A stretch of 64,000 nucleotides of DNA, taken from positions 36,552 through 100,551 of the forward strand of contig JAFIFU010000010.1 in assembly GCA_020831885.1 (NCBI GenBank). Direction: 5' to 3'. Made by a program: the position numbers and the translations under genes. Below, in pieces: positions 1 through 64,000 of this stretch; positions within the stretch are counted from its first letter, which is position 1; each line of letters begins with the position of its first letter. The notes below the pieces were generated by a model. It was not told the DNA's origin, searched no databases, and saw nothing but the letters and a program-made list of their open reading frames with translations. This DNA comes from Ectothiorhodospiraceae bacterium. GTDB taxonomy: Bacteria; Pseudomonadota; Gammaproteobacteria; Nitrococcales; Aquisalimonadaceae.

Positions 1-474
1 ACCGAGCACGAAGTGCGGCGGCCGTTCGAGATCTTCATCAACTCCAAGAACATGGACCACTTCCAGTGGATCGTCGCCCTCACGCGGATCGTTTCCGCGG
101 TATTCCGCAAGGGCGGGGACTGCACCTTCCTGGCGGAAGAGCTGCACTCCGTGTTCGACCCCCGGGGCGGCTACTTCAAAAAGGGCGGGCGCTTCATGCC
201 CTCCCTGGTGGCCGAAATCGGTGACGTGATCGAACAGCACCTGCGCAAGATCGGCATGATCGAGGCGGAAGGGCTGGACGAACACCAGCGCGCATTCATC
301 GAAAAGAAGCGCGCCGAACTGCGTGGCGAAGTGGAATACGCCGAAGAAGCGGAATCCCACACCGGCGACTACCCGGAAAACGCCCAGCTCTGCACCAAGT
401 GCAACACCAAGGCCGTGATCATGATGGACGGCTGCATGACCTGCCTGAGCTGCGGCGACAGCAAGTGCGGGTAA
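1..474 (+). CDS. nrdJ: adenosylcobalamin-dependent ribonucleoside-diphosphate reductase, C-terminal part (truncated by window start)
   Basis: Frame open from base 1; TSCPD-like tail with Cys-rich end CTKCNTKAVIMMDGCMTCLSCGDSKCG. Confidence 0.75.
   Translation, partial: TEHEVRRPFEIFINSKNMDHFQWIVALTRIVSAVFRKGGDCTFLAEELHSVFDPRGGYFKKGGRFMPSLVAEIGDVIEQHLRKIGMIEAEGLDEHQRAFIEKKRAELRGEVEYAEEAESHTGDYPENAQLCTKCNTKAVIMMDGCMTCLSCGDSKCG
458..474 (+). repeat. left copy of direct repeat ACAGCAAGTGCGGGTAA (3' end of nrdJ)
   Basis: Identical 17-mer at 59089-59105, with imperfect similarity continuing through a following hairpin. Confidence 0.75.
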
Positions 475-485
475 TCCGGGGGACG

Positions 486-503
486 GGGGAGGCCTGTGCC
501 TCC
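486..503 (+). terminator. hairpin GGAGGC-CTGT-GCCTCC after nrdJ
   Basis: Perfect stem directly downstream of the stop codon; no strong T tract. Confidence 0.5.
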
Positions 504-753
504 TGTTGTGCAGCCTGCCGGCAAGGCGCGCGAGCGCCGGCGTGGTGATTCCACGGCCAGTGAGCGCAACACAGCCGGCGGGCTGCACAAGGACGCCCTG
601 AGCGAGTAGGGCCTACGCGTTCCGATACCAAACCTCTCAGGAGCGTGCTGAACACTTGCCGCGTTGGCAACACGACTACAACTGGCACCGCCAACACGGT
701 AACCTGAACAACAAACCACCAATCAGCGTCCTCTGAATCCTCGCCTGCGAGAC

Positions 754-885
754 TTGAGCATAGAGCAGCGCATGCAACTCGTAGAGGAGCTGTGGGACAG
801 CATCGCTGCGGATCAGTCGGCTCTGCCACTTACGGAGGAGCAGCGTGCCGAGCTAGATCGGCGCCTCAACCCCGCGTTAGAGAAA
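754..885 (+). pseudogene. truncated addiction-module antitoxin (Unstab_antitox-like) N-terminus
   Basis: MSIEQRMQLVEELWDSIAADQSALPLTEEQRAELDRRL matches the typical N-terminus; family similarity stops near a GTTAGAG cassette-type junction at 876-882. Confidence 0.6.
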
Positions 886-895
886 AGGAAGCCCC

Positions 896-1792
896 ATGAC
901 GGTAGCTCTGAATCCGCTCACCGGGACTCTAAATTCGGAAGGTTCTGCTTTGACTTATGCGGTCGAAGGGAGCGGTATACCTGTCTTTGTGATTGGATCG
1001 TCCGTTTACTACCCAAGGACTTTTTCCTCCAAATTTCGAGCGTCGTGCCGTGTGGCCTACACCGACCTCAGGCACTTTTCTCCAAGCGACGAATCGTTCG
1101 ACTCGAATAGTATAAGTATTGAAACTTACATTAATGATATTGAATGTGTTCGTGAAGCAATCGAATTTGACCGATTCGTTCTTATTGGTCATTCCCACCA
1201 CGGTAATGTTGCACTCGAGTATGCAAAGAAACATCCTGAGAGGGTTTCTCACCTCGTACTGATCGGGTCGCCGCCGTGCAATGTGCGACAAACGATTGAG
1301 TCTGGTAACCATTACTGGAATCAGCACGCGTCGGAACCACGAAAGGCGATTTTGGAGAAGAATAGGGCCTCAATAGGAGGGAAGAACGACGCCAAACCGC
1401 ATCCAGAGGAGTTATTCGTCGCGCAGTATGTGGCCGACGGTCCGAAGTACTGGTACGACGCCACCTTCGATGCATCCGCTTTATGGAAGGCTGTGCCGGT
1501 AAACATTGAGGCTCTGGGGGCCTTTAAGAATTTCTTCGTGGAGTACGAATTTTCTTGGGATCCTGCGCACTTGAATGCCCCTGTTTTGGTAGTCATGGGA
1601 AGGCATGACTATGCAGTGCCGCACATTCTCTGGGATGAGGCTCTACCGGCCCTACGGAACGTAACCTATCGGCTGCTGGAAGAGAGCGGACATACACCGC
1701 AGCTGGAAGAGTCGCCAGCGTTCGACCAGCTTTTCTTTGAATGGCTGGAGCAGGAGAGCGTGGCCAGTCGAAGTCTGAAAGATTCGCAGTAA
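896..1792 (+). CDS. alpha/beta hydrolase
   Basis: 298 aa; GHSHHGNVALEYA nucleophile-elbow region and C-terminal GRHDYAVP / SGHTPQLEES. Confidence 0.8.
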   Translation: MTVALNPLTGTLNSEGSALTYAVEGSGIPVFVIGSSVYYPRTFSSKFRASCRVAYTDLRHFSPSDESFDSNSISIETYINDIECVREAIEFDRFVLIGHSHHGNVALEYAKKHPERVSHLVLIGSPPCNVRQTIESGNHYWNQHASEPRKAILEKNRASIGGKNDAKPHPEELFVAQYVADGPKYWYDATFDASALWKAVPVNIEALGAFKNFFVEYEFSWDPAHLNAPVLVVMGRHDYAVPHILWDEALPALRNVTYRLLEESGHTPQLEESPAFDQLFFEWLEQESVASRSLKDSQ

Positions 1793-1800
1793 ATGCACGC

Positions 1801-1855
1801 CTCTAACCAGTCCCTGCAACCGACGGCTTCGCCGCAGCGGAGCTCTGCGTTCTTC
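1801..1855 (+). repeat. attC-like recombination site (candidate)
   Basis: CTCTAACCAGTCCCTGCAACCGACGGCTTCGCCGCAGCGGAGCTCTGCGTT; imperfectly self-complementary arms ending in GTT, 8 bp after the hydrolase stop. Confidence 0.45.
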
Positions 1856-1903
1856 CTCAGAAATTTGCCGTCGCCTTTTTTCATAGGACAGGTAGGTGCA
1901 AAC

Positions 1904-2683
1904 ATGTATACCCAAGCTATTGGTTACTATTCCCGGCACCGAAATAAGGTTTTACAGGATTTTGACGAGACGGCAGCCTTAATGAGCGTTTCGCTTTCTG
2001 AACGGTACGGCACCGAGGCAGCTGATGCTTTGAAGAAAGAGGTGAGACAGGAACTTCAAGAGCTCATTCCGGTGATTCCTCGCATAACAGGTGGACCACG
2101 TGCGGGTTCGTTCAACCACTTCCTTAGAATAACAGCCCAAGAACTGGCAGTGTTCAGGGCTATGCGGAATCGAGGGAAGTCAGCCCGTGAGGCCTGGGAG
2201 ATCTGTCACGAGGCGATTCGACTGCGAGCGGATAAAGTGCCCGCGTGGAAGCGTCGCCTAATAAATCGCCTAATGTTTTCCTGGGTGGTCAAAAAAATGT
2301 TCGGGAGACGAGCTCAAAAGGGTGAGAAAGGGCAATTTGGGGATTTCGAAGTTGAGTATATTGCCGGCCATCCCGGCGAATACGATTTTGGTGTCAATTA
2401 TCTTCGCTGCGGCAATATTGAGTTTATGATTAAACATGGAGGGGAAGAGTTCGCTCCGTACATTTGCCTATCAGACATTGCCCTGAGCGATGCCATGGGC
2501 TGGGGGCTCAAGCGCACACAGACGCTTGCGGACGGCTGCCGCTATTGCGATTTTCGATTTAAGAAAGGCGCGGACACTCAGATATCGTCCAAAACGAAAG
2601 AGGTGCAGGAAGCTATCGATATGATCAAAGCCAAAGAGGCAGAACACGTCGCTGCATCCGACGCTCCTCCCTTCCGCCGGTGA
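1904..2683 (+). CDS. L-2-amino-thiazoline-4-carboxylic acid hydrolase-like family protein
   Basis: Family resemblance (FGRRAQKGEKGQFGDFEVEYIAG...CRYCDFRFKKG); the ORF opens at 1793 but ATG 1904 is more plausible because the upstream part lies over an attC-like site. Confidence 0.55.
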   Translation: MYTQAIGYYSRHRNKVLQDFDETAALMSVSLSERYGTEAADALKKEVRQELQELIPVIPRITGGPRAGSFNHFLRITAQELAVFRAMRNRGKSAREAWEICHEAIRLRADKVPAWKRRLINRLMFSWVVKKMFGRRAQKGEKGQFGDFEVEYIAGHPGEYDFGVNYLRCGNIEFMIKHGGEEFAPYICLSDIALSDAMGWGLKRTQTLADGCRYCDFRFKKGADTQISSKTKEVQEAIDMIKAKEAEHVAASDAPPFRR

Positions 2684-2697
2684 ACTGCACGTTAGGT
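2639..2697 (+). repeat. attC-like recombination site (candidate)
   Basis: GCAGAACACGTCGCTGCATCCGACGC...GTTAGGT; 3' core fits GTTRRRY; left arm parallels GGCAGAACAAATCGCTCAAGCCGACGCC at 61815. Confidence 0.5.
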
Positions 2698-2744
2698 GGC
2701 CATAGCAGTTGCGCCACGAGCACCGACGGTCGGAGACTTGGTGC

Positions 2745-3449
2745 ATGAATGAGGTCAGACAACGCTGTCTCTCAAGACTACCTGATTTGCCGCTGTGGGT
2801 AGAGACGCGCGACTTACTGTTGAGGAAGGGCTCCAAGCTGCTTGAGAATCCGACTCGGAACGGCTTCGTGGTCTGGAGTGCGGAACGTGGTTCAGGTTCG
2901 GTCGTCGGTGAGCCGGAACCCCATGCCCTTGCGCTGGCCGCTGGCGATGTGCCGGAACTGCTTGCCTTCACGGACAATATCGAGCGCGTGCGATCTTTCC
3001 TGCCAGAGCTTGAGGCGGAGCCCGCCACGGTTTTCTCCGCACCCGAGCAGTTGCCGCCCGCTCCGCCCCGTCCATGCCGGGAGATCAGCCTGAGCGAGAT
3101 TGCCGCACAGGCCCATCTCCCTGATGCTCTGGTAGCCGAACTGTCCGGCGCTGCGGAACATGGGGTGCCAGTTGTGGCTGCCTTTGACGGTGTGCTCCCA
3201 GTGGCTTTTGCCTATGTTGCGTCAGAAACGGAATCGCTGTGGGATGTGTCCATTGACACGATCCAGAGCCATCGTCGCCAAGGGTATGCGGCGGCGGCCG
3301 TGCTTCACCTCATGCGTAGTATGAGGGAGAAAGGGAAGTCTGCCGTATGGGGAGCGTTGGAAAGCAATCCGGCATCAGCGAATTTGGCTCGTCGCTTGGG
3401 ATTTGTGGAGAACGACAGGCTATGGGTTCTGACCCGGAGCGCCACCTGA
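2745..3449 (+). CDS. GNAT-family N-acetyltransferase
   Basis: C-terminal SHRRQGYAAAAVLHLMRSMREKGKSAVWGALESNPASANLARRLGF is a GNAT core. Confidence 0.75.
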   Translation: MNEVRQRCLSRLPDLPLWVETRDLLLRKGSKLLENPTRNGFVVWSAERGSGSVVGEPEPHALALAAGDVPELLAFTDNIERVRSFLPELEAEPATVFSAPEQLPPAPPRPCREISLSEIAAQAHLPDALVAELSGAAEHGVPVVAAFDGVLPVAFAYVASETESLWDVSIDTIQSHRRQGYAAAAVLHLMRSMREKGKSAVWGALESNPASANLARRLGFVENDRLWVLTRSAT

Positions 3450-3569
3450 CAACTGCGTGAAGTGGACGGGGGCGGTGCATGTTTCCGAGTGCTGCGCCAT
3501 CTTCACCTTCCGGGTGGTTCACGAGCATCTGTGGCGCCTCGCGCCATCTACGCTCAGCGTGATGCATGA

Positions 3570-3740
3570 ACGGACGACCATCTCCGAACGGCGCGCCTGT
3601 CGGCTTGTGGGGATGTCCCGTTCGGTGGTGCAGTACACGCCAAGAATCTGAGAGCAACGCGAGCATCGGCGCCAGCGCATCGTCCATGTCGCCCAGGGGC
3701 GGCGGAATCCTTCCGCAGTTATCAGCCCTGCGGAGGTCAT
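3570..3740 (+). pseudogene. IS3-family OrfB transposase N-terminal remnant
   Basis: SERRACRLVGMSRSVVQY is the IS3 OrfB N-terminal signature; followed by stops and frameshifts. Confidence 0.55.
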
Positions 3741-3857
3741 CGACTGACGTGACTGAGCTAACTGGAATGCGGCCCTAATCCATGGGGCACATCAGCCCTT
3801 CCCTCCGTGGAGTCATCATCCCAAAAAGAGTGCTGCGCGCGGGAGCGGCAGAAGTTA

Positions 3858-4020
3858 GTTCACCTTCGTCGTTGAACCTTGGACTTCCTCTTCCAGGATT
3901 CTGACCCCGTCCGCCTTGAACTCGGCCGTGCACCGCCGTCGTCTTTCTTTGCTCATCAATACCTCCAGTCCCAACAGTGTGGCTTAACTGGCGTGTCCGT
4001 TGCCACTGGGTCAGTTCATT
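3858..4020 (-). pseudogene. IS3-family OrfA N-terminal remnant and possible IS end
   Basis: Minus strand reads MSKERRRRCTAEFKADGVRILEEEVQGSTTKVN*; preceded by TGAACTGACCCAGTGGCAACGG, resembling an IS3-type end. Confidence 0.5.
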
Positions 4021-4227
4021 CGACCTGCCTCAACGTCTGGGCAATTTTGCTTTCTGTGAACCTGCTCTTATGCATCTTGGCCTCCTTGGGTCTGGCTTGC
4101 CCGCAGGTAAGCGAAATGATGGTTATACAGAGTAAACAATAAGTTATGTTTGCTCTGCTCGTAGAAGGGTGGGGAACGGATTGTTGGGGTATGGAAGTTG
4201 ACTTTGTCCACAATGATGATACGTTTG

Positions 4228-4235
4228 TGTATACA
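4228..4235. promoter_or_regulatory. palindrome TGTATACA upstream of the acyl-CoA synthetase gene
   Basis: Sits in TTTGTGTATACAAAATT, compatible with FadR-type GntR operators; speculative. Confidence 0.25.
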
Positions 4236-4333
4236 AAATTGTTGAATAAAAAGATATCAAAAATGTGTTCTTGGTGTTCTCTGCGCATATCTGTGTGGGA
4301 TCTGTGTGGGATCTGTGACGATTGGAGGGGGCG

Positions 4334-6481
4334 ATGATTGAGACGGTGAGTGGCGGCGATGAAACGCTATCGGGGGATCCCTTGTTTCATGCTCGATCCG
4401 TTGCGGTGGTAGGGGCGTCTGCCAAGTTGGGAACGATTGGTGGGAGGCCCGTCAAGTACCTGCAAGCGTATGGGTATCGTGGTGCCATCTATCCGGTCAA
4501 TCCCAAGTACGACGAAATTGCTGGACTGCAGGCTTATGCCTCATTGAGCGCCATTCCTGGGCCCGTCGACATGGCTATCCTTGCAGTGCCTGCGCGCTCC
4601 ATCCCAGAAGCGTTGAAGGAGTGCGCGGAGAAAGGCGTGCGGGTGGCGGTCATCTTCAGTTCCGGTTACGCCGAGGTAAGTGGCGATGGTGCTGCCGCAC
4701 AAGAGGCGCTTGCGGAGTCTGCCCGTCAGCTTGGTGTTCGCGTCCTCGGACCCAACGCAATGGGGGTTATGAATCTGCACAATGGTCTGATGGCCACCTT
4801 TAGTGCGGTTCTAGAGCGTGATCACCGCGCCGGCCCCTTGGGGCTTGTTTCGCAAAGTGGTGCTTATGGCGCGTACATCATGGCCCAAGGCCGGGAAATG
4901 GGGTTGGGTTTCAGTCAGTTTACTAGCACTGGCAACGAAGCGGATCTGGACCTGGGGGAGTTGGCCCTCCGGACCTTGGAGGATCCAGAGACCCGCGCAG
5001 TTCTCTGTTATATCGAACAAATCCGGGACGGTCAGGCGTTTCTGGGCGCTTGTCGGCGTAGTCTTGATTTGGGCAAGCCCCTTGTGGTGATAAAAGTTGG
5101 TCGTACGGAGCAGGGTGCGCGTGCCGCACAGTCCCACACAGGTGCAATGGCCGGCTCGTATGAGACGTATGAGGCGGTATTTCGTCAATGTGGGGCTCTT
5201 TCGGTGGGCAGTGTCGAAGAGATGCTGGACATTGCCCAAATGGTTGAGCTTGGCGTGCGGCCGGGTGGGCGCCGTACGGGTATCCTGAGTATCTCAGGTG
5301 GCGCTGGTGTGCTTCTGGTGGATGCATGCCAGGCAGAAGGGCTTCATGCTCCGGAATTGCCAGAAGCGGTGCAGGCGCGGATGCGCGCTCATGTGCCGTT
5401 CGCGGGAGTGGCGAATCCCGTGGATTTTACGCCACAAGTGCTAAACAACCCGGATGTGTACGCCGACTTCCTCGAAGCTCTTTGCGAATATGAGGAAATT
5501 GACACACTGATCATATTCCTGGCTCACACCATTCAGTACGAAGAGCGGTTGGGCTTGCGGCTTGTGGACGAAACCGAGCATGCGCTAAAGCGGTTCGGCA
5601 AGCCCATCATCGTTGTGGCCCAATCGGATCCGGGTACCGCCGTGTCTCGGAGGCTGCGGGAGGCAGGAATTCCTTGTTTCGAAGACCCCTCGCGCGCCGT
5701 GCGCGCTGTGGCAGCGCTTCAGCGCTTTCAAGACTTGAGGGAAGCGTATCTCAAGAGCGGAGCGCCCACTTCACCGGTACCTATTCCCAAAGCCGATGTT
5801 TCCACCGAGCAGAAGGCCAAGCGCTTCCTCGCAGAGCACGGTCTGACCGTAACTCGGGAAGCGCTCGCGACGTCCCGTGACGAAGCGGCTGTACTCGCGG
5901 CCGATATCGGTTTTCCTGTTGCCCTCAAGCTTTCCTCCCCCGACATCGCGCACAAGTCCGATATTGGAGGTGTCCGATTGGGGTTGTCTGATAGTGAGAC
6001 CGTTAAAGAAGCCTATGACGGCATTCTGGCTGACGCTACTGCGGGGGCGCCGGAGAGTCGCGTGGATGGTGTTCTGGTGCAGGAAATGGTGCCCCCGGGC
6101 GTGGAGTTGATTCTGGGCGGCAAGCAGGATCCTGTTTTTGGGCCGATGGTGCTTTGTGGGCTTGGGGGAGTGTTCACAGAAGTACTGAAGGATTTCGTCA
6201 TGCGGCCGGCGCCAATTGGCATCGCCGCTGCCAAGGAAATGCTCGGCGAGCTGCGCGGATTCGCTTTACTCGAGGGAGTGCGTGGTCGACAGCCGGCCGA
6301 CATAGATTCCGCCGCTAAAGCCATATCTGGTCTTTCTCATATCGTTGCTGGTGCCAGTGACTGGTTGCAGGAGCTGGATCTGAATCCGCTGATAGTGCTT
6401 GGTGAAGGGCAAGGCTGCGTTGTGGCCGACGCGTTTATTCGTGTCTCCGACACCGAGAGCGTGCGCCCTCTCGCAAGTTGA
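4334..6481 (+). CDS. NDP-forming acyl-CoA synthetase (acetate-CoA ligase, ADP-forming, alpha-beta fusion)
   Basis: CoA-binding N-term SVAVVGASAKLGTIGGRPVKYL, succinyl-CoA-ligase-like GLVSQSGAYG, C-terminal ATP-grasp; GGAGGGGG before ATG 4334. Confidence 0.85.
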   Translation: MIETVSGGDETLSGDPLFHARSVAVVGASAKLGTIGGRPVKYLQAYGYRGAIYPVNPKYDEIAGLQAYASLSAIPGPVDMAILAVPARSIPEALKECAEKGVRVAVIFSSGYAEVSGDGAAAQEALAESARQLGVRVLGPNAMGVMNLHNGLMATFSAVLERDHRAGPLGLVSQSGAYGAYIMAQGREMGLGFSQFTSTGNEADLDLGELALRTLEDPETRAVLCYIEQIRDGQAFLGACRRSLDLGKPLVVIKVGRTEQGARAAQSHTGAMAGSYETYEAVFRQCGALSVGSVEEMLDIAQMVELGVRPGGRRTGILSISGGAGVLLVDACQAEGLHAPELPEAVQARMRAHVPFAGVANPVDFTPQVLNNPDVYADFLEALCEYEEIDTLIIFLAHTIQYEERLGLRLVDETEHALKRFGKPIIVVAQSDPGTAVSRRLREAGIPCFEDPSRAVRAVAALQRFQDLREAYLKSGAPTSPVPIPKADVSTEQKAKRFLAEHGLTVTREALATSRDEAAVLAADIGFPVALKLSSPDIAHKSDIGGVRLGLSDSETVKEAYDGILADATAGAPESRVDGVLVQEMVPPGVELILGGKQDPVFGPMVLCGLGGVFTEVLKDFVMRPAPIGIAAAKEMLGELRGFALLEGVRGRQPADIDSAAKAISGLSHIVAGASDWLQELDLNPLIVLGEGQGCVVADAFIRVSDTESVRPLAS

Positions 6482-6491
6482 GGTTTTAGTC

Positions 6492-6677
6492 ATGGGGTCA
6501 TGTAAAGGAATAGATCAGGGCGGCGTGATTTTATCCGATGAGCAGGTGCAGGAACTTCTGGAGCTCATCGATAGGGCTGACTCGGGCGAATTTCATCTGC
6601 GCTACCGAGATTTTTCAATCTCAGTTTACGAGCCGGTGAACGTGGGTAAGAAGAGTTGCCAGGAGGATCAGGCATGA
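6492..6677 (+). CDS. 61-aa protein resembling the AccB N-terminal domain without a biotinyl domain
   Basis: VQELLELIDRADSGEFHLRYRDFSISVYEP resembles AccB N-terminus ([27 protein letters not shown]); overlaps next gene start by ATGA. Confidence 0.5.
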   Translation: MGSCKGIDQGGVILSDEQVQELLELIDRADSGEFHLRYRDFSISVYEPVNVGKKSCQEDQA

Positions 6678-8071
6678 TCCAGCGGGTGCTTGTTGCCAAT
6701 CGCGGTGAAATCGCCGTGCGCGTCATTCGCGCCTGTCGAGTACTGGGGATCGAGGCGGTCGCAATTTGCTCAGATGCTGACCAGGCTGCGATGCATGTCC
6801 GCTTGGCCGATGATGTTGTTCATGTCGGCCCCAGCCAAGCAACCCATAGCTATCTAAATATGGCTGCCGTGGTCGCGGCCGCGAAAATTTCCCGATGCGA
6901 TGCCGTTCATCCCGGGTATGGGTTTCTGGCTGAGAATGCCAGATTCGCCGAGCTATGCGGCGAGCAGGGATTGATTTTCGTGGGGCCGGAGCCTTCGGCG
7001 ATTCGCATGATGGCAGAGAAGGATACTGCGCGCACGGTGGCGGCTGAGGCCAACGTGCCGATCATCGAGGGTACTGACGCGGGTCTTCCAGAAGAGCTTG
7101 ATTTGAGGGAGGAGATCCGGCGGATTGGTTTGCCAGTACTGATAAAGGCCGCCGCCGGGGGTGGCGGCCGAGGTATGTGGCTGGTACGGGAAGAAACTGA
7201 GTTTCCGGAGGCTGTTCGTCGCGCAAGTGCTGAGGCGGCTGCCGCATTCGGTGATGGTTCGGTTTACGTGGAGAAGTATATCGGGCGTGCCCGACATGTG
7301 GAGGTCCAGGTGCTGGCCGATGCCCATGGGAACGTCATCCATCTGGGTGAGCGTGACTGTTCGGCCCAGCGTCGGCACCAAAAGCTCGTCGAGGAGGCTC
7401 CATCCAATGTGGTAGACGAAGATAGTCGTCGTCGGCTCTGCGAGGCCGCGGTTCGTTTGACTAAACGATGCGGCTATCGGGGTGCCGGAACAGTTGAATT
7501 TTTATTCGACCTGGATTCCGGGAAATTTTATTTCATTGAAATGAACACCCGAATCCAAGTCGAGCACCCTGTCACCGAAATGGTGACAGGAATAGATCTT
7601 GTTGTTGAGCAACTGAGGATCGCGAGTGGAGAGCCTTTATCATCGCGGCAAGAAGACGTTTTCACCAGCGGCCATGCAATAGAATGCCGAATAAATGCCG
7701 AGGATGTTAACCGCGATTTTGCTCCAGCCCCCGGGCTTTTGACTGAATTCGCGCCGCCTGGTGGCGCACAGGTTCGTTGTGATACCCATTGTTATACCGG
7801 CTACGAAGTCCCACCGTACTACGACTCGATGCTTGCCAAGGTCATTGTCCACGGTCGTGATCGTGACGATGCCATACAGCGAATGCAGGCCGCGTTAGCA
7901 GAAACGAATGTGGACGGAGTGGCGACAACTATCGACTTTCACAAACGTCTGCTCGCCAGCACGGATTTCCGAAACGATTCCTTTGACACCGCTTGGGTAG
8001 AGAAGGTGCTGTTGCCCGCTATCCGTATCGGCGAGACTGGTGAATGCAACGATGAAGTAGGGGCTCCTTAA
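6674..8071 (+). CDS. accC: biotin carboxylase subunit
   Basis: ANRGEIAVRVIRACR, KAAAGGGGRGMW, EMNTRIQVEHPVTEMVTGIDLV. Confidence 0.85.
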   Translation: MIQRVLVANRGEIAVRVIRACRVLGIEAVAICSDADQAAMHVRLADDVVHVGPSQATHSYLNMAAVVAAAKISRCDAVHPGYGFLAENARFAELCGEQGLIFVGPEPSAIRMMAEKDTARTVAAEANVPIIEGTDAGLPEELDLREEIRRIGLPVLIKAAAGGGGRGMWLVREETEFPEAVRRASAEAAAAFGDGSVYVEKYIGRARHVEVQVLADAHGNVIHLGERDCSAQRRHQKLVEEAPSNVVDEDSRRRLCEAAVRLTKRCGYRGAGTVEFLFDLDSGKFYFIEMNTRIQVEHPVTEMVTGIDLVVEQLRIASGEPLSSRQEDVFTSGHAIECRINAEDVNRDFAPAPGLLTEFAPPGGAQVRCDTHCYTGYEVPPYYDSMLAKVIVHGRDRDDAIQRMQAALAETNVDGVATTIDFHKRLLASTDFRNDSFDTAWVEKVLLPAIRIGETGECNDEVGAP

Positions 8072-8556
8072 TGACGCTCTCCAAAGAAGAATTAACACTT
8101 ATCCATCTTATCAAACTTCTTTCACAGGCAGATCGAGTGGGTTTGCGCTTGGAAACAGAAGACCTGGTGATTACCGCGAGTCGCGGTCAGGTGGACTTTC
8201 CCAACGGGGTAGTATCTGCGGAATCCAATCCTGCGCCTGGCTCAGTTGTCGTTACGCCTAACGACTCTCCTGTGCCAGAGACTCCTCCGTCCGCAGATGA
8301 GACTTTGGCGGTAGGCGAAGTTGCGATTAAGGCACCCATTGCCGGCACCTTTTACAGTCGTCCTGAGCCAAGCGCGGAGCCATTTTGTGAGGTGGGCAGC
8401 CGTGTCAGAGAAAAGGATACAGTCTGCATTATCGAGGTGATGAAACTTTTTAACTCCATTCCGGCTGGCGTTTCCGGCGAAGTGCGGCGGATCGTGAAAA
8501 AAGATGGCGAAAGCGTCCAAGCTGGAGATGCGCTGTTTATTGTTGGTGTTGAATAG
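8071..8556 (+). CDS. accB: biotin carboxyl carrier protein, AccB type
   Basis: AccB-like N-terminus plus biotinyl motif EVMKLFN and C-terminal GDALFIVGVE. Confidence 0.8.
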   Translation: MTLSKEELTLIHLIKLLSQADRVGLRLETEDLVITASRGQVDFPNGVVSAESNPAPGSVVVTPNDSPVPETPPSADETLAVGEVAIKAPIAGTFYSRPEPSAEPFCEVGSRVREKDTVCIIEVMKLFNSIPAGVSGEVRRIVKKDGESVQAGDALFIVGVE

Positions 8557-8590
8557 TGCGACTAAACCGGAGTGCGAGGATTATCAATAA

Positions 8591-10048
8591 ATGGCCAAAA
8601 TAAAGCTTGTAGACACTACGCTCAGGGATGGTCAACAGTGTCTCTGGGCCACCCGCATGCCTCGCAGCATGATGCTGCCTGTGGCGGACCGCATGGACAG
8701 CATAGGGTTTCATGCAATTGAGCTCATGGGGTCGGTTCATTTTGACGCTTGCGTCCGTTACCTGCGCGAGAACCCATGGGAGCGTATTCGGAAAATGAAA
8801 GCGCGTATGCCACGGACCCCATTTCAGGGTTTTTTGCGCAGCGCGTGCGTCTTGGGTTTTGACCTGCAACCGTTGGATATAAACAAGCTTTGGGTGGAAC
8901 AACTTGTCAACAACGGAGTGGAGCGAATCGTTGGGTTTGACGGTTTACATGATTTTGACAACATCGCAGAGGCGTTGGTGCATGCCAAGCGATGTGGTGC
9001 CCGGACAGTTGCCTGGTTAATTTTCAGCGACAGCCCGGTTCACACGGATGCGCTTTACGTCGAAAAGGCCAAGGAGATTATTGAGCGCACCGACGTGGAT
9101 GAAATCCTGGTTCAGGATACAAGCGGTGTGTTGACGCCGGAGCGAGCCGCAACTCTGATTCCCGCCCTTAGGGCGACCATTGGGAAACGACCGCTAGGGC
9201 TACACAGCCATGGCCTCGTTGGGCTTCCTCAGCGTACTTACCTGGAAGCGGCCAAGCATGGGGTGGATATGCTCTACACCTGTATTGCGCCTATCGCTGA
9301 CGGTAATGCGCCACCGTCGCTCCAGCAAACCATCCGGAACCTGCGTCATGCGGGCCACGAGGTTGAAGTGGACGAGGCCCTTATTGATGAAGTTTCTGAT
9401 CATTTCACGGAAGCTGCGCTGCTAGACGATTTTCCGTTGGGAAGCCCACAGGACTTCGATCTGGCCCAGTTCGATCACCAGATGCCGGGTGGGGCGCTGA
9501 GCAATATCGTTTCCCAGCTCGACCAAGCCGGCATGTTGGATAGTGTGCCGGAAGTGCTGGAGGAGTGTGGACGCGTGCGGGAAGAACTTGGATGGCCTAT
9601 CCAAGTAACGCCCTTTGCTCAATTCATAGCGGTGCAGGCGACGCTGAACGTTATCCACGGAGAGCGTTATGCAGTGGTTCCCAACGAAATCAAGAAGTAT
9701 GCCCTTGGTTACTTCGGAAAGTTGCTCGCCCCGGTTGACGCGAACGTACTTGATCGCGTCGTTGAGCGAGGATCAAGTGAGATAGCGCTGGAGCCGCCGG
9801 CACGTGAACCGATAATACCGCAATTGCGCGAACGTTATCCAAATATAGGCGATGATGAGCTCATTTTACGCTATTCGTTCCCCCAAGAGTTGCTGGATCC
9901 CGCTCTGCAGGAAGTGGGGCAACCGTTGCCAAAATCAGCTGCTTCCAAGCCGCTAATCAAGCTGGTGCGGGAGCTTGCATTCAAGCGAAAATCTTCTCGG
10001 GTGTCTGTTACATACGGTGGAATGTCTATCGATGTGACGCGTAAGTAG
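8591..10048 (+). CDS. biotin-dependent carboxyltransferase of the pyruvate carboxylase-B / oxaloacetate decarboxylase alpha type
   Basis: HMGL-like barrel (VDTTLRDGQQCLWATRM, LHSHGLVGLPQRTYLEA) plus PYC_OADA C-terminal region (MPGGALSNIVSQL); no fused biotinyl domain. Confidence 0.75.
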   Translation: MAKIKLVDTTLRDGQQCLWATRMPRSMMLPVADRMDSIGFHAIELMGSVHFDACVRYLRENPWERIRKMKARMPRTPFQGFLRSACVLGFDLQPLDINKLWVEQLVNNGVERIVGFDGLHDFDNIAEALVHAKRCGARTVAWLIFSDSPVHTDALYVEKAKEIIERTDVDEILVQDTSGVLTPERAATLIPALRATIGKRPLGLHSHGLVGLPQRTYLEAAKHGVDMLYTCIAPIADGNAPPSLQQTIRNLRHAGHEVEVDEALIDEVSDHFTEAALLDDFPLGSPQDFDLAQFDHQMPGGALSNIVSQLDQAGMLDSVPEVLEECGRVREELGWPIQVTPFAQFIAVQATLNVIHGERYAVVPNEIKKYALGYFGKLLAPVDANVLDRVVERGSSEIALEPPAREPIIPQLRERYPNIGDDELILRYSFPQELLDPALQEVGQPLPKSAASKPLIKLVRELAFKRKSSRVSVTYGGMSIDVTRK

Positions 10049-10201
10049 TGAATTGTTGTCTACGGATCCTGTATCGATTTACATGGATGTGCGATATCCA
10101 TCGACCGAGTCTTCTTCGGGCGAGGGAAAAGCTGCGGTTGGCGGCGAACAAACGGGTCGCATGATGAGGCGCCCGTATATCCAAGATGAGGAGGAGATAA
10201 T

Positions 10202-11233
10202 ATGTTTAAGTTCAAGAATCCTGTTAGAGCGATGGGTATCGCAACAGTGATTTGCACTGGAACGTTTGCGGTGCTTATGGGGCCTATGAAGTCCGCATCC
10301 GCAGACGAAGTGGAATCACTGCATATGCGGATAACTAATTCTTATTTGCAGGATATGGCATCTGGCGTTGCGTTGGATCATTTCGCGAAACGCGTGGAGG
10401 AGCTTTCCGCGGGCGCTATGACCGTCGAGGTCTACCATGGAGGGACTCTTTACTCCGAGGGAGCGTCCGTCGATGGGGTGCTTGACGGTACCGTGCAAAT
10501 GGGGCTTGCGAGCACGGCGAACCATGGCCCGTTCACCGATGTTTGGCGTGTGATTGAGGCGCCTTATTTATTTGAAAGTCGGGAAGCGTTTCGGGAAGTA
10601 ATAATCCGTGGGGAAATCGGTGATGAGCTCAGGGAGATGATGCGAGACGACGGCCTTTACCCCTTAATGATTCTGGAAACGGGTGGTTTTCGCATTCTGG
10701 GCACTCAAAGGGAGGTTCGGGTTCCAGGCGATTTGCGGGGGCAGCGGATTCGCGTGCCGGGATCTCGGATCCCGTTGACGTTTTGGGAGGAAGCCGGAGC
10801 ATCAACGGCTAGCGTCGCCTGGTCAGAAACCTATCTCGCACTGGGTCAAGGCGCGGTGGATGGTCTGGATGCTGCTTGGACATCTTGGTACCTCGGCAGC
10901 TTATGGGACGTAACAGAGTACATCACCCCAGTGCACTACTCGGTGGTTGCATCGCTTACTCCAGTTTCCCAGGAATGGTGGGAGCAGCGCAGTGCAGCGC
11001 AGCAGGAAATTCTTCTCCAAGCCGCCCGTGAGGCTGAGGAGATTTCCATGGAAGAGGAGATTAGCTGGGACCAACGCCTTCGTGAGATGGTGGTTGATAA
11101 CGGGGTGACGATCGTTGAACTGACACCCGAGGAGATGGACCAGTGGCAAGAGTTGGGGCGCTCCCTTTGGGGCGAACTGAATCTGCCCATGGATCAGCTG
11201 GACCGCATTCAAGCCGAAATCGACGCACTTTAA
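10202..11233 (+). CDS. dctP: TRAP transporter substrate-binding protein DctP
   Basis: Signal peptide, FRILGTQREVRVPGDLRGQRIRVPGSRI and GAVDGLDAAWTSWYLGSLWDVTEYIT. Confidence 0.85.
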   Translation: MFKFKNPVRAMGIATVICTGTFAVLMGPMKSASADEVESLHMRITNSYLQDMASGVALDHFAKRVEELSAGAMTVEVYHGGTLYSEGASVDGVLDGTVQMGLASTANHGPFTDVWRVIEAPYLFESREAFREVIIRGEIGDELREMMRDDGLYPLMILETGGFRILGTQREVRVPGDLRGQRIRVPGSRIPLTFWEEAGASTASVAWSETYLALGQGAVDGLDAAWTSWYLGSLWDVTEYITPVHYSVVASLTPVSQEWWEQRSAAQQEILLQAAREAEEISMEEEISWDQRLREMVVDNGVTIVELTPEEMDQWQELGRSLWGELNLPMDQLDRIQAEIDAL

Positions 11234-11266
11234 GGGCTTAATCCTGAGCTGAAGGTGTAGACCTCT

Positions 11267-11308
11267 GGGGCGTCTCAACGGAAGTTCCGAGACGCCCCTC
11301 CTTCTTGT
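11267..11308 (+). terminator. intrinsic terminator or operon attenuation hairpin after dctP
   Basis: GGGGCGTCTC-N12-GAGACGCCCC followed by TCCTTCTTGTT. Confidence 0.65.
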
Positions 11309-11365
11309 TCGCCGAGACGCTAATAGGCTGCCCAACCACGGGGTTGTCTGGCAGGAGCACTTTCC

Positions 11366-12136
11366 ATGAGCAGTCGAAGCACTCGTTATGGGGATAACCC
11401 AGTAGCCATTGTAACCGGTGCGGCACACGGTATCGGTCTGGCTGTAGCGCACTACTTGCTCGAGGATGGGGTCGCTGTGGTGCTCTCCGATGTTGACGAG
11501 GATGAGGTCGCAAGGTCCGTTTCCGCTTTGCCGGTACCTTTTGCCCAGCGAGCGGTGGCGGTTCCCTGTGATGTCACGAAGCAGAGTCACCTGGACGGCC
11601 TGATCAGAGAAACTGCCCGGAAATTCGGACTGCCCACCATGCTCGTCAATAACGCTGGCGTTCTCGGCCCTATAACCTCGGCCCGTCATTATCCGGTAGA
11701 TGCTTTTCGACGCGTAGTGGAAGTTAATCAATTGGGCGTTTTTTTGGCTATGCAGGCGGTAATTCCAGGGATGGTGGCGTCCGGGCTGGGAAGCATCGTC
11801 AATATCGCCTCCACTGCGGGAAAAGAAGGCCCTGCAGATCTCTCAGGTTACGCAGCGACAAAGGCGGCCGTCATCGCCTTGACAAAGTCGTTCGCGCGGG
11901 ACCTCGTCGGGGATGAGGTTCGTGTCAACTGCGTATCCCCCACGTTGATTGGTGATAGTGGCATGGCAGGGGAGATGACCCGTGATTTCCATGGTGCCTC
12001 CCTGCGCAACATCCCCATGGGGCGTGCGGGGACGTCGCGGGAGGTGGCTGCGGTGGTCGCCTTTCTGCTGTCGCAGGAAGCGAGCTTTGTTACTGGTCAA
12101 TGTTACGACGTTAGCGGTGGTCGGTCGGTTTACTAG
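11366..12136 (+). CDS. SDR-family NAD(P)-dependent oxidoreductase
   Basis: TGAAHGIG, NNAG, YAATK. Confidence 0.85.
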   Translation: MSSRSTRYGDNPVAIVTGAAHGIGLAVAHYLLEDGVAVVLSDVDEDEVARSVSALPVPFAQRAVAVPCDVTKQSHLDGLIRETARKFGLPTMLVNNAGVLGPITSARHYPVDAFRRVVEVNQLGVFLAMQAVIPGMVASGLGSIVNIASTAGKEGPADLSGYAATKAAVIALTKSFARDLVGDEVRVNCVSPTLIGDSGMAGEMTRDFHGASLRNIPMGRAGTSREVAAVVAFLLSQEASFVTGQCYDVSGGRSVY

Positions 12137-12156
12137 ATGTTGGAGGAACCATCCGG

Positions 12157-12984
12157 ATGCATAGCGAGAGTACGCCGGTTCCGAGCCGGGTTTACGGTCA
12201 GCGGTTTCAGGGGCGTACTGCGCTGGTTACCGGCGCAGGAAGCGGGCTTGGTCTGGATTCGGCCATGCACCTAGCGCAGCAAGGTGCCTCGGTATTCGTG
12301 GCTGATCTGGATGGCAAGCGCGCTGACGCGGCTGCGGCTCGGATACGAGCTGCAGGCCGTGAGGTGACGGCAGTAGAGTTGGATGTCAGCTCCAGGCGGG
12401 CGGTGGAGGATGTGGCTGATGCGATTCTGAGGGCCACCGGTCGTATCGATGTGTTGATGAACTTTGCCGGTGTGGCGATCGTGGCCCCGTTTACCGAGTT
12501 AACGGAGCGTGACTGGAGACGTAGTCTGGATATCAATCTCACCGGCAGCTTCCACTGTGGCCAGGTCTGCGCTGCGGCCATGGCTGAACGGGGCTATGGT
12601 CGCATCGTAAATGTTGCTTCTATCGCAGGAGTACGGGCCGGATACGGGCGAACGGCCTATGGCGTGTCAAAGGGAGGTGTGATCATGCTGACTCGCAGCA
12701 TGGCGGTAGATCTGGCCCCTTACGGCATTACCGTGAATGCGTTGGCGCCCGGACCAGTGGATACGCCGTTGGTCCGAGGCGCCCACAATCCAGCCACCCA
12801 CTCCACCTACATGCAGCAACTTCCGTTAAGGCGCTTCGGTCAGCCTGAGGAGATATCTGCTGCTGGGCTGTTTCTCGCGTCTGATGAGGCAAGCTACATC
12901 ACTGGCCATGTGCTGTACGTGGACGGTGGTTTCATCGCGGCGGGCATCCTCGACGGTCCAGCGTGGACCGATCCGGTCGAATAG
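12157..12984 (+). CDS. SDR-family NAD(P)-dependent oxidoreductase
   Basis: TGAGSGLG, NFAGVA, YGVSK. Confidence 0.85.
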   Translation: MHSESTPVPSRVYGQRFQGRTALVTGAGSGLGLDSAMHLAQQGASVFVADLDGKRADAAAARIRAAGREVTAVELDVSSRRAVEDVADAILRATGRIDVLMNFAGVAIVAPFTELTERDWRRSLDINLTGSFHCGQVCAAAMAERGYGRIVNVASIAGVRAGYGRTAYGVSKGGVIMLTRSMAVDLAPYGITVNALAPGPVDTPLVRGAHNPATHSTYMQQLPLRRFGQPEEISAAGLFLASDEASYITGHVLYVDGGFIAAGILDGPAWTDPVE

Positions 12985-13018
12985 CCTTCCATAACCCCCT
13001 GTTCGTGAGGAGAGATTC

Positions 13019-14221
13019 ATGCAAGACATGTACTTGTTCGATGGCGTGCGTAGTCCCATCGGCCGAAACGCGGGTGCTTTGGCCAGCATTCGCCCTGATG
13101 ATCTCGCTGCTCAGGTTATCGATCGGCTACTTGATCGGATCAAAGTCCCTGGGGAGGCGGTGGCTGACGTAGTGATGGGTTGCACTAATCAGGCTGGGGA
13201 AGATGCTCGGAATATCGCCAGGCACGCAGTGCTACTCTCTGAGCTGCCCGTGACCGTGCCTGGTATCACTGTGAACCGGGCATGCGCCAGTGGCTTGTCC
13301 GCACTGCTGGAAGCCAGTCACGCGGCGGCTCTAGGTCAGGGCGACCTGTTTGTAGCTGGTGGTGTCGAAAGCATGACCCGGGGCCCTTTCGTATTTGCCA
13401 AGGCCGAGCATGCCTTTAGCAGAAATGCCGAAGTTTACGACAGTAGTATGGGGGCGCGGTTTCCTAATCCGCGCATTACCGCGAAGTACGGCAACGAGAG
13501 TATGCCCCAGACAGCGGAGAATGTGGCGCTTGATATCGGTGTCTCCCGGGATCAGGCGGATCAGTACGCTCTGCGGTCGCAGGAGGGATATCGTGCAGCT
13601 AAGGAAGATGGGTTCTTTGACGATGAAATTGTCCCCATTTCCGTTCCTGTCGGGCGTCGAGGCGAAACGGTAATAGTCGATGTTGATGAGCATCCGAGGC
13701 CAAATGCCAATCTGGAGGCGCTAGCGGCGCTCAAGCCGCTCTTCAAAGGTGGAACCGTTACTGCTGGCAACGCCTCTGGCATAAACGATGGGGCAGCAGC
13801 CCTTCTGGTCGGTAACTCCGCGGCCGCCGACCGTTATGGCCTTGTGCCCAGGGCGAAGATAATCTCTTCCGCGGCCGCAGGAGTCGAACCAAGAATCATG
13901 GGGCTTGGTCCCGTACCAGCATCGCGGCTTGCGCTGGAGCGTTCAGGGCTTCGCCTGACGGATATGGATGTTATCGAGATCAATGAGGCGTTCGCGAGCC
14001 AAGTGCTCGGCTGTCTGAAGGAGATGGGGCTAAACGCTAACGATCACCGTGTAAATCCCAACGGAGGTGCAATAGCGCTCGGGCATCCGACGGGAATGTC
14101 CGGTGCCAGGTTAGCGCTAACGGCTGTTCGTGAACTCGAGCGGCGGGGCGGCCGGTACGCGTTGGTGACGTTGTGTATCGGTGTGGGCCAAGGCTTGGCG
14201 GTGATCTTGGAGCGTATTTAG
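13019..14221 (+). CDS. acetyl-CoA C-acyltransferase (thiolase, beta-ketoadipyl-CoA thiolase-like)
   Basis: NRACASGLSALLEA, NEAFA, NPNGGAIALGHPTGMSGAR. Confidence 0.85.
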   Translation: MQDMYLFDGVRSPIGRNAGALASIRPDDLAAQVIDRLLDRIKVPGEAVADVVMGCTNQAGEDARNIARHAVLLSELPVTVPGITVNRACASGLSALLEASHAAALGQGDLFVAGGVESMTRGPFVFAKAEHAFSRNAEVYDSSMGARFPNPRITAKYGNESMPQTAENVALDIGVSRDQADQYALRSQEGYRAAKEDGFFDDEIVPISVPVGRRGETVIVDVDEHPRPNANLEALAALKPLFKGGTVTAGNASGINDGAAALLVGNSAAADRYGLVPRAKIISSAAAGVEPRIMGLGPVPASRLALERSGLRLTDMDVIEINEAFASQVLGCLKEMGLNANDHRVNPNGGAIALGHPTGMSGARLALTAVRELERRGGRYALVTLCIGVGQGLAVILERI

Positions 14222-14389
14222 CGGTTGTGTGATGTTTCAGTAAGTCTTTGAAACGCAGTGGATTGCCGGTGTGCTCCTCACGGAAGAGCATTGGGGTGGC
14301 GGAAAATGTTGAGGATGGCTGATGTGCCCTTGGATATCCGGGCCAGCTGAACGTTAGCAAAGTCCGTCATAACCCGTGAGGAGGCGGAC

Positions 14390-14506
14390 GTGAAGAAGAA
14401 GCGATCTTCGGAAGAGCTGATCCTCCGGGGTTCCGGGCTAGGCCCAGGCTGGTGTTGTGGTGAAGGAATTGTGCGGCAAGAACGGTTTCAGTGATGCCAC
14501 GTTCTA
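14390..14506 (+). pseudogene. IS3-family OrfA remnant, frameshifted
   Basis: KKKRSSEEL in one frame, then VKELCGKNGFSDATF* in another; canonical OrfA motif is KELCRKHGFSDASFY. Confidence 0.6.
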
Positions 14507-14783
14507 AGTCCACAGGTTCCTTCAAACCGTCCGTGGAAACGGGTTAGCCCCTCTCTACTCTCTAGTAAACGTGCTTTACGCATCTGGGCACTTTGGGCTT
14601 AGTCTGCCCGTAGACCTCCAGTTTTCAATGAACCAACCTTCAGGGAAAGCGACAGACTCACCCGGAACAAAAGGTGTCCGGTTGATACAGCTATCCGTTA
14701 GCCAGCGCAGCGTAAAGCACTGGGACCCCGGTTTCTTTTTCGTGTGTCTGTCACCTGAGAAGGGACTGAAATGAATTCATAAA

Positions 14784-14800
14784 TGTTGACAATAATGTAA
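14784..14800 (+). promoter_or_regulatory. copy 1 of 17-mer TGTTGACAATAATGTAA (possible operator/promoter)
   Basis: Identical to 17834-17850; lies upstream of the CoA-transferase gene. Confidence 0.5.
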
Positions 14801-15266
14801 CCAGATGGATATGCTGATAGTCCGGTGATTCGTACTGCGAGCTTGCAGGGATGTGGTAGTCCGAGGGGGCGCGAGTGAGGTGCTGGTTTGGCGATTGCAA
14901 CTGGGATCGAGAAGTTGTGCCCAGGGCCACCTTGGCGTCAGGTAAAGCGCCTTTGGAAGTGCCGAGGGGAGTTTCTGGTTCGAAGTGACTGGCTTCGTCG
15001 GATTTGCTCTGCGGCCGGGTTAGCGGGGCGACCTGCCGTTCAGTATTCTACTCCACCGATAATCGTCATGGACATTTCGTCATTCAAGTTGCTTGTCCGG
15101 CGTTTGCCTGTTTGGCGGAATCCCGTGGAGCCGGGTTGGAGGTTCAGGCGTTCAACGGGAAAGCAGCGGAATCAGAAGTATGTACGTAGCTTTTGATTCG
15201 CGCTTTTTGGCTGTCAGCTGTGCAGCTGTTGAACTCGCCAGGGTTAAGTAGCCACCAGGAGGACGA

Positions 15267-16544
15267 ATGTTCTCGAAGGATCAGCATAAACCGGAAGATT
15301 CCACTGGACAGGGTCCGTTAGCAGGGTGCCGTGTCGTCGAGCTCGGGTCGACCGTTGCCGGCCCGTTTTGCGCAAGATTGCTTGCCGACTTTGGCGCTGA
15401 TGTGATCAAGGTGGAGCAGAAGGAGGGCGATGCGGTCCGTGCGATGGGTAAGCGGAAAAATGGTCGCTCGCTCTACGGGGCTTCAATCTTCCGTAACAAG
15501 CGGATTGTCTCTATCGATTTGCGTAAGGAAAAGGGGCGCGAGCTTGTGCGCGCTCTTTGCGAGCAGGCCGACATCGTTGTTGAGAATTTTCGGCCAGGCA
15601 CTCTCGAGCGCTGGGGGCTGGGTTACGAGAATCTCAGCGCGAACAACCCACGGCTGATTTTGGTGCGTATCAGTGGCTATGGTCAGGACGGGCCGTACAG
15701 TCAACGTCCTGGTTATGGCGTCGTGTGCGAAGCGGTGAGCGGCATCCGTGAAATCACGGGAGACCCTGATCGGCCGCCGGCGCGAGTGGCAGTATCGATG
15801 ACCGACTACATCACGGGTCTCTATGCGGCTTTCGGTGCCACACTGGCAGTCGTTGACCGTCAGCGCACTGGGCGCGGGCAGGTGATCGATGCAGCCCTTT
15901 ATGAAGCGGCTTTCAGCTTTATGGAGCCACACATTCCAGCCTTTCAGCAACTTGGCCATGTCGCCCGTCGGGCCGGAGCCAAGCTGCCCAACCATACGCC
16001 TAACTCGCTCTACAAAACGAGCGATGATCGTTATATCCAGATCACTGCCGGCTCTCAATCAGTGTTCAAGCGATTGGTTGAGTTGATGGGAAAACCTGAA
16101 CTATTGGCTGATCCTCGGTTTGCCACGCCAACGGCGCGCTCCCGGCATGAGGGCGAGATCGACGCACTGGTAAATGAGTGGACACAGAGCTTGCCCTTGA
16201 AGGAGCTCGAGTGCGTTCTTGAGGAAGCGGCGGTGCCGGCCTCCCGGATATACGATATGACGGACATCTTCGCTGACCCGCACTATCGGGCGCGCCAGAT
16301 GCTCATTGAGCCCCGCGACCCCGTGCTTGGCCCGGTTGCTATGGCAAACGTGGTGCCGCGACTCTCTCAAAACCCCGGTGAAGTCCGGTGGGCTGGTCGT
16401 GAAAAGGGGCAAGATACCGAGGCTGTTCTCTCCCAGGAGTTGGGGTTATCCGTAAGTGAAATTCGCCAATTGGCGGCGGCTGATGTCATCTATGGCGTGG
16501 GGTTAAGCGAGCCGCATTCTGCGGAAGATTCCGCGCACGCCTAA
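15267..16544 (+). CDS. CaiB/BaiF family III CoA-transferase
   Basis: GCRVVELGSTVAGPFCARLLADFGADVIKVEQ, ENFRPGTLERWGLGYE. Confidence 0.85.
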   Translation: MFSKDQHKPEDSTGQGPLAGCRVVELGSTVAGPFCARLLADFGADVIKVEQKEGDAVRAMGKRKNGRSLYGASIFRNKRIVSIDLRKEKGRELVRALCEQADIVVENFRPGTLERWGLGYENLSANNPRLILVRISGYGQDGPYSQRPGYGVVCEAVSGIREITGDPDRPPARVAVSMTDYITGLYAAFGATLAVVDRQRTGRGQVIDAALYEAAFSFMEPHIPAFQQLGHVARRAGAKLPNHTPNSLYKTSDDRYIQITAGSQSVFKRLVELMGKPELLADPRFATPTARSRHEGEIDALVNEWTQSLPLKELECVLEEAAVPASRIYDMTDIFADPHYRARQMLIEPRDPVLGPVAMANVVPRLSQNPGEVRWAGREKGQDTEAVLSQELGLSVSEIRQLAAADVIYGVGLSEPHSAEDSAHA

Positions 16545-16685
16545 GATCCAGGGAAACTGTGACAACGTTTCCGCTCCCCCGCGAATCGGATAATACACGC
16601 GAAGGCAGTATGTCTGACTGAAGCCCTCGGGAGTTCCGGGCCGAGTGGGGGGCTCTGACGGTTTGTCATATCGGGGGCGTGACTC

Positions 16686-17465
16686 TCAACCTTTTCCAAG
16701 ACGAGCGACCCAGTCGAGACCTATCTCGCCCACTAGAATCATAGCTCCCAGTATCACCAGAGTTACGAAGGTGATGAAACGGAGTGCGCTGCCGGAAATC
16801 CTTGGTGGATAGCGCACGCACAGCCATGTACCCAAGGCCACCCCGGGAATCGCGAAGAGGCCCTGCTGCATGCCACGCAGATCATCCGGACTAACGAGCC
16901 CAACAAATAGCAGGCGAATCACTGCAAGTGCGAAGAAAATGGTCAGTAATGTCGCACGGATGACGCGAATTGAATCGGGTTGGCGATAGAAGTGGTATAC
17001 CATCGGTGGTCCGGCTATCCCTACGAGCCCCCCAAAAAAGCCGGCAATGACACCGGCAACCACAAAACTGTATGGTTTTTGGCGGATGGAGCGAGGTCTT
17101 GGCCGAAGAAGCAGCCAAATGCCGCCAAGGATGATTAGAATCCCCACCAGTACGCGAAGTGATTCTGTGTGGTGGGCGTGTAAAAGCGCCAGCAGAGCTA
17201 CTCCGGCCAGCAAGCTGGGGATGATTCCTGCAATGGATTGAATCGCAGACGGAACGTCTACTGCCCTCCACATGGTTCGCAGTGCCGTGGATGCGTTGCA
17301 TATCGTCATCACGTTAAGGGCGACAGCGGTCTCGGGAACGGTGGCGACTTCTAAGGGTATGGCAAAGGCCATGATGAAAATCCCGAGGGCGAATCCGGTC
17401 AGCGTTTGGAAATAACTGCCGATAGCGGCCCCGGCCAAGAAGAAGAGTAGCGTAGAATCGATCAT
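16686..17465 (-). CDS. sulfite exporter TauE/SafE-family membrane protein
   Basis: 259 aa, multiple TM; GVIAGFFGGLVGIAGPPMVYHF. Confidence 0.75.
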   Translation of the reverse strand: MIDSTLLFFLAGAAIGSYFQTLTGFALGIFIMAFAIPLEVATVPETAVALNVMTICNASTALRTMWRAVDVPSAIQSIAGIIPSLLAGVALLALLHAHHTESLRVLVGILIILGGIWLLLRPRPRSIRQKPYSFVVAGVIAGFFGGLVGIAGPPMVYHFYRQPDSIRVIRATLLTIFFALAVIRLLFVGLVSPDDLRGMQQGLFAIPGVALGTWLCVRYPPRISGSALRFITFVTLVILGAMILVGEIGLDWVARLGKG

Positions 17466-17833
17466 GATCTTTTCGTATTCCGATTCTCTGATCTTAGCCG
17501 TGAATACGCCTTAGCTTTCAATCCTCCCTTGCTTTCTCCCGCCAGTGAAAGTCTACGTGCCCATGCAGATGAAAGGGCTTGCGTCTGATGCAGTGACATC
17601 TGACGACATCCGACGAGTCTCCCGTAGTCTTGGTGCCGGAACCGGCTCGCAAGCATTCAAAACCGTCCGTTGTTAAGAGGCTGCCTCATGCCTGAGTCGA
17701 ACCGCGTCCGGGGTTCCGGCATGGGTGTGGTATCCCTCTTGCTTCGCGCCGACGGTCCTGGGGAGACAGCTGCTTGTCGGCGACTGCCCGCGCTGCTGTA
17801 ATGAACTAGGCGCGCATGAGTGTTAAACAAAGT

Positions 17834-17850
17834 TGTTGACAATAATGTAA
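17834..17850 (+). promoter_or_regulatory. copy 2 of 17-mer TGTTGACAATAATGTAA (possible operator/promoter)
   Basis: Upstream of the GntR gene and in its divergent intergenic region with tauE; identical to 14784-14800. Confidence 0.5.
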
Positions 17851-17891
17851 TGCAAATTGTAGCCTAAATCCATACGAAAAAGGTGTACCAA

Positions 17892-18572
17892 ATGGCTGAG
17901 CGTCGAAAACTTAGAGCGAAAGGGTCGAGTAATCCGAAGGTGGAAGACTTGGTCGAGATCCTGCGGGGAAGGATCGTGAACCATGAGCTTCCTCCTGGTG
18001 CCAAGCTGAGCGAGGCCGCGTTAACGGAAGAGTTCGGGGCGTCAAGGCCACGGATCCGAGAAGCTTTCGGTGTGCTGGAGGATCGAGGGCTGATCGAACG
18101 GATACCTAACCGGGGTGCGGTTGTTACTCGTTTGGAGGTGGACAAAATCTACGAACTCTTCGATGTTCGGGAGGTGTTGGAGGGGTTGGCGGTAAGGCTG
18201 GCTACCAAGAATGCACCACAAGAAACATGGAATGATTTGGTGGAGCTGTTCGGAGGTGAGGCCGAACAAGCGCTTCAGAAGAACGACATCGACTTCTACG
18301 TATCCTGTATCACTCGGTTTCGCGAGCGAATCATCAGCGAGGCAGATAATTCAGTCCTGGCAGCGCAACTTGATGCCATATATGACCGGACTCGAGTGCT
18401 GATCCGTCGTCTGGTGCTTGTTCCTGGGCGGGCTATGGAGGGGCTTTTGCAGCATCAGGAGATTCTCCGCGCAATGACGGCGGGTGATGCCGAGAAGGCT
18501 GAGCAGTTGAAGCGAGAAAACATTCGTAGCGCTCGTGATTGCTTCGAAAAATACAAGAAGTTTCTTTTGTAG
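17892..18572 (+). CDS. GntR-family (FadR subfamily-like) transcriptional regulator
   Basis: LPPGAKLSEAALTEEFGASRPRIREAFGVLEDRGLIERIPNRGAVV winged helix plus FCD-like C-terminus. Confidence 0.85.
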   Translation: MAERRKLRAKGSSNPKVEDLVEILRGRIVNHELPPGAKLSEAALTEEFGASRPRIREAFGVLEDRGLIERIPNRGAVVTRLEVDKIYELFDVREVLEGLAVRLATKNAPQETWNDLVELFGGEAEQALQKNDIDFYVSCITRFRERIISEADNSVLAAQLDAIYDRTRVLIRRLVLVPGRAMEGLLQHQEILRAMTAGDAEKAEQLKRENIRSARDCFEKYKKFLL

Positions 18573-18699
18573 TGGGAAAGTGTGGGGTAGTGAAAGGGCG
18601 CGAGCCGGTTAGCGGACCACGCTTCGTCGACGAAGCAATGACCTTGAGTTCATAGATGGTGTTGTCGTGGTCAAGGGTCTGATGTTTGGGGGTAGGTAG

Positions 18700-20238
18700 A
18701 TGGCTTTGCAGGACAGAATCGCTGAGTTGCAGGTTCGTGAAGAACGGGCCCGGGCTATGGGTGGTGAGGAGAAGTTGGCCCGGCGTAAGGCGCAGGGCGT
18801 TCTCGACGCACGTGAGCGTATCAACTACTTCCTGGATGAAGGGAGCTTCATTGAAAGCGGGCTCTTGGGTGTGTCCTCTGTGGTGCCGGAGGACCGCGAT
18901 CATACCCCTGCTGATGGGAAAATTGCTGGCTTTGGACGTGTCGAAGGGCGTCCGGTAGGACTCGTGTCCAACGACTTCACGGTCAAAGGCGCGTCCAGCA
19001 GTCTGACCAATATGAAAAAGATTTCCCATGTGAAGCGTGTGGCCACTGAGCGCGGGTTCCCTTTGGTGTTCTTCGGTGAATCTTCAGGCGCTCGAATGCC
19101 GGACAATATGGGTAGCCGTGGTATGGGGACCTTGCTCGGGAATGATGCCTCGCAATACGTGCGACACCGCGAAACGCCATGGGCTACGGCGATTCTCGGG
19201 CAGTGCTACGGTTCTTCTGCTTGGTATGCGTGTTTGTCCGATTTTACGGTAATGCGTAAAGGCGCGGTACTGGCTGTGGCCAGCCCGGTGCTCGCTTCCC
19301 TTGCAATCGGTCAGCATGTTGAGCCGGAAGAGTTGGGCGGCTGGGAGTTGCACAGCAAGGTGACAGGATTGATTGATCGTGTGGCCGAGACCGATGAAGA
19401 GGCTTTGGACTTGGTTCGCACTTACCTATCCTATTTGCCATCGCACCATAATGAACCACCTCCTTGCCTGGCGCCTGACTCGGCGGATGATGAGCCAGCT
19501 GCGGCTGTCACGGATATCTTGCCGGAGAATCGGCGCCGAGGGTACGACGTACGAAAGATTATCTCCGCAGTTGTGGATAAGAGCAGTTTCTTCGAGTTGA
19601 AGCCACGCTTTGGTCGTACCGCTGTCACCGGTTTAGCTCGTCTCAATGGGGCGACCGTGGGGGTTGTGGCCAATAACCCGATGTTTAAGGCTGGCGCACT
19701 GGATGTGCCTGGCTGCGAAAAAATAACCCGTTTCCTCGTCATGTGTGATTCCTTCAATATCCCCATTGTTCTTTTGGTGGATACGCCTGGGTTTGTTATC
19801 GGCATCGAAGGAGAACGGATGAAAGCACCGGGGAAAATTATGAACTTCATGACGGCGCTGCAGATGTGCACGGTCCCGAAGCTTTCGGTGATCATGCGCA
19901 AGAGTTATGGCCAAGCCTATCTGAATATGGGTGGCGGACGGAACTCTGATGAGGTCGCTGCTTGGCCGACCGCAGAAGTGAGTTTCATGGATCCTGAATA
20001 CGCTGTACAGGTCGTAACCTGGGGGCGTGATCTTCCCGAAGCTGAAGTGGATGCAATCAAACGGGAAATGGATAGAGACAACGAAGTCTGGGGTTTGGCA
20101 GAGATTTATGCCGCGCAGGCCGTCATTGCGCCCGATGAAACTCGACAGTACTTGACCCGCATGCTCGAGATTCACTCCATGCGTCGGTCTGGTGGGGTGG
20201 GGCAACACCGCCTCGCGGCATGGCCCACCACATTCTAG
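18700..20238 (+). CDS. acyl-CoA carboxylase carboxyltransferase (beta) subunit
   Basis: Crotonase-like carboxyltransferase: VGLVSNDFTVKGASSS, SSGARMPDNMGS, LLVDTPGFVIGIEGE. Confidence 0.85.
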   Translation: MALQDRIAELQVREERARAMGGEEKLARRKAQGVLDARERINYFLDEGSFIESGLLGVSSVVPEDRDHTPADGKIAGFGRVEGRPVGLVSNDFTVKGASSSLTNMKKISHVKRVATERGFPLVFFGESSGARMPDNMGSRGMGTLLGNDASQYVRHRETPWATAILGQCYGSSAWYACLSDFTVMRKGAVLAVASPVLASLAIGQHVEPEELGGWELHSKVTGLIDRVAETDEEALDLVRTYLSYLPSHHNEPPPCLAPDSADDEPAAAVTDILPENRRRGYDVRKIISAVVDKSSFFELKPRFGRTAVTGLARLNGATVGVVANNPMFKAGALDVPGCEKITRFLVMCDSFNIPIVLLVDTPGFVIGIEGERMKAPGKIMNFMTALQMCTVPKLSVIMRKSYGQAYLNMGGGRNSDEVAAWPTAEVSFMDPEYAVQVVTWGRDLPEAEVDAIKREMDRDNEVWGLAEIYAAQAVIAPDETRQYLTRMLEIHSMRRSGGVGQHRLAAWPTTF

Positions 20239-20283
20239 GGGCGGCAGCTGCCGTGAGATCAGCAGGAAAACAGGAGAAAGGCC

Positions 20284-20505
20284 GTGGCGACGACAGAGGT
20301 GGCTTCCGAAGTGACGGGGTCTGTCTGGAAAGTGGAGCTTGAAGAGGGCGATCACGTGGATGAGGGCAGCGTGATCATGATCCTGGAGTCCATGAAAATG
20401 GAAATCCCTGTCGAGGCCCCGGTTGCGGGCAAACTGGTGGACGTTCGCGTTTCACCGGGGGAATCCGTAGAAGAGGACCAAGTGGTATGCGTGATCCAAT
20501 CGTGA
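20284..20505 (+). CDS. biotin carboxyl carrier protein (biotinyl domain only)
   Basis: 73 aa; ESMKMEIPVEAPVAGKLVDVRVSPGESVEEDQVVCVI; GTG start. Confidence 0.8.
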   Translation: MATTEVASEVTGSVWKVELEEGDHVDEGSVIMILESMKMEIPVEAPVAGKLVDVRVSPGESVEEDQVVCVIQS

Positions 20506-22100
20506 GTAACGCCGACGATGGAACTCAAGCTCCGTTTGCAGACGGGGACCGGCTGGGCGAACTCGCATTTCGTCGGGAGCAGGCGAAAGCTATGGGTGGT
20601 TCGCAAGCCGTAGAGCGCCAGCACAAGGCCAATCGGCTCACAATTCGCGAACGGATTGAAGCACTGGTTGATCAGGGTAGTTTTCGTGAAATTGGAACCC
20701 TGGCGGGTACTGGCCGCTACGATGAGAACAATAGGCTCGTATCCGTTATACCTGCCCCGTATGTGGCTGGGCATGCCCGCATAGACAACCGTCCAATCGC
20801 CCTTGGTGGCGAAGATTTTACTGTCCGAGGAGGCACGAGCTTCGGCAGTCAGCGCCGTAAAGGTGGGCAAGGCGGATTCGTCGAGGATCTGGCCTTTCAT
20901 TATCGAATACCACTGGTGAACTTGATTGATGGTGCCGGTGGCAGTGTTACCTCATTGAAACGACGTGGACACAGCGTCTTTCCTGGCGTCGATGGCTTTG
21001 AGCGTTCTGTTGAACTTCTCGGGCGGGTGCCGGTGGCGTCAGCCGTGCTTGGCACCGCGGCGGGTGGTCCTGCCGGCCGAGCGATACTATCCCATTTTTC
21101 CGTGATGGTGCGAGGTAGTAGTCAGATTTTCGCTGCCGGACCGCCGGTGGTGGAACGCTCTCTTGGTCAGAGAATCGATAAGGAACAGCTTGGGGGTGCC
21201 GGGGTAGCGGTGGACACCGCAGGAACCATCCATAACGCCGCTGACAGCGAGGAAGACGCGTTCGCACAGATTCGTCGTTTCCTAAGTTTTATGCCGTCCA
21301 ACGTTTGGGAACTCCCCCCAGTCGTTAGCTCCGATGATCCGCTTGATCGTTGCGAGGAGCGCTTGGCCAGCATCGTTCCAGAGAAGCGTACACAGGCTTA
21401 CAACATGCAACGTCTGGTGCGTATGGTTGTGGACAAGGACTCAGAATTCGAGATTCGCCCTACTTTCGGAAAGGCGGTCATCACCATGCTGGCCCGTCTC
21501 AACGGGCGTCCTGTTGGGGTTGTGGCTAATAATCCAATGGTCTATGGCGGAGCAATGGATGCTGATGCCGCGCGAAAACAGATCCATTTCATGGAGCTTT
21601 GCGATACCTTCCACATTCCATTGGTTTTTTTCGTAGACGTGCCGGGTTTCATGGTCGGTAGAAAGGCTGAAGTGGAAGGCGTTCTGCGTGAGGGGATGCG
21701 GGCGGTTTATGCAGCGGGAAACCTTAGTGTTCCGACAGTCACACTGGTGATCCGTAAATGTTACGGGATGGCAGGAATGGCCACCTGTAACAAGAACGAT
21801 ATCGACCTCAAGTTGGCGTGGCCGTCCGCAGAATGGGGTTCCCTGCCGGTTGAGGGCGGCGTTGCAGCCGCGTTTCGACGCGAGATTTCGGCTGCGGAGG
21901 ATCCCGCTGCCAAGGAAAGGGAGTTAGAGGCAGAGTTGCGCCCATATGCTTCACCCTTTAGGACGGCTGAGGCTTTTGCCGTCGAGGAGATCATTGATCC
22001 CCGAGAGACTCGACCTGTACTGAGCGAGTTCATCGAACTGGCGGAGGGGCGCCTGCGTACTACATTAGGTCCGCGCCCGCGGGTTGGCGTGCAGCCGTAG
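20487..22100 (+). CDS. acyl-CoA carboxylase carboxyltransferase (beta) subunit, second paralogue
   Basis: ALGGEDFTVRGGTSF, FFVDVPGFMVGRKAE; start overlaps the BCCP stop. Confidence 0.85.
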   Translation: MRDPIVSNADDGTQAPFADGDRLGELAFRREQAKAMGGSQAVERQHKANRLTIRERIEALVDQGSFREIGTLAGTGRYDENNRLVSVIPAPYVAGHARIDNRPIALGGEDFTVRGGTSFGSQRRKGGQGGFVEDLAFHYRIPLVNLIDGAGGSVTSLKRRGHSVFPGVDGFERSVELLGRVPVASAVLGTAAGGPAGRAILSHFSVMVRGSSQIFAAGPPVVERSLGQRIDKEQLGGAGVAVDTAGTIHNAADSEEDAFAQIRRFLSFMPSNVWELPPVVSSDDPLDRCEERLASIVPEKRTQAYNMQRLVRMVVDKDSEFEIRPTFGKAVITMLARLNGRPVGVVANNPMVYGGAMDADAARKQIHFMELCDTFHIPLVFFVDVPGFMVGRKAEVEGVLREGMRAVYAAGNLSVPTVTLVIRKCYGMAGMATCNKNDIDLKLAWPSAEWGSLPVEGGVAAAFRREISAAEDPAAKERELEAELRPYASPFRTAEAFAVEEIIDPRETRPVLSEFIELAEGRLRTTLGPRPRVGVQP

Positions 22101-22138
22101 CAGAATCGTTGCGGATGATATGTAAAGGGGGAAGAGCA

Positions 22139-23533
22139 ATGCTCGACCGAGGAAAAGTGCTGATTGCCAATCGGGGAGAGATCGCTTGTAGAATCATTCG
22201 TGCCTGCAGATCGTTGGGGTTGCGGACGGTTGCTGTAAATTCCGAGGCTGATACTGACTCATTGCACGTAGAGCAAGCGGACGAATCTGTGGTCATCGGG
22301 CCTGCTCCCGCCAGGGAAAGTTATCTGGTGCCCGAGCGGATTCTGGCGGCCGCTGAGTCCACCGGCGCCGGTTTGATCCACCCAGGTTACGGGTTTCTGG
22401 CAGAGGACGGAGCATTCGCGCAGGCTGTGATTGACGCCGGCAGGATATGGGTGGGGCCGTCGCCGCGCTCCATTGATGAGATGGGCGACAAAGATCGGGC
22501 GCGTGCCATTGCTCGCGAGGCTGGGGTTCCTGTTGTGCCGGGTAGTGCGCGGTTTGGTGCTGACAGCGACGCCGACAGTATCCGATTGGCCGGTGACAGT
22601 GTTGGTTATCCGTTACTGGTCAAGGCTGCCGCCGGCGGAGGTGGCATCGGCATGCAGCGGGTTGATAATCCGGACTCGTTGGAGAAGGTGGTGCGGGCAA
22701 CGCAGTCTATGGCGTCCAAGGCGTTCGGCGATGCAGGCGTCTATCTGGAGCGGTTTGTACCGGATGCACGGCACATAGAAGTTCAGATATTCGGTTTTGG
22801 TGACGCCGGCGGTGTCCACCTCTATGACCGGGACTGTTCCGTTCAGCGACGATTCCAGAAAATCATCGAAGAAGCCCCTGCCCCTGGATTGCCCGACAAG
22901 GTTCGGGAAGATTTGTATCGGTTCGCCTTGGCGTTGGTGAGCCACCAGCGTTATGAGGGAGCCGGGACGGTGGAGTTCATCTACGACATCCACCGTGAGG
23001 AAGCCTATTTTCTTGAGATGAATACACGGATTCAAGTAGAGCATCCCGTTACGGAGATGTTGACGGGCATTGATCTGGTGAAGTGGCAATTGCAGTATGC
23101 CAGAGGCGAACTCAAGCCGGTTTCGCAGCAATCTATTGTTCCGTCAGGCCACGCGGTGGAATGCCGTTTGTACGCCGAACGCCCTGAGAAGCGTTTTCTG
23201 CCTTCACCGGGCCAACTGAAGGCTATTCGTTGGCCATCCACGGATAATACGTTGCGTGTTGACGCCGGCGTGCGTGAAGGAGATCAGATTACTCCTTTTT
23301 ATGACCCATTGATTGCTAAGTTGGTTGCATGGGGTGTTGATCGGTCGAATGCATTGGCAAGAATGCGTGACTCACTTGCCGAGCTTTCAGTGGATGGTGT
23401 TCACACGAACGCGAATTTTCTGGATAAAGCAATCCGGGATAGCGAGTTTTGTAAAGGTGGAGTATCAACCCGCTTTGTTGACGACTTGATGATGCGGGGG
23501 ACCGAGCACGCCGCCATAGTTGGCGGTTCTTGA
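22139..23533 (+). CDS. biotin carboxylase subunit, second paralogue
   Basis: IANRGEIACRIIRACR, KAAAGGGGIGM, EMNTRIQVEHPVTEMLTGIDLVKWQL. Confidence 0.85.
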   Translation: MLDRGKVLIANRGEIACRIIRACRSLGLRTVAVNSEADTDSLHVEQADESVVIGPAPARESYLVPERILAAAESTGAGLIHPGYGFLAEDGAFAQAVIDAGRIWVGPSPRSIDEMGDKDRARAIAREAGVPVVPGSARFGADSDADSIRLAGDSVGYPLLVKAAAGGGGIGMQRVDNPDSLEKVVRATQSMASKAFGDAGVYLERFVPDARHIEVQIFGFGDAGGVHLYDRDCSVQRRFQKIIEEAPAPGLPDKVREDLYRFALALVSHQRYEGAGTVEFIYDIHREEAYFLEMNTRIQVEHPVTEMLTGIDLVKWQLQYARGELKPVSQQSIVPSGHAVECRLYAERPEKRFLPSPGQLKAIRWPSTDNTLRVDAGVREGDQITPFYDPLIAKLVAWGVDRSNALARMRDSLAELSVDGVHTNANFLDKAIRDSEFCKGGVSTRFVDDLMMRGTEHAAIVGGS

Positions 23534-23647
23534 ATTCAGTTATGTTGGTTGGGCATTTAAATAAAATTACGGTGACCTGCCGCATAAAAATAGATAATCA
23601 ATTGCGGGAATAGTGATAAAAACAGATTGACCCTTGGAGGGAGCGCT

Positions 23648-24916
23648 ATGTGGATGCTAGGAATGATGGTCGTGCTTATGCTGACCGGTATGCCGCTGGC
23701 GCTCGCAGTCGGGGTCGCCGTAGCGTTATATATTTATTTTGTAGCGCCAGTTTCCGGCACGATCATTCCGCAACGCATGCTTGGCGCAGTGGATGGGTTC
23801 GTGCTTCTGGCGATCCCGCTGTTTCTGTTGACCGGCCGGTTGATGAGCGACAGCCGTATCATCGGGCAGTTAATTCATTTCAGCACTTGTCTTGTTGGCT
23901 GGGTGCGTGGTGGGCTGGCTCAAGTTAATGTCGTATTAAGCGTCATTATTTCCGGAATTTCAGGCTCAGTGCTTGCTGATACAGCGGCGACGGGTAGTTC
24001 TTTAGTGCCAGCCATGAAGCGCGCCGGCTATGGGGCCGGATTTTCCGGCGCTTTGACGGCTGCGTCGGCGAGTATTGGTCCCATAATTCCTCCAAGTATT
24101 ATCATGGTTGTTCTGGGTGGATTGACGACGGTTTCTATTGGTCGTTTGTTTCTTGGAGGAGTGGTTCCTGGACTAATTTTGGCAATCGTCTTTGGAGTAA
24201 TCGTTTATTGGATTTCCAAAAAGCGTAACTATCCAAAAGGGGATTTACCGACTGGCCGCGAGTTTGTGAAGAGCTTTTTTCAAGCCCTTCCCGCTCTCGG
24301 GCTACCATTGATTATAGTTGGTGGCATTTTGACAGGGATTTTTACCGCCACTGAAGCGGCGGCTGTTGCTGCCGTCTATACGCTACTTTTAGTCGTGGCA
24401 ACGAGGCAGTTTAGTTTTCGAAAATTTTACCGAGGCGTCGTGGACGTTGGAGTGGCGACTGGAGCTATTCTTTTCGTTGTAGCCATCGCAGGCGTTCTGG
24501 GTTGGGTTCTCATCATGGAAAGGGCCGCAGATGGAATGCTGCACTATCTTGGTGGTTTTGCGGATAATCCTACCCTTGTTCTGGCGCTGATCACCCTGGC
24601 GTTGTTGGTTCTCGGTTGCTTTATCGAAATAATGGCATTGTTGATTTTAAGTATCCCGCTTCTAATGCCAGTTGTTCAACAGGTGGGTATAGATCCAGTT
24701 CATTTTGGTGTCGTAGCCACGCTTGCTCTGACTACAGGGCTTATTACTCCGCCTTTCGGTTTGAGCATGTTTCTAACCTGTAGATTAAGCGGAATACGTA
24801 TGGAAGAATTCGCGAGAGAAGTATTTCCATTTCTTCTTGGTATTGGTGTGGTTTTAGTTATTCTTATTATTTTTCCACAGCTGGTTCTTTATTTGCCGAA
24901 CAGGCTTATGGGCTGA
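23648..24916 (+). CDS. dctM: TRAP transporter large permease DctM
   Basis: GSVLADTAATGSSLVPAM, IGPIIPPSIIMV, ITPPFGLSMFL; GGAGGG before ATG 23648. Confidence 0.85.
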   Translation: MWMLGMMVVLMLTGMPLALAVGVAVALYIYFVAPVSGTIIPQRMLGAVDGFVLLAIPLFLLTGRLMSDSRIIGQLIHFSTCLVGWVRGGLAQVNVVLSVIISGISGSVLADTAATGSSLVPAMKRAGYGAGFSGALTAASASIGPIIPPSIIMVVLGGLTTVSIGRLFLGGVVPGLILAIVFGVIVYWISKKRNYPKGDLPTGREFVKSFFQALPALGLPLIIVGGILTGIFTATEAAAVAAVYTLLLVVATRQFSFRKFYRGVVDVGVATGAILFVVAIAGVLGWVLIMERAADGMLHYLGGFADNPTLVLALITLALLVLGCFIEIMALLILSIPLLMPVVQQVGIDPVHFGVVATLALTTGLITPPFGLSMFLTCRLSGIRMEEFAREVFPFLLGIGVVLVILIIFPQLVLYLPNRLMG

Positions 24917-24947
24917 GCACAAGACTGTGCGTTTTGGGAGACGGTTG

Positions 24948-25475
24948 ATGATGCGAAAGCTGTTCGGGATCGATGGCTATGTCACGATTATGCGCCGGTA
25001 CATATTTTTGATAACGGAAGCTTTTCTTTTTTCCTTGATTCTAAGCGTTCTGGCGGTGGTTGTTGTCCAGGTTGTTACACGTTATGCCCTAACGATATCT
25101 ACTCCTTGGACTGGAGAAATCGCTCAAATTTTGCTTGTTTGGATTGTGATGATCGGTGCGGCATTAGCGATGGAACGGAAAGAGCATTATACCATATCTT
25201 TTATAATTGATAATGTTCCTGAGCGCCTGCGTTTGATCATTTTGATTTTGGTCAATATTCTTGGCGCTATTTTTCTTGTTTTGCTTGTCTACATTGGGTG
25301 GGAATATTTTTTGAATGGTTTGCGTAGAACTTACATGGTCACGGGACTGCCGAGGGGGGTAATGTTTCTGGCTCTTCCGGTTGGTGCGGTTCTGATGCTT
25401 TTTAGCATGGTCAGTCAATCACTCGAGGCGCTGGCGGAAGGCAAGGCGCAGCACGCTGCACCATACAACGCGTGA
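24948..25475 (+). CDS. dctQ: TRAP transporter small permease DctQ
   Basis: Four-TM protein; WTGEIAQILLVWIVMIGAALAMERKEHYTI. Confidence 0.8.
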   Translation: MMRKLFGIDGYVTIMRRYIFLITEAFLFSLILSVLAVVVVQVVTRYALTISTPWTGEIAQILLVWIVMIGAALAMERKEHYTISFIIDNVPERLRLIILILVNILGAIFLVLLVYIGWEYFLNGLRRTYMVTGLPRGVMFLALPVGAVLMLFSMVSQSLEALAEGKAQHAAPYNA

Positions 25476-25806
25476 ACGGACCTGTCAGGGTATCTCGAGC
25501 ACGTTGCGCATCACGCAACAATACACATAAGATCCCGCATGGGTGCTGGATAGAGGACGCACGCGTCGACAATGACCACAAAGCGCGCGTCAATAGCCCA
25601 TACCCTAATCCTGCGCCTGCCCGGTCAGCTCATCCAGGGCCTCTTGGCTCGCACGGTCGGAACCCGCGAAGAGGTCACTCCTCCGCCCAAGGGCAACCGT
25701 TGGGGAAAAGGGCGCCGATCCCGGCAAAGATCGCTGCCGCAAGGACAAGAACAGCCGCAGTCATCACCCGTTTGAATATCAGTGGCCGCCGTTGGGCATG
25801 ACCTTT

Positions 25807-26817
25807 TCATTGTTCTGAAACTCTAATCACCAGTTTCCCGGCGACGCCACCAGCTTCGACCCGCTCATGGGCCTGCCGCACGTCCGCCAGCGGCAGCACT
25901 TCGGCCACGACCGGAGCGATCCTTCCCTCTGCCAGCATCCCAAAGAGGGCCACTAAATCCTCGCGGAACCAATCAGGGTGTTGCCGTCGCATCGCACCGA
26001 TGGAATAGAAGGCAGTCGCGTGACCGTTGGGCAGCCAGTCCCAGAGCTTGAGCTTGACGAAATCCATCGGAATCGAGCCTCCACGGCCCAGCACCACATT
26101 CTGGAAGCCGAATGCGACGAGCATCCCGCCCGGCTTCAGTGCGTGGAGCGAGCGTGACAGGCTTTCGCCTCCCAGCGGATCGAAAGAGAAGTCAACCCCT
26201 TCGCCGATCACCGCACGCAGCGCCTTCTCCGAAGTGTCGGCCTCGATCGGAGTGGCACCGAGGCCACGGATCAGGTCGTGTTTGGCCGCGATGTCGGTAC
26301 CGAAGGCTGTGATCCCGGCGTCGCGCGCAAGTTGCAGCATCGCGGTACCGACGGCCCCGCCCGCACCGTGGATCAGCAGGCTTTGACCTGCCTGCGCTTT
26401 CGCGACCCGGTACAGCATTTGGTAAGCCGTGACCGCCGACAGGATCAGGCCCAGCGCGTCGATCTCCGACACGCTCTCCGGCACTGGTATCAGCCGTTCC
26501 TCAGGCAGGCAGATGTACTCGGCATAGGCGCCGATGGTCGTCAGGTCTGCGACGCGCTCGCCCGGCTGGAACCGGCCCGCATCGGGGCCAGGCGCATCTA
26601 CCACGCCGACCATGTCGTAGCCGGGTGTGAAGGGAGGTTTATCCTTCACATCCGGGTACATCCCTTTGCGGATCATCACGTCCGTGAAGGCCGCACTTGT
26701 GACAAGCACGCGCACCCGCACCTCGCCGGGACCGGGTTCGGGCAGGTCGGCGACGGTTTCGAGGTCCAGGTTTTCCGGGCCACCAAAGGCATTCAGTCTC
26801 ACGCGGGTGTAGGGCAT
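25807..26817 (-). CDS. medium-chain (quinone oxidoreductase-like) dehydrogenase
   Basis: GPENLDLETVADLPEPGPGEVRVRV, GYDMVGVVDA, LLIHGAGGAVGTAMLQLA. Confidence 0.85.
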   Translation of the reverse strand: MPYTRVRLNAFGGPENLDLETVADLPEPGPGEVRVRVLVTSAAFTDVMIRKGMYPDVKDKPPFTPGYDMVGVVDAPGPDAGRFQPGERVADLTTIGAYAEYICLPEERLIPVPESVSEIDALGLILSAVTAYQMLYRVAKAQAGQSLLIHGAGGAVGTAMLQLARDAGITAFGTDIAAKHDLIRGLGATPIEADTSEKALRAVIGEGVDFSFDPLGGESLSRSLHALKPGGMLVAFGFQNVVLGRGGSIPMDFVKLKLWDWLPNGHATAFYSIGAMRRQHPDWFREDLVALFGMLAEGRIAPVVAEVLPLADVRQAHERVEAGGVAGKLVIRVSEQ

Positions 26818-26865
26818 GGGGTCTCTCCTCAAAGCGTCAGGGACGGGTAGTCCTCATAAGGACCA

Positions 26866-26945
26866 CGGCCATTGCCTGCGAACGCCGCCTGGTCAGCCCG
26901 CTCGAATGGCTCCGCAGAGCACCATGGGAATAGATCAGCGCTTCC
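26866..26945. mobile_element. terminal fragment of a dispersed element (IS-end-like)
   Basis: ~80 bp similar to the reverse complement of 63844-63930; ends in CACCATGGGAATAGATCAGCGCTTCC. Confidence 0.55.
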
Positions 26946-27197
26946 TTGAATGCCGCACGCGGCCAATAGAAGCCGAAGATTGCCAACGCCGGACCAACAC
27001 CGACCATCCATTGTAGATGGATTGGGTTATCGAAGCTTCGAAGCGCTGACCCAATTGCTCCAACTTTCGCCGCCAGATAAACACCTACAGCGAGGAATCT
27101 GTTGATCGCAATTCCCTTGATCTTGGCCTAGCGTTTAGTTCAGTGACCCTATCAGTTAACGTAGTTGTCGCCTCAACGCAATCAGCAGGTGACAACC

Positions 27198-27440
27198 ATG
27201 AAGCACTACTCTGCGGAGCGTAAGGAAGCGGAGCTGCGCAAGCTGGCACCACCGATGAACCTCACCGCCCCTGAAGTAGCCGAGGCCGAGGGGATCTCCA
27301 CGGCGACCTTGTACAATTGGCGTAAACAGGCCCGTGAGAGAGGACAGGTTTTGCCATCACGAGGATCGACCCCGGAGGGCTGAAGCAGCGCGGAGAAGTT
27401 CCGCGTCGTGGTCCACATTCACAACCTTTTTGGTCGGCTC
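27198..27440 (+). pseudogene. IS3-family OrfA remnant
   Basis: MKHYSAERKEAELRKLAPPMNLTAPEVAEAEGISTATLYNWRKQARERGQ is a typical OrfA; stop after PEG, then SSAEKFRVVVH continues in frame. Confidence 0.7.
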
Positions 27441-27558
27441 TAGATGTTGGCGGTCGCGCCCGCGCATAAACTGGTGGTTCCGGCAGTGATGAGTCAGTCG
27501 CTCAAGTCACGGCACGGCAAGGCAAGGCCTCCTAAGATCAACAGGAACGGGGTGCTCG

Positions 27559-28470
27559 ATGAGCGAAACAAGCCGCGTGAAAGCCGACGGGGCGCCTCAG
27601 CCAGCACCGCCCGGTTTCCGACCTCAGATGTTGTTTCCTTCACCCGATCTTCAACCCTGGATTTCCTTCGTCAGCATTCTCGACGACTGTGGGGAGCGCG
27701 GCCCGCCCGTCGTGTAGCGGTTTCCGGCCATGCCCGGCGCCTTGATCGGGATTACGCTGGAAGGCGAAGCCAGGCAGCTATCTGATGCTGGGGAGCCGAG
27801 CTCCCGCCTGGACGAGCTGGTGCTGGCCGGCGCCACGACGCGGCCCACGGCGCATGTTGTCAGCGGCGGAATTCTGTGCATTATGATTGGCTTGCGCCCC
27901 GGGGCGCTGCACGCGCTCACCGGAGCGGCTGCCGACGAGTTCACGAACCGCCACGTTGCACTTGGAGACTTGTGGGGCAAAGCCCGCCGCGTCCTTCCGG
28001 AACAGCTCGCCGAGGCCGGTGCAGCGGCTAGGATGGCGGTCCTTGAGACATGGCTGCGCCGCATGCTGGCTCGGCACTTACGACGCCGGCCAGTGTTCTC
28101 GCCCGCGCAGGTCGACTGGCTGCGCGAACGGGCGGGGCGCGAGGCCCCGCGAGAGTTAGCTGGGGCACTTGGCATCTCGGTGCGGCATTTCGAGCGGCGC
28201 TTTCGGGTCCAGTTCGGGATGCCTGCCAAGCTCTACCAGCGCTTGGGCCGCTTCTATCGGCTGGCGGAGTTGATGCGGCAGGATCCCCACCCTCAGGGTT
28301 TCGCCGGCCTCGCCGCCGAACTCGGCTACTACGATCAATCGCACCTGAGCAAAGAGTGCAAAGCTTTTACCGGTTTTTCGCCGAGTGCGCTGATCGAAGG
28401 TGTTCTACAGGGCGACCCCGAACTCCGTCCCTACGCAAATTACGAGGTCCGGCCCCGAATGCTGAGCTGA
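27559..28470 (+). pseudogene. AraC-family regulator interrupted by an in-frame TAG
   Basis: MSETSRVKADGAPQPAPPGFRPQMLFPSPDLQPWISFVSILDDCGERGPPVV[TAG 27715-27717]RFPAMPGALIGITLEGEAR...; intact HTH downstream (GALGISVRHFERRFRVQFG). Confidence 0.55.
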
Positions 28471-28539
28471 ACGGTCGCATTTTTACATGCGGGCCGAGGC
28501 CAGCCGCGGCAGGATAGGCGTCAACGATCATTGGAGGCG

Positions 28540-29706
28540 ATGTTTATGTGGACCAGCTCTGCATTCTGGTTGTCCTTACTGGCATTCGTCGTGACATTCA
28601 GTTATGTCGCGGTGCTGACCGCCGGCGTCCGGCGACTGCGTGTTCTCGCCGAGCAGCCGTCAGTGGCCGACGTCCCTAGCCTGATGGTCATCGTGCCGGC
28701 GATGAACGAAGCCCACGCCCTAGAGCCCGCGCTGCGCTCGCTGCTTGCGAGCGACTTCCCCTCGCTCCAGATCGTTGCCGTCAACGACCGCTCTACCGAT
28801 GCGACGGGCGAGATCATGGAACGGCTGGCGAACGAGGATCCGCGCTTGACGGTTATTCACGTCAGCGAGCTCCCCGAGAGGTGGCTGGGTAAGGTTCATG
28901 CCATGCAGGTTGGGCTTGCGCGTGCCAGAGGCGACTACGTGCTGCTGACCGATGCCGATGTCCAGTTCTCGCCCCAGGCGCTTCGCCAAGCGGTCGGCTA
29001 TGCCCACTCCGAGCGGCTCGACCACCTCACGGTAGTTCCGCAGATTGAAGCCGACAGTCATCTCCTGCGCATGATGGTCTCGCAGCACGGCGCCTTTCTG
29101 ATGGCTCAGCGCAAGCCTTGGCGGCTGCGGGATGACCCCGAGGCCTACCTTGGCATCGGTGCCTTCAACCTGGTTCACCGCCCGTTCCTGGAGCGGCACG
29201 GCGGCCTGGAGCCGCTTGCGCTCTCGCCAGTCGACGATGTGAGTCTGGGCAAACTCATCAAGCTCCGGGGCGGCCGCTCGGATGCCCTGCTCGGTGCCGG
29301 CGCCGTTCGGGTCCGCTGGTACGCGACGGCGAAGGAGATGGTGCATGGACTGAGTAAGAACATGTTTGCCTACCTGGATTACAGCATGGGCAAGCTGATG
29401 GGGGCGACGGTCTTCTCGCTGGTGATGCTGTGGCCGCTGATCGGGCTGTTCGTGGGCCCCGGCGCCGGACGCCTTCTCAGCCTCGGTGCCCTGCTGCTTC
29501 TGACGCTTTCGCTGCATGATGGCCTGCGGAGGATGCGGCCGACGAGGGACTGGCCGCTGCTTCCGATGGTGATCAACATCCCACTTGCCAATTTGGTGGC
29601 TCTGTACACCCTCTGGCGCGCGAGCCTGTTAACGCTCTGGCGCCAAGAGATCGAGTGGCGTGGCACACGTTATCCGCTGGCCGCGCTCAAAGCGCGTCAC
29701 TTCTAA
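28540..29706 (+). CDS. family 2 glycosyltransferase, membrane-associated
   Basis: SLMVIVPAMNEAHALEPALRSLL, VNDRSTDATGEIM, LLTDADVQFSPQALR, C-terminal TM segments. Confidence 0.8.
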   Translation: MFMWTSSAFWLSLLAFVVTFSYVAVLTAGVRRLRVLAEQPSVADVPSLMVIVPAMNEAHALEPALRSLLASDFPSLQIVAVNDRSTDATGEIMERLANEDPRLTVIHVSELPERWLGKVHAMQVGLARARGDYVLLTDADVQFSPQALRQAVGYAHSERLDHLTVVPQIEADSHLLRMMVSQHGAFLMAQRKPWRLRDDPEAYLGIGAFNLVHRPFLERHGGLEPLALSPVDDVSLGKLIKLRGGRSDALLGAGAVRVRWYATAKEMVHGLSKNMFAYLDYSMGKLMGATVFSLVMLWPLIGLFVGPGAGRLLSLGALLLLTLSLHDGLRRMRPTRDWPLLPMVINIPLANLVALYTLWRASLLTLWRQEIEWRGTRYPLAALKARHF

Positions 29707-29906
29707 GTGGGCGCTTTCACTGGACAGATCCCGTCGCGACGTGGACTTCCCCCGGTGAAGTAGACACCTCCGGGCAATGTCCGCAAGATATTCCGGTACC
29801 GGTCGCACCGGTACGTCACCCTCGGGTCGCCGCAGCTCTCTACCTTGGCTCTTCGGGTGGTGTGGACGACATGGTTCCTCCGTAGACAGATGAACGCCCT
29901 TTCGGG

Positions 29907-31070
29907 TCAGGACTCCAGTGCCTGCTCGAGGTCGGCAATCAGGTCGTCACGGTCCTCGATGCCGATCGACAGGCGGATGAGCCCGTCCTCAATGCCCAGG
30001 TCGCGCCGGATCTCCTTGGGGACCGAGGCGTGGGTCATGATGCCGGGGTGTTCGATCAGGCTCTCGACGCCTCCCAGGCTCTCCGCCAGGGCGAACACCC
30101 GGCAGCGCTCCAGCATCCGGCGGGCGCGCTCCTCACCGCCGTCAACGATCATGGTGACCATGCCGCCGTAGTCAGCCATCTGTCGGCCGGCGAGGGCATG
30201 TTGTGGATGGCTGGGTAGGCCCGGATAGAGCACGCGCTGGATATCGGGCCGTTGCTCGAGCCAGTCCGCTATGGTGCGCGCGTTCTCGCAGTGCTGTCGC
30301 ATGCGCACGGCCAGCGTCTTCACGCCGCGCATGGCGAGAAAGCTGTCGAACGGTCCCGCGATTCCGCCGGCCGCGTTCTGAATGAACCCGAGCTGCTCTG
30401 CAAGGGCACCGTCACGGACCACGGCGACGCCACCGACGACATCGGAATGCCCACCCAGGTATTTGGTGGCGGAGTGGACGACGATATCGAAACCGCAATC
30501 GATGGGCCGCTGGAGCATGGGGGTGGCAAAGGTGTTGTCCATGACGCTCAGCAGCCCGTGCTCTCGGGCGAAGGCCGCGATCTGCTGCAGATCAACCAGC
30601 TTGAGCAGCGGATTGCTGGGTGACTCCACCCAGATCATGCGCGTGTTGTTCTGCAGAGCTTCTGCGGCTGCCCCCGGCTGGCTGAGATCGACGAAGCTGA
30701 ATTCCAGCCCTGCGGAGCGGCGTCGCACGTTCTCGAACAACCGATACGTGCCGCCGTAAAGGTCGTCCATGGCGATGATGTGGCTGCCGTGGTCCAGCAG
30801 TTCCAGCACACTGGCCGTGGCCGCCATGCCCGAGGCGAAGGCGAAGCCGGCATGCCCGCTTTCCAGGTCCGCCACGCAGCGCTCGTAGGCGAGCCGGGTC
30901 GGGTTACTGGTGCGCGAGTAATCGAACCCGCGATGGTGGCCCGGGCTGTCCTGCACGTACGTGGACGTCGCGTAGATCGGGGTCATGATGGCGCCCGTGG
31001 ACGGGTCCGGGCTCTGGCCGGCGTGGATGACCCGTGTTGCCAGCCGATGGGGCTTGTCGTTGTCGCTCAT
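29907..31070 (-). CDS. PLP-dependent Cys/Met metabolism enzyme (cystathionine gamma-synthase/lyase)
   Basis: YSRTSNPTRLAYERCVADLE, SATKYLGGHSDVVGG. Confidence 0.85.
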   Translation of the reverse strand: MSDNDKPHRLATRVIHAGQSPDPSTGAIMTPIYATSTYVQDSPGHHRGFDYSRTSNPTRLAYERCVADLESGHAGFAFASGMAATASVLELLDHGSHIIAMDDLYGGTYRLFENVRRRSAGLEFSFVDLSQPGAAAEALQNNTRMIWVESPSNPLLKLVDLQQIAAFAREHGLLSVMDNTFATPMLQRPIDCGFDIVVHSATKYLGGHSDVVGGVAVVRDGALAEQLGFIQNAAGGIAGPFDSFLAMRGVKTLAVRMRQHCENARTIADWLEQRPDIQRVLYPGLPSHPQHALAGRQMADYGGMVTMIVDGGEERARRMLERCRVFALAESLGGVESLIEHPGIMTHASVPKEIRRDLGIEDGLIRLSIGIEDRDDLIADLEQALES

Positions 31071-31088
31071 GGAGATCCTCGTGTGATT

Positions 31089-32459
31089 TCAGTCCACCCG
31101 CCGCCGCAGGTAGTGAAGCAGGTCGATCCGGGTGATCAGACCGTGGAACGCATCGCCCTCGGTGACGATGACAATGTGGCCGTCATTGAAGACCCGCACG
31201 AGCTCATCCAGGCTCGCGTTCACGTCCACCTTCTGCAGCTCGCTGCTCATGACATCCCGCACGGGCGCATGGAAGTGGTCCTCGTTGCCGTAGACAGCCA
31301 TGAGCACGTCGGACTCGTCGATGATGCCCACGATGCCTTCGTCCTCGATTACCGGCAACTGTGAGACGTCGCAGAGTTTCATGCGCGCATAGGCGCTCAT
31401 CAGAGGCTCGTCCGGTCCGACGACCACGGTCTCGTGCGCAGCATAGGGGTACTTGATCAGATCCCGGAGATTCCCGTGGTGCTTACCCTCCAGGAATCCG
31501 TGATCGATCATCCAGTGGTCGTTGAAAAGCGTCGAGAGGTACTTGTTGCCGGTATCACACACGAACGTGACCACGTGCCGGGGGCGAGTCTGGGCCCGGC
31601 AGTACCGCAGGGCGGCGGCCAGGCAGGTGCCGGTGGAGGTGCCACCCAGGATGCCCTCGCTGCGCAGGAGTTCCCGGGCCGTCCGGAAGCTCTCCCGATC
31701 GCTGATGCTGATCGCCTGGCTGACCCCGGAGAGATCCGAGACCGGCGGCACGAAGTCCTCGCCGATGCCCTCGACCAGCCAAGAGCCGGTGACTTCGCCG
31801 ATCTGCCCCTTGTTCACATAGTCGGCAAGGATCGAGCCCACTGGGTCGGCAAGAACCATCTCCGTGGTGGGGGAGGCCGTCGCAAAATAGCGGGAGAGAC
31901 CGGTCATGGTGCCGCCGGAGCCAACACCGCAGACCACTGCATCCACCTTGCCCCCCATCTGCTCCAGAATCTCTGGCCCGGTGCCGCGCTCGTGGGCGAG
32001 AGGATTGGCCGGATTGCCGAACTGGTTGACGTACACGGCGTTGTCGCGCTCACCGGCGATGCGCTCGGCCATGTCCTGATAGTACTCCGGGTGTCCCTTG
32101 CCCACGTCGGACCGGGTCATGAGGACTTCGGCGCCCATAGCCTTGAGGTTGAAGATCTTCGCCCGGCTCATCTTGTCCGGGATGACGATGACTACCCGGT
32201 ACCCTTTCTGCTGGGCAACCAGGGCCAGCGCGAGTCCGGTATTGCCGGCCGTCCCCTCCACCAGCGTACCGCCCGGACGCAGGGCGCCAGAGGCTTCGGC
32301 GGCCTCCACCATTGAAAGCCCGATTCGGTCCTTGATGGAGCCCGTCGGGTTCGTGTTCTCCAGCTTCAGGAACAAGCGGCATGGCCCGGTGTCCAGCGCG
32401 GTGACTTCGACCATGGGCGTGTTACCGATCAGTTCGATCACGTTGGTATACGTTGCCAT
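31089..32459 (-). CDS. cystathionine beta-synthase with C-terminal CBS domains
   Basis: IGNTPMVEV, ENTNPTGSIKDRIGLSM, EGTAGNTGLALALVA, C-terminal CBS pair. Confidence 0.85.
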   Translation of the reverse strand: MATYTNVIELIGNTPMVEVTALDTGPCRLFLKLENTNPTGSIKDRIGLSMVEAAEASGALRPGGTLVEGTAGNTGLALALVAQQKGYRVVIVIPDKMSRAKIFNLKAMGAEVLMTRSDVGKGHPEYYQDMAERIAGERDNAVYVNQFGNPANPLAHERGTGPEILEQMGGKVDAVVCGVGSGGTMTGLSRYFATASPTTEMVLADPVGSILADYVNKGQIGEVTGSWLVEGIGEDFVPPVSDLSGVSQAISISDRESFRTARELLRSEGILGGTSTGTCLAAALRYCRAQTRPRHVVTFVCDTGNKYLSTLFNDHWMIDHGFLEGKHHGNLRDLIKYPYAAHETVVVGPDEPLMSAYARMKLCDVSQLPVIEDEGIVGIIDESDVLMAVYGNEDHFHAPVRDVMSSELQKVDVNASLDELVRVFNDGHIVIVTEGDAFHGLITRIDLLHYLRRRVD

Positions 32460-32687
32460 TGGGTGCCTGCTTCGGTGTCCGTTTCCCTTCAGTCTATTGC
32501 ATTGCCCGCTCAATGCCCCGGGTGCATCTGGCGGTTGCAATTCTGTCGCCGGAGGATTGCGCGTAGAGGCGGTTGGCCTCGTGCGGGTTCGTTTCCCTGA
32601 AGGGCTTCGACCATCACCTTGATGTTGAATGGGTCGAGGCCCTCTCGCGCACGGGGGGTGTGTTCCTGGAACGGAGGGAATCTCGCG

Positions 32688-33101
32688 CTATTCCGGCAGC
32701 CATGTCTCGTGGACGTGCAACCAGACCAGACCATGGGGTGCCTCGTCGCGGCGCGCGAAAACCACGGTGCTGAGTCGCCCGGTTGTGGGCCTGCCGTAGC
32801 GGCCCTGCCACTCCTCGTAGGTAAACACCGCAATGGACTCGCGGACCGAACGCAGCCGGACGCGTCTGATTGCCAGTTCCGCGCGCGGATCACAACCGTG
32901 CTGGGAGCGCACTCCTTCGATGATCCCCGAGCGCTCGACACTCCGCGCTTGCGGCGTGACAATAACGAAGTCGTCGGCCAGCGTAGCCTCAAGACGGCTG
33001 AACGCGGCGTCCTCGGCATCACCCCGGAACCAGTCCTGAAAGAAGGCATGGAGATCCAGGATCTCGCACTCTCCGCTCCATCTCAATGCGTCATCGTTCA
33101 T
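32688..33101 (-). CDS. DUF4440/SnoaL-like (NTF2-fold) protein
   Basis: LHAFFQDWFRGDAEDAAFSRLEATLADDFVIVTPQ...GLVWLHVHETWLP. Confidence 0.6.
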   Translation of the reverse strand: MNDDALRWSGECEILDLHAFFQDWFRGDAEDAAFSRLEATLADDFVIVTPQARSVERSGIIEGVRSQHGCDPRAELAIRRVRLRSVRESIAVFTYEEWQGRYGRPTTGRLSTVVFARRDEAPHGLVWLHVHETWLPE

Positions 33102-33728
33102 TTCCAGAAGCCTTCCGGGTCTGAGCGCCACCGGAACTCATGAATGCATTTCCCGTAAAACCCGTTAGACCGTATGCGTTGCTGGAGCTCCGCCCATGCC
33201 ATGGCTTCCTCATCGTGTTGCCGCCAGGCGTGCGAGATTTCCTGGGCGGCTCGCCGGCGCCCAAGAGGCTTTCCGGTGGCCGAGTTCGCAGGTCGCTGCG
33301 GTGTTCCTTGCTTGCACATGATCGACCTCCTCACCTCGGTCATGGTGTTTCCTTCGGAAAGGTGTTGAGGAAATGTTGCGGTATTCGTCGGCCTGCTAAT
33401 GCCTCATTCTGAACAATATTCCACAGGCCTTGCTGTGTCCCAATCGGGTATTGTGCGTACGTAAAATACCGTACGGCTCCGTGTGCCGCGGCTATCGCTC
33501 ACAGGCACTTACCTATGGTGAGGTAAACCCATTCGTGCGCCCAGTAGAGTCCCCGGGAGTTCTCACTGTTTGCGGGCGTCGGTTTAGCCCCTTGTTGGGC
33601 CAGTGTTACACATAGAGTTCGAGATCTCCGGAGGCAACCGACATTATGGCGGAGTGAATCTCCTTTCGCCCGATCAACTCGTCGAGCAGGGATTCCAAGC
33701 GCTTGGTCGTGATCACGTTCTCATATGC

Positions 33729-33792
33729 GTCTAACGCTCAGCGTAACCGGACGGCTTTGGAGCGACAGTGGAAAAGCCGGTCCGCGTTGATG
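33729..33792 (-). repeat. attC-like recombination site (candidate)
   Basis: GTCTAAC...CCGGACGGCTTT...AAAAGCCGGTCCG...GTTGATG; long imperfect stem; on the minus strand ends GCGTTAGAC (fits GTTRRRY); lies just 3' of the DUF1801 gene. Confidence 0.6.
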
Positions 33793-33820
33793 CTGTTGTT
33801 GTGCAGCGTCCGCTCACCTC

Positions 33821-34225
33821 TCATTTCCAACCTGGCACGCGCCCAGCTTGCTGGATCCACTGGCGAACCTCCGGCGCCTTCGTCTCTTCCTGTGTCCTCA
33901 GCTTGACGTAGCGGGATCGGTCGGTTTCTCCAAGCGGCGGAGGAATATCGAAATCGGCGCCTCCCAGGAAAACGATATTGACGGAGACGTCGTAGGCAGC
34001 GATCTCAATGATCCATCCAAGGTCCGGCAATCCGTAGTAGACCTTTCCCCATTTGATGGCGTACTGCAGCCCGGGGAGCTGTTCACGGATCATTTCGTCC
34101 AGTTGTTTGACCATGGGATTCAGATCCGGCATCACACGCCGCCGGATCCAATCGTCAACACACGTATGGTCGTCGGTCGGCACTGGCGGCTTCCTGGCCG
34201 TATTCGGCTTGCGGGCTTTCGCCAT
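33821..34225 (-). CDS. DUF1801-family protein
   Basis: MKQLDEMIREQLPGLQYAIKWGKVYYGLPDLGWIIEIAAYDVSVNIVFLGGADFDIPPPLG. Confidence 0.7.
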   Translation of the reverse strand: MAKARKPNTARKPPVPTDDHTCVDDWIRRRVMPDLNPMVKQLDEMIREQLPGLQYAIKWGKVYYGLPDLGWIIEIAAYDVSVNIVFLGGADFDIPPPLGETDRSRYVKLRTQEETKAPEVRQWIQQAGRVPGWK

Positions 34226-34445
34226 ATCAGATGCTCCCTTGAATGCGTTTATCCAGTGACATGCTATCTGGCGCAACGCTGGCCATCAGCCGTGCGATGT
34301 ACGAGCGTATTCGAATTCCATGGAGACCTCTACTGGCCATGTAACGCCCGGCTTTTGGCGGAGTTGTCGTCGCGCAGCGGCGGAAAGGCATTCCCTGACC
34401 TTGCCACCTGCTCGCGGGAGGAGTCCATATACGTCCTATTAGGTA

Positions 34446-35117
34446 TCAGTATCCTGCATGAGGTGGTTTGTCAAAGCGATATGGCGTAGCTTGAACAGAT
34501 CTCCGATTTCCAAAATCCTGTTCAAATGCCCGCAAATTCGGCATTGCTGAAAGGTCCAATGTATTGCGGAAATGTAGGTGACTTACGAGGCAATAAAGAC
34601 TGATCTCGAAAATGCTGATATCTCGTGCAGGAAACGCGTCAATTATCAGATCAAAATTATCATTTAGCCACGCTAGGCAGTTGACAAGACTTTGTCGACG
34701 TTTACGAGAGGTATTGTCCGGTGTTCGATTTTCCACGATTTCATGAATTACCACCTCCACTTGGGCACTCATTGCGTGTGCCAGGATTTCATGGGAGTTC
34801 ATCAGTAAAGGATCGACTGAATCCTCAGGCCAGATAATAAGTTGGCTATTTCCTGAGATTTGCGATAGAGCGCGGCAAATGTTCTGGCTGCCATAAATCC
34901 GCCCGGCTTCACTGTTAAGAATGGGAAGCTTGAGTGCCGGGTTCCCAGCGTATGTGCTCCGATCCATACTGAGCATGTCGAATATCGGCGTGAACTGGTA
35001 CGACAACTCTAGTTCAAAGGCAAAGATACGCACCAATCGCGTGTAATGCGAACTTTGACGTCCGATAATTTCTGGCATGGTATTCACCGTAGCATCCTTC
35101 GCATTACTGTTCTCCAT
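34446..35117 (-). CDS. glutathione S-transferase family protein
   Basis: Thioredoxin-like N-term (IIGRQSSHYTRLVRIFAFELEL...NPALKLPILNSEAGRIYGSQNICRAL) with helical C-term; ATG 35117 lies 4 bp after the attC-like site. Confidence 0.65.
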   Translation of the reverse strand: MENSNAKDATVNTMPEIIGRQSSHYTRLVRIFAFELELSYQFTPIFDMLSMDRSTYAGNPALKLPILNSEAGRIYGSQNICRALSQISGNSQLIIWPEDSVDPLLMNSHEILAHAMSAQVEVVIHEIVENRTPDNTSRKRRQSLVNCLAWLNDNFDLIIDAFPARDISIFEISLYCLVSHLHFRNTLDLSAMPNLRAFEQDFGNRRSVQATPYRFDKPPHAGY

Positions 35118-35120
35118 CTT

Positions 35121-35191
35121 GCCTAACGCCGGACGTGAGCGGCGGGCGAAAAGCACAAGTTTGGTCCGTCCGTTCGACGGACTTGTTGGGC
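35121..35191 (-). repeat. attC-like recombination site (strongest candidate)
   Basis: Minus strand: GCCCAAC-AAGTCCGTCGAACGGACGGACC...CCGGC-GTTAGGC; both outer boxes fit RYYYAAC/GTTRRRY; internal hairpin GTCCGT/ACGGAC; 71 bp between two minus-strand ORFs. Confidence 0.65.
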
Positions 35192-35229
35192 TTCGCGAAT
35201 CTCTATGCGAGCCGGCAGCCGCTCGCGCA

Positions 35230-35649
35230 TTAAGCGGCTGCGGCCCGCAGCTTGAGCTTCTGCCAGACGAGCACCCCAGCGCAAACAGCAACAGCCGCCC
35301 ATAAAGATGTGGTAGCGAACATGAAGGCCGTACTTAACCAGTACGCGGAGCCCCCAACATCCCATAGCGCATACTCAACCTCTACTGGCGCCCAAACAAC
35401 AACGATAACCAGCGCACCCCACACGTTAGAGCCGGCCACCAACGTTGATAACATGCCACCGAGCCTTGGCCAGCGGACGACACAGCCGGCTAGCGCAACG
35501 CATAAGGCGACTGCCCATAGCGACCGCCCTAACATTAGAATGTATGACTCGGACTTGGAGGCGATCGCCAGCTCGACAGTCGCAACCAGCGCGAGAACTA
35601 GCAGTAGCCCTGCGGTGACTAGCCGCCACTTGCGTCCATTTTCTTCCAT
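35230..35649 (-). CDS. small multi-TM membrane protein, unknown function
   Basis: 139 aa, four hydrophobic segments. Confidence 0.55.
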   Translation of the reverse strand: MEENGRKWRLVTAGLLLVLALVATVELAIASKSESYILMLGRSLWAVALCVALAGCVVRWPRLGGMLSTLVAGSNVWGALVIVVVWAPVEVEYALWDVGGSAYWLSTAFMFATTSLWAAVAVCAGVLVWQKLKLRAAAA

Positions 35650-35774
35650 CTATTCCCCAAAAACCCGTTTTGTCGGCAATGTGGTTGATGGGTGGCCAAG
35701 CGCCGCTCAGCACGCGCGGTCTTGCAGTGGAGGCGCAGCCTCAACGAACAGGCCGTGGCCGTGCCTGCGCTTCC

Positions 35775-36566
35775 TTAGCCGGCTGCCCCGACGTGAATCT
35801 CCCCTCTCATGTATTCGACGACTTCTCCCCCAATTAGAACGCGGTCTCCCTGGAGCTCGCAGATGAGTTGTCCTCCGCGACTGGAAAGCTGCTGCGCCAT
35901 CAATTTGGTCTTGCCGAGACGATTGGCCCAGTAGGGGATGAGTGTGCAATGGGCGGAACCGGTCACCGGGTCTTCCGGCACCCCGGCGCCCGGCGCAAAG
36001 AAGCGGGACACGAAATCGACCTTTTCGCCGCGGGCGGTGACTATGAGCGCAAACGCGTCAAGACGCTGAATCGCCGAATAGTTGGGCGAAAACGCCCTTA
36101 CCTGCGCTTCGCTCTCGAGCACGACCATGAGATCCCGGGCAAGGAAAGCGGATTCTGGAGTTGTCCCGAGTGCTTCGATCAGGGTGTCGTCAACAGCCAC
36201 CGCCTCGCCGGGCCGGGAAGGAAAGTTGAGAAAAAGAAGGTCTCCCGTTCGGCTCACCGACAGGTTACCGCCTTTTGTTTCGAAACGAAGATGCGTTTGC
36301 TCCCGGTAATGCTCCTGGAAGAGCACATGGGCCGTGGCCAACGTGGCGTGCCCACATAGATCCATTTCCAGAACTGGGGTAAACCATCGCAGCTTCGAGC
36401 ATTTGGGTTCCGGGATGACGAATGCCGTTTCGGCGAGATTGTTCTCTGCCGCGATGGCCTGAAGGGTTTGGTCATCGAGCCACTCGTTCAATACGACAAC
36501 GGCAGCAGGATTGCCTCCGAAGACCCGGTTGGTGAAAGCATCGATCTGGTAGATTGGATAGCGCAC
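35775..36566 (-). CDS. PhzF-family isomerase/epimerase
   Basis: QIDAFTNRVFGGNPAAVVVLNEWLDD, AENNLAETAFV, CGHATLATAHVLF, DPVTGSAHC. Confidence 0.85.
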   Translation of the reverse strand: MRYPIYQIDAFTNRVFGGNPAAVVVLNEWLDDQTLQAIAAENNLAETAFVIPEPKCSKLRWFTPVLEMDLCGHATLATAHVLFQEHYREQTHLRFETKGGNLSVSRTGDLLFLNFPSRPGEAVAVDDTLIEALGTTPESAFLARDLMVVLESEAQVRAFSPNYSAIQRLDAFALIVTARGEKVDFVSRFFAPGAGVPEDPVTGSAHCTLIPYWANRLGKTKLMAQQLSSRGGQLICELQGDRVLIGGEVVEYMRGEIHVGAAG

Positions 36567-37164
36567 GGTTCCCTCGTTTCGCTAGCTAACAGTGGATGAA
36601 TCGCCTTCACGATGATTTGATCACTGTGACGGCCTAAGGGCTTTTTGTTTCTTGTCATTAAGAGGTTACCGCGGGAGGCAGGTGCTGCGCCACTGATTAC
36701 TTGACAGTAAGCTTCCGTACCGAGCCTGGCGGGAAAGCGGTCGGAGTACCGGTGTCTGCTGCCGGCTTGCGTAGCACGGGTCTCTGGATCCGGGTAGGGG
36801 TGTTGGGAACCGTGCAATGCCCCACGCTCCGCCGAGGGAGACGGTCAACGATTGTGGGCGGGGGACTGCGTTCTGGCCTGGGACTCATAAAGAGTGGTTA
36901 TGGAATCGGAAAGGAATCGCAAATAGTCCCCATGCATAGGTTATGAAATGATTCGTCGGAAATAGGCAGAGTGGACCGAGCCCGGGTCCCTGGTGCCGGG
37001 CGGGGTGATCCATGCCGGAGCAGTAAGCCCGCGGGTGGCGTCGATGCACGTGTTGGTGGATGCGATGCCGATCCTCCCGAAAGGATGATGGCCACCAGGA
37101 ACGGACCTCCGGCAGGCCTGGGGAAGGGGCGGTCGTAACGCTCTCGGATTCGCGAGGTCGCACC

Positions 37165-38058
37165 ATGGAAATCAGCCAGATTCGCTACTTTGTCGCGCTG
37201 GTGGAAACGGGGAGTATGACCAAAGCCGCACAGCGCTTGTATGTCACGCAACCCGCCGTTTCCGCCGCCGTGCACCGGCTCGAGGACGAGCTCGGTGTCA
37301 CTCTGGTTGAGCGGCAGGGTCGGGGCGTCCGGATCACGATTGAAGGCACACAGTTCTATCGCCGTGCACGTAATATCATCAACGAGTATCGGGCGGCGAA
37401 GGCCGAGACCCGGCCGTATTCGAAGGGTAAGCCTATACGCATCGGTTGCCTTTCCACGTTTCCGGTCCACGGGCTGTCTTCGTTTCTGTCTCGGCTGGGG
37501 GACGTCACCCCGGATCACGTCGTGGAGTTCAGTGAGGGCTCACCTGTCGTTCTGGACGAGTGGCTTCGCCGTGAGCGGATCGACGTTGCTCTCACCGATC
37601 TTACCCACCACAAACAGCCGGATCGCACGCGGGCGCTGTTGAAAGATCCGTTTGTTGTCGCAGTGTCCCCGGACCATCCTTTCGCTTCCCGCGCTTCCCT
37701 TCATCTTGCCGATCTCCACGGGCAACCGTTCGTACTGCGGACGAATTGCGAGCTGCTGCCCGAATCCAATCAGGTCTTCAAGGGCAAAGGTGTCCGCCCG
37801 CATATCGTGGCGCGTACGGCACGGGAGAGCCTGGCGCTGGATCTGGTCATTGCGGGGATCGGACTCACGCTGCTACCGGCTTCACTTGCCTGCGAGCGGG
37901 TCACGAGGATCCCTGTTGAGGACTTTGAGCGAAATCGGCAACTGGGCCTGCGTTGGTCGACAACCCTGGACGCGTCCTCGCTGGAGCTGCTACTTGACGC
38001 GCTGGAGGACGTGCACTGGTCCGGACGGAAAACCCCGGTTCTGCGGGAGTCGAGCTGA
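37165..38058 (+). CDS. LysR-family transcriptional regulator
   Basis: MEISQIRYFVALVETGSMTKAAQRLYVTQPAVSAAVHRLEDELGVTLVER. Confidence 0.9.
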   Translation: MEISQIRYFVALVETGSMTKAAQRLYVTQPAVSAAVHRLEDELGVTLVERQGRGVRITIEGTQFYRRARNIINEYRAAKAETRPYSKGKPIRIGCLSTFPVHGLSSFLSRLGDVTPDHVVEFSEGSPVVLDEWLRRERIDVALTDLTHHKQPDRTRALLKDPFVVAVSPDHPFASRASLHLADLHGQPFVLRTNCELLPESNQVFKGKGVRPHIVARTARESLALDLVIAGIGLTLLPASLACERVTRIPVEDFERNRQLGLRWSTTLDASSLELLLDALEDVHWSGRKTPVLRESS

Positions 38059-38112
38059 CGCAATGTGCCGTCACCGGGCGCTTCCCGAGGTGAACCTATT
38101 CAGGAGGTCAAT

Positions 38113-38571
38113 ATGGCGAAACAGTTTGAGCCCCGGAGCAGGGCATTTGAGGAGCGGGTGCGAGAGAGTTTTCGGCGTCAGCGCGTGATGACGCAACTGG
38201 GTATCGAGTTAGTGGATCTCAGGCCCGGGGCGGTTCGGCTCGCCATGCCCTTCAGTGATCTGCTGACGCAACAGCACGGGTTTGTGCACGCAGGAATCGT
38301 CTCCACAGCGCTTGACAGTGCCTGCGGGTTCGCCGCGTTTTCACTCATGCCTGATGAGGCTGGTGTGCTCACTGTGGAGTTCAAGGTCAACTTGCTCGCC
38401 CCGGCACGTGGAGAGCGATTCGTGTTCGACGGCGAGGTTGTCAAACCGGGGCGCACCATCACTGTCTGCGAGGCGAGGGCAACGGCGATCGAACAGGGCG
38501 AGGAGCGCGTTATCGCGACCATGACCGGTACGCTGATGAGCATCATCGGTCGTGAAGGGGTCAAGGGCTGA
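38113..38571 (+). CDS. PaaI-like hotdog-fold thioesterase
   Basis: QQHGFVHAGIVSTALDSACGFAAFSLM. Confidence 0.8.
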   Translation: MAKQFEPRSRAFEERVRESFRRQRVMTQLGIELVDLRPGAVRLAMPFSDLLTQQHGFVHAGIVSTALDSACGFAAFSLMPDEAGVLTVEFKVNLLAPARGERFVFDGEVVKPGRTITVCEARATAIEQGEERVIATMTGTLMSIIGREGVKG

Positions 38572-38702
38572 TCGGGTAGCGAGCTTTGTGGACTGGTTCG
38601 GTGACGATCAGCCCGCGGACAGAGCGCCGGCGAATGGCTCCTTGGGAGACGTTGTTACATGTCCGGCACTCACGGTGTCACCCTTTCCGCGTGTTGGTGT
38701 AT

Positions 38703-38960
38703 TCAGTCCTGGTGCTTGAATATATCTTTCGCGGATCGGATGTCTTGCCGACGGATACCGATGTCGCGGAGGAGACGGTCATCCAGCGCGGATAACTGAC
38801 GCCGCGCAAGACGATTTTGTCTCGCCTTCTCCCGGCGGAGAGCGAATTCGGCGATTCGCGTCCAGAGTGAAGAAGAGGAGGGTGTTCCCCGGAGTAAATC
38901 TTCAAGCTCAAGATGGCGAAGCGTTTCAGTTCCAGGTAATGAAAAGTGTTTCCGATTCAT
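38703..38960 (-). CDS. DUF1127-containing protein
   Basis: RQLSALDDRLLRDIGIRRQDIRSA. Confidence 0.75.
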   Translation of the reverse strand: MNRKHFSLPGTETLRHLELEDLLRGTPSSSSLWTRIAEFALRREKARQNRLARRQLSALDDRLLRDIGIRRQDIRSAKDIFKHQD

Positions 38961-39134
38961 TTTTCCCTCTCGTCTTTATGAGAATGTATTTGACGCTTGT
39001 CATGGGTAAGGCCCTTGATGGACCATGCGCTAGTCAATCTATCGCGATTATTGTTCGACAAAAATTGAAATATTCTTTTTGAATAGATAAGCAAGAATTA
39101 TGAAAACAGAAGTTATGGAACGGGAAGGGTCGCA

Positions 39135-40070
39135 GTGATGAATCGTCTGCCGCCACTGAATCCGTTACGGGCATTCGAGGCCGCGGCGCGGCTTGGCAGC
39201 TTTCAAAAGGCTGCAGAGGAGCTGAACGTAACTCCTCCAGCCATCAGCCATCAGGTGCGGGTGCTCGAGGAATACCTGGACGTCACCCTGTTTCATCGTG
39301 AAGCACGGCGTGTCCGGCTGACAGAGCAGGGCGAGATGTACCTGGCTGCCGTCAGTGAGGGGCTCCATCGGATTGCCGCCGCGACCCGTTTGCTGCTCAA
39401 GGCGACCGAGAAGCGGCCGCTCACGGTGTCGTCCGCACCGTCATTCGCCTGCGGCTGGCTGGTTCCCAGGCTGGTGGACTTTCACACCCGCCATCCTGAC
39501 GTGGAGGTTCGTCTCGATACGTCGGTTCAACTGGTTGATCTTCTGCGCTCGGATATTGACGTCGCCATTCGCTACACGGCCAACCCGGTGTTCCAGGGCA
39601 TGGTCTCCCACTGCCTTGAACGGGAAGAGCTGGTTCCCGTGTGCAGTCCGTCGCTGCTGGAGGGGGAGCGCCCGTTGCAAGTGCCGGAGGATATCAAGGG
39701 ATTCCGGCTCCTACACACGCGACCACGTCTGGGGGAGTGGCGCGGATGGTTGGCTGCGGCGGGTGTGGACCACCCCGATCCAGAGGCAGGGCCCAAGTTC
39801 GACGATTACGCCTTAACACTTGAGGCCGCTGCCTCGGGCCTGGGAATCGCCATTGCGATTAGGCCTGCAGCAGAATCCCATATCCGCAGCGGCAGGCTTG
39901 CCATGCCTTTCGATGTTACTCACATTACCGAGGCTGCCTATTACCTGGTCTATCCGGAAGTCAGCGCCAATGATGAGCGTGTGCGCACGTTCCGTGACTG
40001 GCTGCTGGCGTGTGTCACTCCCTCCGGCCCCTCGGACCCACTTTCTACGTTACCGACATCATCAGAGTAA
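39135..40070 (+). CDS. LysR-family regulator (GcvA-like)
   Basis: LPPLNPLRAFEAAARLGSFQKAAEELNVTPPAISHQVRVLEEYL. Confidence 0.9.
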   Translation: MMNRLPPLNPLRAFEAAARLGSFQKAAEELNVTPPAISHQVRVLEEYLDVTLFHREARRVRLTEQGEMYLAAVSEGLHRIAAATRLLLKATEKRPLTVSSAPSFACGWLVPRLVDFHTRHPDVEVRLDTSVQLVDLLRSDIDVAIRYTANPVFQGMVSHCLEREELVPVCSPSLLEGERPLQVPEDIKGFRLLHTRPRLGEWRGWLAAAGVDHPDPEAGPKFDDYALTLEAAASGLGIAIAIRPAAESHIRSGRLAMPFDVTHITEAAYYLVYPEVSANDERVRTFRDWLLACVTPSGPSDPLSTLPTSSE

Positions 40071-40349
40071 TACCGGGGTGGCGGACCGGGACTATCACCT
40101 GTGTCCGCAACCGATAAATTTTCCTGATGATAATCCTAAAAAATCATAAATGGTTTTGGCCGATCGACTGTGGAAATATCTAGGACGTGATTTCCCTGCT
40201 GCTTCATAACGGGCCCGGCGTAACCGCCGGATAAAGAGTGAATCACGGATGGTTAGCAGCCCGGTCTGTCAACATCGCATGCCCCGTTGAGGTGGCGAAT
40301 GGGGCTGCCATGGAACCCGGGTACGGATCGATGGAAACCAGCCCGGATT

Positions 40350-40375
40350 CACCATGGGAATAGATCAGTGCTTCC
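40350..40375. repeat. copy of dispersed 26-mer CACCATGGGAATMGATCAGYGCTTCC
   Basis: Also at 26920-26945 and, inverted, 63844-63869. Confidence 0.6.
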
Positions 40376-40407
40376 CAAGGACTGGCTAGCTATGACGGAG
40401 GCGCGCA

Positions 40408-41673
40408 ATGAATGCGACCGCTGGAGAAACATTACGAGACCAACGTCCCCCGACTGTCAGAACATCGATTGTTGTCCTCGTAGCCTGCGCCTGCGGAATC
40501 TCGCTCATTACCTTCGGCGTCCGCTCCATCTTCGGGCTGTTTACTGATCCAGTTGCCGAGACCCATGGGTGGTCCCGCGAGACGTTCGCGGTTGCTCTCG
40601 CCATTCAGAATCTCCTGTGGGGCTTGAGTCAGCCCTTCGCCGGTGCCCTGGTGGATCGCTTCGGACCGATTCGGGTATTGGCCACCGGGGCGGCCGTGTA
40701 CGCATTGGGGGTTGGGCTGATGGCCGTCAGCGCCAGCCCGATGGGCCTGCACCTGACCGCCGGGGTTCTGGTTGGACTCGGAATGGGGGGCGCCTCTTTC
40801 GTGACGGTCATCGGCGCGCTTGGGCAACTGGTCCCGGAGTCGGCGAGGACCTGGGCCCTGGGAATGGCCACTGCTGCCGGCTCACTTGGGCAGTTCCTGT
40901 TCGCACCTCTCGGCCAGGCCTTCATCCTGGGTTACGGCTGGCAGCACACCGCTTTGCTACTTGCCGGATGCGTAGGGCTTACTGTACTGCTGGCGCTGGG
41001 CATACGGGGCAACCTGCAGCGAACGGATGGTCCAGGGGACAACAGTCCCGCACTTTCCCTGGGACAGGTGCTGACAATAGCACTGCGTCATCGCAGCTAC
41101 GTTTTTCTGCTGCTGGGGTTTTCCGTCTGCGGTTTTCAACTTGCATTCATCACCATTCACCTGCCGCCCTATCTCAACGACCTGGCTGTGAGTCCGTCTG
41201 TCGCCGGATGGGCTATCGGCTTGATCGGGCTGGCCAATGTTGTGGGTGCCTACGCTGCGGGGGGGCTTGGTGCCACACTGAGCAACCGCGGATTGCTGGC
41301 CGGAATCTACTTCGCAAGGGCCGCGGCCATCGCACTGTTTCTTGTGGTGCCGATCAGTGCCGTGACCGTTTTACTGTTTTCTGTCGTGATGGGACTGCTC
41401 TGGCTATCCACCGTTCCGCTGACATCGGCGCTGGTGGCGCTCATGTTCGGAACGCGTTCCATGGGTATGCTTTTCGGCCTCGTTTTCTTCAGTCACCAGG
41501 TCGGTTCGTTTTTTGGCGTGTGGCTGGGCGGTGCGTTGTTCGAAATCACTGCCAGTTACGACATTGTGTGGTGGCTGACTGTAGCGCTCGGGGTGGCTGC
41601 AGGCATTGCCCATTTGCCTATCCGGGAAGAGCGGGCCACTGAAATGCCGGATAATCAACTCGTGCGGAGCTGA
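40408..41673 (+). CDS. MFS transporter
   Basis: 12-TM pattern; FGLFTDPVAETHGWSRETFAVALAIQNLLWGLSQPFAGALVDRFG. Confidence 0.85.
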   Translation: MNATAGETLRDQRPPTVRTSIVVLVACACGISLITFGVRSIFGLFTDPVAETHGWSRETFAVALAIQNLLWGLSQPFAGALVDRFGPIRVLATGAAVYALGVGLMAVSASPMGLHLTAGVLVGLGMGGASFVTVIGALGQLVPESARTWALGMATAAGSLGQFLFAPLGQAFILGYGWQHTALLLAGCVGLTVLLALGIRGNLQRTDGPGDNSPALSLGQVLTIALRHRSYVFLLLGFSVCGFQLAFITIHLPPYLNDLAVSPSVAGWAIGLIGLANVVGAYAAGGLGATLSNRGLLAGIYFARAAAIALFLVVPISAVTVLLFSVVMGLLWLSTVPLTSALVALMFGTRSMGMLFGLVFFSHQVGSFFGVWLGGALFEITASYDIVWWLTVALGVAAGIAHLPIREERATEMPDNQLVRS

Positions 41674-41681
41674 GCCTGATC

Positions 41682-42062
41682 ATGGGCATCGCTTACCGCC
41701 ACCAGCTTGCCGCACTGCTCCTTGCAACAGGGGTGGCGGCCGCGATCTTGGCCGCCCTGCCTCCGATGCGCCTTGCGGCACATGACGCACGTCCTCCCGC
41801 CGTCCTGGTGGCGGTGTTCCCGCCCTGGAAGGACCAAACCAGAACCGACCAGGCGATCCTCCAAACGGGAGCTATACCACTCAAGAAGGCGCTCAATGGC
41901 ACGGTCTGGTGGTTCATCTCGACTGATGCCAGCCACCCACAGGCGCTTGAGGAGCGTGGGGCCTGGGTGTTGATGGTCCCCGGGGTGGCAGGCGTGATGC
42001 CAACGTGCACCGGTACGACGTCGCGCACCAAAGGACGAACCGCGAGGTCTGCGTTTCCGTGA
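41682..42062 (+). CDS. small putative exported protein, unknown
   Basis: N-terminal hydrophobic segment; no recognised motif. Confidence 0.3.
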   Translation: MGIAYRHQLAALLLATGVAAAILAALPPMRLAAHDARPPAVLVAVFPPWKDQTRTDQAILQTGAIPLKKALNGTVWWFISTDASHPQALEERGAWVLMVPGVAGVMPTCTGTTSRTKGRTARSAFP

Positions 42063-42344
42063 ATGCATTCTATCGGTGATGGTGTAGCGCTCACCCGCGG
42101 TGTTCCATCAACGCCAGGGCTGCTGACCTGCAGTCTCCACCCTCTCGCCCACGGCAGACGTCGGCGATGCCGGAGAAGGCCTCGAGCCAGCGGCTTCCCA
42201 ATCGGTCAACTGATCGAACCCAGTCAAAACAATGACATGGTGCTGACGCCAACGCGCGTCGGCCACTCCGGTGTTCCCGTGGCGGGATGGCCAAAATCGC
42301 TAGACACCCGCAAACCGACTCTGGCAGACTCACTCCCTAATTCA

Positions 42345-42362
42345 AATGAAACACGTTTCATT
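42345..42362. promoter_or_regulatory. palindrome AATGAAACACGTTTCATT, candidate IclR-type operator
   Basis: 8-bp arms inverted around 2 bp; 45 bp upstream of the ABC binding-protein start; a half site GATGAAAC follows. Confidence 0.55.
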
Positions 42363-42406
42363 AGATGAAACAAATCCGTAAGTGTATCGCAGTGGAGGAG
42401 AAGCAG

Positions 42407-43990
42407 ATGAGTTTGGTGACCCGACTACAACAGCTCGCCCTGGTGGCGGCTATTGGCAGTATGTCCATTCCCGCTTTTGCCGATGAGCCGGTCCGCGGCG
42501 GGACGTTAAGAATGATCGCGCAACCCGAACCACCCACGTTGATGCTTGGGCTGAATCAACAGGGGCCGACGCAGTTCGTGGCCGGAAAAATCTATGAAGG
42601 GCTCCTGCGCTATGACCAGGAACTTCAGCCGATGCCAGGGCTCGCACGTGACTGGTCGGTCTCGGACGATGGCCTGGAGTACACCTTCCATTTACAGGAA
42701 GGGGTGCTCTGGCATGACGGAGAGCCGTTCACCTCGGCGGACGTTGTCTTCACGATGGAAGAGTTTCTCTCGGAAGTGCACCCGCGCGCCCGAGGCGTGC
42801 TTGCCCATGTTGAGGAAATCGAAGCCCCGGACGAGCACACTGTCATTTTCCGGTTGAAAGCGCCTTTCGCGGCCTTTATCCAGAGTTTCGAGGTGTCCAG
42901 TGCACCGATGATCCCGGCCCACCTTTACCAGGGCACGGATTTCCGGGATAACCCGGCCAACGAAACGCCCATCGGCACCGGGCCGTTCAAACTCGAGCGC
43001 TGGGAGCAGGGCTCCTATATCCGCCTGACCCGGAATGAGGACTACTGGAAGGAAGGCAAGCCGTATCTGGACGGCATTCTGTTCAACATCGTCCCTGATG
43101 CCGCCTCACGCGCGGTTGCCTTCGAGACCGGCCGGGTGGATGTCCTGCGTGGCGGTGACATTGAGTACTTCGACGTTGCGCGTCTCGAGCAGATGCCCGA
43201 TGTGGAAGTGACCACCGAGGGCTGGGAGTTCCTCTCCCCGACAATCTGGATGCAGTTCAACCTCCGCAACGAGCCGTTGGATGACCCGCGTTTCCGCCAG
43301 GCGATCTGGCATGCCGTTAACCGTGATTTCATCGTCGATTCGATCTGGTCGGGTTACGGGAAAGTCGCCAAGGGGCCGGTGAATTCCGCATCGCCGTTCT
43401 TCGACGATTCGCTGCCTGATGTGGAGTATGACCCGGAACGTGCCATCGAGCTGCTCGACGAGATGGGGCTTGAGCCAAACCGTCGCGGCGTCCGGGCTAC
43501 CATCCGGTTCCTCGCGCTGCCTTACACGGAAACCTACATCCGCATGGGCGAGTATATTCGGCAGCAGCTCCAGCAAGTCGGTATCGAACTCGATGTCACC
43601 CAGACCGACGTCGGTGGCTGGGCCCAGACCCTGGGCCAGTGGGATTACGACATGACCATCAACCTGCTGTTCCAGTACGGTGACCCGGCGCTTGGTATTC
43701 AGCGCGCCTACGTCTCCAGTAACCTGGTCAAGGGCTCGCCGTCCGCGAATGTCTCCGGGCTTGATGATCCGGCGATTGACGAGCTGCTTACCCGTGCCGC
43801 CACCGAAAGTGACCCCGAGGAGCGGTTCCGGCTTTACTCGGAGTTCCAGCACGAGATTGTCGATAATGCCTACTTCGGCTATCTGATCGAAGCGCATTTC
43901 CCGACCGTCTACCGCAATAATGTCCGGAATCTGGTGAATTCCGCCATCGGCCTGAACGACAACATGGCCGAAGTCTGGATCGAACGCTAG
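42407..43990 (+). CDS. Dpp/Opp-type ABC transporter substrate-binding protein
   Basis: Signal peptide; RGGTLRMIAQPEPPTLMLGL, YEGLLRYDQELQPMPGLARDWSVSDDGLEYTFHLQEGVLWHDGEPFTSADVVFT. Confidence 0.9.
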   Translation: MSLVTRLQQLALVAAIGSMSIPAFADEPVRGGTLRMIAQPEPPTLMLGLNQQGPTQFVAGKIYEGLLRYDQELQPMPGLARDWSVSDDGLEYTFHLQEGVLWHDGEPFTSADVVFTMEEFLSEVHPRARGVLAHVEEIEAPDEHTVIFRLKAPFAAFIQSFEVSSAPMIPAHLYQGTDFRDNPANETPIGTGPFKLERWEQGSYIRLTRNEDYWKEGKPYLDGILFNIVPDAASRAVAFETGRVDVLRGGDIEYFDVARLEQMPDVEVTTEGWEFLSPTIWMQFNLRNEPLDDPRFRQAIWHAVNRDFIVDSIWSGYGKVAKGPVNSASPFFDDSLPDVEYDPERAIELLDEMGLEPNRRGVRATIRFLALPYTETYIRMGEYIRQQLQQVGIELDVTQTDVGGWAQTLGQWDYDMTINLLFQYGDPALGIQRAYVSSNLVKGSPSANVSGLDDPAIDELLTRAATESDPEERFRLYSEFQHEIVDNAYFGYLIEAHFPTVYRNNVRNLVNSAIGLNDNMAEVWIER

Positions 43991-44006
43991 TGGGGGATGC
44001 CGGAAA

Positions 44007-44033
44007 GGCCGGGGTGGTATTGTCACCCCGGCC
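44007..44033 (+). terminator. intra-operon hairpin GGCCGGGGTG-N7-CACCCCGGCC
   Basis: Perfect 10-bp stem between the binding-protein and permease genes. Confidence 0.6.
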
Positions 44034-44136
44034 CGCCCGGTTCGCTCAACCAGTCTCCGCGTCGACGCAACGCGCAAGCACCTCAATTTCAGTGTCCGCA
44101 TCCCCAGCAGGGCACGGACTTTAGCGAGCACGTGCA

Positions 44137-45114
44137 ATGGATCGTTTGAACTTCATCGCGGGTCGCCTGGTCAAGGGCGCGTTGATCGTCCTTGCCATTG
44201 CGATCATGAACTTCTTCATCGTCCGCCTCGCGCCTGGTGACCCCGTCTCCGTACTCGCGGGACAGTCCGGTGCGATGGATCAGGATTACATGGATGAGCT
44301 GCGTCAGCGCTTCGGCCTGGATCAGCCGTTAATCGTCCAGTTATGGATTTATCTACAGAATCTGTTTCAGGGTGATCTGGGCACCTCCTACCGCCAGGGG
44401 CGTGCAGTGCTCAGCGTCATTCTGGAGCGTCTGCCGGCGACTCTGTTACTGACGATCAGTGCGGCCATCATCTCCGTCATCCTGGGTGTGGTCGCGGGCA
44501 GTCTTGCCGCACGCCGGCGCGGGACGTGGTGGGACACGCTGATCAGCTCGCTCGCCCTGCTTTTCTACGCCACGCCGCTTTTCTGGATCGGTTTGATGGC
44601 GATTCTGCTCTTCTCGCTTGTACTCGGGTGGTTTCCGGCATTCGGCATGGTGTCGCCGGAGAAGGAATACACCGGGATCATGCACATCCTCGATGTCTTG
44701 CATCACCTGGTGTTGCCGATGACCGTGCTGGGGCTCTTCTACATGGCGGTGTACGCCCGGCTCACGCGTGCATCGATGCTCGAGGTCTCCGAGATGGATT
44801 TCGTTCGCACGGCGCGCGCCAAGGGGCTCCCCGAGGGTTACATCACCCGCCGGCACATCCTGCGAAACGCGCTGCTGCCGGTGATCACCTTTGCGGGCAT
44901 CCAGGCGGGACACCTGATCGGCGGAACGGTGCTGGTGGAGACCGTCTTCGGCTGGCCCGGGGTTGGTCGACTCGCTTTCGATTCGCTCCTGCAGCGCGAT
45001 TACTCCGTGTTGCTCGGCATCTTTCTGATCACATCCATCATGGTGGTGATCGCGAACATCATCACTGACGTTGTGTACACCTTCGTCGATCCACGGATCG
45101 AGGTGAAGCAATGA
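44137..45114 (+). CDS. ABC transporter permease, DppB type
   Basis: VRLAPGDPVSVLAGQSG...RFGLDQPLIVQ, EMDFVRTARAKGLPEGYITRRHILRNALLPVITF. Confidence 0.9.
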   Translation: MDRLNFIAGRLVKGALIVLAIAIMNFFIVRLAPGDPVSVLAGQSGAMDQDYMDELRQRFGLDQPLIVQLWIYLQNLFQGDLGTSYRQGRAVLSVILERLPATLLLTISAAIISVILGVVAGSLAARRRGTWWDTLISSLALLFYATPLFWIGLMAILLFSLVLGWFPAFGMVSPEKEYTGIMHILDVLHHLVLPMTVLGLFYMAVYARLTRASMLEVSEMDFVRTARAKGLPEGYITRRHILRNALLPVITFAGIQAGHLIGGTVLVETVFGWPGVGRLAFDSLLQRDYSVLLGIFLITSIMVVIANIITDVVYTFVDPRIEVKQ

Positions 45115-45950
45115 AGGATCTCATCAAGGCGTTCTCCCACAACAAAGCGGCACTGGGCGGGCTGCTTTTCCTGGTGGTCATCGCGATTGCCGCCGTGGCG
45201 GCACCGTTGATCTACCCGCACTCGCCCTGGCAGATGGTCGGTGCTCCGTTCCAGCCACCGTTAAGCGGCCCGCATCTGTTCGGCACGGACATGCTCGGGC
45301 GGGATATCGCGGCCGGAATCCTCTATGGCGCCCGCGTGTCCTTTCTGATTGGCATCGTCTCCACCGCGGTGGCGCTCTCAATCGGCATCACCGTCGGCGC
45401 ACTTGCCGGTTACCTTGGCGGCCTGGTGGATGACGCGCTCATGCGCGTCACCGAGTTCTTCCAGACGATCCCGAGTCTGATCTTCGCCATCGTGATCGTG
45501 GCGATCATGAGCCCGTCCATTCTCTCGATCGTGATCGCGATCGCCATCGTCTCCTGGCCCCCGGTCGCCCGGCTTGTCAGGGCGGAGTTCATGAGCCTGC
45601 GGCATCGGGAGTTCGTCGAGGCCTCCCGTGTGCTCGGTGTGCCGGGCTGGCGGATCATGGCATTCGACATCCTGCCGAACGCCATGGCGCCGGTGATCGT
45701 CACCGCCTCGCTGATGGTGGCGACCGCCATTCTGATGGAGTCCGGTCTGAGCTTCCTCGGCCTGGGCGACCCGAACCTGATCAGTTGGGGCTACCAGATC
45801 GGGGCTGCCCGCACCATGATCCGAACCGCCTGGTGGATGAGCTTCTTCCCGGGGGTGGCCATCATCATCACGGTGCTATGCCTGAACCTTGTTGGTGAGG
45901 GGCTGAACGACGCGCTGAATCCGCGCATTGTCAGGAGGAGGAAGGCATGA
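45111..45950 (+). CDS. ABC transporter permease, DppC type
   Basis: GTDMLGRDIAAGILYGARVSFLIG, REFVEASRVLGVPGWRIMAFDILPNAMAPVIV. Confidence 0.9.
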   Translation: MKDLIKAFSHNKAALGGLLFLVVIAIAAVAAPLIYPHSPWQMVGAPFQPPLSGPHLFGTDMLGRDIAAGILYGARVSFLIGIVSTAVALSIGITVGALAGYLGGLVDDALMRVTEFFQTIPSLIFAIVIVAIMSPSILSIVIAIAIVSWPPVARLVRAEFMSLRHREFVEASRVLGVPGWRIMAFDILPNAMAPVIVTASLMVATAILMESGLSFLGLGDPNLISWGYQIGAARTMIRTAWWMSFFPGVAIIITVLCLNLVGEGLNDALNPRIVRRRKA

Positions 45951-47641
45951 GCGCGAGGCTGGAGACTGCGACAGCAGCACCGGCGACGGGGGCTGGAGAG
46001 GCGGCGTCACAGGCGTTGCTCTCGGTTCACGGGCTGAGCATCGCCCTGCCGCCGGGAAGTGATCGTCCGTTCGCCGTCGAGCAGAGCACCTACACCATCG
46101 AGCGAGGCTCGATCACCTGCATTGTGGGTGAGTCCGGGTCGGGCAAATCGATGACGGCCAACGCCATTATGGGGTTGCTGCCCCAGCCGTATGTGCGCGT
46201 CGCCGAAGGCACGATTCATTTCGATGGCAAGAACCTGGTGGGACTCCCGGAGCAGCAGTTGCGTTCCATTCGCGGCGCGGAGATCTCCATGATCTTCCAG
46301 GAGCCCATGAGCGCGCTTAACCCGTTGATGACGGTCGGCCAGCAAGTCGCGGAAGTGCTCCGCAAACGCGAGCGTCTGCCGGAACGCGAGGAACGGGCAC
46401 GCATCGCACGCTTGCTGGAATCAATGGATCTGCCCGACCCGGAGCGCATCCAGGACAGCTATCCGTTCAGGCTCTCCGGCGGTCAGCGTCAACGGGTGAT
46501 GATCGCCATGGCACTCGCGCTCTCGCCGCGGTTGCTGATTGCCGACGAGCCCACCACGGCGCTGGATGTCACCACGCAGAAGCAAATCCTCTCCTTGATC
46601 CGTGAACAGCAGCGTGAGCGGGGCATGGGGGTGATGTTCATCACCCACGATTTCGGTGTTGTCGCGGAGATCGCCGACAAGGTCGTGGTGATGGAGAAGG
46701 GGCGCATCGTGGAGCAGGGGGCCGTGGCGGAGATTCTCAATCATCCCCGGCACCCCTATACCCGCAAGCTGATCAGCGCCGTGCCGACGTTGAACGATCA
46801 CGCCTCAACGACACCGGAATCCGATGTTCTGCTTGAGGTGCGCAGTGCTGACAAGGTGTTCCGCTCCGGCGGTGGGTGGTTCCGCAAGGCGCGGGAGGTG
46901 CATGCGCTGAATCAGGTCTCGCTCACGCTCCGGCGGGGGGAGATTCTCGGCCTGGTCGGGGAGTCCGGTTCCGGCAAATCCACCTTGGCCCGGTCGATCA
47001 TCGGTCTGAACCCGATCGACAGTGGAGAGATTCATTTCCTGGGCGAGCAACTTCTTGGGGGCGGACGACGAGGGCATAAGCAGCGCAAGCGGCTCGCCCG
47101 GCACATCCAGATCGTCTTCCAGGATCCGTACGCCTCGTTGAACCCCCGGCGCAAGGTGGGGGCCGCCATTACCCTGGGGCCGCTTCAGCATGGTGTGCCG
47201 GTGGCGGAGGCCAACGCGCGGGCGAAGGAGATGCTGAGCTTCGTTGGCCTGGATGCGAGCGCCTTCGATCGTTATCCGCACGAGTTCTCGGGCGGGCAGC
47301 GTCAGCGCATAGGCATTGCACGTGCCCTTGCCATGCGCCCGGAGGTGCTGATCGCCGATGAGGCGGTATCCGCGCTTGATGTCTCCGTGCAAAAGCAGGT
47401 GCTCGGGCTTCTTGAGGAAATCCGTCAGCGCATGGGTGTCGCCATCCTGTTTGTCACCCATGACCTGCGCGTGGCGGCAACGATCTGTCATCGCCTGCTG
47501 GTCATGCGGCATGGACAGATTGTGGAAGAAGGTGAGACGAGCACGCTGTTCGCGGCGCCGCGGGAGGACTATACGCGGGCGCTGCTTGATGCCGTTCCTG
47601 GCATTGATTGGCAGAAACCTGAATTGGAGGAGAATTTGTAA
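45947..47641 (+). CDS. fused dual ATPase (DppD-DppF type)
   Basis: Two Walker A ([20 protein letters not shown]), two signatures ([18 protein letters not shown]), two Walker B motifs. Confidence 0.9.
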
Positions 47642-48915
47642 TGGGTCAAACCATGGTGGAGAAGATTCTTGCGCGCGCAAGCGGCCAGGAATCGGTGTCC
47701 GCGGGTGATGATGTGCGGGTGCGCCCGGACTTTGTCCTTGCCTATGACTTTCCGGGTTACACCAATGTGATCTTCAAGCAAGTGCGAGAGGAGTTCGGCA
47801 TCCAGCAGCTGCCCTCACCGGAGCGCTTTGCCATCTTCATCGATCACATGGTGCCGGCGGTGAAGCCGGAGGAGGAGGATTTCCACGAAGGGACGCGGGA
47901 GTGGTGCCGACAGTTCGGGATCCCCTGCATTGAGCGGGAGGGCATCGGCCATCAGGTGGCGGTGGAGACCGGCTTCGGGGTTCCCGGTGCCTTTGCGGTG
48001 CATTTCGACGGCCATATCGCGCAGCTGGGCGCGCTGGGCACCTTTGCGGTCAACATGCCCCGGCAGACCCTGGTAGAGGCGTTCGTGCGTGAGTACATCG
48101 ACTTCCGCGTCCCGCCCACCGTGCGTGTCGATCTGGTCGGCGAACTCCAGCCCGGCGTCATGGCGCGGGATCTCTTTCACGGCATCATGGCCAAGCTCGG
48201 AAACCGGTTTGCCCAGTTCGCGGTGCTGGAACTCGGTGGTGAGGTGATCGAGCAGATGTCGCTGGACGGCCGTCAGGCGATGACGGGCATCGCGATGTTC
48301 ACCGGGGCGATCTCGGCACTGATCAATCCCGATCAGGCGATGCTCGATTACGCCAAACCGCGGGCGAAAATCGACCTGGAGCCGGTGGCAAGCGATCCGG
48401 ACTGCACCTACGCGGCGCGGTACACGATCGATGTCGGTGAGATCGAGCTGATGATCGCCGTCCCGCCAACGCCTTCCGACACTCAGCCGCTGCGTCACTA
48501 TGCCGGTTTCGATGTTCAGGTGGGCTACATCGGCTCCTGTGCCTCCGGGCGTATCGAAGACCTCCGCGCTGCCGCGGCAGTGCTTCGCGGGAAGAAGGTC
48601 AAGCCCGGCTTCACGCTGAACGTGGTCCCCACCAGTCAGCGCGTGATGAGCCAAGCCGCCCGCGAGGGTTTGCTGGAGGTCTTCAGCGACGCCGGCGCCT
48701 TCGTCTCGTCGCCGAGTTGTGACTTCTGCTATGGGCGGATCGGGACCATGCGCGCGGGCCAGCGCGCATTGTCCACCGGGACACTGAACGTCCGTGGTCG
48801 GATGGGCAGCCCCGATTCGGAGATCTTCCTGGTGAACGCGGCGGTGATCGCCAAGGCCGCCACCACGGGGCTCATTCCCTCACCGGAGGAGATGCAGGAG
48901 GAGTTGGTGCAATGA
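47641..48915 (+). CDS. aconitase-superfamily hydro-lyase large subunit (LeuC/homoaconitase-like)
   Basis: YIGSCASGRIEDLRAA, SPSCDFCYGRIG (Fe-S ligands), RNxxGRMGS-type C-term (VRGRMGSPDSEIFL). Confidence 0.8.
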   Translation: MGQTMVEKILARASGQESVSAGDDVRVRPDFVLAYDFPGYTNVIFKQVREEFGIQQLPSPERFAIFIDHMVPAVKPEEEDFHEGTREWCRQFGIPCIEREGIGHQVAVETGFGVPGAFAVHFDGHIAQLGALGTFAVNMPRQTLVEAFVREYIDFRVPPTVRVDLVGELQPGVMARDLFHGIMAKLGNRFAQFAVLELGGEVIEQMSLDGRQAMTGIAMFTGAISALINPDQAMLDYAKPRAKIDLEPVASDPDCTYAARYTIDVGEIELMIAVPPTPSDTQPLRHYAGFDVQVGYIGSCASGRIEDLRAAAAVLRGKKVKPGFTLNVVPTSQRVMSQAAREGLLEVFSDAGAFVSSPSCDFCYGRIGTMRAGQRALSTGTLNVRGRMGSPDSEIFLVNAAVIAKAATTGLIPSPEEMQEELVQ

Positions 48916-49463
48916 GCACGCTTGATCAAACGCTGCTGGCGCAAATGCCCAGGATTCACGGGCGGGTGGCCTACATCTTCGAGGACGATGATTTCGATAT
49001 CGACCAGATCATTGGCGTCAAGAATATCCGCATTCAGGATCTTGACGAACTGTGCGCGGTCGCCATGCAGGACTATGACCCGGCATTCGCTGAGGCCGTG
49101 AAGCCGGGTGATGTGCTTGTCGGGGGGGAGAACTTCGGGTTCGGTCACCCGCATTCCCCGCCCATGCGCGCCATGCGCCACATGGGAATTGCCGCTGTGA
49201 TCGCCGAATCGTTTGCACCCACCTACTACCGGGGTGAGACCGCCATGGGGTTCCCGCAGATCATCTGCCCGGGCATCCGTGATCTGGTGGCGCGCTGGCA
49301 GACGGTGTCAGTGGACTGGGCATCCGCCACGCTCCACAACGTGGACACCGGCGAGCGTCGGCCCATCCAGATGCCGTCGGTCTCCGAGTGTCGGATTCTC
49401 GCCGCCGGTGGGCACAAGTCCTATCTGCAGAACGAACTCGCCCGCCAGCACACGGGGGCCTGA
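48912..49463 (+). CDS. aconitase-superfamily hydro-lyase small subunit (LeuD-like)
   Basis: GDVLVGGENFGFGHPHSPPMRAMRHMGIAAVIAESFAPTYYRGETAMGFP. Confidence 0.8.
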   Translation: MSTLDQTLLAQMPRIHGRVAYIFEDDDFDIDQIIGVKNIRIQDLDELCAVAMQDYDPAFAEAVKPGDVLVGGENFGFGHPHSPPMRAMRHMGIAAVIAESFAPTYYRGETAMGFPQIICPGIRDLVARWQTVSVDWASATLHNVDTGERRPIQMPSVSECRILAAGGHKSYLQNELARQHTGA

Positions 49464-49469
49464 GGAGAA

Positions 49470-50347
49470 CCATGATGAACAAGACTGAATTCGCAAAACG
49501 TATCCGCCGGGGCGACTGCCTGTGGAGTGCCGGGTGCCATGACGTGCTTTCCGCGAAGCTGGTGGAGGAAGCCGGATTTGACGTCATGCTCACCTCCGGC
49601 TTCGGCATCTCGGCCTCGCTGCTGGGGCAGCCGGACGTTGAGCTCTACACGATGAGCGAGAATCTGGGCGTCGTCCGCAATGTCAGCGCGGCCGTGAACA
49701 TCCCGGTGATCGCCGATGCCGATACCGGCTACGGCAATGCGATCAACGTCATGCGAACGGTGCGTGAGTTCGAGCAGGCCGGGGTGGCGGCGATGATCAT
49801 CGAGGACCAGGCGATGCCGAAACGGTGCCCGGCCATCGCCGCGGAGCTCGAGCTCATCACGGTGGATGAGGGCGTGTCGAAGATTCGGGCAGCGGTTGCG
49901 GCGCGGCGCGACCCCGACACCCTCATCATCGCGCGCACGGATGCGGGCACGAAGGCCGATTGCATCGAGCGCGCGCAGGCTTATGTGGAAGCCGGTGCGG
50001 ACATGATTCAGCCGATCAGCCGCGGCTTTCAGAACCTTGAGGACATCGCTGACCTCAAGGCGGCGTGCGGTCGGCCGCTGTCACTGCAGTTGATGCGCTG
50101 GCTTGAAACCGACCTCTCCCCCGAGGAAATCGAATCGGTGGCGGGTATTGCCCACTTTCCGCTGGTCACGCTCATGAGTGCCACCCAGGCCATTCGAGAG
50201 AACCTGCGTGCGGTGCGTCGTGCCCGCAGTACCCAGCTTGATCTCCCCGCGCCGATGTCGGATGTTTCAGCATTCAAGGATTTCATCGGTTTTCCGGATA
50301 TCGAACGGTTGCAGAATGAGTTCATGTCCAAACTTGTGGAGAAATAA
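49470..50347 (+). CDS. isocitrate lyase/PEP mutase superfamily C-C lyase
   Basis: ADADTGYGNAINV metal site, IIEDQAMPKRCPAI active-site loop, LIIARTDAGTKADCIERAQAYVEAGADMI. Confidence 0.8.
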
Positions 50348-50352
50348 GACGC

Positions 50353-51198
50353 GTGAAGGCGAGGGGATTACCAAAGGAAGGTCTGGCACAGAGCCCGCAC
50401 GCCGGAAAGGGGATGCCCCGGGTGCGGGCGGTTGAACGGGCGGTCAGCATACTCCGTGCATTCACCCCGGAGCGCCCCCGGCTCGGTTTGTCGGATATCG
50501 CTCGCATCGTGGACCTGGACAAGGCAACGGTGCACCGCCTGCTGAGTACCCTGGAAGGGTGCGGTCTGGTGTTGTTCGAGCCGGCCGAGAAGCAGTACTC
50601 GCTGACCTACAATGTGGTCGCACTCGGCGCGGGTGTTGCGGGGCATGCGGACATTCAGCAAATCGCCGAGCCGGTGTTGCGGGGCGTGTCAGCGAAGACG
50701 GAATGCCTGGCATTCCTCTCCACCTTCGCCGACACCGGTGCAATCTGTGTTGCGCGTTCCTTTGTTGACCTGCCCATCAGCGTGCGCCTGTGGAATGTCG
50801 GCGAAACGCGCCCCTACAACCAGGGGGCGGCACCGAAGCTGCTCTTCGCCCACCTCCCGCAGGACTGCAAGGAGGCGGTTCTCCGGCAGCCATTGCCGAG
50901 TGCCACCGAGTACACGATCACGGACCCGGAGGAGCTTCTGGCGAATACCGAAGGGTTGGTGGAGCAGCGCTGGTGCCATGCCGTTGACGATATCGTGGTG
51001 GGTCTGGCCGGGCTCGGCTACGGCGTTTACGGGAAGAACGATCAACTCATCGCGGTGGTGAGTGTGAGCGGGCTCACACCCTATCTCACCGGAAAGCGGT
51101 TGGAGATCGCCCACGGCGTGTTGGCCGAGGCGGCCGCCGAATTCGAGCGGATATTCTTCATGGCGAACATGGACGTCTCCTACCTCACCGGTAGTTGA
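50353..51198 (+). CDS. IclR-family transcriptional regulator
   Basis: RAVERAVSILRAFTPERPRLGLSDIARIVDLDKATVHRLLSTLEGCGLV. Confidence 0.85.
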   Translation: MKARGLPKEGLAQSPHAGKGMPRVRAVERAVSILRAFTPERPRLGLSDIARIVDLDKATVHRLLSTLEGCGLVLFEPAEKQYSLTYNVVALGAGVAGHADIQQIAEPVLRGVSAKTECLAFLSTFADTGAICVARSFVDLPISVRLWNVGETRPYNQGAAPKLLFAHLPQDCKEAVLRQPLPSATEYTITDPEELLANTEGLVEQRWCHAVDDIVVGLAGLGYGVYGKNDQLIAVVSVSGLTPYLTGKRLEIAHGVLAEAAAEFERIFFMANMDVSYLTGS

Positions 51199-51216
51199 CG
51201 GCGCCCTGCATGCCGG

Positions 51217-51258
51217 AACCCCCGGCGGGGAGATGCTCCTCCTCACCGGGGGTGTTTG
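51217..51258. terminator. bidirectional terminator between convergent operons
   Basis: ACCCCCGG...CCGGGGGT followed by GTTTGTC. Confidence 0.5.
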
Positions 51259-51264
51259 TCAGGG

Positions 51265-51795
51265 TCAGCCGGCTTGCTCGTCTGGCCGCCGCAGGCGGTT
51301 GGAGCGCTGAAGGTAGCTTATCAGGTCGCCGGCCTCCAGCAGGTCCTTGGTCTTCTGCGGAATCCTCGCGCACTGCAGCGACATCGCCTTGCCCTTGATG
51401 CTCAGCACCTCACTGTCCCAGTCAAAGCTGAGGTGATCCCAGCGCTTGACGTTGTCCAGAATGCCAGGGCATTCGATGAGCGGGAACGCATTGGTGGATT
51501 CCCCACGGTAGAAGCCCGGCGAGAAGGACTCGGCCACAATCCCGGCAATACCCAGCGCACGCAAGGCGCGGCACGCCGGGAAGTGGGGGTGCCCGTAGCC
51601 GAAGTTCTCACCACCAACAATCAAGTCCCCCGGCTGCACGGATTCGGCAAAATCCGGGTCATAATCCGCCATGCAAACGAACTTCAGGGTCTCTATATCC
51701 TGGGTGCCGATGTTCTCAACGCCCACGATCAGGTCAATATCAAAGTTCGGCTGATCGAATATCCAGGCCACGCGGCCACTGATTTTCGGCAACAT
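51265..51795 (-). CDS. aconitase-superfamily hydro-lyase small subunit (LeuD-like), paralogue 2
   Basis: GDLIVGGENFGYGHPHFPACRALRALGIAGIVAESFSPGFYRGES. Confidence 0.8.
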   Translation of the reverse strand: MLPKISGRVAWIFDQPNFDIDLIVGVENIGTQDIETLKFVCMADYDPDFAESVQPGDLIVGGENFGYGHPHFPACRALRALGIAGIVAESFSPGFYRGESTNAFPLIECPGILDNVKRWDHLSFDWDSEVLSIKGKAMSLQCARIPQKTKDLLEAGDLISYLQRSNRLRRPDEQAG

Positions 51796-51810
51796 GCGTT
51801 CCTTCTCCCC

Positions 51811-53064
51811 TTAAAACAGCGTCCGTGGATCGGTGATTCTCCCCGTTACCGCTGTGGCGGCAATGGTGTACGGGCTTGCGGTGTAGATCTCCGCGATCTT
51901 GCTGCCCATCCGCCCGGGGATGTTCAGCGTCCCCGTGGAGACCGAGCGCTCGTTGTCGGTTAGCGCGCCCAGTTGCCCGATACAGAAATCACAGGTGGGG
52001 GTCTGCACAAGTGCGCCCGCGTTGATCAGCCTGGAGGTAAGCCCCATCTCGCCCATCCGCGCCTGGATTTCAGCGGTGGTGGGCACGGCGTTGAGGCGGA
52101 AACCCTCGGCGACATGCCGCCCGTCGAGAATCTCCAATGCCTGCTGGAAGTCCTTGATCCGGCCGCTCGCGCAGGACCCGATATAGCCGGAATCGATACG
52201 AAGGCCGGCGGCCTCGCTGATCGGGATCGTGTTGGCCGGTGACGGAGGGGCGACGAGCACGGGTTCCACATCGTCCAGGTCGATGGTCACCGTGTTCGCG
52301 TACTTCGCATCCCGGTCCGGGCGCATCTCGGTGAACTCGGACACACCCACCGACTTCAGGAAGTCGTCGGTCTTCTCGTCGGTTTCCATGACCGCCGTGA
52401 TGCCGCCGAGGAACATGGCGAGGTTGCAAAGCGGAAAACGCTCGTCCATCTCCAGGTTGGCAAGCCCGGGCCCGCCGTATTCGATCACGCACTGCCGTGC
52501 GCCCGCCGGCCCGATTCTCTTGACGATGGTGTGGAAGACATCCCGGGTGGTGACGCCCCGCGCGAGCTTGCCCTTCAGCTCGATGCGCACGCTCGCCGGC
52601 GCCACCAGGGCGACCTCTTCGGTTGCGAAGGCCTCGATCATGCTGTTGCGGATGCCGATGCCGATGGCGCCGAGGGCCCCGATGGTGCTGATGTGCCCGT
52701 CAAAGTGAATGACCAGCATGCCGGGCTTGATGTAGCCCTTCTCGGAGATCACCTGATGGCCGATGCCGTGCCCCTCGTAAAGCTTGAAGCCGTAGCGCTT
52801 GGCAAACTCCCGCGTAATGGCATGGATCTCCTGGGCCTTGGGGGTGCCGGCGGGGTAAAGGTGGTCGATGAACAGAACGAATTTCTCCGGGTTCCTGACC
52901 CGGTCGATCTTCAACTCCTCGGACATCTGCTTGGCATAGCGGTCGACGTAGCCAGGGTAGTCGTAAGCAGTGATGAGGTCGGGCTGGAAAAGCTTCTCGT
53001 CGCCGGGGCGGACTGTCTCGGCCGCCACCCGCGATAGAATTTTCTCTGCGATCGTCTGACCCAT
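51811..53064 (-). CDS. aconitase-superfamily hydro-lyase large subunit (LeuC-like), paralogue 2
   Basis: MGQTIAEKILSR, YIGSCASGRIKDF, TPTCDFCIGQLG, IPGRMGSKIAEIY. Confidence 0.8.
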   Translation of the reverse strand: MGQTIAEKILSRVAAETVRPGDEKLFQPDLITAYDYPGYVDRYAKQMSEELKIDRVRNPEKFVLFIDHLYPAGTPKAQEIHAITREFAKRYGFKLYEGHGIGHQVISEKGYIKPGMLVIHFDGHISTIGALGAIGIGIRNSMIEAFATEEVALVAPASVRIELKGKLARGVTTRDVFHTIVKRIGPAGARQCVIEYGGPGLANLEMDERFPLCNLAMFLGGITAVMETDEKTDDFLKSVGVSEFTEMRPDRDAKYANTVTIDLDDVEPVLVAPPSPANTIPISEAAGLRIDSGYIGSCASGRIKDFQQALEILDGRHVAEGFRLNAVPTTAEIQARMGEMGLTSRLINAGALVQTPTCDFCIGQLGALTDNERSVSTGTLNIPGRMGSKIAEIYTASPYTIAATAVTGRITDPRTLF

Positions 53065-53090
53065 GACTGGTCTCCTCGTGTGGACTTCGA

Positions 53091-53846
53091 TTAGGTACAG
53101 GGGCGGGGTGGCTGTTTTTCATAGGGGGGGGCGCGAAAGGCGGCCTCGCAGAACGTGACCACGCGGTCCACCATCTCCTCCATGTCCTCCGTATTGCAGA
53201 CCCCGTTGCTGACGTACTCAAGGCGTTTGATGTCGGTGATGGTGTAGTGCATGGCGCCGATGCAGAAATGCATGCGCCAGTTGATGTCCTCTTCGGTGAG
53301 CTCCGGCAGTGCCTTCTTGAAGTAGGGGATAAAGCGCTGGATGTGCCGTGCGTCGCGATAGAACATGTCGAACATCGGCGAAGTCTGGTCCAGCGGCGAC
53401 CGGATCAGCACTTGGATGAAGAGCCCGCGCCCGCCCGGGTCGAACAACCACCGTATTCCGGGTTGGAGCATCGCGCGCAGGACGCCGCGTAGCGGTACCA
53501 CGCTTCCCTTCGCCTTCCGGGCTGTTTCGGTCAGCAAGGCGACGCGTTCCCGGTTCATCTCAATGGCACGGCGTAAGAAGACCGCCTTCCAGAGCTCCTC
53601 CTTGGTGCCGAAATGGTATGCGATGCTCGCCAGGCGCACATCGGCGGTTTTGGCGATATCGCGAAGCGAAACCGAATGGTAGCTGCCGCGGGCGAACTCC
53701 GCCTCGGCAGCCTCCATGATTTTCCGGCGCGTCTCCTCCCCACGCTCCTGGCGACGGGCTCGCCCGCTGGCGCCCGCGCCCTGCTCTGCGTTGCCGCGCT
53801 CCTCGTTGATGTGCTCCTCAGTCTCCAACGCCCTGACCACTCCCAT
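53091..53846 (-). CDS. TetR-family transcriptional regulator
   Basis: EETRRKIMEAAEAEFARGSYHSVSLRDIAKTADVRLASIAYHFGTKEELWKAVF. Confidence 0.85.
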   Translation of the reverse strand: MGVVRALETEEHINEERGNAEQGAGASGRARRQERGEETRRKIMEAAEAEFARGSYHSVSLRDIAKTADVRLASIAYHFGTKEELWKAVFLRRAIEMNRERVALLTETARKAKGSVVPLRGVLRAMLQPGIRWLFDPGGRGLFIQVLIRSPLDQTSPMFDMFYRDARHIQRFIPYFKKALPELTEEDINWRMHFCIGAMHYTITDIKRLEYVSNGVCNTEDMEEMVDRVVTFCEAAFRAPPYEKQPPRPCT

Positions 53847-53903
53847 GACTGTGACTTCACTAGGCGTAAGTCTACTGATTACTGTAGCCCATTAAACTGG
53901 ACA

Positions 53904-53924
53904 AGTGTTCAAAAATCAAACACT
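53904..53924. promoter_or_regulatory. imperfect palindrome AGTGTT-N9-AACACT, candidate TetR operator
   Basis: Between divergent tetR and the TRAP operon. Confidence 0.4.
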
Positions 53925-54203
53925 GACCTGAAGCATGATCACGTGTTTTGGCCGATTTTCTCCGAGATGACATGGCTGGAAAGTGCCTCTGCGTCGTTCA
54001 ATCCTGAAATTTTCGGTTTTTTCGTGCATTGTCGCTTGACGATGTAAGATTGCGATCCTATCGTTACTGAACGCTTGTACAAAAAATATGATGACGCGTC
54101 GTGTTCCATCGGCGCGTCACGGATGTAACGGCGGGAGCTGGCAGTGACGCGCAGGCCCTGCCGCCAATGACGATGAAACCGAGAGAAGTGGAGGAATTAG
54201 GCG

Positions 54204-55301
54204 ATGAACAAAGGTCCAATCAAGGCCGCCTGCGGCGCGGTGCTCGCTGCGTCCATGCTGGCTGCCTCCGGGGCTGCCCTGGCTGAGAGTTTTCATTTCC
54301 GGGTGACGTCAGCGTTGCCGCCGACGCACGGGCTGTGGGTGGGGTTCTACAAGCCCTGGATGGAGCAGGTGGAAGCCGAGAGCGATGGACGTATCACCTT
54401 CACTGCCTTCGTTTCCGGTGAGCTGGTGCGGGCCGCGAATGAGCCGGACGCCCTTGAGCAGGGCACGGTGCATATTGCCGCCCCGCTATTGCCCTCATAC
54501 GATCCGTCCTCATTCCCGATGTCTGAAGTGGCGATGCTGCCGCTGGCGAAATCAAGCCCGCACATCGGCTCCCGGGCATGGAAGGCGCTGATCGAGAGCG
54601 ATGTGGAGCTGCAGGACGGCAAGACGTTCGCTGAACTTGAATACGGACGCCACGGGTTGAAGGGGCTGCCCGCAACGATCTCCGACGAATTCTCCATCTC
54701 CACCACCGGGCAGCGCTTCGAGTCCATCTCCGATCTGGAGGGCGTGACGATCCGCACGCCCACGCGGATTCACGAGATCTATGCGCGCAAGGCGGGCTTC
54801 AACTCGATCACCATGCCGGTCTTTGATCTGTTCGATGCCATGAGCCGCGGTGCCGTGGATGGCAGCTTGCTGTTCATCTCCGACTGGACGGGGTACGGCT
54901 TCGAGCAGCTTTTCGAATACACCGTTACGGACTTGAGCCTGGGCCACTTCAGCTCCTTGATGGGTATGACCCAGGCCCAGTGGGATGCGATTCCCGAAGA
55001 CCTGCAGCAGATCATGCTCGATGCCATTGACGACAACATCGACAAGGGCGCCGATGTCTGGGCCGAGCGCCGGGTGAGCACCATCGAGGAGTCCAAGGCT
55101 CAGGGCGGTGAGTTCATATCCGTTCACGATCTCAACCCGGAGGTCGCTGAGCGACTCCAGTCCGCCATGGAAGAAACCTGGTTCGAGTACATCCGGATCC
55201 TGGAGGAACAGGGCGCACCGGGCACGGAGCTCGCACGCTTGTGGCGCGATATCGTCATCGAGCACGGTGGTGATGTGCCAGAGGCCATCCACGACCTCTG
55301 A
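54204..55301 (+). CDS. dctP: TRAP transporter substrate-binding protein DctP
   Basis: Signal peptide; LEGVTIRTPTRIHEIYARKAGFNSITMPVFDLFDAMSRGAVDGSLLF. Confidence 0.85.
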   Translation: MNKGPIKAACGAVLAASMLAASGAALAESFHFRVTSALPPTHGLWVGFYKPWMEQVEAESDGRITFTAFVSGELVRAANEPDALEQGTVHIAAPLLPSYDPSSFPMSEVAMLPLAKSSPHIGSRAWKALIESDVELQDGKTFAELEYGRHGLKGLPATISDEFSISTTGQRFESISDLEGVTIRTPTRIHEIYARKAGFNSITMPVFDLFDAMSRGAVDGSLLFISDWTGYGFEQLFEYTVTDLSLGHFSSLMGMTQAQWDAIPEDLQQIMLDAIDDNIDKGADVWAERRVSTIEESKAQGGEFISVHDLNPEVAERLQSAMEETWFEYIRILEEQGAPGTELARLWRDIVIEHGGDVPEAIHDL

Positions 55302-55319
55302 GCCGTGGCCGAAAGAGTG

Positions 55320-55346
55320 GGCCGGCGGCACCCAGCGCCGCCGGCC
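55320..55346 (+). terminator. intra-operon hairpin GGCCGGCGGC-N7-GCCGCCGGCC
   Basis: Perfect 10-bp stem directly after dctP. Confidence 0.6.
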
Positions 55347-55434
55347 GCTGTGGGACACCACATAGACCGTTCCCGCTTGCATGGGTTTGCCTGTGCCCAT
55401 CGTCAGGGCCGCAGGTGATTGAGGACTGCACCGT

Positions 55435-56754
55435 ATGGCCGACCTGCTCTTCGTATTGTCCATTTTGCTCTGCTTCGCCCTGCTGATGGCGGCGGGCCTG
55501 CATATCCATTCGGTTCTGCTCGGGATTGGTATCGTCGGGCTCATTTACCTGGAAGGATTCGGCATCATCGCGGGGTTCCTGCGGGCGGATCCGTATTCCC
55601 AGATGGCGAGCTATGCGCTCACCACCATCCCGCTGTACGTGATCATGGCCCAGTTCATTCTCCGCGCGGGCATCGTTCAGGATGCCTTTGCCATGGTCTA
55701 CAAGGGCTCGCGCGGGAGCCCCACTGCGCTGGGCTCACTCACCATAGCGATTGGCGGGTTCCTTGGGGCGGTCTCCGGCTCCGGTGCGGCAACTGCCGCT
55801 TCACTTGGCCACGTGGCGACGCCGGAGCTGCGTAACTACGGTTTCAGGAGTGATCTCGCTGGCGCCATCGCCGCCTCCAGCGGTTCGCTTTCCGGTATCA
55901 TTCCGCCAAGCATCATCCTGATTCTTTACGGCGTGATCACCGAGACGCCCATCAGCCTGCTCTTCATGGGGGCGCTGATCCCCGGCGTGATGATCATGCT
56001 GGTGTTCATCGTCTGCGTCATCGTGTTGCACCATCGGGCCGGGCCTGCGGTGCGCGCATCCGACGAGGCAGGACCTGCGAAAGTCCGGGATATCAGCCTG
56101 TTTCGCATGATCGTCGTCAGCGTGGTTGGCCTGTTCATGTTCGGGCTGATCTTCGGGGGCATTTACCTCGGATTCGTCACGCCAACCGAGGCCGGCGCCA
56201 TCGGGGCGCTGGGCGCATTCCTGGTGGCAGGGGTGCTCGGCCGGGTGAATGTGGACTTCGTCATCTCCTCGGTGAAGGAGACCGCACTGATTACCGGCAT
56301 GATCACGTTGATCCTGATCGGTGCGGCGATATTCGGGCGCTTCGTCTCCTTCTCGTTGCTTCCACGGAAGATCATCGGCCTGCTTGAGGTACTGATGCAG
56401 TATCCGTCGTTGATACTCATCATCCTCGCGGTGCTTTTCTTCCTGTTGTTCATGTTCATTGAAGGGGCGGCGGTCATTCTGATGACGCTGCCCGTTGTGC
56501 TGCCGATTATCCAGCAGGCCGGTATCAGCGTGCTGTGGTTCGGGGTGTTCGTCTCGGTCATCTGCACGCTGGGGTTGATCACGCCACCGGTGGGGCTGAG
56601 TGTCTACGCTGCCGCGAGTACCAGCGGTGTGCCGGCCGGGCGGATATTTCGCGTTACGACCGTGATGGCCATTGCCGTTGTCGTGGTGGTTTGCGGAGCG
56701 ATGATTGCGTTCCCGCAGCTTGCGACCTGGCTGCCCTCAACGATGTCGCGCTAG
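55435..56754 (+). CDS. dctM: TRAP transporter large permease DctM
   Basis: IPLYVIMAQFILRAG, SGSGAATAASLGHVATPEL, SLSGIIPPSIILILYGVITETPISLLFMGALIPG. Confidence 0.85.
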   Translation: MADLLFVLSILLCFALLMAAGLHIHSVLLGIGIVGLIYLEGFGIIAGFLRADPYSQMASYALTTIPLYVIMAQFILRAGIVQDAFAMVYKGSRGSPTALGSLTIAIGGFLGAVSGSGAATAASLGHVATPELRNYGFRSDLAGAIAASSGSLSGIIPPSIILILYGVITETPISLLFMGALIPGVMIMLVFIVCVIVLHHRAGPAVRASDEAGPAKVRDISLFRMIVVSVVGLFMFGLIFGGIYLGFVTPTEAGAIGALGAFLVAGVLGRVNVDFVISSVKETALITGMITLILIGAAIFGRFVSFSLLPRKIIGLLEVLMQYPSLILIILAVLFFLLFMFIEGAAVILMTLPVVLPIIQQAGISVLWFGVFVSVICTLGLITPPVGLSVYAAASTSGVPAGRIFRVTTVMAIAVVVVVCGAMIAFPQLATWLPSTMSR

Positions 56755-56766
56755 GTGGGTGAGGTG

Positions 56767-57330
56767 ATGATCCGGTACATAGACAAGCTCTACGGTGCGT
56801 TCGGCGCGTTCAAACTGCTTGCCCTGCTGTTCTGCGGGCTGTCCATTTTCGCCATGATGGGGCTGATCGGCGCGGATGTCTTCTCGCGCAACGTGCTGCG
56901 CGCATCACTCCCCGGTGCCTACGAGATCGTGACCAACTACCTGATGCCGGGCGCGGCGCTCTCGGTGGTTTTCTATGCGTTCGCGGCGGGCGCCTGCCCA
57001 CGCATCCCGCTGGTCTTCGACAAGTTGCCGGCGGTGCTGCAGAAGCCCATGTACATGGCGGTGCTGCTCTTCGAGCTGGTGCTGATGGGCCTGGTGGCCT
57101 ACTACACGTACCGCTACGCGGTCACGGGGACGCAGGCCGGGCACTTCTTCACCGCCGCGGGCAGCACGTTCCCGAAGTATCCCATCTACTACCTGGTGCC
57201 CTTCGGTTTCCTGGGCATGGCGCTTGAGATCATCTTTGTGCTGCTGAAAAACCTGCTGTGCACGGGTGTCTGGATAGGCTACCACCGCAGCCAGGAGGAG
57301 TTGGTCGCGCGTGAGCGCGCCGTGGTGTGA
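56767..57330 (+). CDS. dctQ: TRAP transporter small permease DctQ
   Basis: Four-TM protein directly after dctM. Confidence 0.75.
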   Translation: MIRYIDKLYGAFGAFKLLALLFCGLSIFAMMGLIGADVFSRNVLRASLPGAYEIVTNYLMPGAALSVVFYAFAAGACPRIPLVFDKLPAVLQKPMYMAVLLFELVLMGLVAYYTYRYAVTGTQAGHFFTAAGSTFPKYPIYYLVPFGFLGMALEIIFVLLKNLLCTGVWIGYHRSQEELVARERAVV

Positions 57331-57421
57331 GTCGCGGGAGACGACCGGAGGATGTGCGCGATGTGATTGCCGGGCCGGCTGGTCTGGCTGCTGTATTCCA
57401 TAGACCAGAGGACACGAATCC

Positions 57422-58318
57422 ATGCTTAAGACTGAGAAACAAACCACCCTGCGGGCTCTCCTTGCCCGGGGCAAGCCGGTGATGGCGGCCGGCGTGGGGG
57501 ATGCGCTCAGTGCGCGCCTTGCCAACGGGGTTGAAGGCATCGATGCCTTGCTCTCCAGCGGATTTGCCATCTCCGCCACCCAGCTCGGCCTGCCGGATGT
57601 GGAGATGTACACGCGGACCGAGAACGTGCAGGCCGTGGAGCGCATGGCGTATGTGGCCAGCAAGCCCATTATCGCGGATATCGACACCGGCTACGGCAAC
57701 GCGGTGAGCGTGATCAAGTCAGTGCATGAGTTCGAGCGTGCCGGGGCCGAAGGGGTGATCATAGAGGATCAGATCAGCCCCAAGCGCTGCCCCATCTGCG
57801 TGGATGAGACCAATCTCCTGATTCCCGCGGAGGAGGCCGCCGGCAAAATCCGGGCTGCCGCCGAGAACCGCAGCAACCCGGACACGGTGATTATCGCCCG
57901 CACTGATGCCACCAACATTGATGAATGCGTACGCAGGGCGCGGATGTATCATGCCGCCGGGGCGGATCTCGTCCAGCCCATTGCCTCGCGGGCCTTCTCC
58001 GGCAAGGAAGAACTCAAGGAGTTCATCGAGCGCGTTGAGTGCCCGGTCTCCCTCGTGGTTGTGAGCTGGGTGGAGAAACTCACCCGCGAGGAAATCGAAT
58101 GGCTGAACCCCGCCATTGTCCACTTTGCTCTCATCTCCGTGTCCACCCTGCACGCCGCGGTGAAACAGGCGCTGACCTCTTTGGGGGCCTCCGGCTCGCT
58201 GGTGGGTGTGGATGTGGCCCGCACAGCCCACGGAGAGTTGGTCAGCGACCTGGGCATGGACCAGGTGCAGGATCTCGAAATGCGGTATCTGCCGCAGGAG
58301 TCCGAGCTCACGAGTTAG
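57422..58318 (+). CDS. isocitrate lyase/PEP mutase superfamily C-C lyase, paralogue 2
   Basis: ADIDTGYGNAVSV, IIEDQISPKRCPICVDE, VIIARTDATNIDECVRRARMYHAAGADLV. Confidence 0.8.
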   Translation: MLKTEKQTTLRALLARGKPVMAAGVGDALSARLANGVEGIDALLSSGFAISATQLGLPDVEMYTRTENVQAVERMAYVASKPIIADIDTGYGNAVSVIKSVHEFERAGAEGVIIEDQISPKRCPICVDETNLLIPAEEAAGKIRAAAENRSNPDTVIIARTDATNIDECVRRARMYHAAGADLVQPIASRAFSGKEELKEFIERVECPVSLVVVSWVEKLTREEIEWLNPAIVHFALISVSTLHAAVKQALTSLGASGSLVGVDVARTAHGELVSDLGMDQVQDLEMRYLPQESELTS

Positions 58319-58339
58319 TCCAAAGGCCCGTCCCACGAC

Positions 58340-58375
58340 GGTGCCCGGGCACCCACGCCTCCGTGCCCGGGCACC
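58340..58375 (+). terminator. strong hairpin GGTGCCCGGGCAC-N10-GTGCCCGGGCACC
   Basis: 13-bp perfect inverted repeat after the lyase stop. Confidence 0.6.
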
Positions 58376-58575
58376 CCGTGGATTTTCCCCAAGCACCCTG
58401 GCTCCCCTTGGCCCACAATGCCGGAAAACATCCTTGGCCAGAGCAACGCCCACGCATGCGATGGCCATGACCGGGGTTGGCATGGAATGATAGGGATCAG
58501 CCCCGGTACCTACCGGACGCGCTATCCTTTTGGAAGCCCAGTGGCCATTGCCATCCATAGAACGTGGAGCAGAAC

Positions 58576-59043
58576 ATGACCGATTTGCCCGAGATCCTAC
58601 TGGTGCCCGTTGACGGCTCCCGGAATTCCAGCGCCGCGGCGGCCTACGCAGCACGTATGGCTGAGCGTCTGGGCGCCCAGGTGCGGTTGTTGTATGCGTT
58701 TCCGGAAACGCCGCTGGATATGTTCGGCGTGGTCAGTGAGAGCCCGAGCCGGCAGAACCTTCAGTACTTCTCGTCCGGGGCGTTCGAGCAGCTGCGGGAC
58801 GACTCCGCCGAGGCCGCATTCAAGGCCGCTGAGGAAGCCATCGGTGAGACGACGGCGAAGGTTGATAAACAGGTGATCGGCGGGGAGCCGGGCGAGGCCA
58901 TTCTGGAGCACGCGAAAGGCGTGAAAGGCGGCATGATCATCATCGGGCGGCGGGGGCTGTCCCATTTCAAGGAAATCCTGATGGGCAGCACCACCCAGCG
59001 CGTGCTGCACCACGCGCAGTGTCCGGTGCTGGCGGTGCGCTGA
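58576..59043 (+). CDS. universal stress protein (UspA family)
   Basis: ILVPVDGSRNSSAAAAYAARMA, GMIIIGRRGLSHFKEILMGSTTQRVLHHAQCPVLAVR. Confidence 0.85.
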   Translation: MTDLPEILLVPVDGSRNSSAAAAYAARMAERLGAQVRLLYAFPETPLDMFGVVSESPSRQNLQYFSSGAFEQLRDDSAEAAFKAAEEAIGETTAKVDKQVIGGEPGEAILEHAKGVKGGMIIIGRRGLSHFKEILMGSTTQRVLHHAQCPVLAVR

Positions 59044-59088
59044 AAGCGCTGGTGTGAAGACCTCAGTGGTTCCTTACACTGGCAATCC

Positions 59089-59105
59089 ACAGCAAGTGCG
59101 GGTAA
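59089..59105 (+). repeat. right copy of direct repeat ACAGCAAGTGCGGGTAA
   Basis: Matches 458-474; also followed by a GGAGGC...GCCTCC-type hairpin (GAGGCATGTTTGCCTC). Confidence 0.75.
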
Positions 59106-59213
59106 CTCGGGCGACGGGAGGCATGTTTGCCTCCCCTCCGCCCAGCGGCTAAAGTCGGATCAGAAGAAGAAGGGCAGGGAGGGTGGCCACCGGTGGTTCC
59201 ACCCATCGCCCCT

Positions 59214-59561
59214 TCAGGGCGCATTCAGCGGGCTGCGCACCGCCAGCCCGCCCCGATTGAGCACGTGCGTATGGTTCTGCGTGCTGGCCGCCACATTACG
59301 CTTCAAAGCCAGGTGCTCAAGGAACGCCCCGACCTGCGTTGGCCCCAACTGCGTGGGCCCCTGCCGGTTGAAGTACAGAAGAAACCGGCATACCCAGCCG
59401 AGATAGGCCTTCTCAGTGCGGATAGACATGCCCCGCCCCCGTATTACCGACGAAAGCCGGGCAAACACCTCCAGGTGCTGGCGGATGAGGGGTGCGAAGC
59501 GCGTATCCCCGATCCGATTGGCGTACTCTTCGGGCGTGACCGGTTGGAACTCCCGCCCTAC
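59214..59561 (-). pseudogene. intI: integron integrase (tyrosine recombinase) remnant with internal deletion
   Basis: N-terminal SIRTEKAYLGWVCRFLLYFNRQGPTQLGPTQVGAFLEHLALKRNVAASTQN joined directly to C-terminal THVLNRGGLAVRSPLNAP; catalytic core absent. Confidence 0.7.
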
Positions 59562-59707
59562 GTGTCAACCTGCCTGCCGACAGTGACCCAGGAGAAACGT
59601 GTATAACGTAGGGCACTGTAGAGGAGCAGCGGATCGTGGACGAGAACAACGAAGTGCAAATCGAGCCGAGCCTTTGAGCGGCGCACCCGTCGACAGTTCT
59701 CCGGGGC

Positions 59708-59815
59708 GGAGTGGGCTACCCTGAACTGAGGAAGCAAGGCATTTCCAGGGATTTGGCCCGGAACACTGCCAAATCGGCGCACAGTCCGTGGCGCCTGAGC
59801 AGAAGCCCCGCCCTG
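59708..59815 (+). pseudogene. group II intron maturase/RT C-terminal fragment
   Basis: GYPELRKQGISRDLARNTAKSAHSPWRLSRSPAL. Confidence 0.65.
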
Positions 59816-59854
59816 TCCCGATTAGGTGACCGCAAATACGAACGGAGCCTGTGC

Positions 59855-60664
59855 GTGATCGGAGCAATCTCGGGAGATGTCATAGGGTCCGTGCACGAAG
59901 GTGCGCCCCCGATGGCGAAGGACTTTCCGCTGTTCGTGCCGAGCTCGACGTTCACGGATGACACGGTGCTCACCGTCGCGGTGGCCAGCGCGATTCGGGA
60001 AGGCGCCGGGTTCGGGGCCTCGATTCGGCGATGGGGGAGACGTTACCCGAACGCAGGGTACGGCGGTTGGTTCCGTCGCTGGCTCTTCCGCGAAGACGCC
60101 GCGCCCTACAATAGTTTTGGAAACGGGTCGGCGATGCGGGTGGCAGCCATCGGATGGGCATTCGACGATCTCGACGTGGCGCTGCGTGAGGCGGCCAAGA
60201 GCGCGGAAGTCACGCACAACCATCCGGAGGGAATAAAGGGTGCCCAAGCAGTCGCCGCGGCAGTACTGGCCGGCCGCATGGGCCAAACGAAGGACCGGAT
60301 GGCCGCCCTGTTATCCGACCGTTTCGGCTACGATTGCAGCATGGAGTTGAGCGTTCTGCAGCGTCGCGGCGAGTTCGACGTGACTTGCCAGGGCACAGTC
60401 CCGGCCGCCGCAGTTGCATTTCTCCAGTCGACCAGTTTCGAGGATGCCGTCCGTAACGCCGTTTCGTTCGGTGGTGATGCCGACACGCTCGCATGCATCG
60501 CCGGCGCGATGGCTGAAGCACACTACGGCGGCGTGCCGGCGGAGATCCAAGTCGAAGTCCTCCGTCGCCTGGATGATCGCTTGCGGGCTGAGGTCGTGGC
60601 TTTTGCTCAACGCTACGGCGTACCGCTCGCCGGTGACGTCGACGGGAACACCGGGGAACGATGA
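59855..60664 (+). CDS. ADP-ribosylglycohydrolase family protein
   Basis: GTG start; IGAISGDVIGSVHE, FTDDTVLTVAVA, NGSAMRVAAIGWAF, GGDADTLACIAGAMAEAHYG. Confidence 0.8.
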   Translation: MIGAISGDVIGSVHEGAPPMAKDFPLFVPSSTFTDDTVLTVAVASAIREGAGFGASIRRWGRRYPNAGYGGWFRRWLFREDAAPYNSFGNGSAMRVAAIGWAFDDLDVALREAAKSAEVTHNHPEGIKGAQAVAAAVLAGRMGQTKDRMAALLSDRFGYDCSMELSVLQRRGEFDVTCQGTVPAAAVAFLQSTSFEDAVRNAVSFGGDADTLACIAGAMAEAHYGGVPAEIQVEVLRRLDDRLRAEVVAFAQRYGVPLAGDVDGNTGER

Positions 60665-60810
60665 CGGGCAGCCGCTTGATAGCGTTTTCAAGCCGCATTT
60701 TGCTTACCCAAAGGGCAAGGTACCACCCAACCTCACCGGGCTGGCAGAAAAGATGGCGCATGCCGATGGCTTTGGAACGCCCCTTGGCCTCATGCGCATG
60801 ACATGGGTAT

Positions 60811-61062
60811 ATGGGCTTCTCCCGCAAGCAAGCAGAGGGGGAATTTCTGATCGAGGCGAATCAAGAAGCGGTTGCGGCCGTATATCCGGCCTGTTTGCGG
60901 CGTTCTGTTCTCCTGGCCTTCATGGAATTCGCGCACCGGGGGCCGATCGCTGCCAACGGCTTCACGGAGCCGCGCTTGTTGGCGGCCTTGTCCGGTCCGG
61001 GGCCGATCTCCCCATCACTGCACGCGGATAATTTACTCGCTGCGCTCCCAGTTTTCCGGTGA
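60811..61062 (+). CDS. hypothetical small protein
   Basis: 83 aa ORF in a cassette-like setting; no family recognised. Confidence 0.25.
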   Translation: MGFSRKQAEGEFLIEANQEAVAAVYPACLRRSVLLAFMEFAHRGPIAANGFTEPRLLAALSGPGPISPSLHADNLLAALPVFR

Positions 61063-61105
61063 GCAAAGCGTTTTGCCGACACGGCCGAATCGGGGGGTGA
61101 TATCG

Positions 61106-61174
61106 ATGAACATCGAGATCCAAGCCGAAGTCGACGCCACACCCAAGGCCGTCTGGAAGAATGAGGTCTCCTGA
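61106..61174 (+). pseudogene. SRPBCC/AHSA1-like N-terminal remnant
   Basis: MNIEIQAEVDATPKAVWKNEVS* then TGATG overlap with the next gene. Confidence 0.4.
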
Positions 61175-61776
61175 TGGGTAAGCTCACGGTCCAGATGTTC
61201 GTCACGCTGGACGGTGTCGTCCAGGCGCCCGGTGGGCCGGAAGAGGACCGTGAAGGAGGCTTCCCACACGGGGGCTGGCAGTTCCCGTTCCTCGACGAGT
61301 GCTGCCTAGGCGAGATCGGGAAAAACCTTGAGGGCATGGACGCGCTGCTTATGGGCCGTAAGACCTACGACATCTTCGCCGGCTACTGGCCCAAGGCTCC
61401 CGCCGGTAACCGCTTCGCCCGGAAGATGAACGAGGTTCCCAAATACGTGGCGTCGCGCACGCTCGATCAGGTCGACTGGAACAATGCCCGGCGCATCGAA
61501 GGCGATCTCACCAAGGCGGTCGAGAGGATCAAGGTGGACCACGGCGACGTGTACGTCATCGGCAGCGCGGACCTTGTACAGTCCCTGATGCACCGGGGGC
61601 TCGTGGACCGATTCGTCCTCGTCATCTACCCAATCGTCCTCGGTAGCGGGAAGCGTCTGTTCCCCGAGGGCGTCGATCCCGCACGGCTCAAGCTTGTCGA
61701 GTCGCGCGCGGGCGAAAGCGGCGCCGTCCTCATGACGTACGAGTCCGACGGAAAACCGACGTATGGCACGATGTGA
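61174..61776 (+). CDS. dihydrofolate reductase / RibD C-terminal domain family protein
   Basis: MFVTLDGVVQAPGGPEED, LLMGRKTYDIFAGYWP, VIGSADLVQSLM, GSGKRLFPEG. Confidence 0.8.
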   Translation: MGKLTVQMFVTLDGVVQAPGGPEEDREGGFPHGGWQFPFLDECCLGEIGKNLEGMDALLMGRKTYDIFAGYWPKAPAGNRFARKMNEVPKYVASRTLDQVDWNNARRIEGDLTKAVERIKVDHGDVYVIGSADLVQSLMHRGLVDRFVLVIYPIVLGSGKRLFPEGVDPARLKLVESRAGESGAVLMTYESDGKPTYGTM

Positions 61777-61815
61777 CCGGCGCATGAAAGGTGCCCCGAT
61801 TCCCCGCTGGACACG

Positions 61816-61880
61816 GCAGAACAAATCGCTCAAGCCGACGCCTCCGCTTCGCTCCGGCATGGCTTGGATCAACGTTATGC
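61816..61880 (+). repeat. attC-like recombination site (candidate)
   Basis: GCAGAACAAATCGCTCAAGCCGACGCC...GGCATGGCTTGGATCAACGTTATGC; AAGCC/GGCTT stem; ~50 bp before the MAPEG gene. Confidence 0.6.
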
Positions 61881-61928
61881 GCAACCGCAGAGTCGTTGGG
61901 CGTCTTCCCAAATAACGGAGCAACCTCT

Positions 61929-62321
61929 ATGACCATCGCTCTTTGGTGTCTCCTCGCAGCCATCCTCGCGCCGTACATCCTTTCTGTTATTGCTCGATCC
62001 CAGGTTTCCCGGCGTCAGTATGTCGATGATCCCCGTGCTTATAGCGAGGGCCTCGACGGCTGGCAGCGACGAGCACACCTGGCGCATCTTAATGCGTTCG
62101 AGGCTGTGCCAGCCATCGTTGCCGGTGTGCTGGTTGCCCAGTTCGTGCAGGCGCCGCAGGCATACGTCGACGGTCTTGCCATTGCGTTCATTGCATTTCG
62201 GGTGCTTCACGCGGTTTTTTATGTGACCGATAAGCCGATGCTCAGAAGTCATGCATGGCGTCTCGGCATGCTGTGTGTCATCGGGCTGTTTGTTGTGGCT
62301 GGCGTGTATGGGAGCGTTTAG
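61929..62321 (+). CDS. MAPEG-family protein
   Basis: RAHLAHLNAFEAVPAIVAGVLVAQ, AFIAFRVLHAVFYVTDKPMLRSHAWRLGM. Confidence 0.8.
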   Translation: MTIALWCLLAAILAPYILSVIARSQVSRRQYVDDPRAYSEGLDGWQRRAHLAHLNAFEAVPAIVAGVLVAQFVQAPQAYVDGLAIAFIAFRVLHAVFYVTDKPMLRSHAWRLGMLCVIGLFVVAGVYGSV

Positions 62322-62355
62322 TGGCCACACCCCCAATCCGTCCATGGAGCGGACA

Positions 62356-62510
62356 GCCGGTGCAGGATCTGGACAAGTGGATCAGGCGGCGATTGCGGAG
62401 TTACCTTTGGAAGCAATGGGGCAGAGCGGGCTACCGTCATGGTACGGGATCCGTATGCCCGGTGGTGTGGGAGGAACGGGGCCCTGAGGTCTCGCCCAAT
62501 CCCGTTCAGG
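62356..62510 (+). pseudogene. group II intron 3' remnant (RT C-terminus plus domain V/VI-like sequence)
   Basis: LDKWIRRRLRSYLWKQWGRAGYR then GGTACGGGATCCGTATGCCCGGTGGTGTGGGAGGA and GCCCAATCCCG. Confidence 0.6.
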
Positions 62511-62540
62511 CGTCCATATGCAAACACCGGAGAGCATCCA

Positions 62541-62789
62541 ATGCTACAGCTACGTCCCAGTTGCGAGTGCTGCGACAAAGATTTGCCGCCGCACTCAACC
62601 GAAGCTCGAATCTGTTCCTTCGAATGCACCTTCTGCGTCTCATGTGCAGAAGGCGTATTGAAAGGCCATTGTCCAAACTGTGGCGGGGAACTGGTGGCGC
62701 GTCCGAGGCGCCCTGAAGCCAAACTTGCGAAGTTTCCGGCCTCCACTGATCGGGTGTTTAAGCCGGAAGGCTGCCACAAGGCAGGATAA
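62541..62789 (+). CDS. DUF1272 small Cys-rich protein
   Basis: MLQLRPSCECCDKDLPPHSTEARICSFECTFCVSCAEGVLKGHCPNCGGELVARPRRP. Confidence 0.85.
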   Translation: MLQLRPSCECCDKDLPPHSTEARICSFECTFCVSCAEGVLKGHCPNCGGELVARPRRPEAKLAKFPASTDRVFKPEGCHKAG

Positions 62790-62790
62790 G

Positions 62791-62872
62791 GTCCAACCGG
62801 TTGGCGCCGTGGTGCCGGCGGTCACCTCAAGCGCCTGTGGCGCTTTGTGGATGCTTCGCTGCTTGGTTGGAA
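62791..62872 (+). repeat. weak attC-like site (candidate)
   Basis: GTCCAACC...AAGCGCC-TGT-GGCGCTT...GGTTGGAA directly after the DUF1272 stop; right box not a perfect GTTRRRY. Confidence 0.35.
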
Positions 62873-62908
62873 AGCGTGCTTCCACGTTGCCGAAGTGCTG
62901 AGCCCGCT

Positions 62909-62944
62909 GCAGGAGCTGGATAAGTGGATCAGGCGGCGATTGCG
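62909..62944 (+). repeat. second copy of group II intron maturase C-terminal segment
   Basis: GCAGGAGCTGGATAAGTGGATCAGGCGGCGATTGCG, near-identical to 62362-62397. Confidence 0.65.
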
Positions 62945-63019
62945 TACGCCTCGCCCGCACGTGTCTTCCGGAACCTGGGGCTGCCGGAATTGGCGGCATG
63001 GTGATGGGAGTGCAGAAAA

Positions 63020-63499
63020 ATGTCAGATGCGCAGCATACGCAAGACGAGGGGTCGGGCGTAAAGATACCGCCTCCACTTATCTATCTTGGGGTATTCGTT
63101 ATCGGCGCAGGTTTGAGCCTGGTTCTTCCTGTGGCCGAAATGCCAAAACTTCCCCTGCGCATGCTTGCGGGAGTTCTCGTGATCCTATGGCTCGTATTTG
63201 ATCTTGGCAGCATGCTTGTCTTTCATCGGGCCAAGACGGGCATTGCGCCGGCCCAACCTGTGACTCAGCTTGTAACGTGGGGCCCATACCGCTATACCCG
63301 GAATCCAATGTACCTGGGGATGCTCTGTTTGTACCTGGCGGCGTCAATCTGGTTCAACTTGCTTTGGGCGCTCTTATTTCTTCCTCTGCTTATATGGCTC
63401 ATATCAAGGTACGTTATTGCGAAGGAGGAGGAGTATATGGAGCGAAAATTTGGTGAAGACTACCGACAGTATCGCGAAAAGGTTCGGCGCTGGATATAG
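63020..63499 (+). CDS. isoprenylcysteine carboxyl methyltransferase (ICMT)-like membrane protein
   Basis: TWGPYRYTRNPMYLGMLCLYLAASIWFN, IAKEEEYMERKFGEDYRQYREKVRRW. Confidence 0.85.
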   Translation: MSDAQHTQDEGSGVKIPPPLIYLGVFVIGAGLSLVLPVAEMPKLPLRMLAGVLVILWLVFDLGSMLVFHRAKTGIAPAQPVTQLVTWGPYRYTRNPMYLGMLCLYLAASIWFNLLWALLFLPLLIWLISRYVIAKEEEYMERKFGEDYRQYREKVRRWI

Positions 63500-63542
63500 A
63501 ATGGATGAGCTCAGATTGTGCCAATAAGCGCTTGCATCCGAT

Positions 63543-63577
63543 GCCCAACGCCGTGCGACTGAAGCGCGGCGTTGGGC
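63543..63577. repeat. inverted repeat GCCCAACGCCG-N13-CGGCGTTGGGC (short attC-like hairpin or terminator)
   Basis: Ends match RYYYAAC and GTTRRRY exactly but total length is only 35 bp. Confidence 0.4.
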
Positions 63578-63640
63578 GTTGAAAGCGCCAAACCGAGAAG
63601 ATCAGCCGCTGTTTCTCGGTAGGTATTTTTGAGGTGTAAA

Positions 63641-63843
63641 ATGGACGAAGATCTTGATCTGATGACACGGGAGGAATTGATTGGGGAAGCCAGGAAATTA
63701 CGACTGGGTATCCGTCGGCATCGTGATAGCAGTCGACACGAACTTTGTTGGCACCATCCTGCTCTCTGGGGATTGCTGCCAGAAAAGACAGATCCTATTC
63801 CTGTGGTGCCGGAATGGCCGGAGTTCATGAGGGGTTGCATTAA
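63641..63843 (+). pseudogene. conserved hypothetical (MDEDLDLMTREEL family) truncated by a mobile-element end
   Basis: MDEDLDLMTREELIGEARKLRLGIRRHRDSSRHELCWHHPALWGLLPEKTDPIPVVPEWPEFMRGCI, then the dispersed repeat begins. Confidence 0.55.
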
Positions 63844-64000
63844 GGAAGCGCTGATCGATTCCCATGGTGCTCTGGCTTTGCAGCGTGTTCGGGGGCAAGG
63901 CGCGGCTCGCAGGCAATGGCGAGCCCTTGGCAAGCGCCGCAACGCGGCACCCGGACACGCTGCAAAGCCCCGTAGGGCGGGCCATTCGCGCACGCTGAGC
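63844..64000. mobile_element. terminal part of the dispersed element (continues beyond window)
   Basis: GGAAGCGCTGATCGATTCCCATGGTG is the inverse of the ends at 26920 and 40350; ~80-bp similarity to 26866-26945. Confidence 0.55.

Follow-up and report, generated by a model that had tools for sequence, protein, structure and literature searches.

The minus-strand ORF at 59214–59561 of the window (the whole stretch of 64,000 nucleotides analysed here) is, with a probability which we put at about 0.93, the pseudogene of a chromosomal integron integrase (intI), the relic of an integron that lay convergently behind the ribonucleotide reductase gene nrdJ. The locus is a real, well-resolved and essentially ordinary pseudo-integron; its features are collected in Table 1.

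Identity of the remnant and its two lesions

The ORF reads as quoted in the preliminary description, in which it was taken for an integron integrase reduced to its two ends by an internal deletion, with the frame preserved and the whole catalytic core gone. Among the NCBIfam models the ORF scores highest with TIGR02249 [integron integrase; 60.2 bits in two stretches], the best non-integron (Xer-type) model reaching 14.3 bits; the remnant thus bears out the assignment to IntI, while lying below the family cut-off of 265 bits (intact relatives: 471 and 472 bits). Residues 34–98 match PF13495 [Phage_int_SAM_4; cut-off 27 bits], a SAM-like core-binding domain. What is left is one such DNA-binding region fused in frame to the last ~18 residues of IntI.

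An intact IntI is encoded in G001, a metagenome-assembled genome (MAG) of the same genus [contig JAFIFV010000021.1, “Ectothiorhodospiraceae bacterium”; L040:5265–6653, 462 aa, TIGR02249 471 bits], and another in Thioalkalivibrio halophilus [L041:3595–4980, 461 aa]. Both are long IntI in which the TIGR02249 match starts at residue 150; within the N-terminal extension of ~149 aa there is a second SAM_4-like domain (27.8 bits against the cut-off of 27). Relative to the G001 protein the remnant keeps codons ~119–212 and 444–461, its 5' piece being 78% identical to residues 117–212 of the intact congener and its C-terminal piece 83% identical to residues 439–461.

Mapped on the G001 orthologue, the internal deletion amounts to 693 bp, or 231 codons (213–443), and the loss of the core with retention of the frame is confirmed. 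The catalytic residues R, K, HxxR, H and Y are missing, the codon at the Tyr position being CAT (His), as is the additional domain (patch) specific to IntI; by the usual positions of these motifs in the family, all of them lie within the deleted codons. The parental segments at the junction are GTCAGCACGCAGAACCTGG on the left (G001) and GCCACCACCCAGATCTATACC (G001) or CCACCACGCAGATTTATACC (G002, a second congener) on the right, and the product in the window, known from one assembly, is GCCAGCACGCAGAACCATACGCAC. The switch falls inside an aligned imperfect repeat, and the codon at the junction combines letters from the two parents. Since both repeat copies encode (S/T)TQ in the same reading frame, the deletion was automatically in frame. 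Codons 213–443 were lost between these short imperfect in-phase repeats, we suggest through replication slippage or another short-repeat mechanism. G002 still has the sequence deleted in the window, and therefore does not share the deletion.

The second lesion is at the 5' side, and here the phrase “two ends” needs correction: the native N-terminus (start codon and codons 1–118) is lost as well. The intI homology reaches as far as 59556 and gives way there to a 156-bp IS end, copies of which in contigs C6 and C44 run on into a transposase-like ORF. The attI site expected on the 59.6-kb side was not found next to the remnant; the IS end and then group II intron debris stand there instead. A hairpin at 59555–59614, considered as an attC site, was rejected as part of the IS end.

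Table 1. Features of the intI relic and its surroundings in the window
Feature	Position	Strand	Evidence
nrdJ (split class II ribonucleotide reductase), C-terminal TSCPD subunit gene, 3' end; ancestral neighbour of intI	1..474	+	96% to G002 gene; enters from C96:36321
nrdJ 3' end and terminator, second copy, directly before the intI remnant	59088..59134	+	83% over 48 columns to 458–503
intI remnant, 3' piece, last ~18 codons and stop (HVLNRGGLAVRSPLNAP)	59214..59271	-	83% identity to G001 IntI residues 439–461
Deletion junction, between aligned imperfect repeats	59265..59288	-	Compared with both parental segments in G001, G002 and T. halophilus
intI remnant, 5' piece, codons ~119–212, inner SAM-like domain	59272..59556	-	76% DNA identity to L040:5618–5901; PF13495 63.5 bits
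IS end fragment in place of intI 5' end and attI	59556..59711	+	93–100% identical copies or parts in contigs C6, C44, C54 and C23
Group II intron maturase (ltrA) fragment	59711..59818	+	73.5% to annotated ltrA, E 7e-8
ADP-ribosylglycohydrolase, cassette-like gene	59855..60664	+	PF03747 110.8 bits
RibD C-terminal (dihydrofolate reductase-like) protein, cassette-like gene	61174..61776	+	PF01872 83.2 bits
attC	61816..61880	+	R and L arms pair; arm score -18.8, ~4% tail of 200 shuffles
MAPEG family, cassette-like gene	61929..62321	+	PF01124 91.4 bits
Group II intron maturase fragment	62357..62440	+	81.5% to annotated ltrA, E 5e-8
DUF1272, cassette-like gene	62541..62789	+	PF06906 101.3 bits
Maturase fragment, second copy	62904..62944	+	93% identical to 62357–62397
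PEMT/ICMT methyltransferase, cassette-like gene	63020..63499	+	PF04191 55.8 bits

The nrdJ flank, the cassettes and the rest of the genome

In G001 and G002 the stop codon of intI lies ~110 bp past the end of a split adenosylcobalamin-dependent ribonucleotide reductase gene [NrdJ_Z 575 bits; C-terminal TSCPD subunit], the orthologous intI being intact in the former and present as a 3' end in the latter, where the contig is cut. The preliminary description had supposed that the region once carried an integron platform. We concur, because these two congeners hold intI in the same place and G001 keeps an attI-like site and, together with its cassettes, four unmistakable attC sites under the arm score used here.

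In the window nrdJ ends at 474 and its 3' end is met again as an exact 17-bp copy at 59088–59104, from which the similarity runs on into the terminator and aligns with the nrdJ ends of both congeners; a segment of 58.6 kb (458–59104) therefore separates nrdJ from the relic. It consists of TRAP and ABC transport and catabolic genes and is absent at the same place in the congeners. Searches of the window contig found no tyrosine or serine recombinases. Within the segment, distant from the integron, there is an attC-like hairpin (GCCCAAC...GTTAGGC) at 35121–35191 (minus strand). The G001 integron contig carries at its end an IS3-like transposase region, the start of which (L039:11–139) shares 82–85% identity with two stretches of the window of ~90 bp each (4019–4106 and 14558–14654).

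Sites of the attC type were sought by direct arm pairing compared with shuffles. A covariance model built from seven sites kept the outer six pairs only and was left unused. In the 4.4 kb up to the contig end this gave one convincing attC and one possible half-site; the window ends with its contig, 2.1 kb past the attC. With so few sites within reach, the relic may account, as the preliminary description proposed, for attC-like sites that have no working integrase nearby. A DNA search with the attC against plasmids gave no match, and an Rfam search nothing relevant. A strong inverted repeat (63874–63969; arms of 23 nt, 91%) lies ~30 bases before the contig end and may have caused the assembly to break within the array.

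The attI-like sites of this genome are confined to contigs C98 (5513–5537) and C49 (5131–5155) [L130, L131, L138, L139]; they resemble those of G001 and T. halophilus and stand there without intI. After the one on C49 come a small ORF and an attC-like site (L139:4583–4656), an arrangement that looks as if attI and a first cassette had moved without the integrase.

A six-frame search of the genome with intact IntI returned the remnant, in its two pieces, and matches to other tyrosine recombinases. By curated cut-offs the two best of these are XerD (C16) and XerC (C89), and the rest are weaker, so that the search revealed no further integron integrase in this genome, a draft assembly of 129 contigs. 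Taken together, the locus has lost the 5' end of intI (codons 1–118) with attI, the IS end and intron debris now being in place, as well as its catalytic core, with the 58.6-kb segment now between nrdJ and the relic. The product of the remnant would presumably have no recombinase function, in which case any cassettes still present would be mobile only with an integrase supplied from elsewhere.

Decay of intI in the family and the meaning of the kept frame

Behind the same companion gene a decayed intI was also met in four genomes of two other genera (G003, G009 and G011 of one; G004 of a third genus). All four join the N-terminal part to a C-terminal tip without a shift of frame, though at differing breakpoints: ...VHTR/SPLDMA (G003), ...TLRR/PLDMT (G004), ...GGKG/VRSPLDVA (G009) and ...LMQS/LDVA (G011), each followed by the stop codon. 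The tips of G003, G004 and G011 are very short, without significant match, and were recognised by eye, the frame being set by the shared stop. G006 (L114) has an intact relative of standard length. As the four decayed genes are of the standard type and those of the window genome and G001 of the long type, two IntI lineages occupy the same flank. The class-wide TIGR02249 search lists strong matches only, so remnants lie outside its sample.

Such regularity might suggest that the remnant is a functional mini-protein, its SAM-like domain serving as a regulator or accessory DNA binder and its frame being under selection. All 5 of the 5 nrdJ-linked remnants in the family are in frame to the C-terminal tip, and an Anaerolineales MAG (L042:10001–10399) encodes a similarly built in-frame fusion of 144 aa, an IntI N-terminal domain and a C-terminal helix including the tyrosine, and so a further IntI with an internal deletion. 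The window copy has 96 + 18 codons without a stop and shows, relative to G001, mostly third-position changes and no excess of amino-acid-changing substitutions, which would fit a recent deletion but also continued constraint and by itself would not establish function. Against this, the native start codon and attI are absent from the window copy, the frame of G009 is interrupted by a TAG and G011 has its ATG in another frame; the remnants range from ~55 to ~180 aa, and G067 has a fusion of the same kind out of frame. Moreover, exact repeats of at least 8 nt within twelve intact intI genes are distributed over the three phases as 104:49:45, that is, 104 of 198 are in phase. In-frame deletions are then expected without selection: five in-frame main deletions out of five have p = 0.004 with equal phases and ~0.04 once the micro-repeat bias is allowed for. 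Selection for a mini-protein is not needed, since the micro-repeats of intI are biased to the same phase, and as the cause of the family pattern we have mostly rejected it on the strength of the phase count and the broken frames of G009 and G011. With the out-of-frame fusion of G067 these lead us to read the pattern as short-repeat decay. We consider a functional mini-protein in the window quite improbable. Slighter still is the chance that intI behind nrdJ was repeatedly trimmed in frame to an exapted “mini-IntI” (SAM-like domain and C-terminal tip) binding integron or neighbouring DNA without recombining it. Given the in-phase bias of micro-repeats, a frame that survives an internal deletion says little about function.

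Two other readings were weighed. The draft state of the assembly and the repeats nearby (IS end and intron fragments) might have led to the collapse of an intact intI across a short repeat; we give this very little credence, for an imperfect repeat of ~12 bp should cause no read-length collapse, no fragment of the missing core occurs elsewhere in the 99.99% complete genome, and the junction codon draws on both parents. With a C-terminal piece of just ~19 residues one might also think of halves derived from different proteins, or of a non-integron Xer or phage integrase. Yet both pieces match the same orthologue at 78–83% in the right order, the DNA homology does not end with the stop codon but reaches into the nrdJ terminator, the integron model outscores the Xer-type ones and no better match of either piece to another protein was seen. 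Because both ends correspond to one intact congener IntI, the ORF is neither a chance product nor a chimera, an origin to which we assign practically no weight. A decayed integron integrase remains the reading that we prefer.

Relation to known integrons

Decay is a common fate of integron integrases. About one third of the intI genes surveyed by Nemergut et al. 2008 [PMC2426708] carried stops, frameshifts or major insertions or deletions, and the present relic belongs with such pseudogenes and “pseudo-integrons”; in this case, however, the damage has been traced closely, to an IS end that sets in at codon 119 and to an in-phase deletion between short repeats. The clade 15 IntI of the same survey, ~120 aa longer, resemble the intact orthologues described above in being lengthened proteins, but are deltaproteobacterial, unlike these orthologues. 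In Xanthomonas, integrons downstream of ilvD were acquired ancestrally, and intI was then inactivated repeatedly in separate lineages, large deletions being among the causes [PMC12444791]. What they share with the present case is a constant chromosomal gene as the site of the integron and the recurrent loss of intI; the anchor here is nrdJ, and two IntI types stand on this flank in different genera. The CALIN elements of IntegronFinder 2.0 [PMC9024848], clusters of attC without integrase and proposed to be degraded integrons, likewise hold cassette-like genes without a working integrase. Unlike them, the window retains the dead integrase in place and has one convincing attC within reach, against the two of the default definition.

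The type of decay is thus already known, whereas novelty may lie in nrdJ as the anchor, in the mapping of the lesions and in the bias of repeat phase. The locus provides a base-level account of the death of one sedentary integron, through an IS end, a short-repeat deletion and the loss of attI, with a 58.6-kb segment alongside, and it suggests nrdJ as a chromosomal site where integrons recur in the family, comparable to ilvD in Xanthomonas. Within the literature that was searched, integrons of Thioalkalivibrio are the subject of no paper. In T. halophilus the long-type intI lies behind class I nrdB rather than nrdJ, so that here too its convergent neighbour is a ribonucleotide reductase gene (L041:3595–6315).
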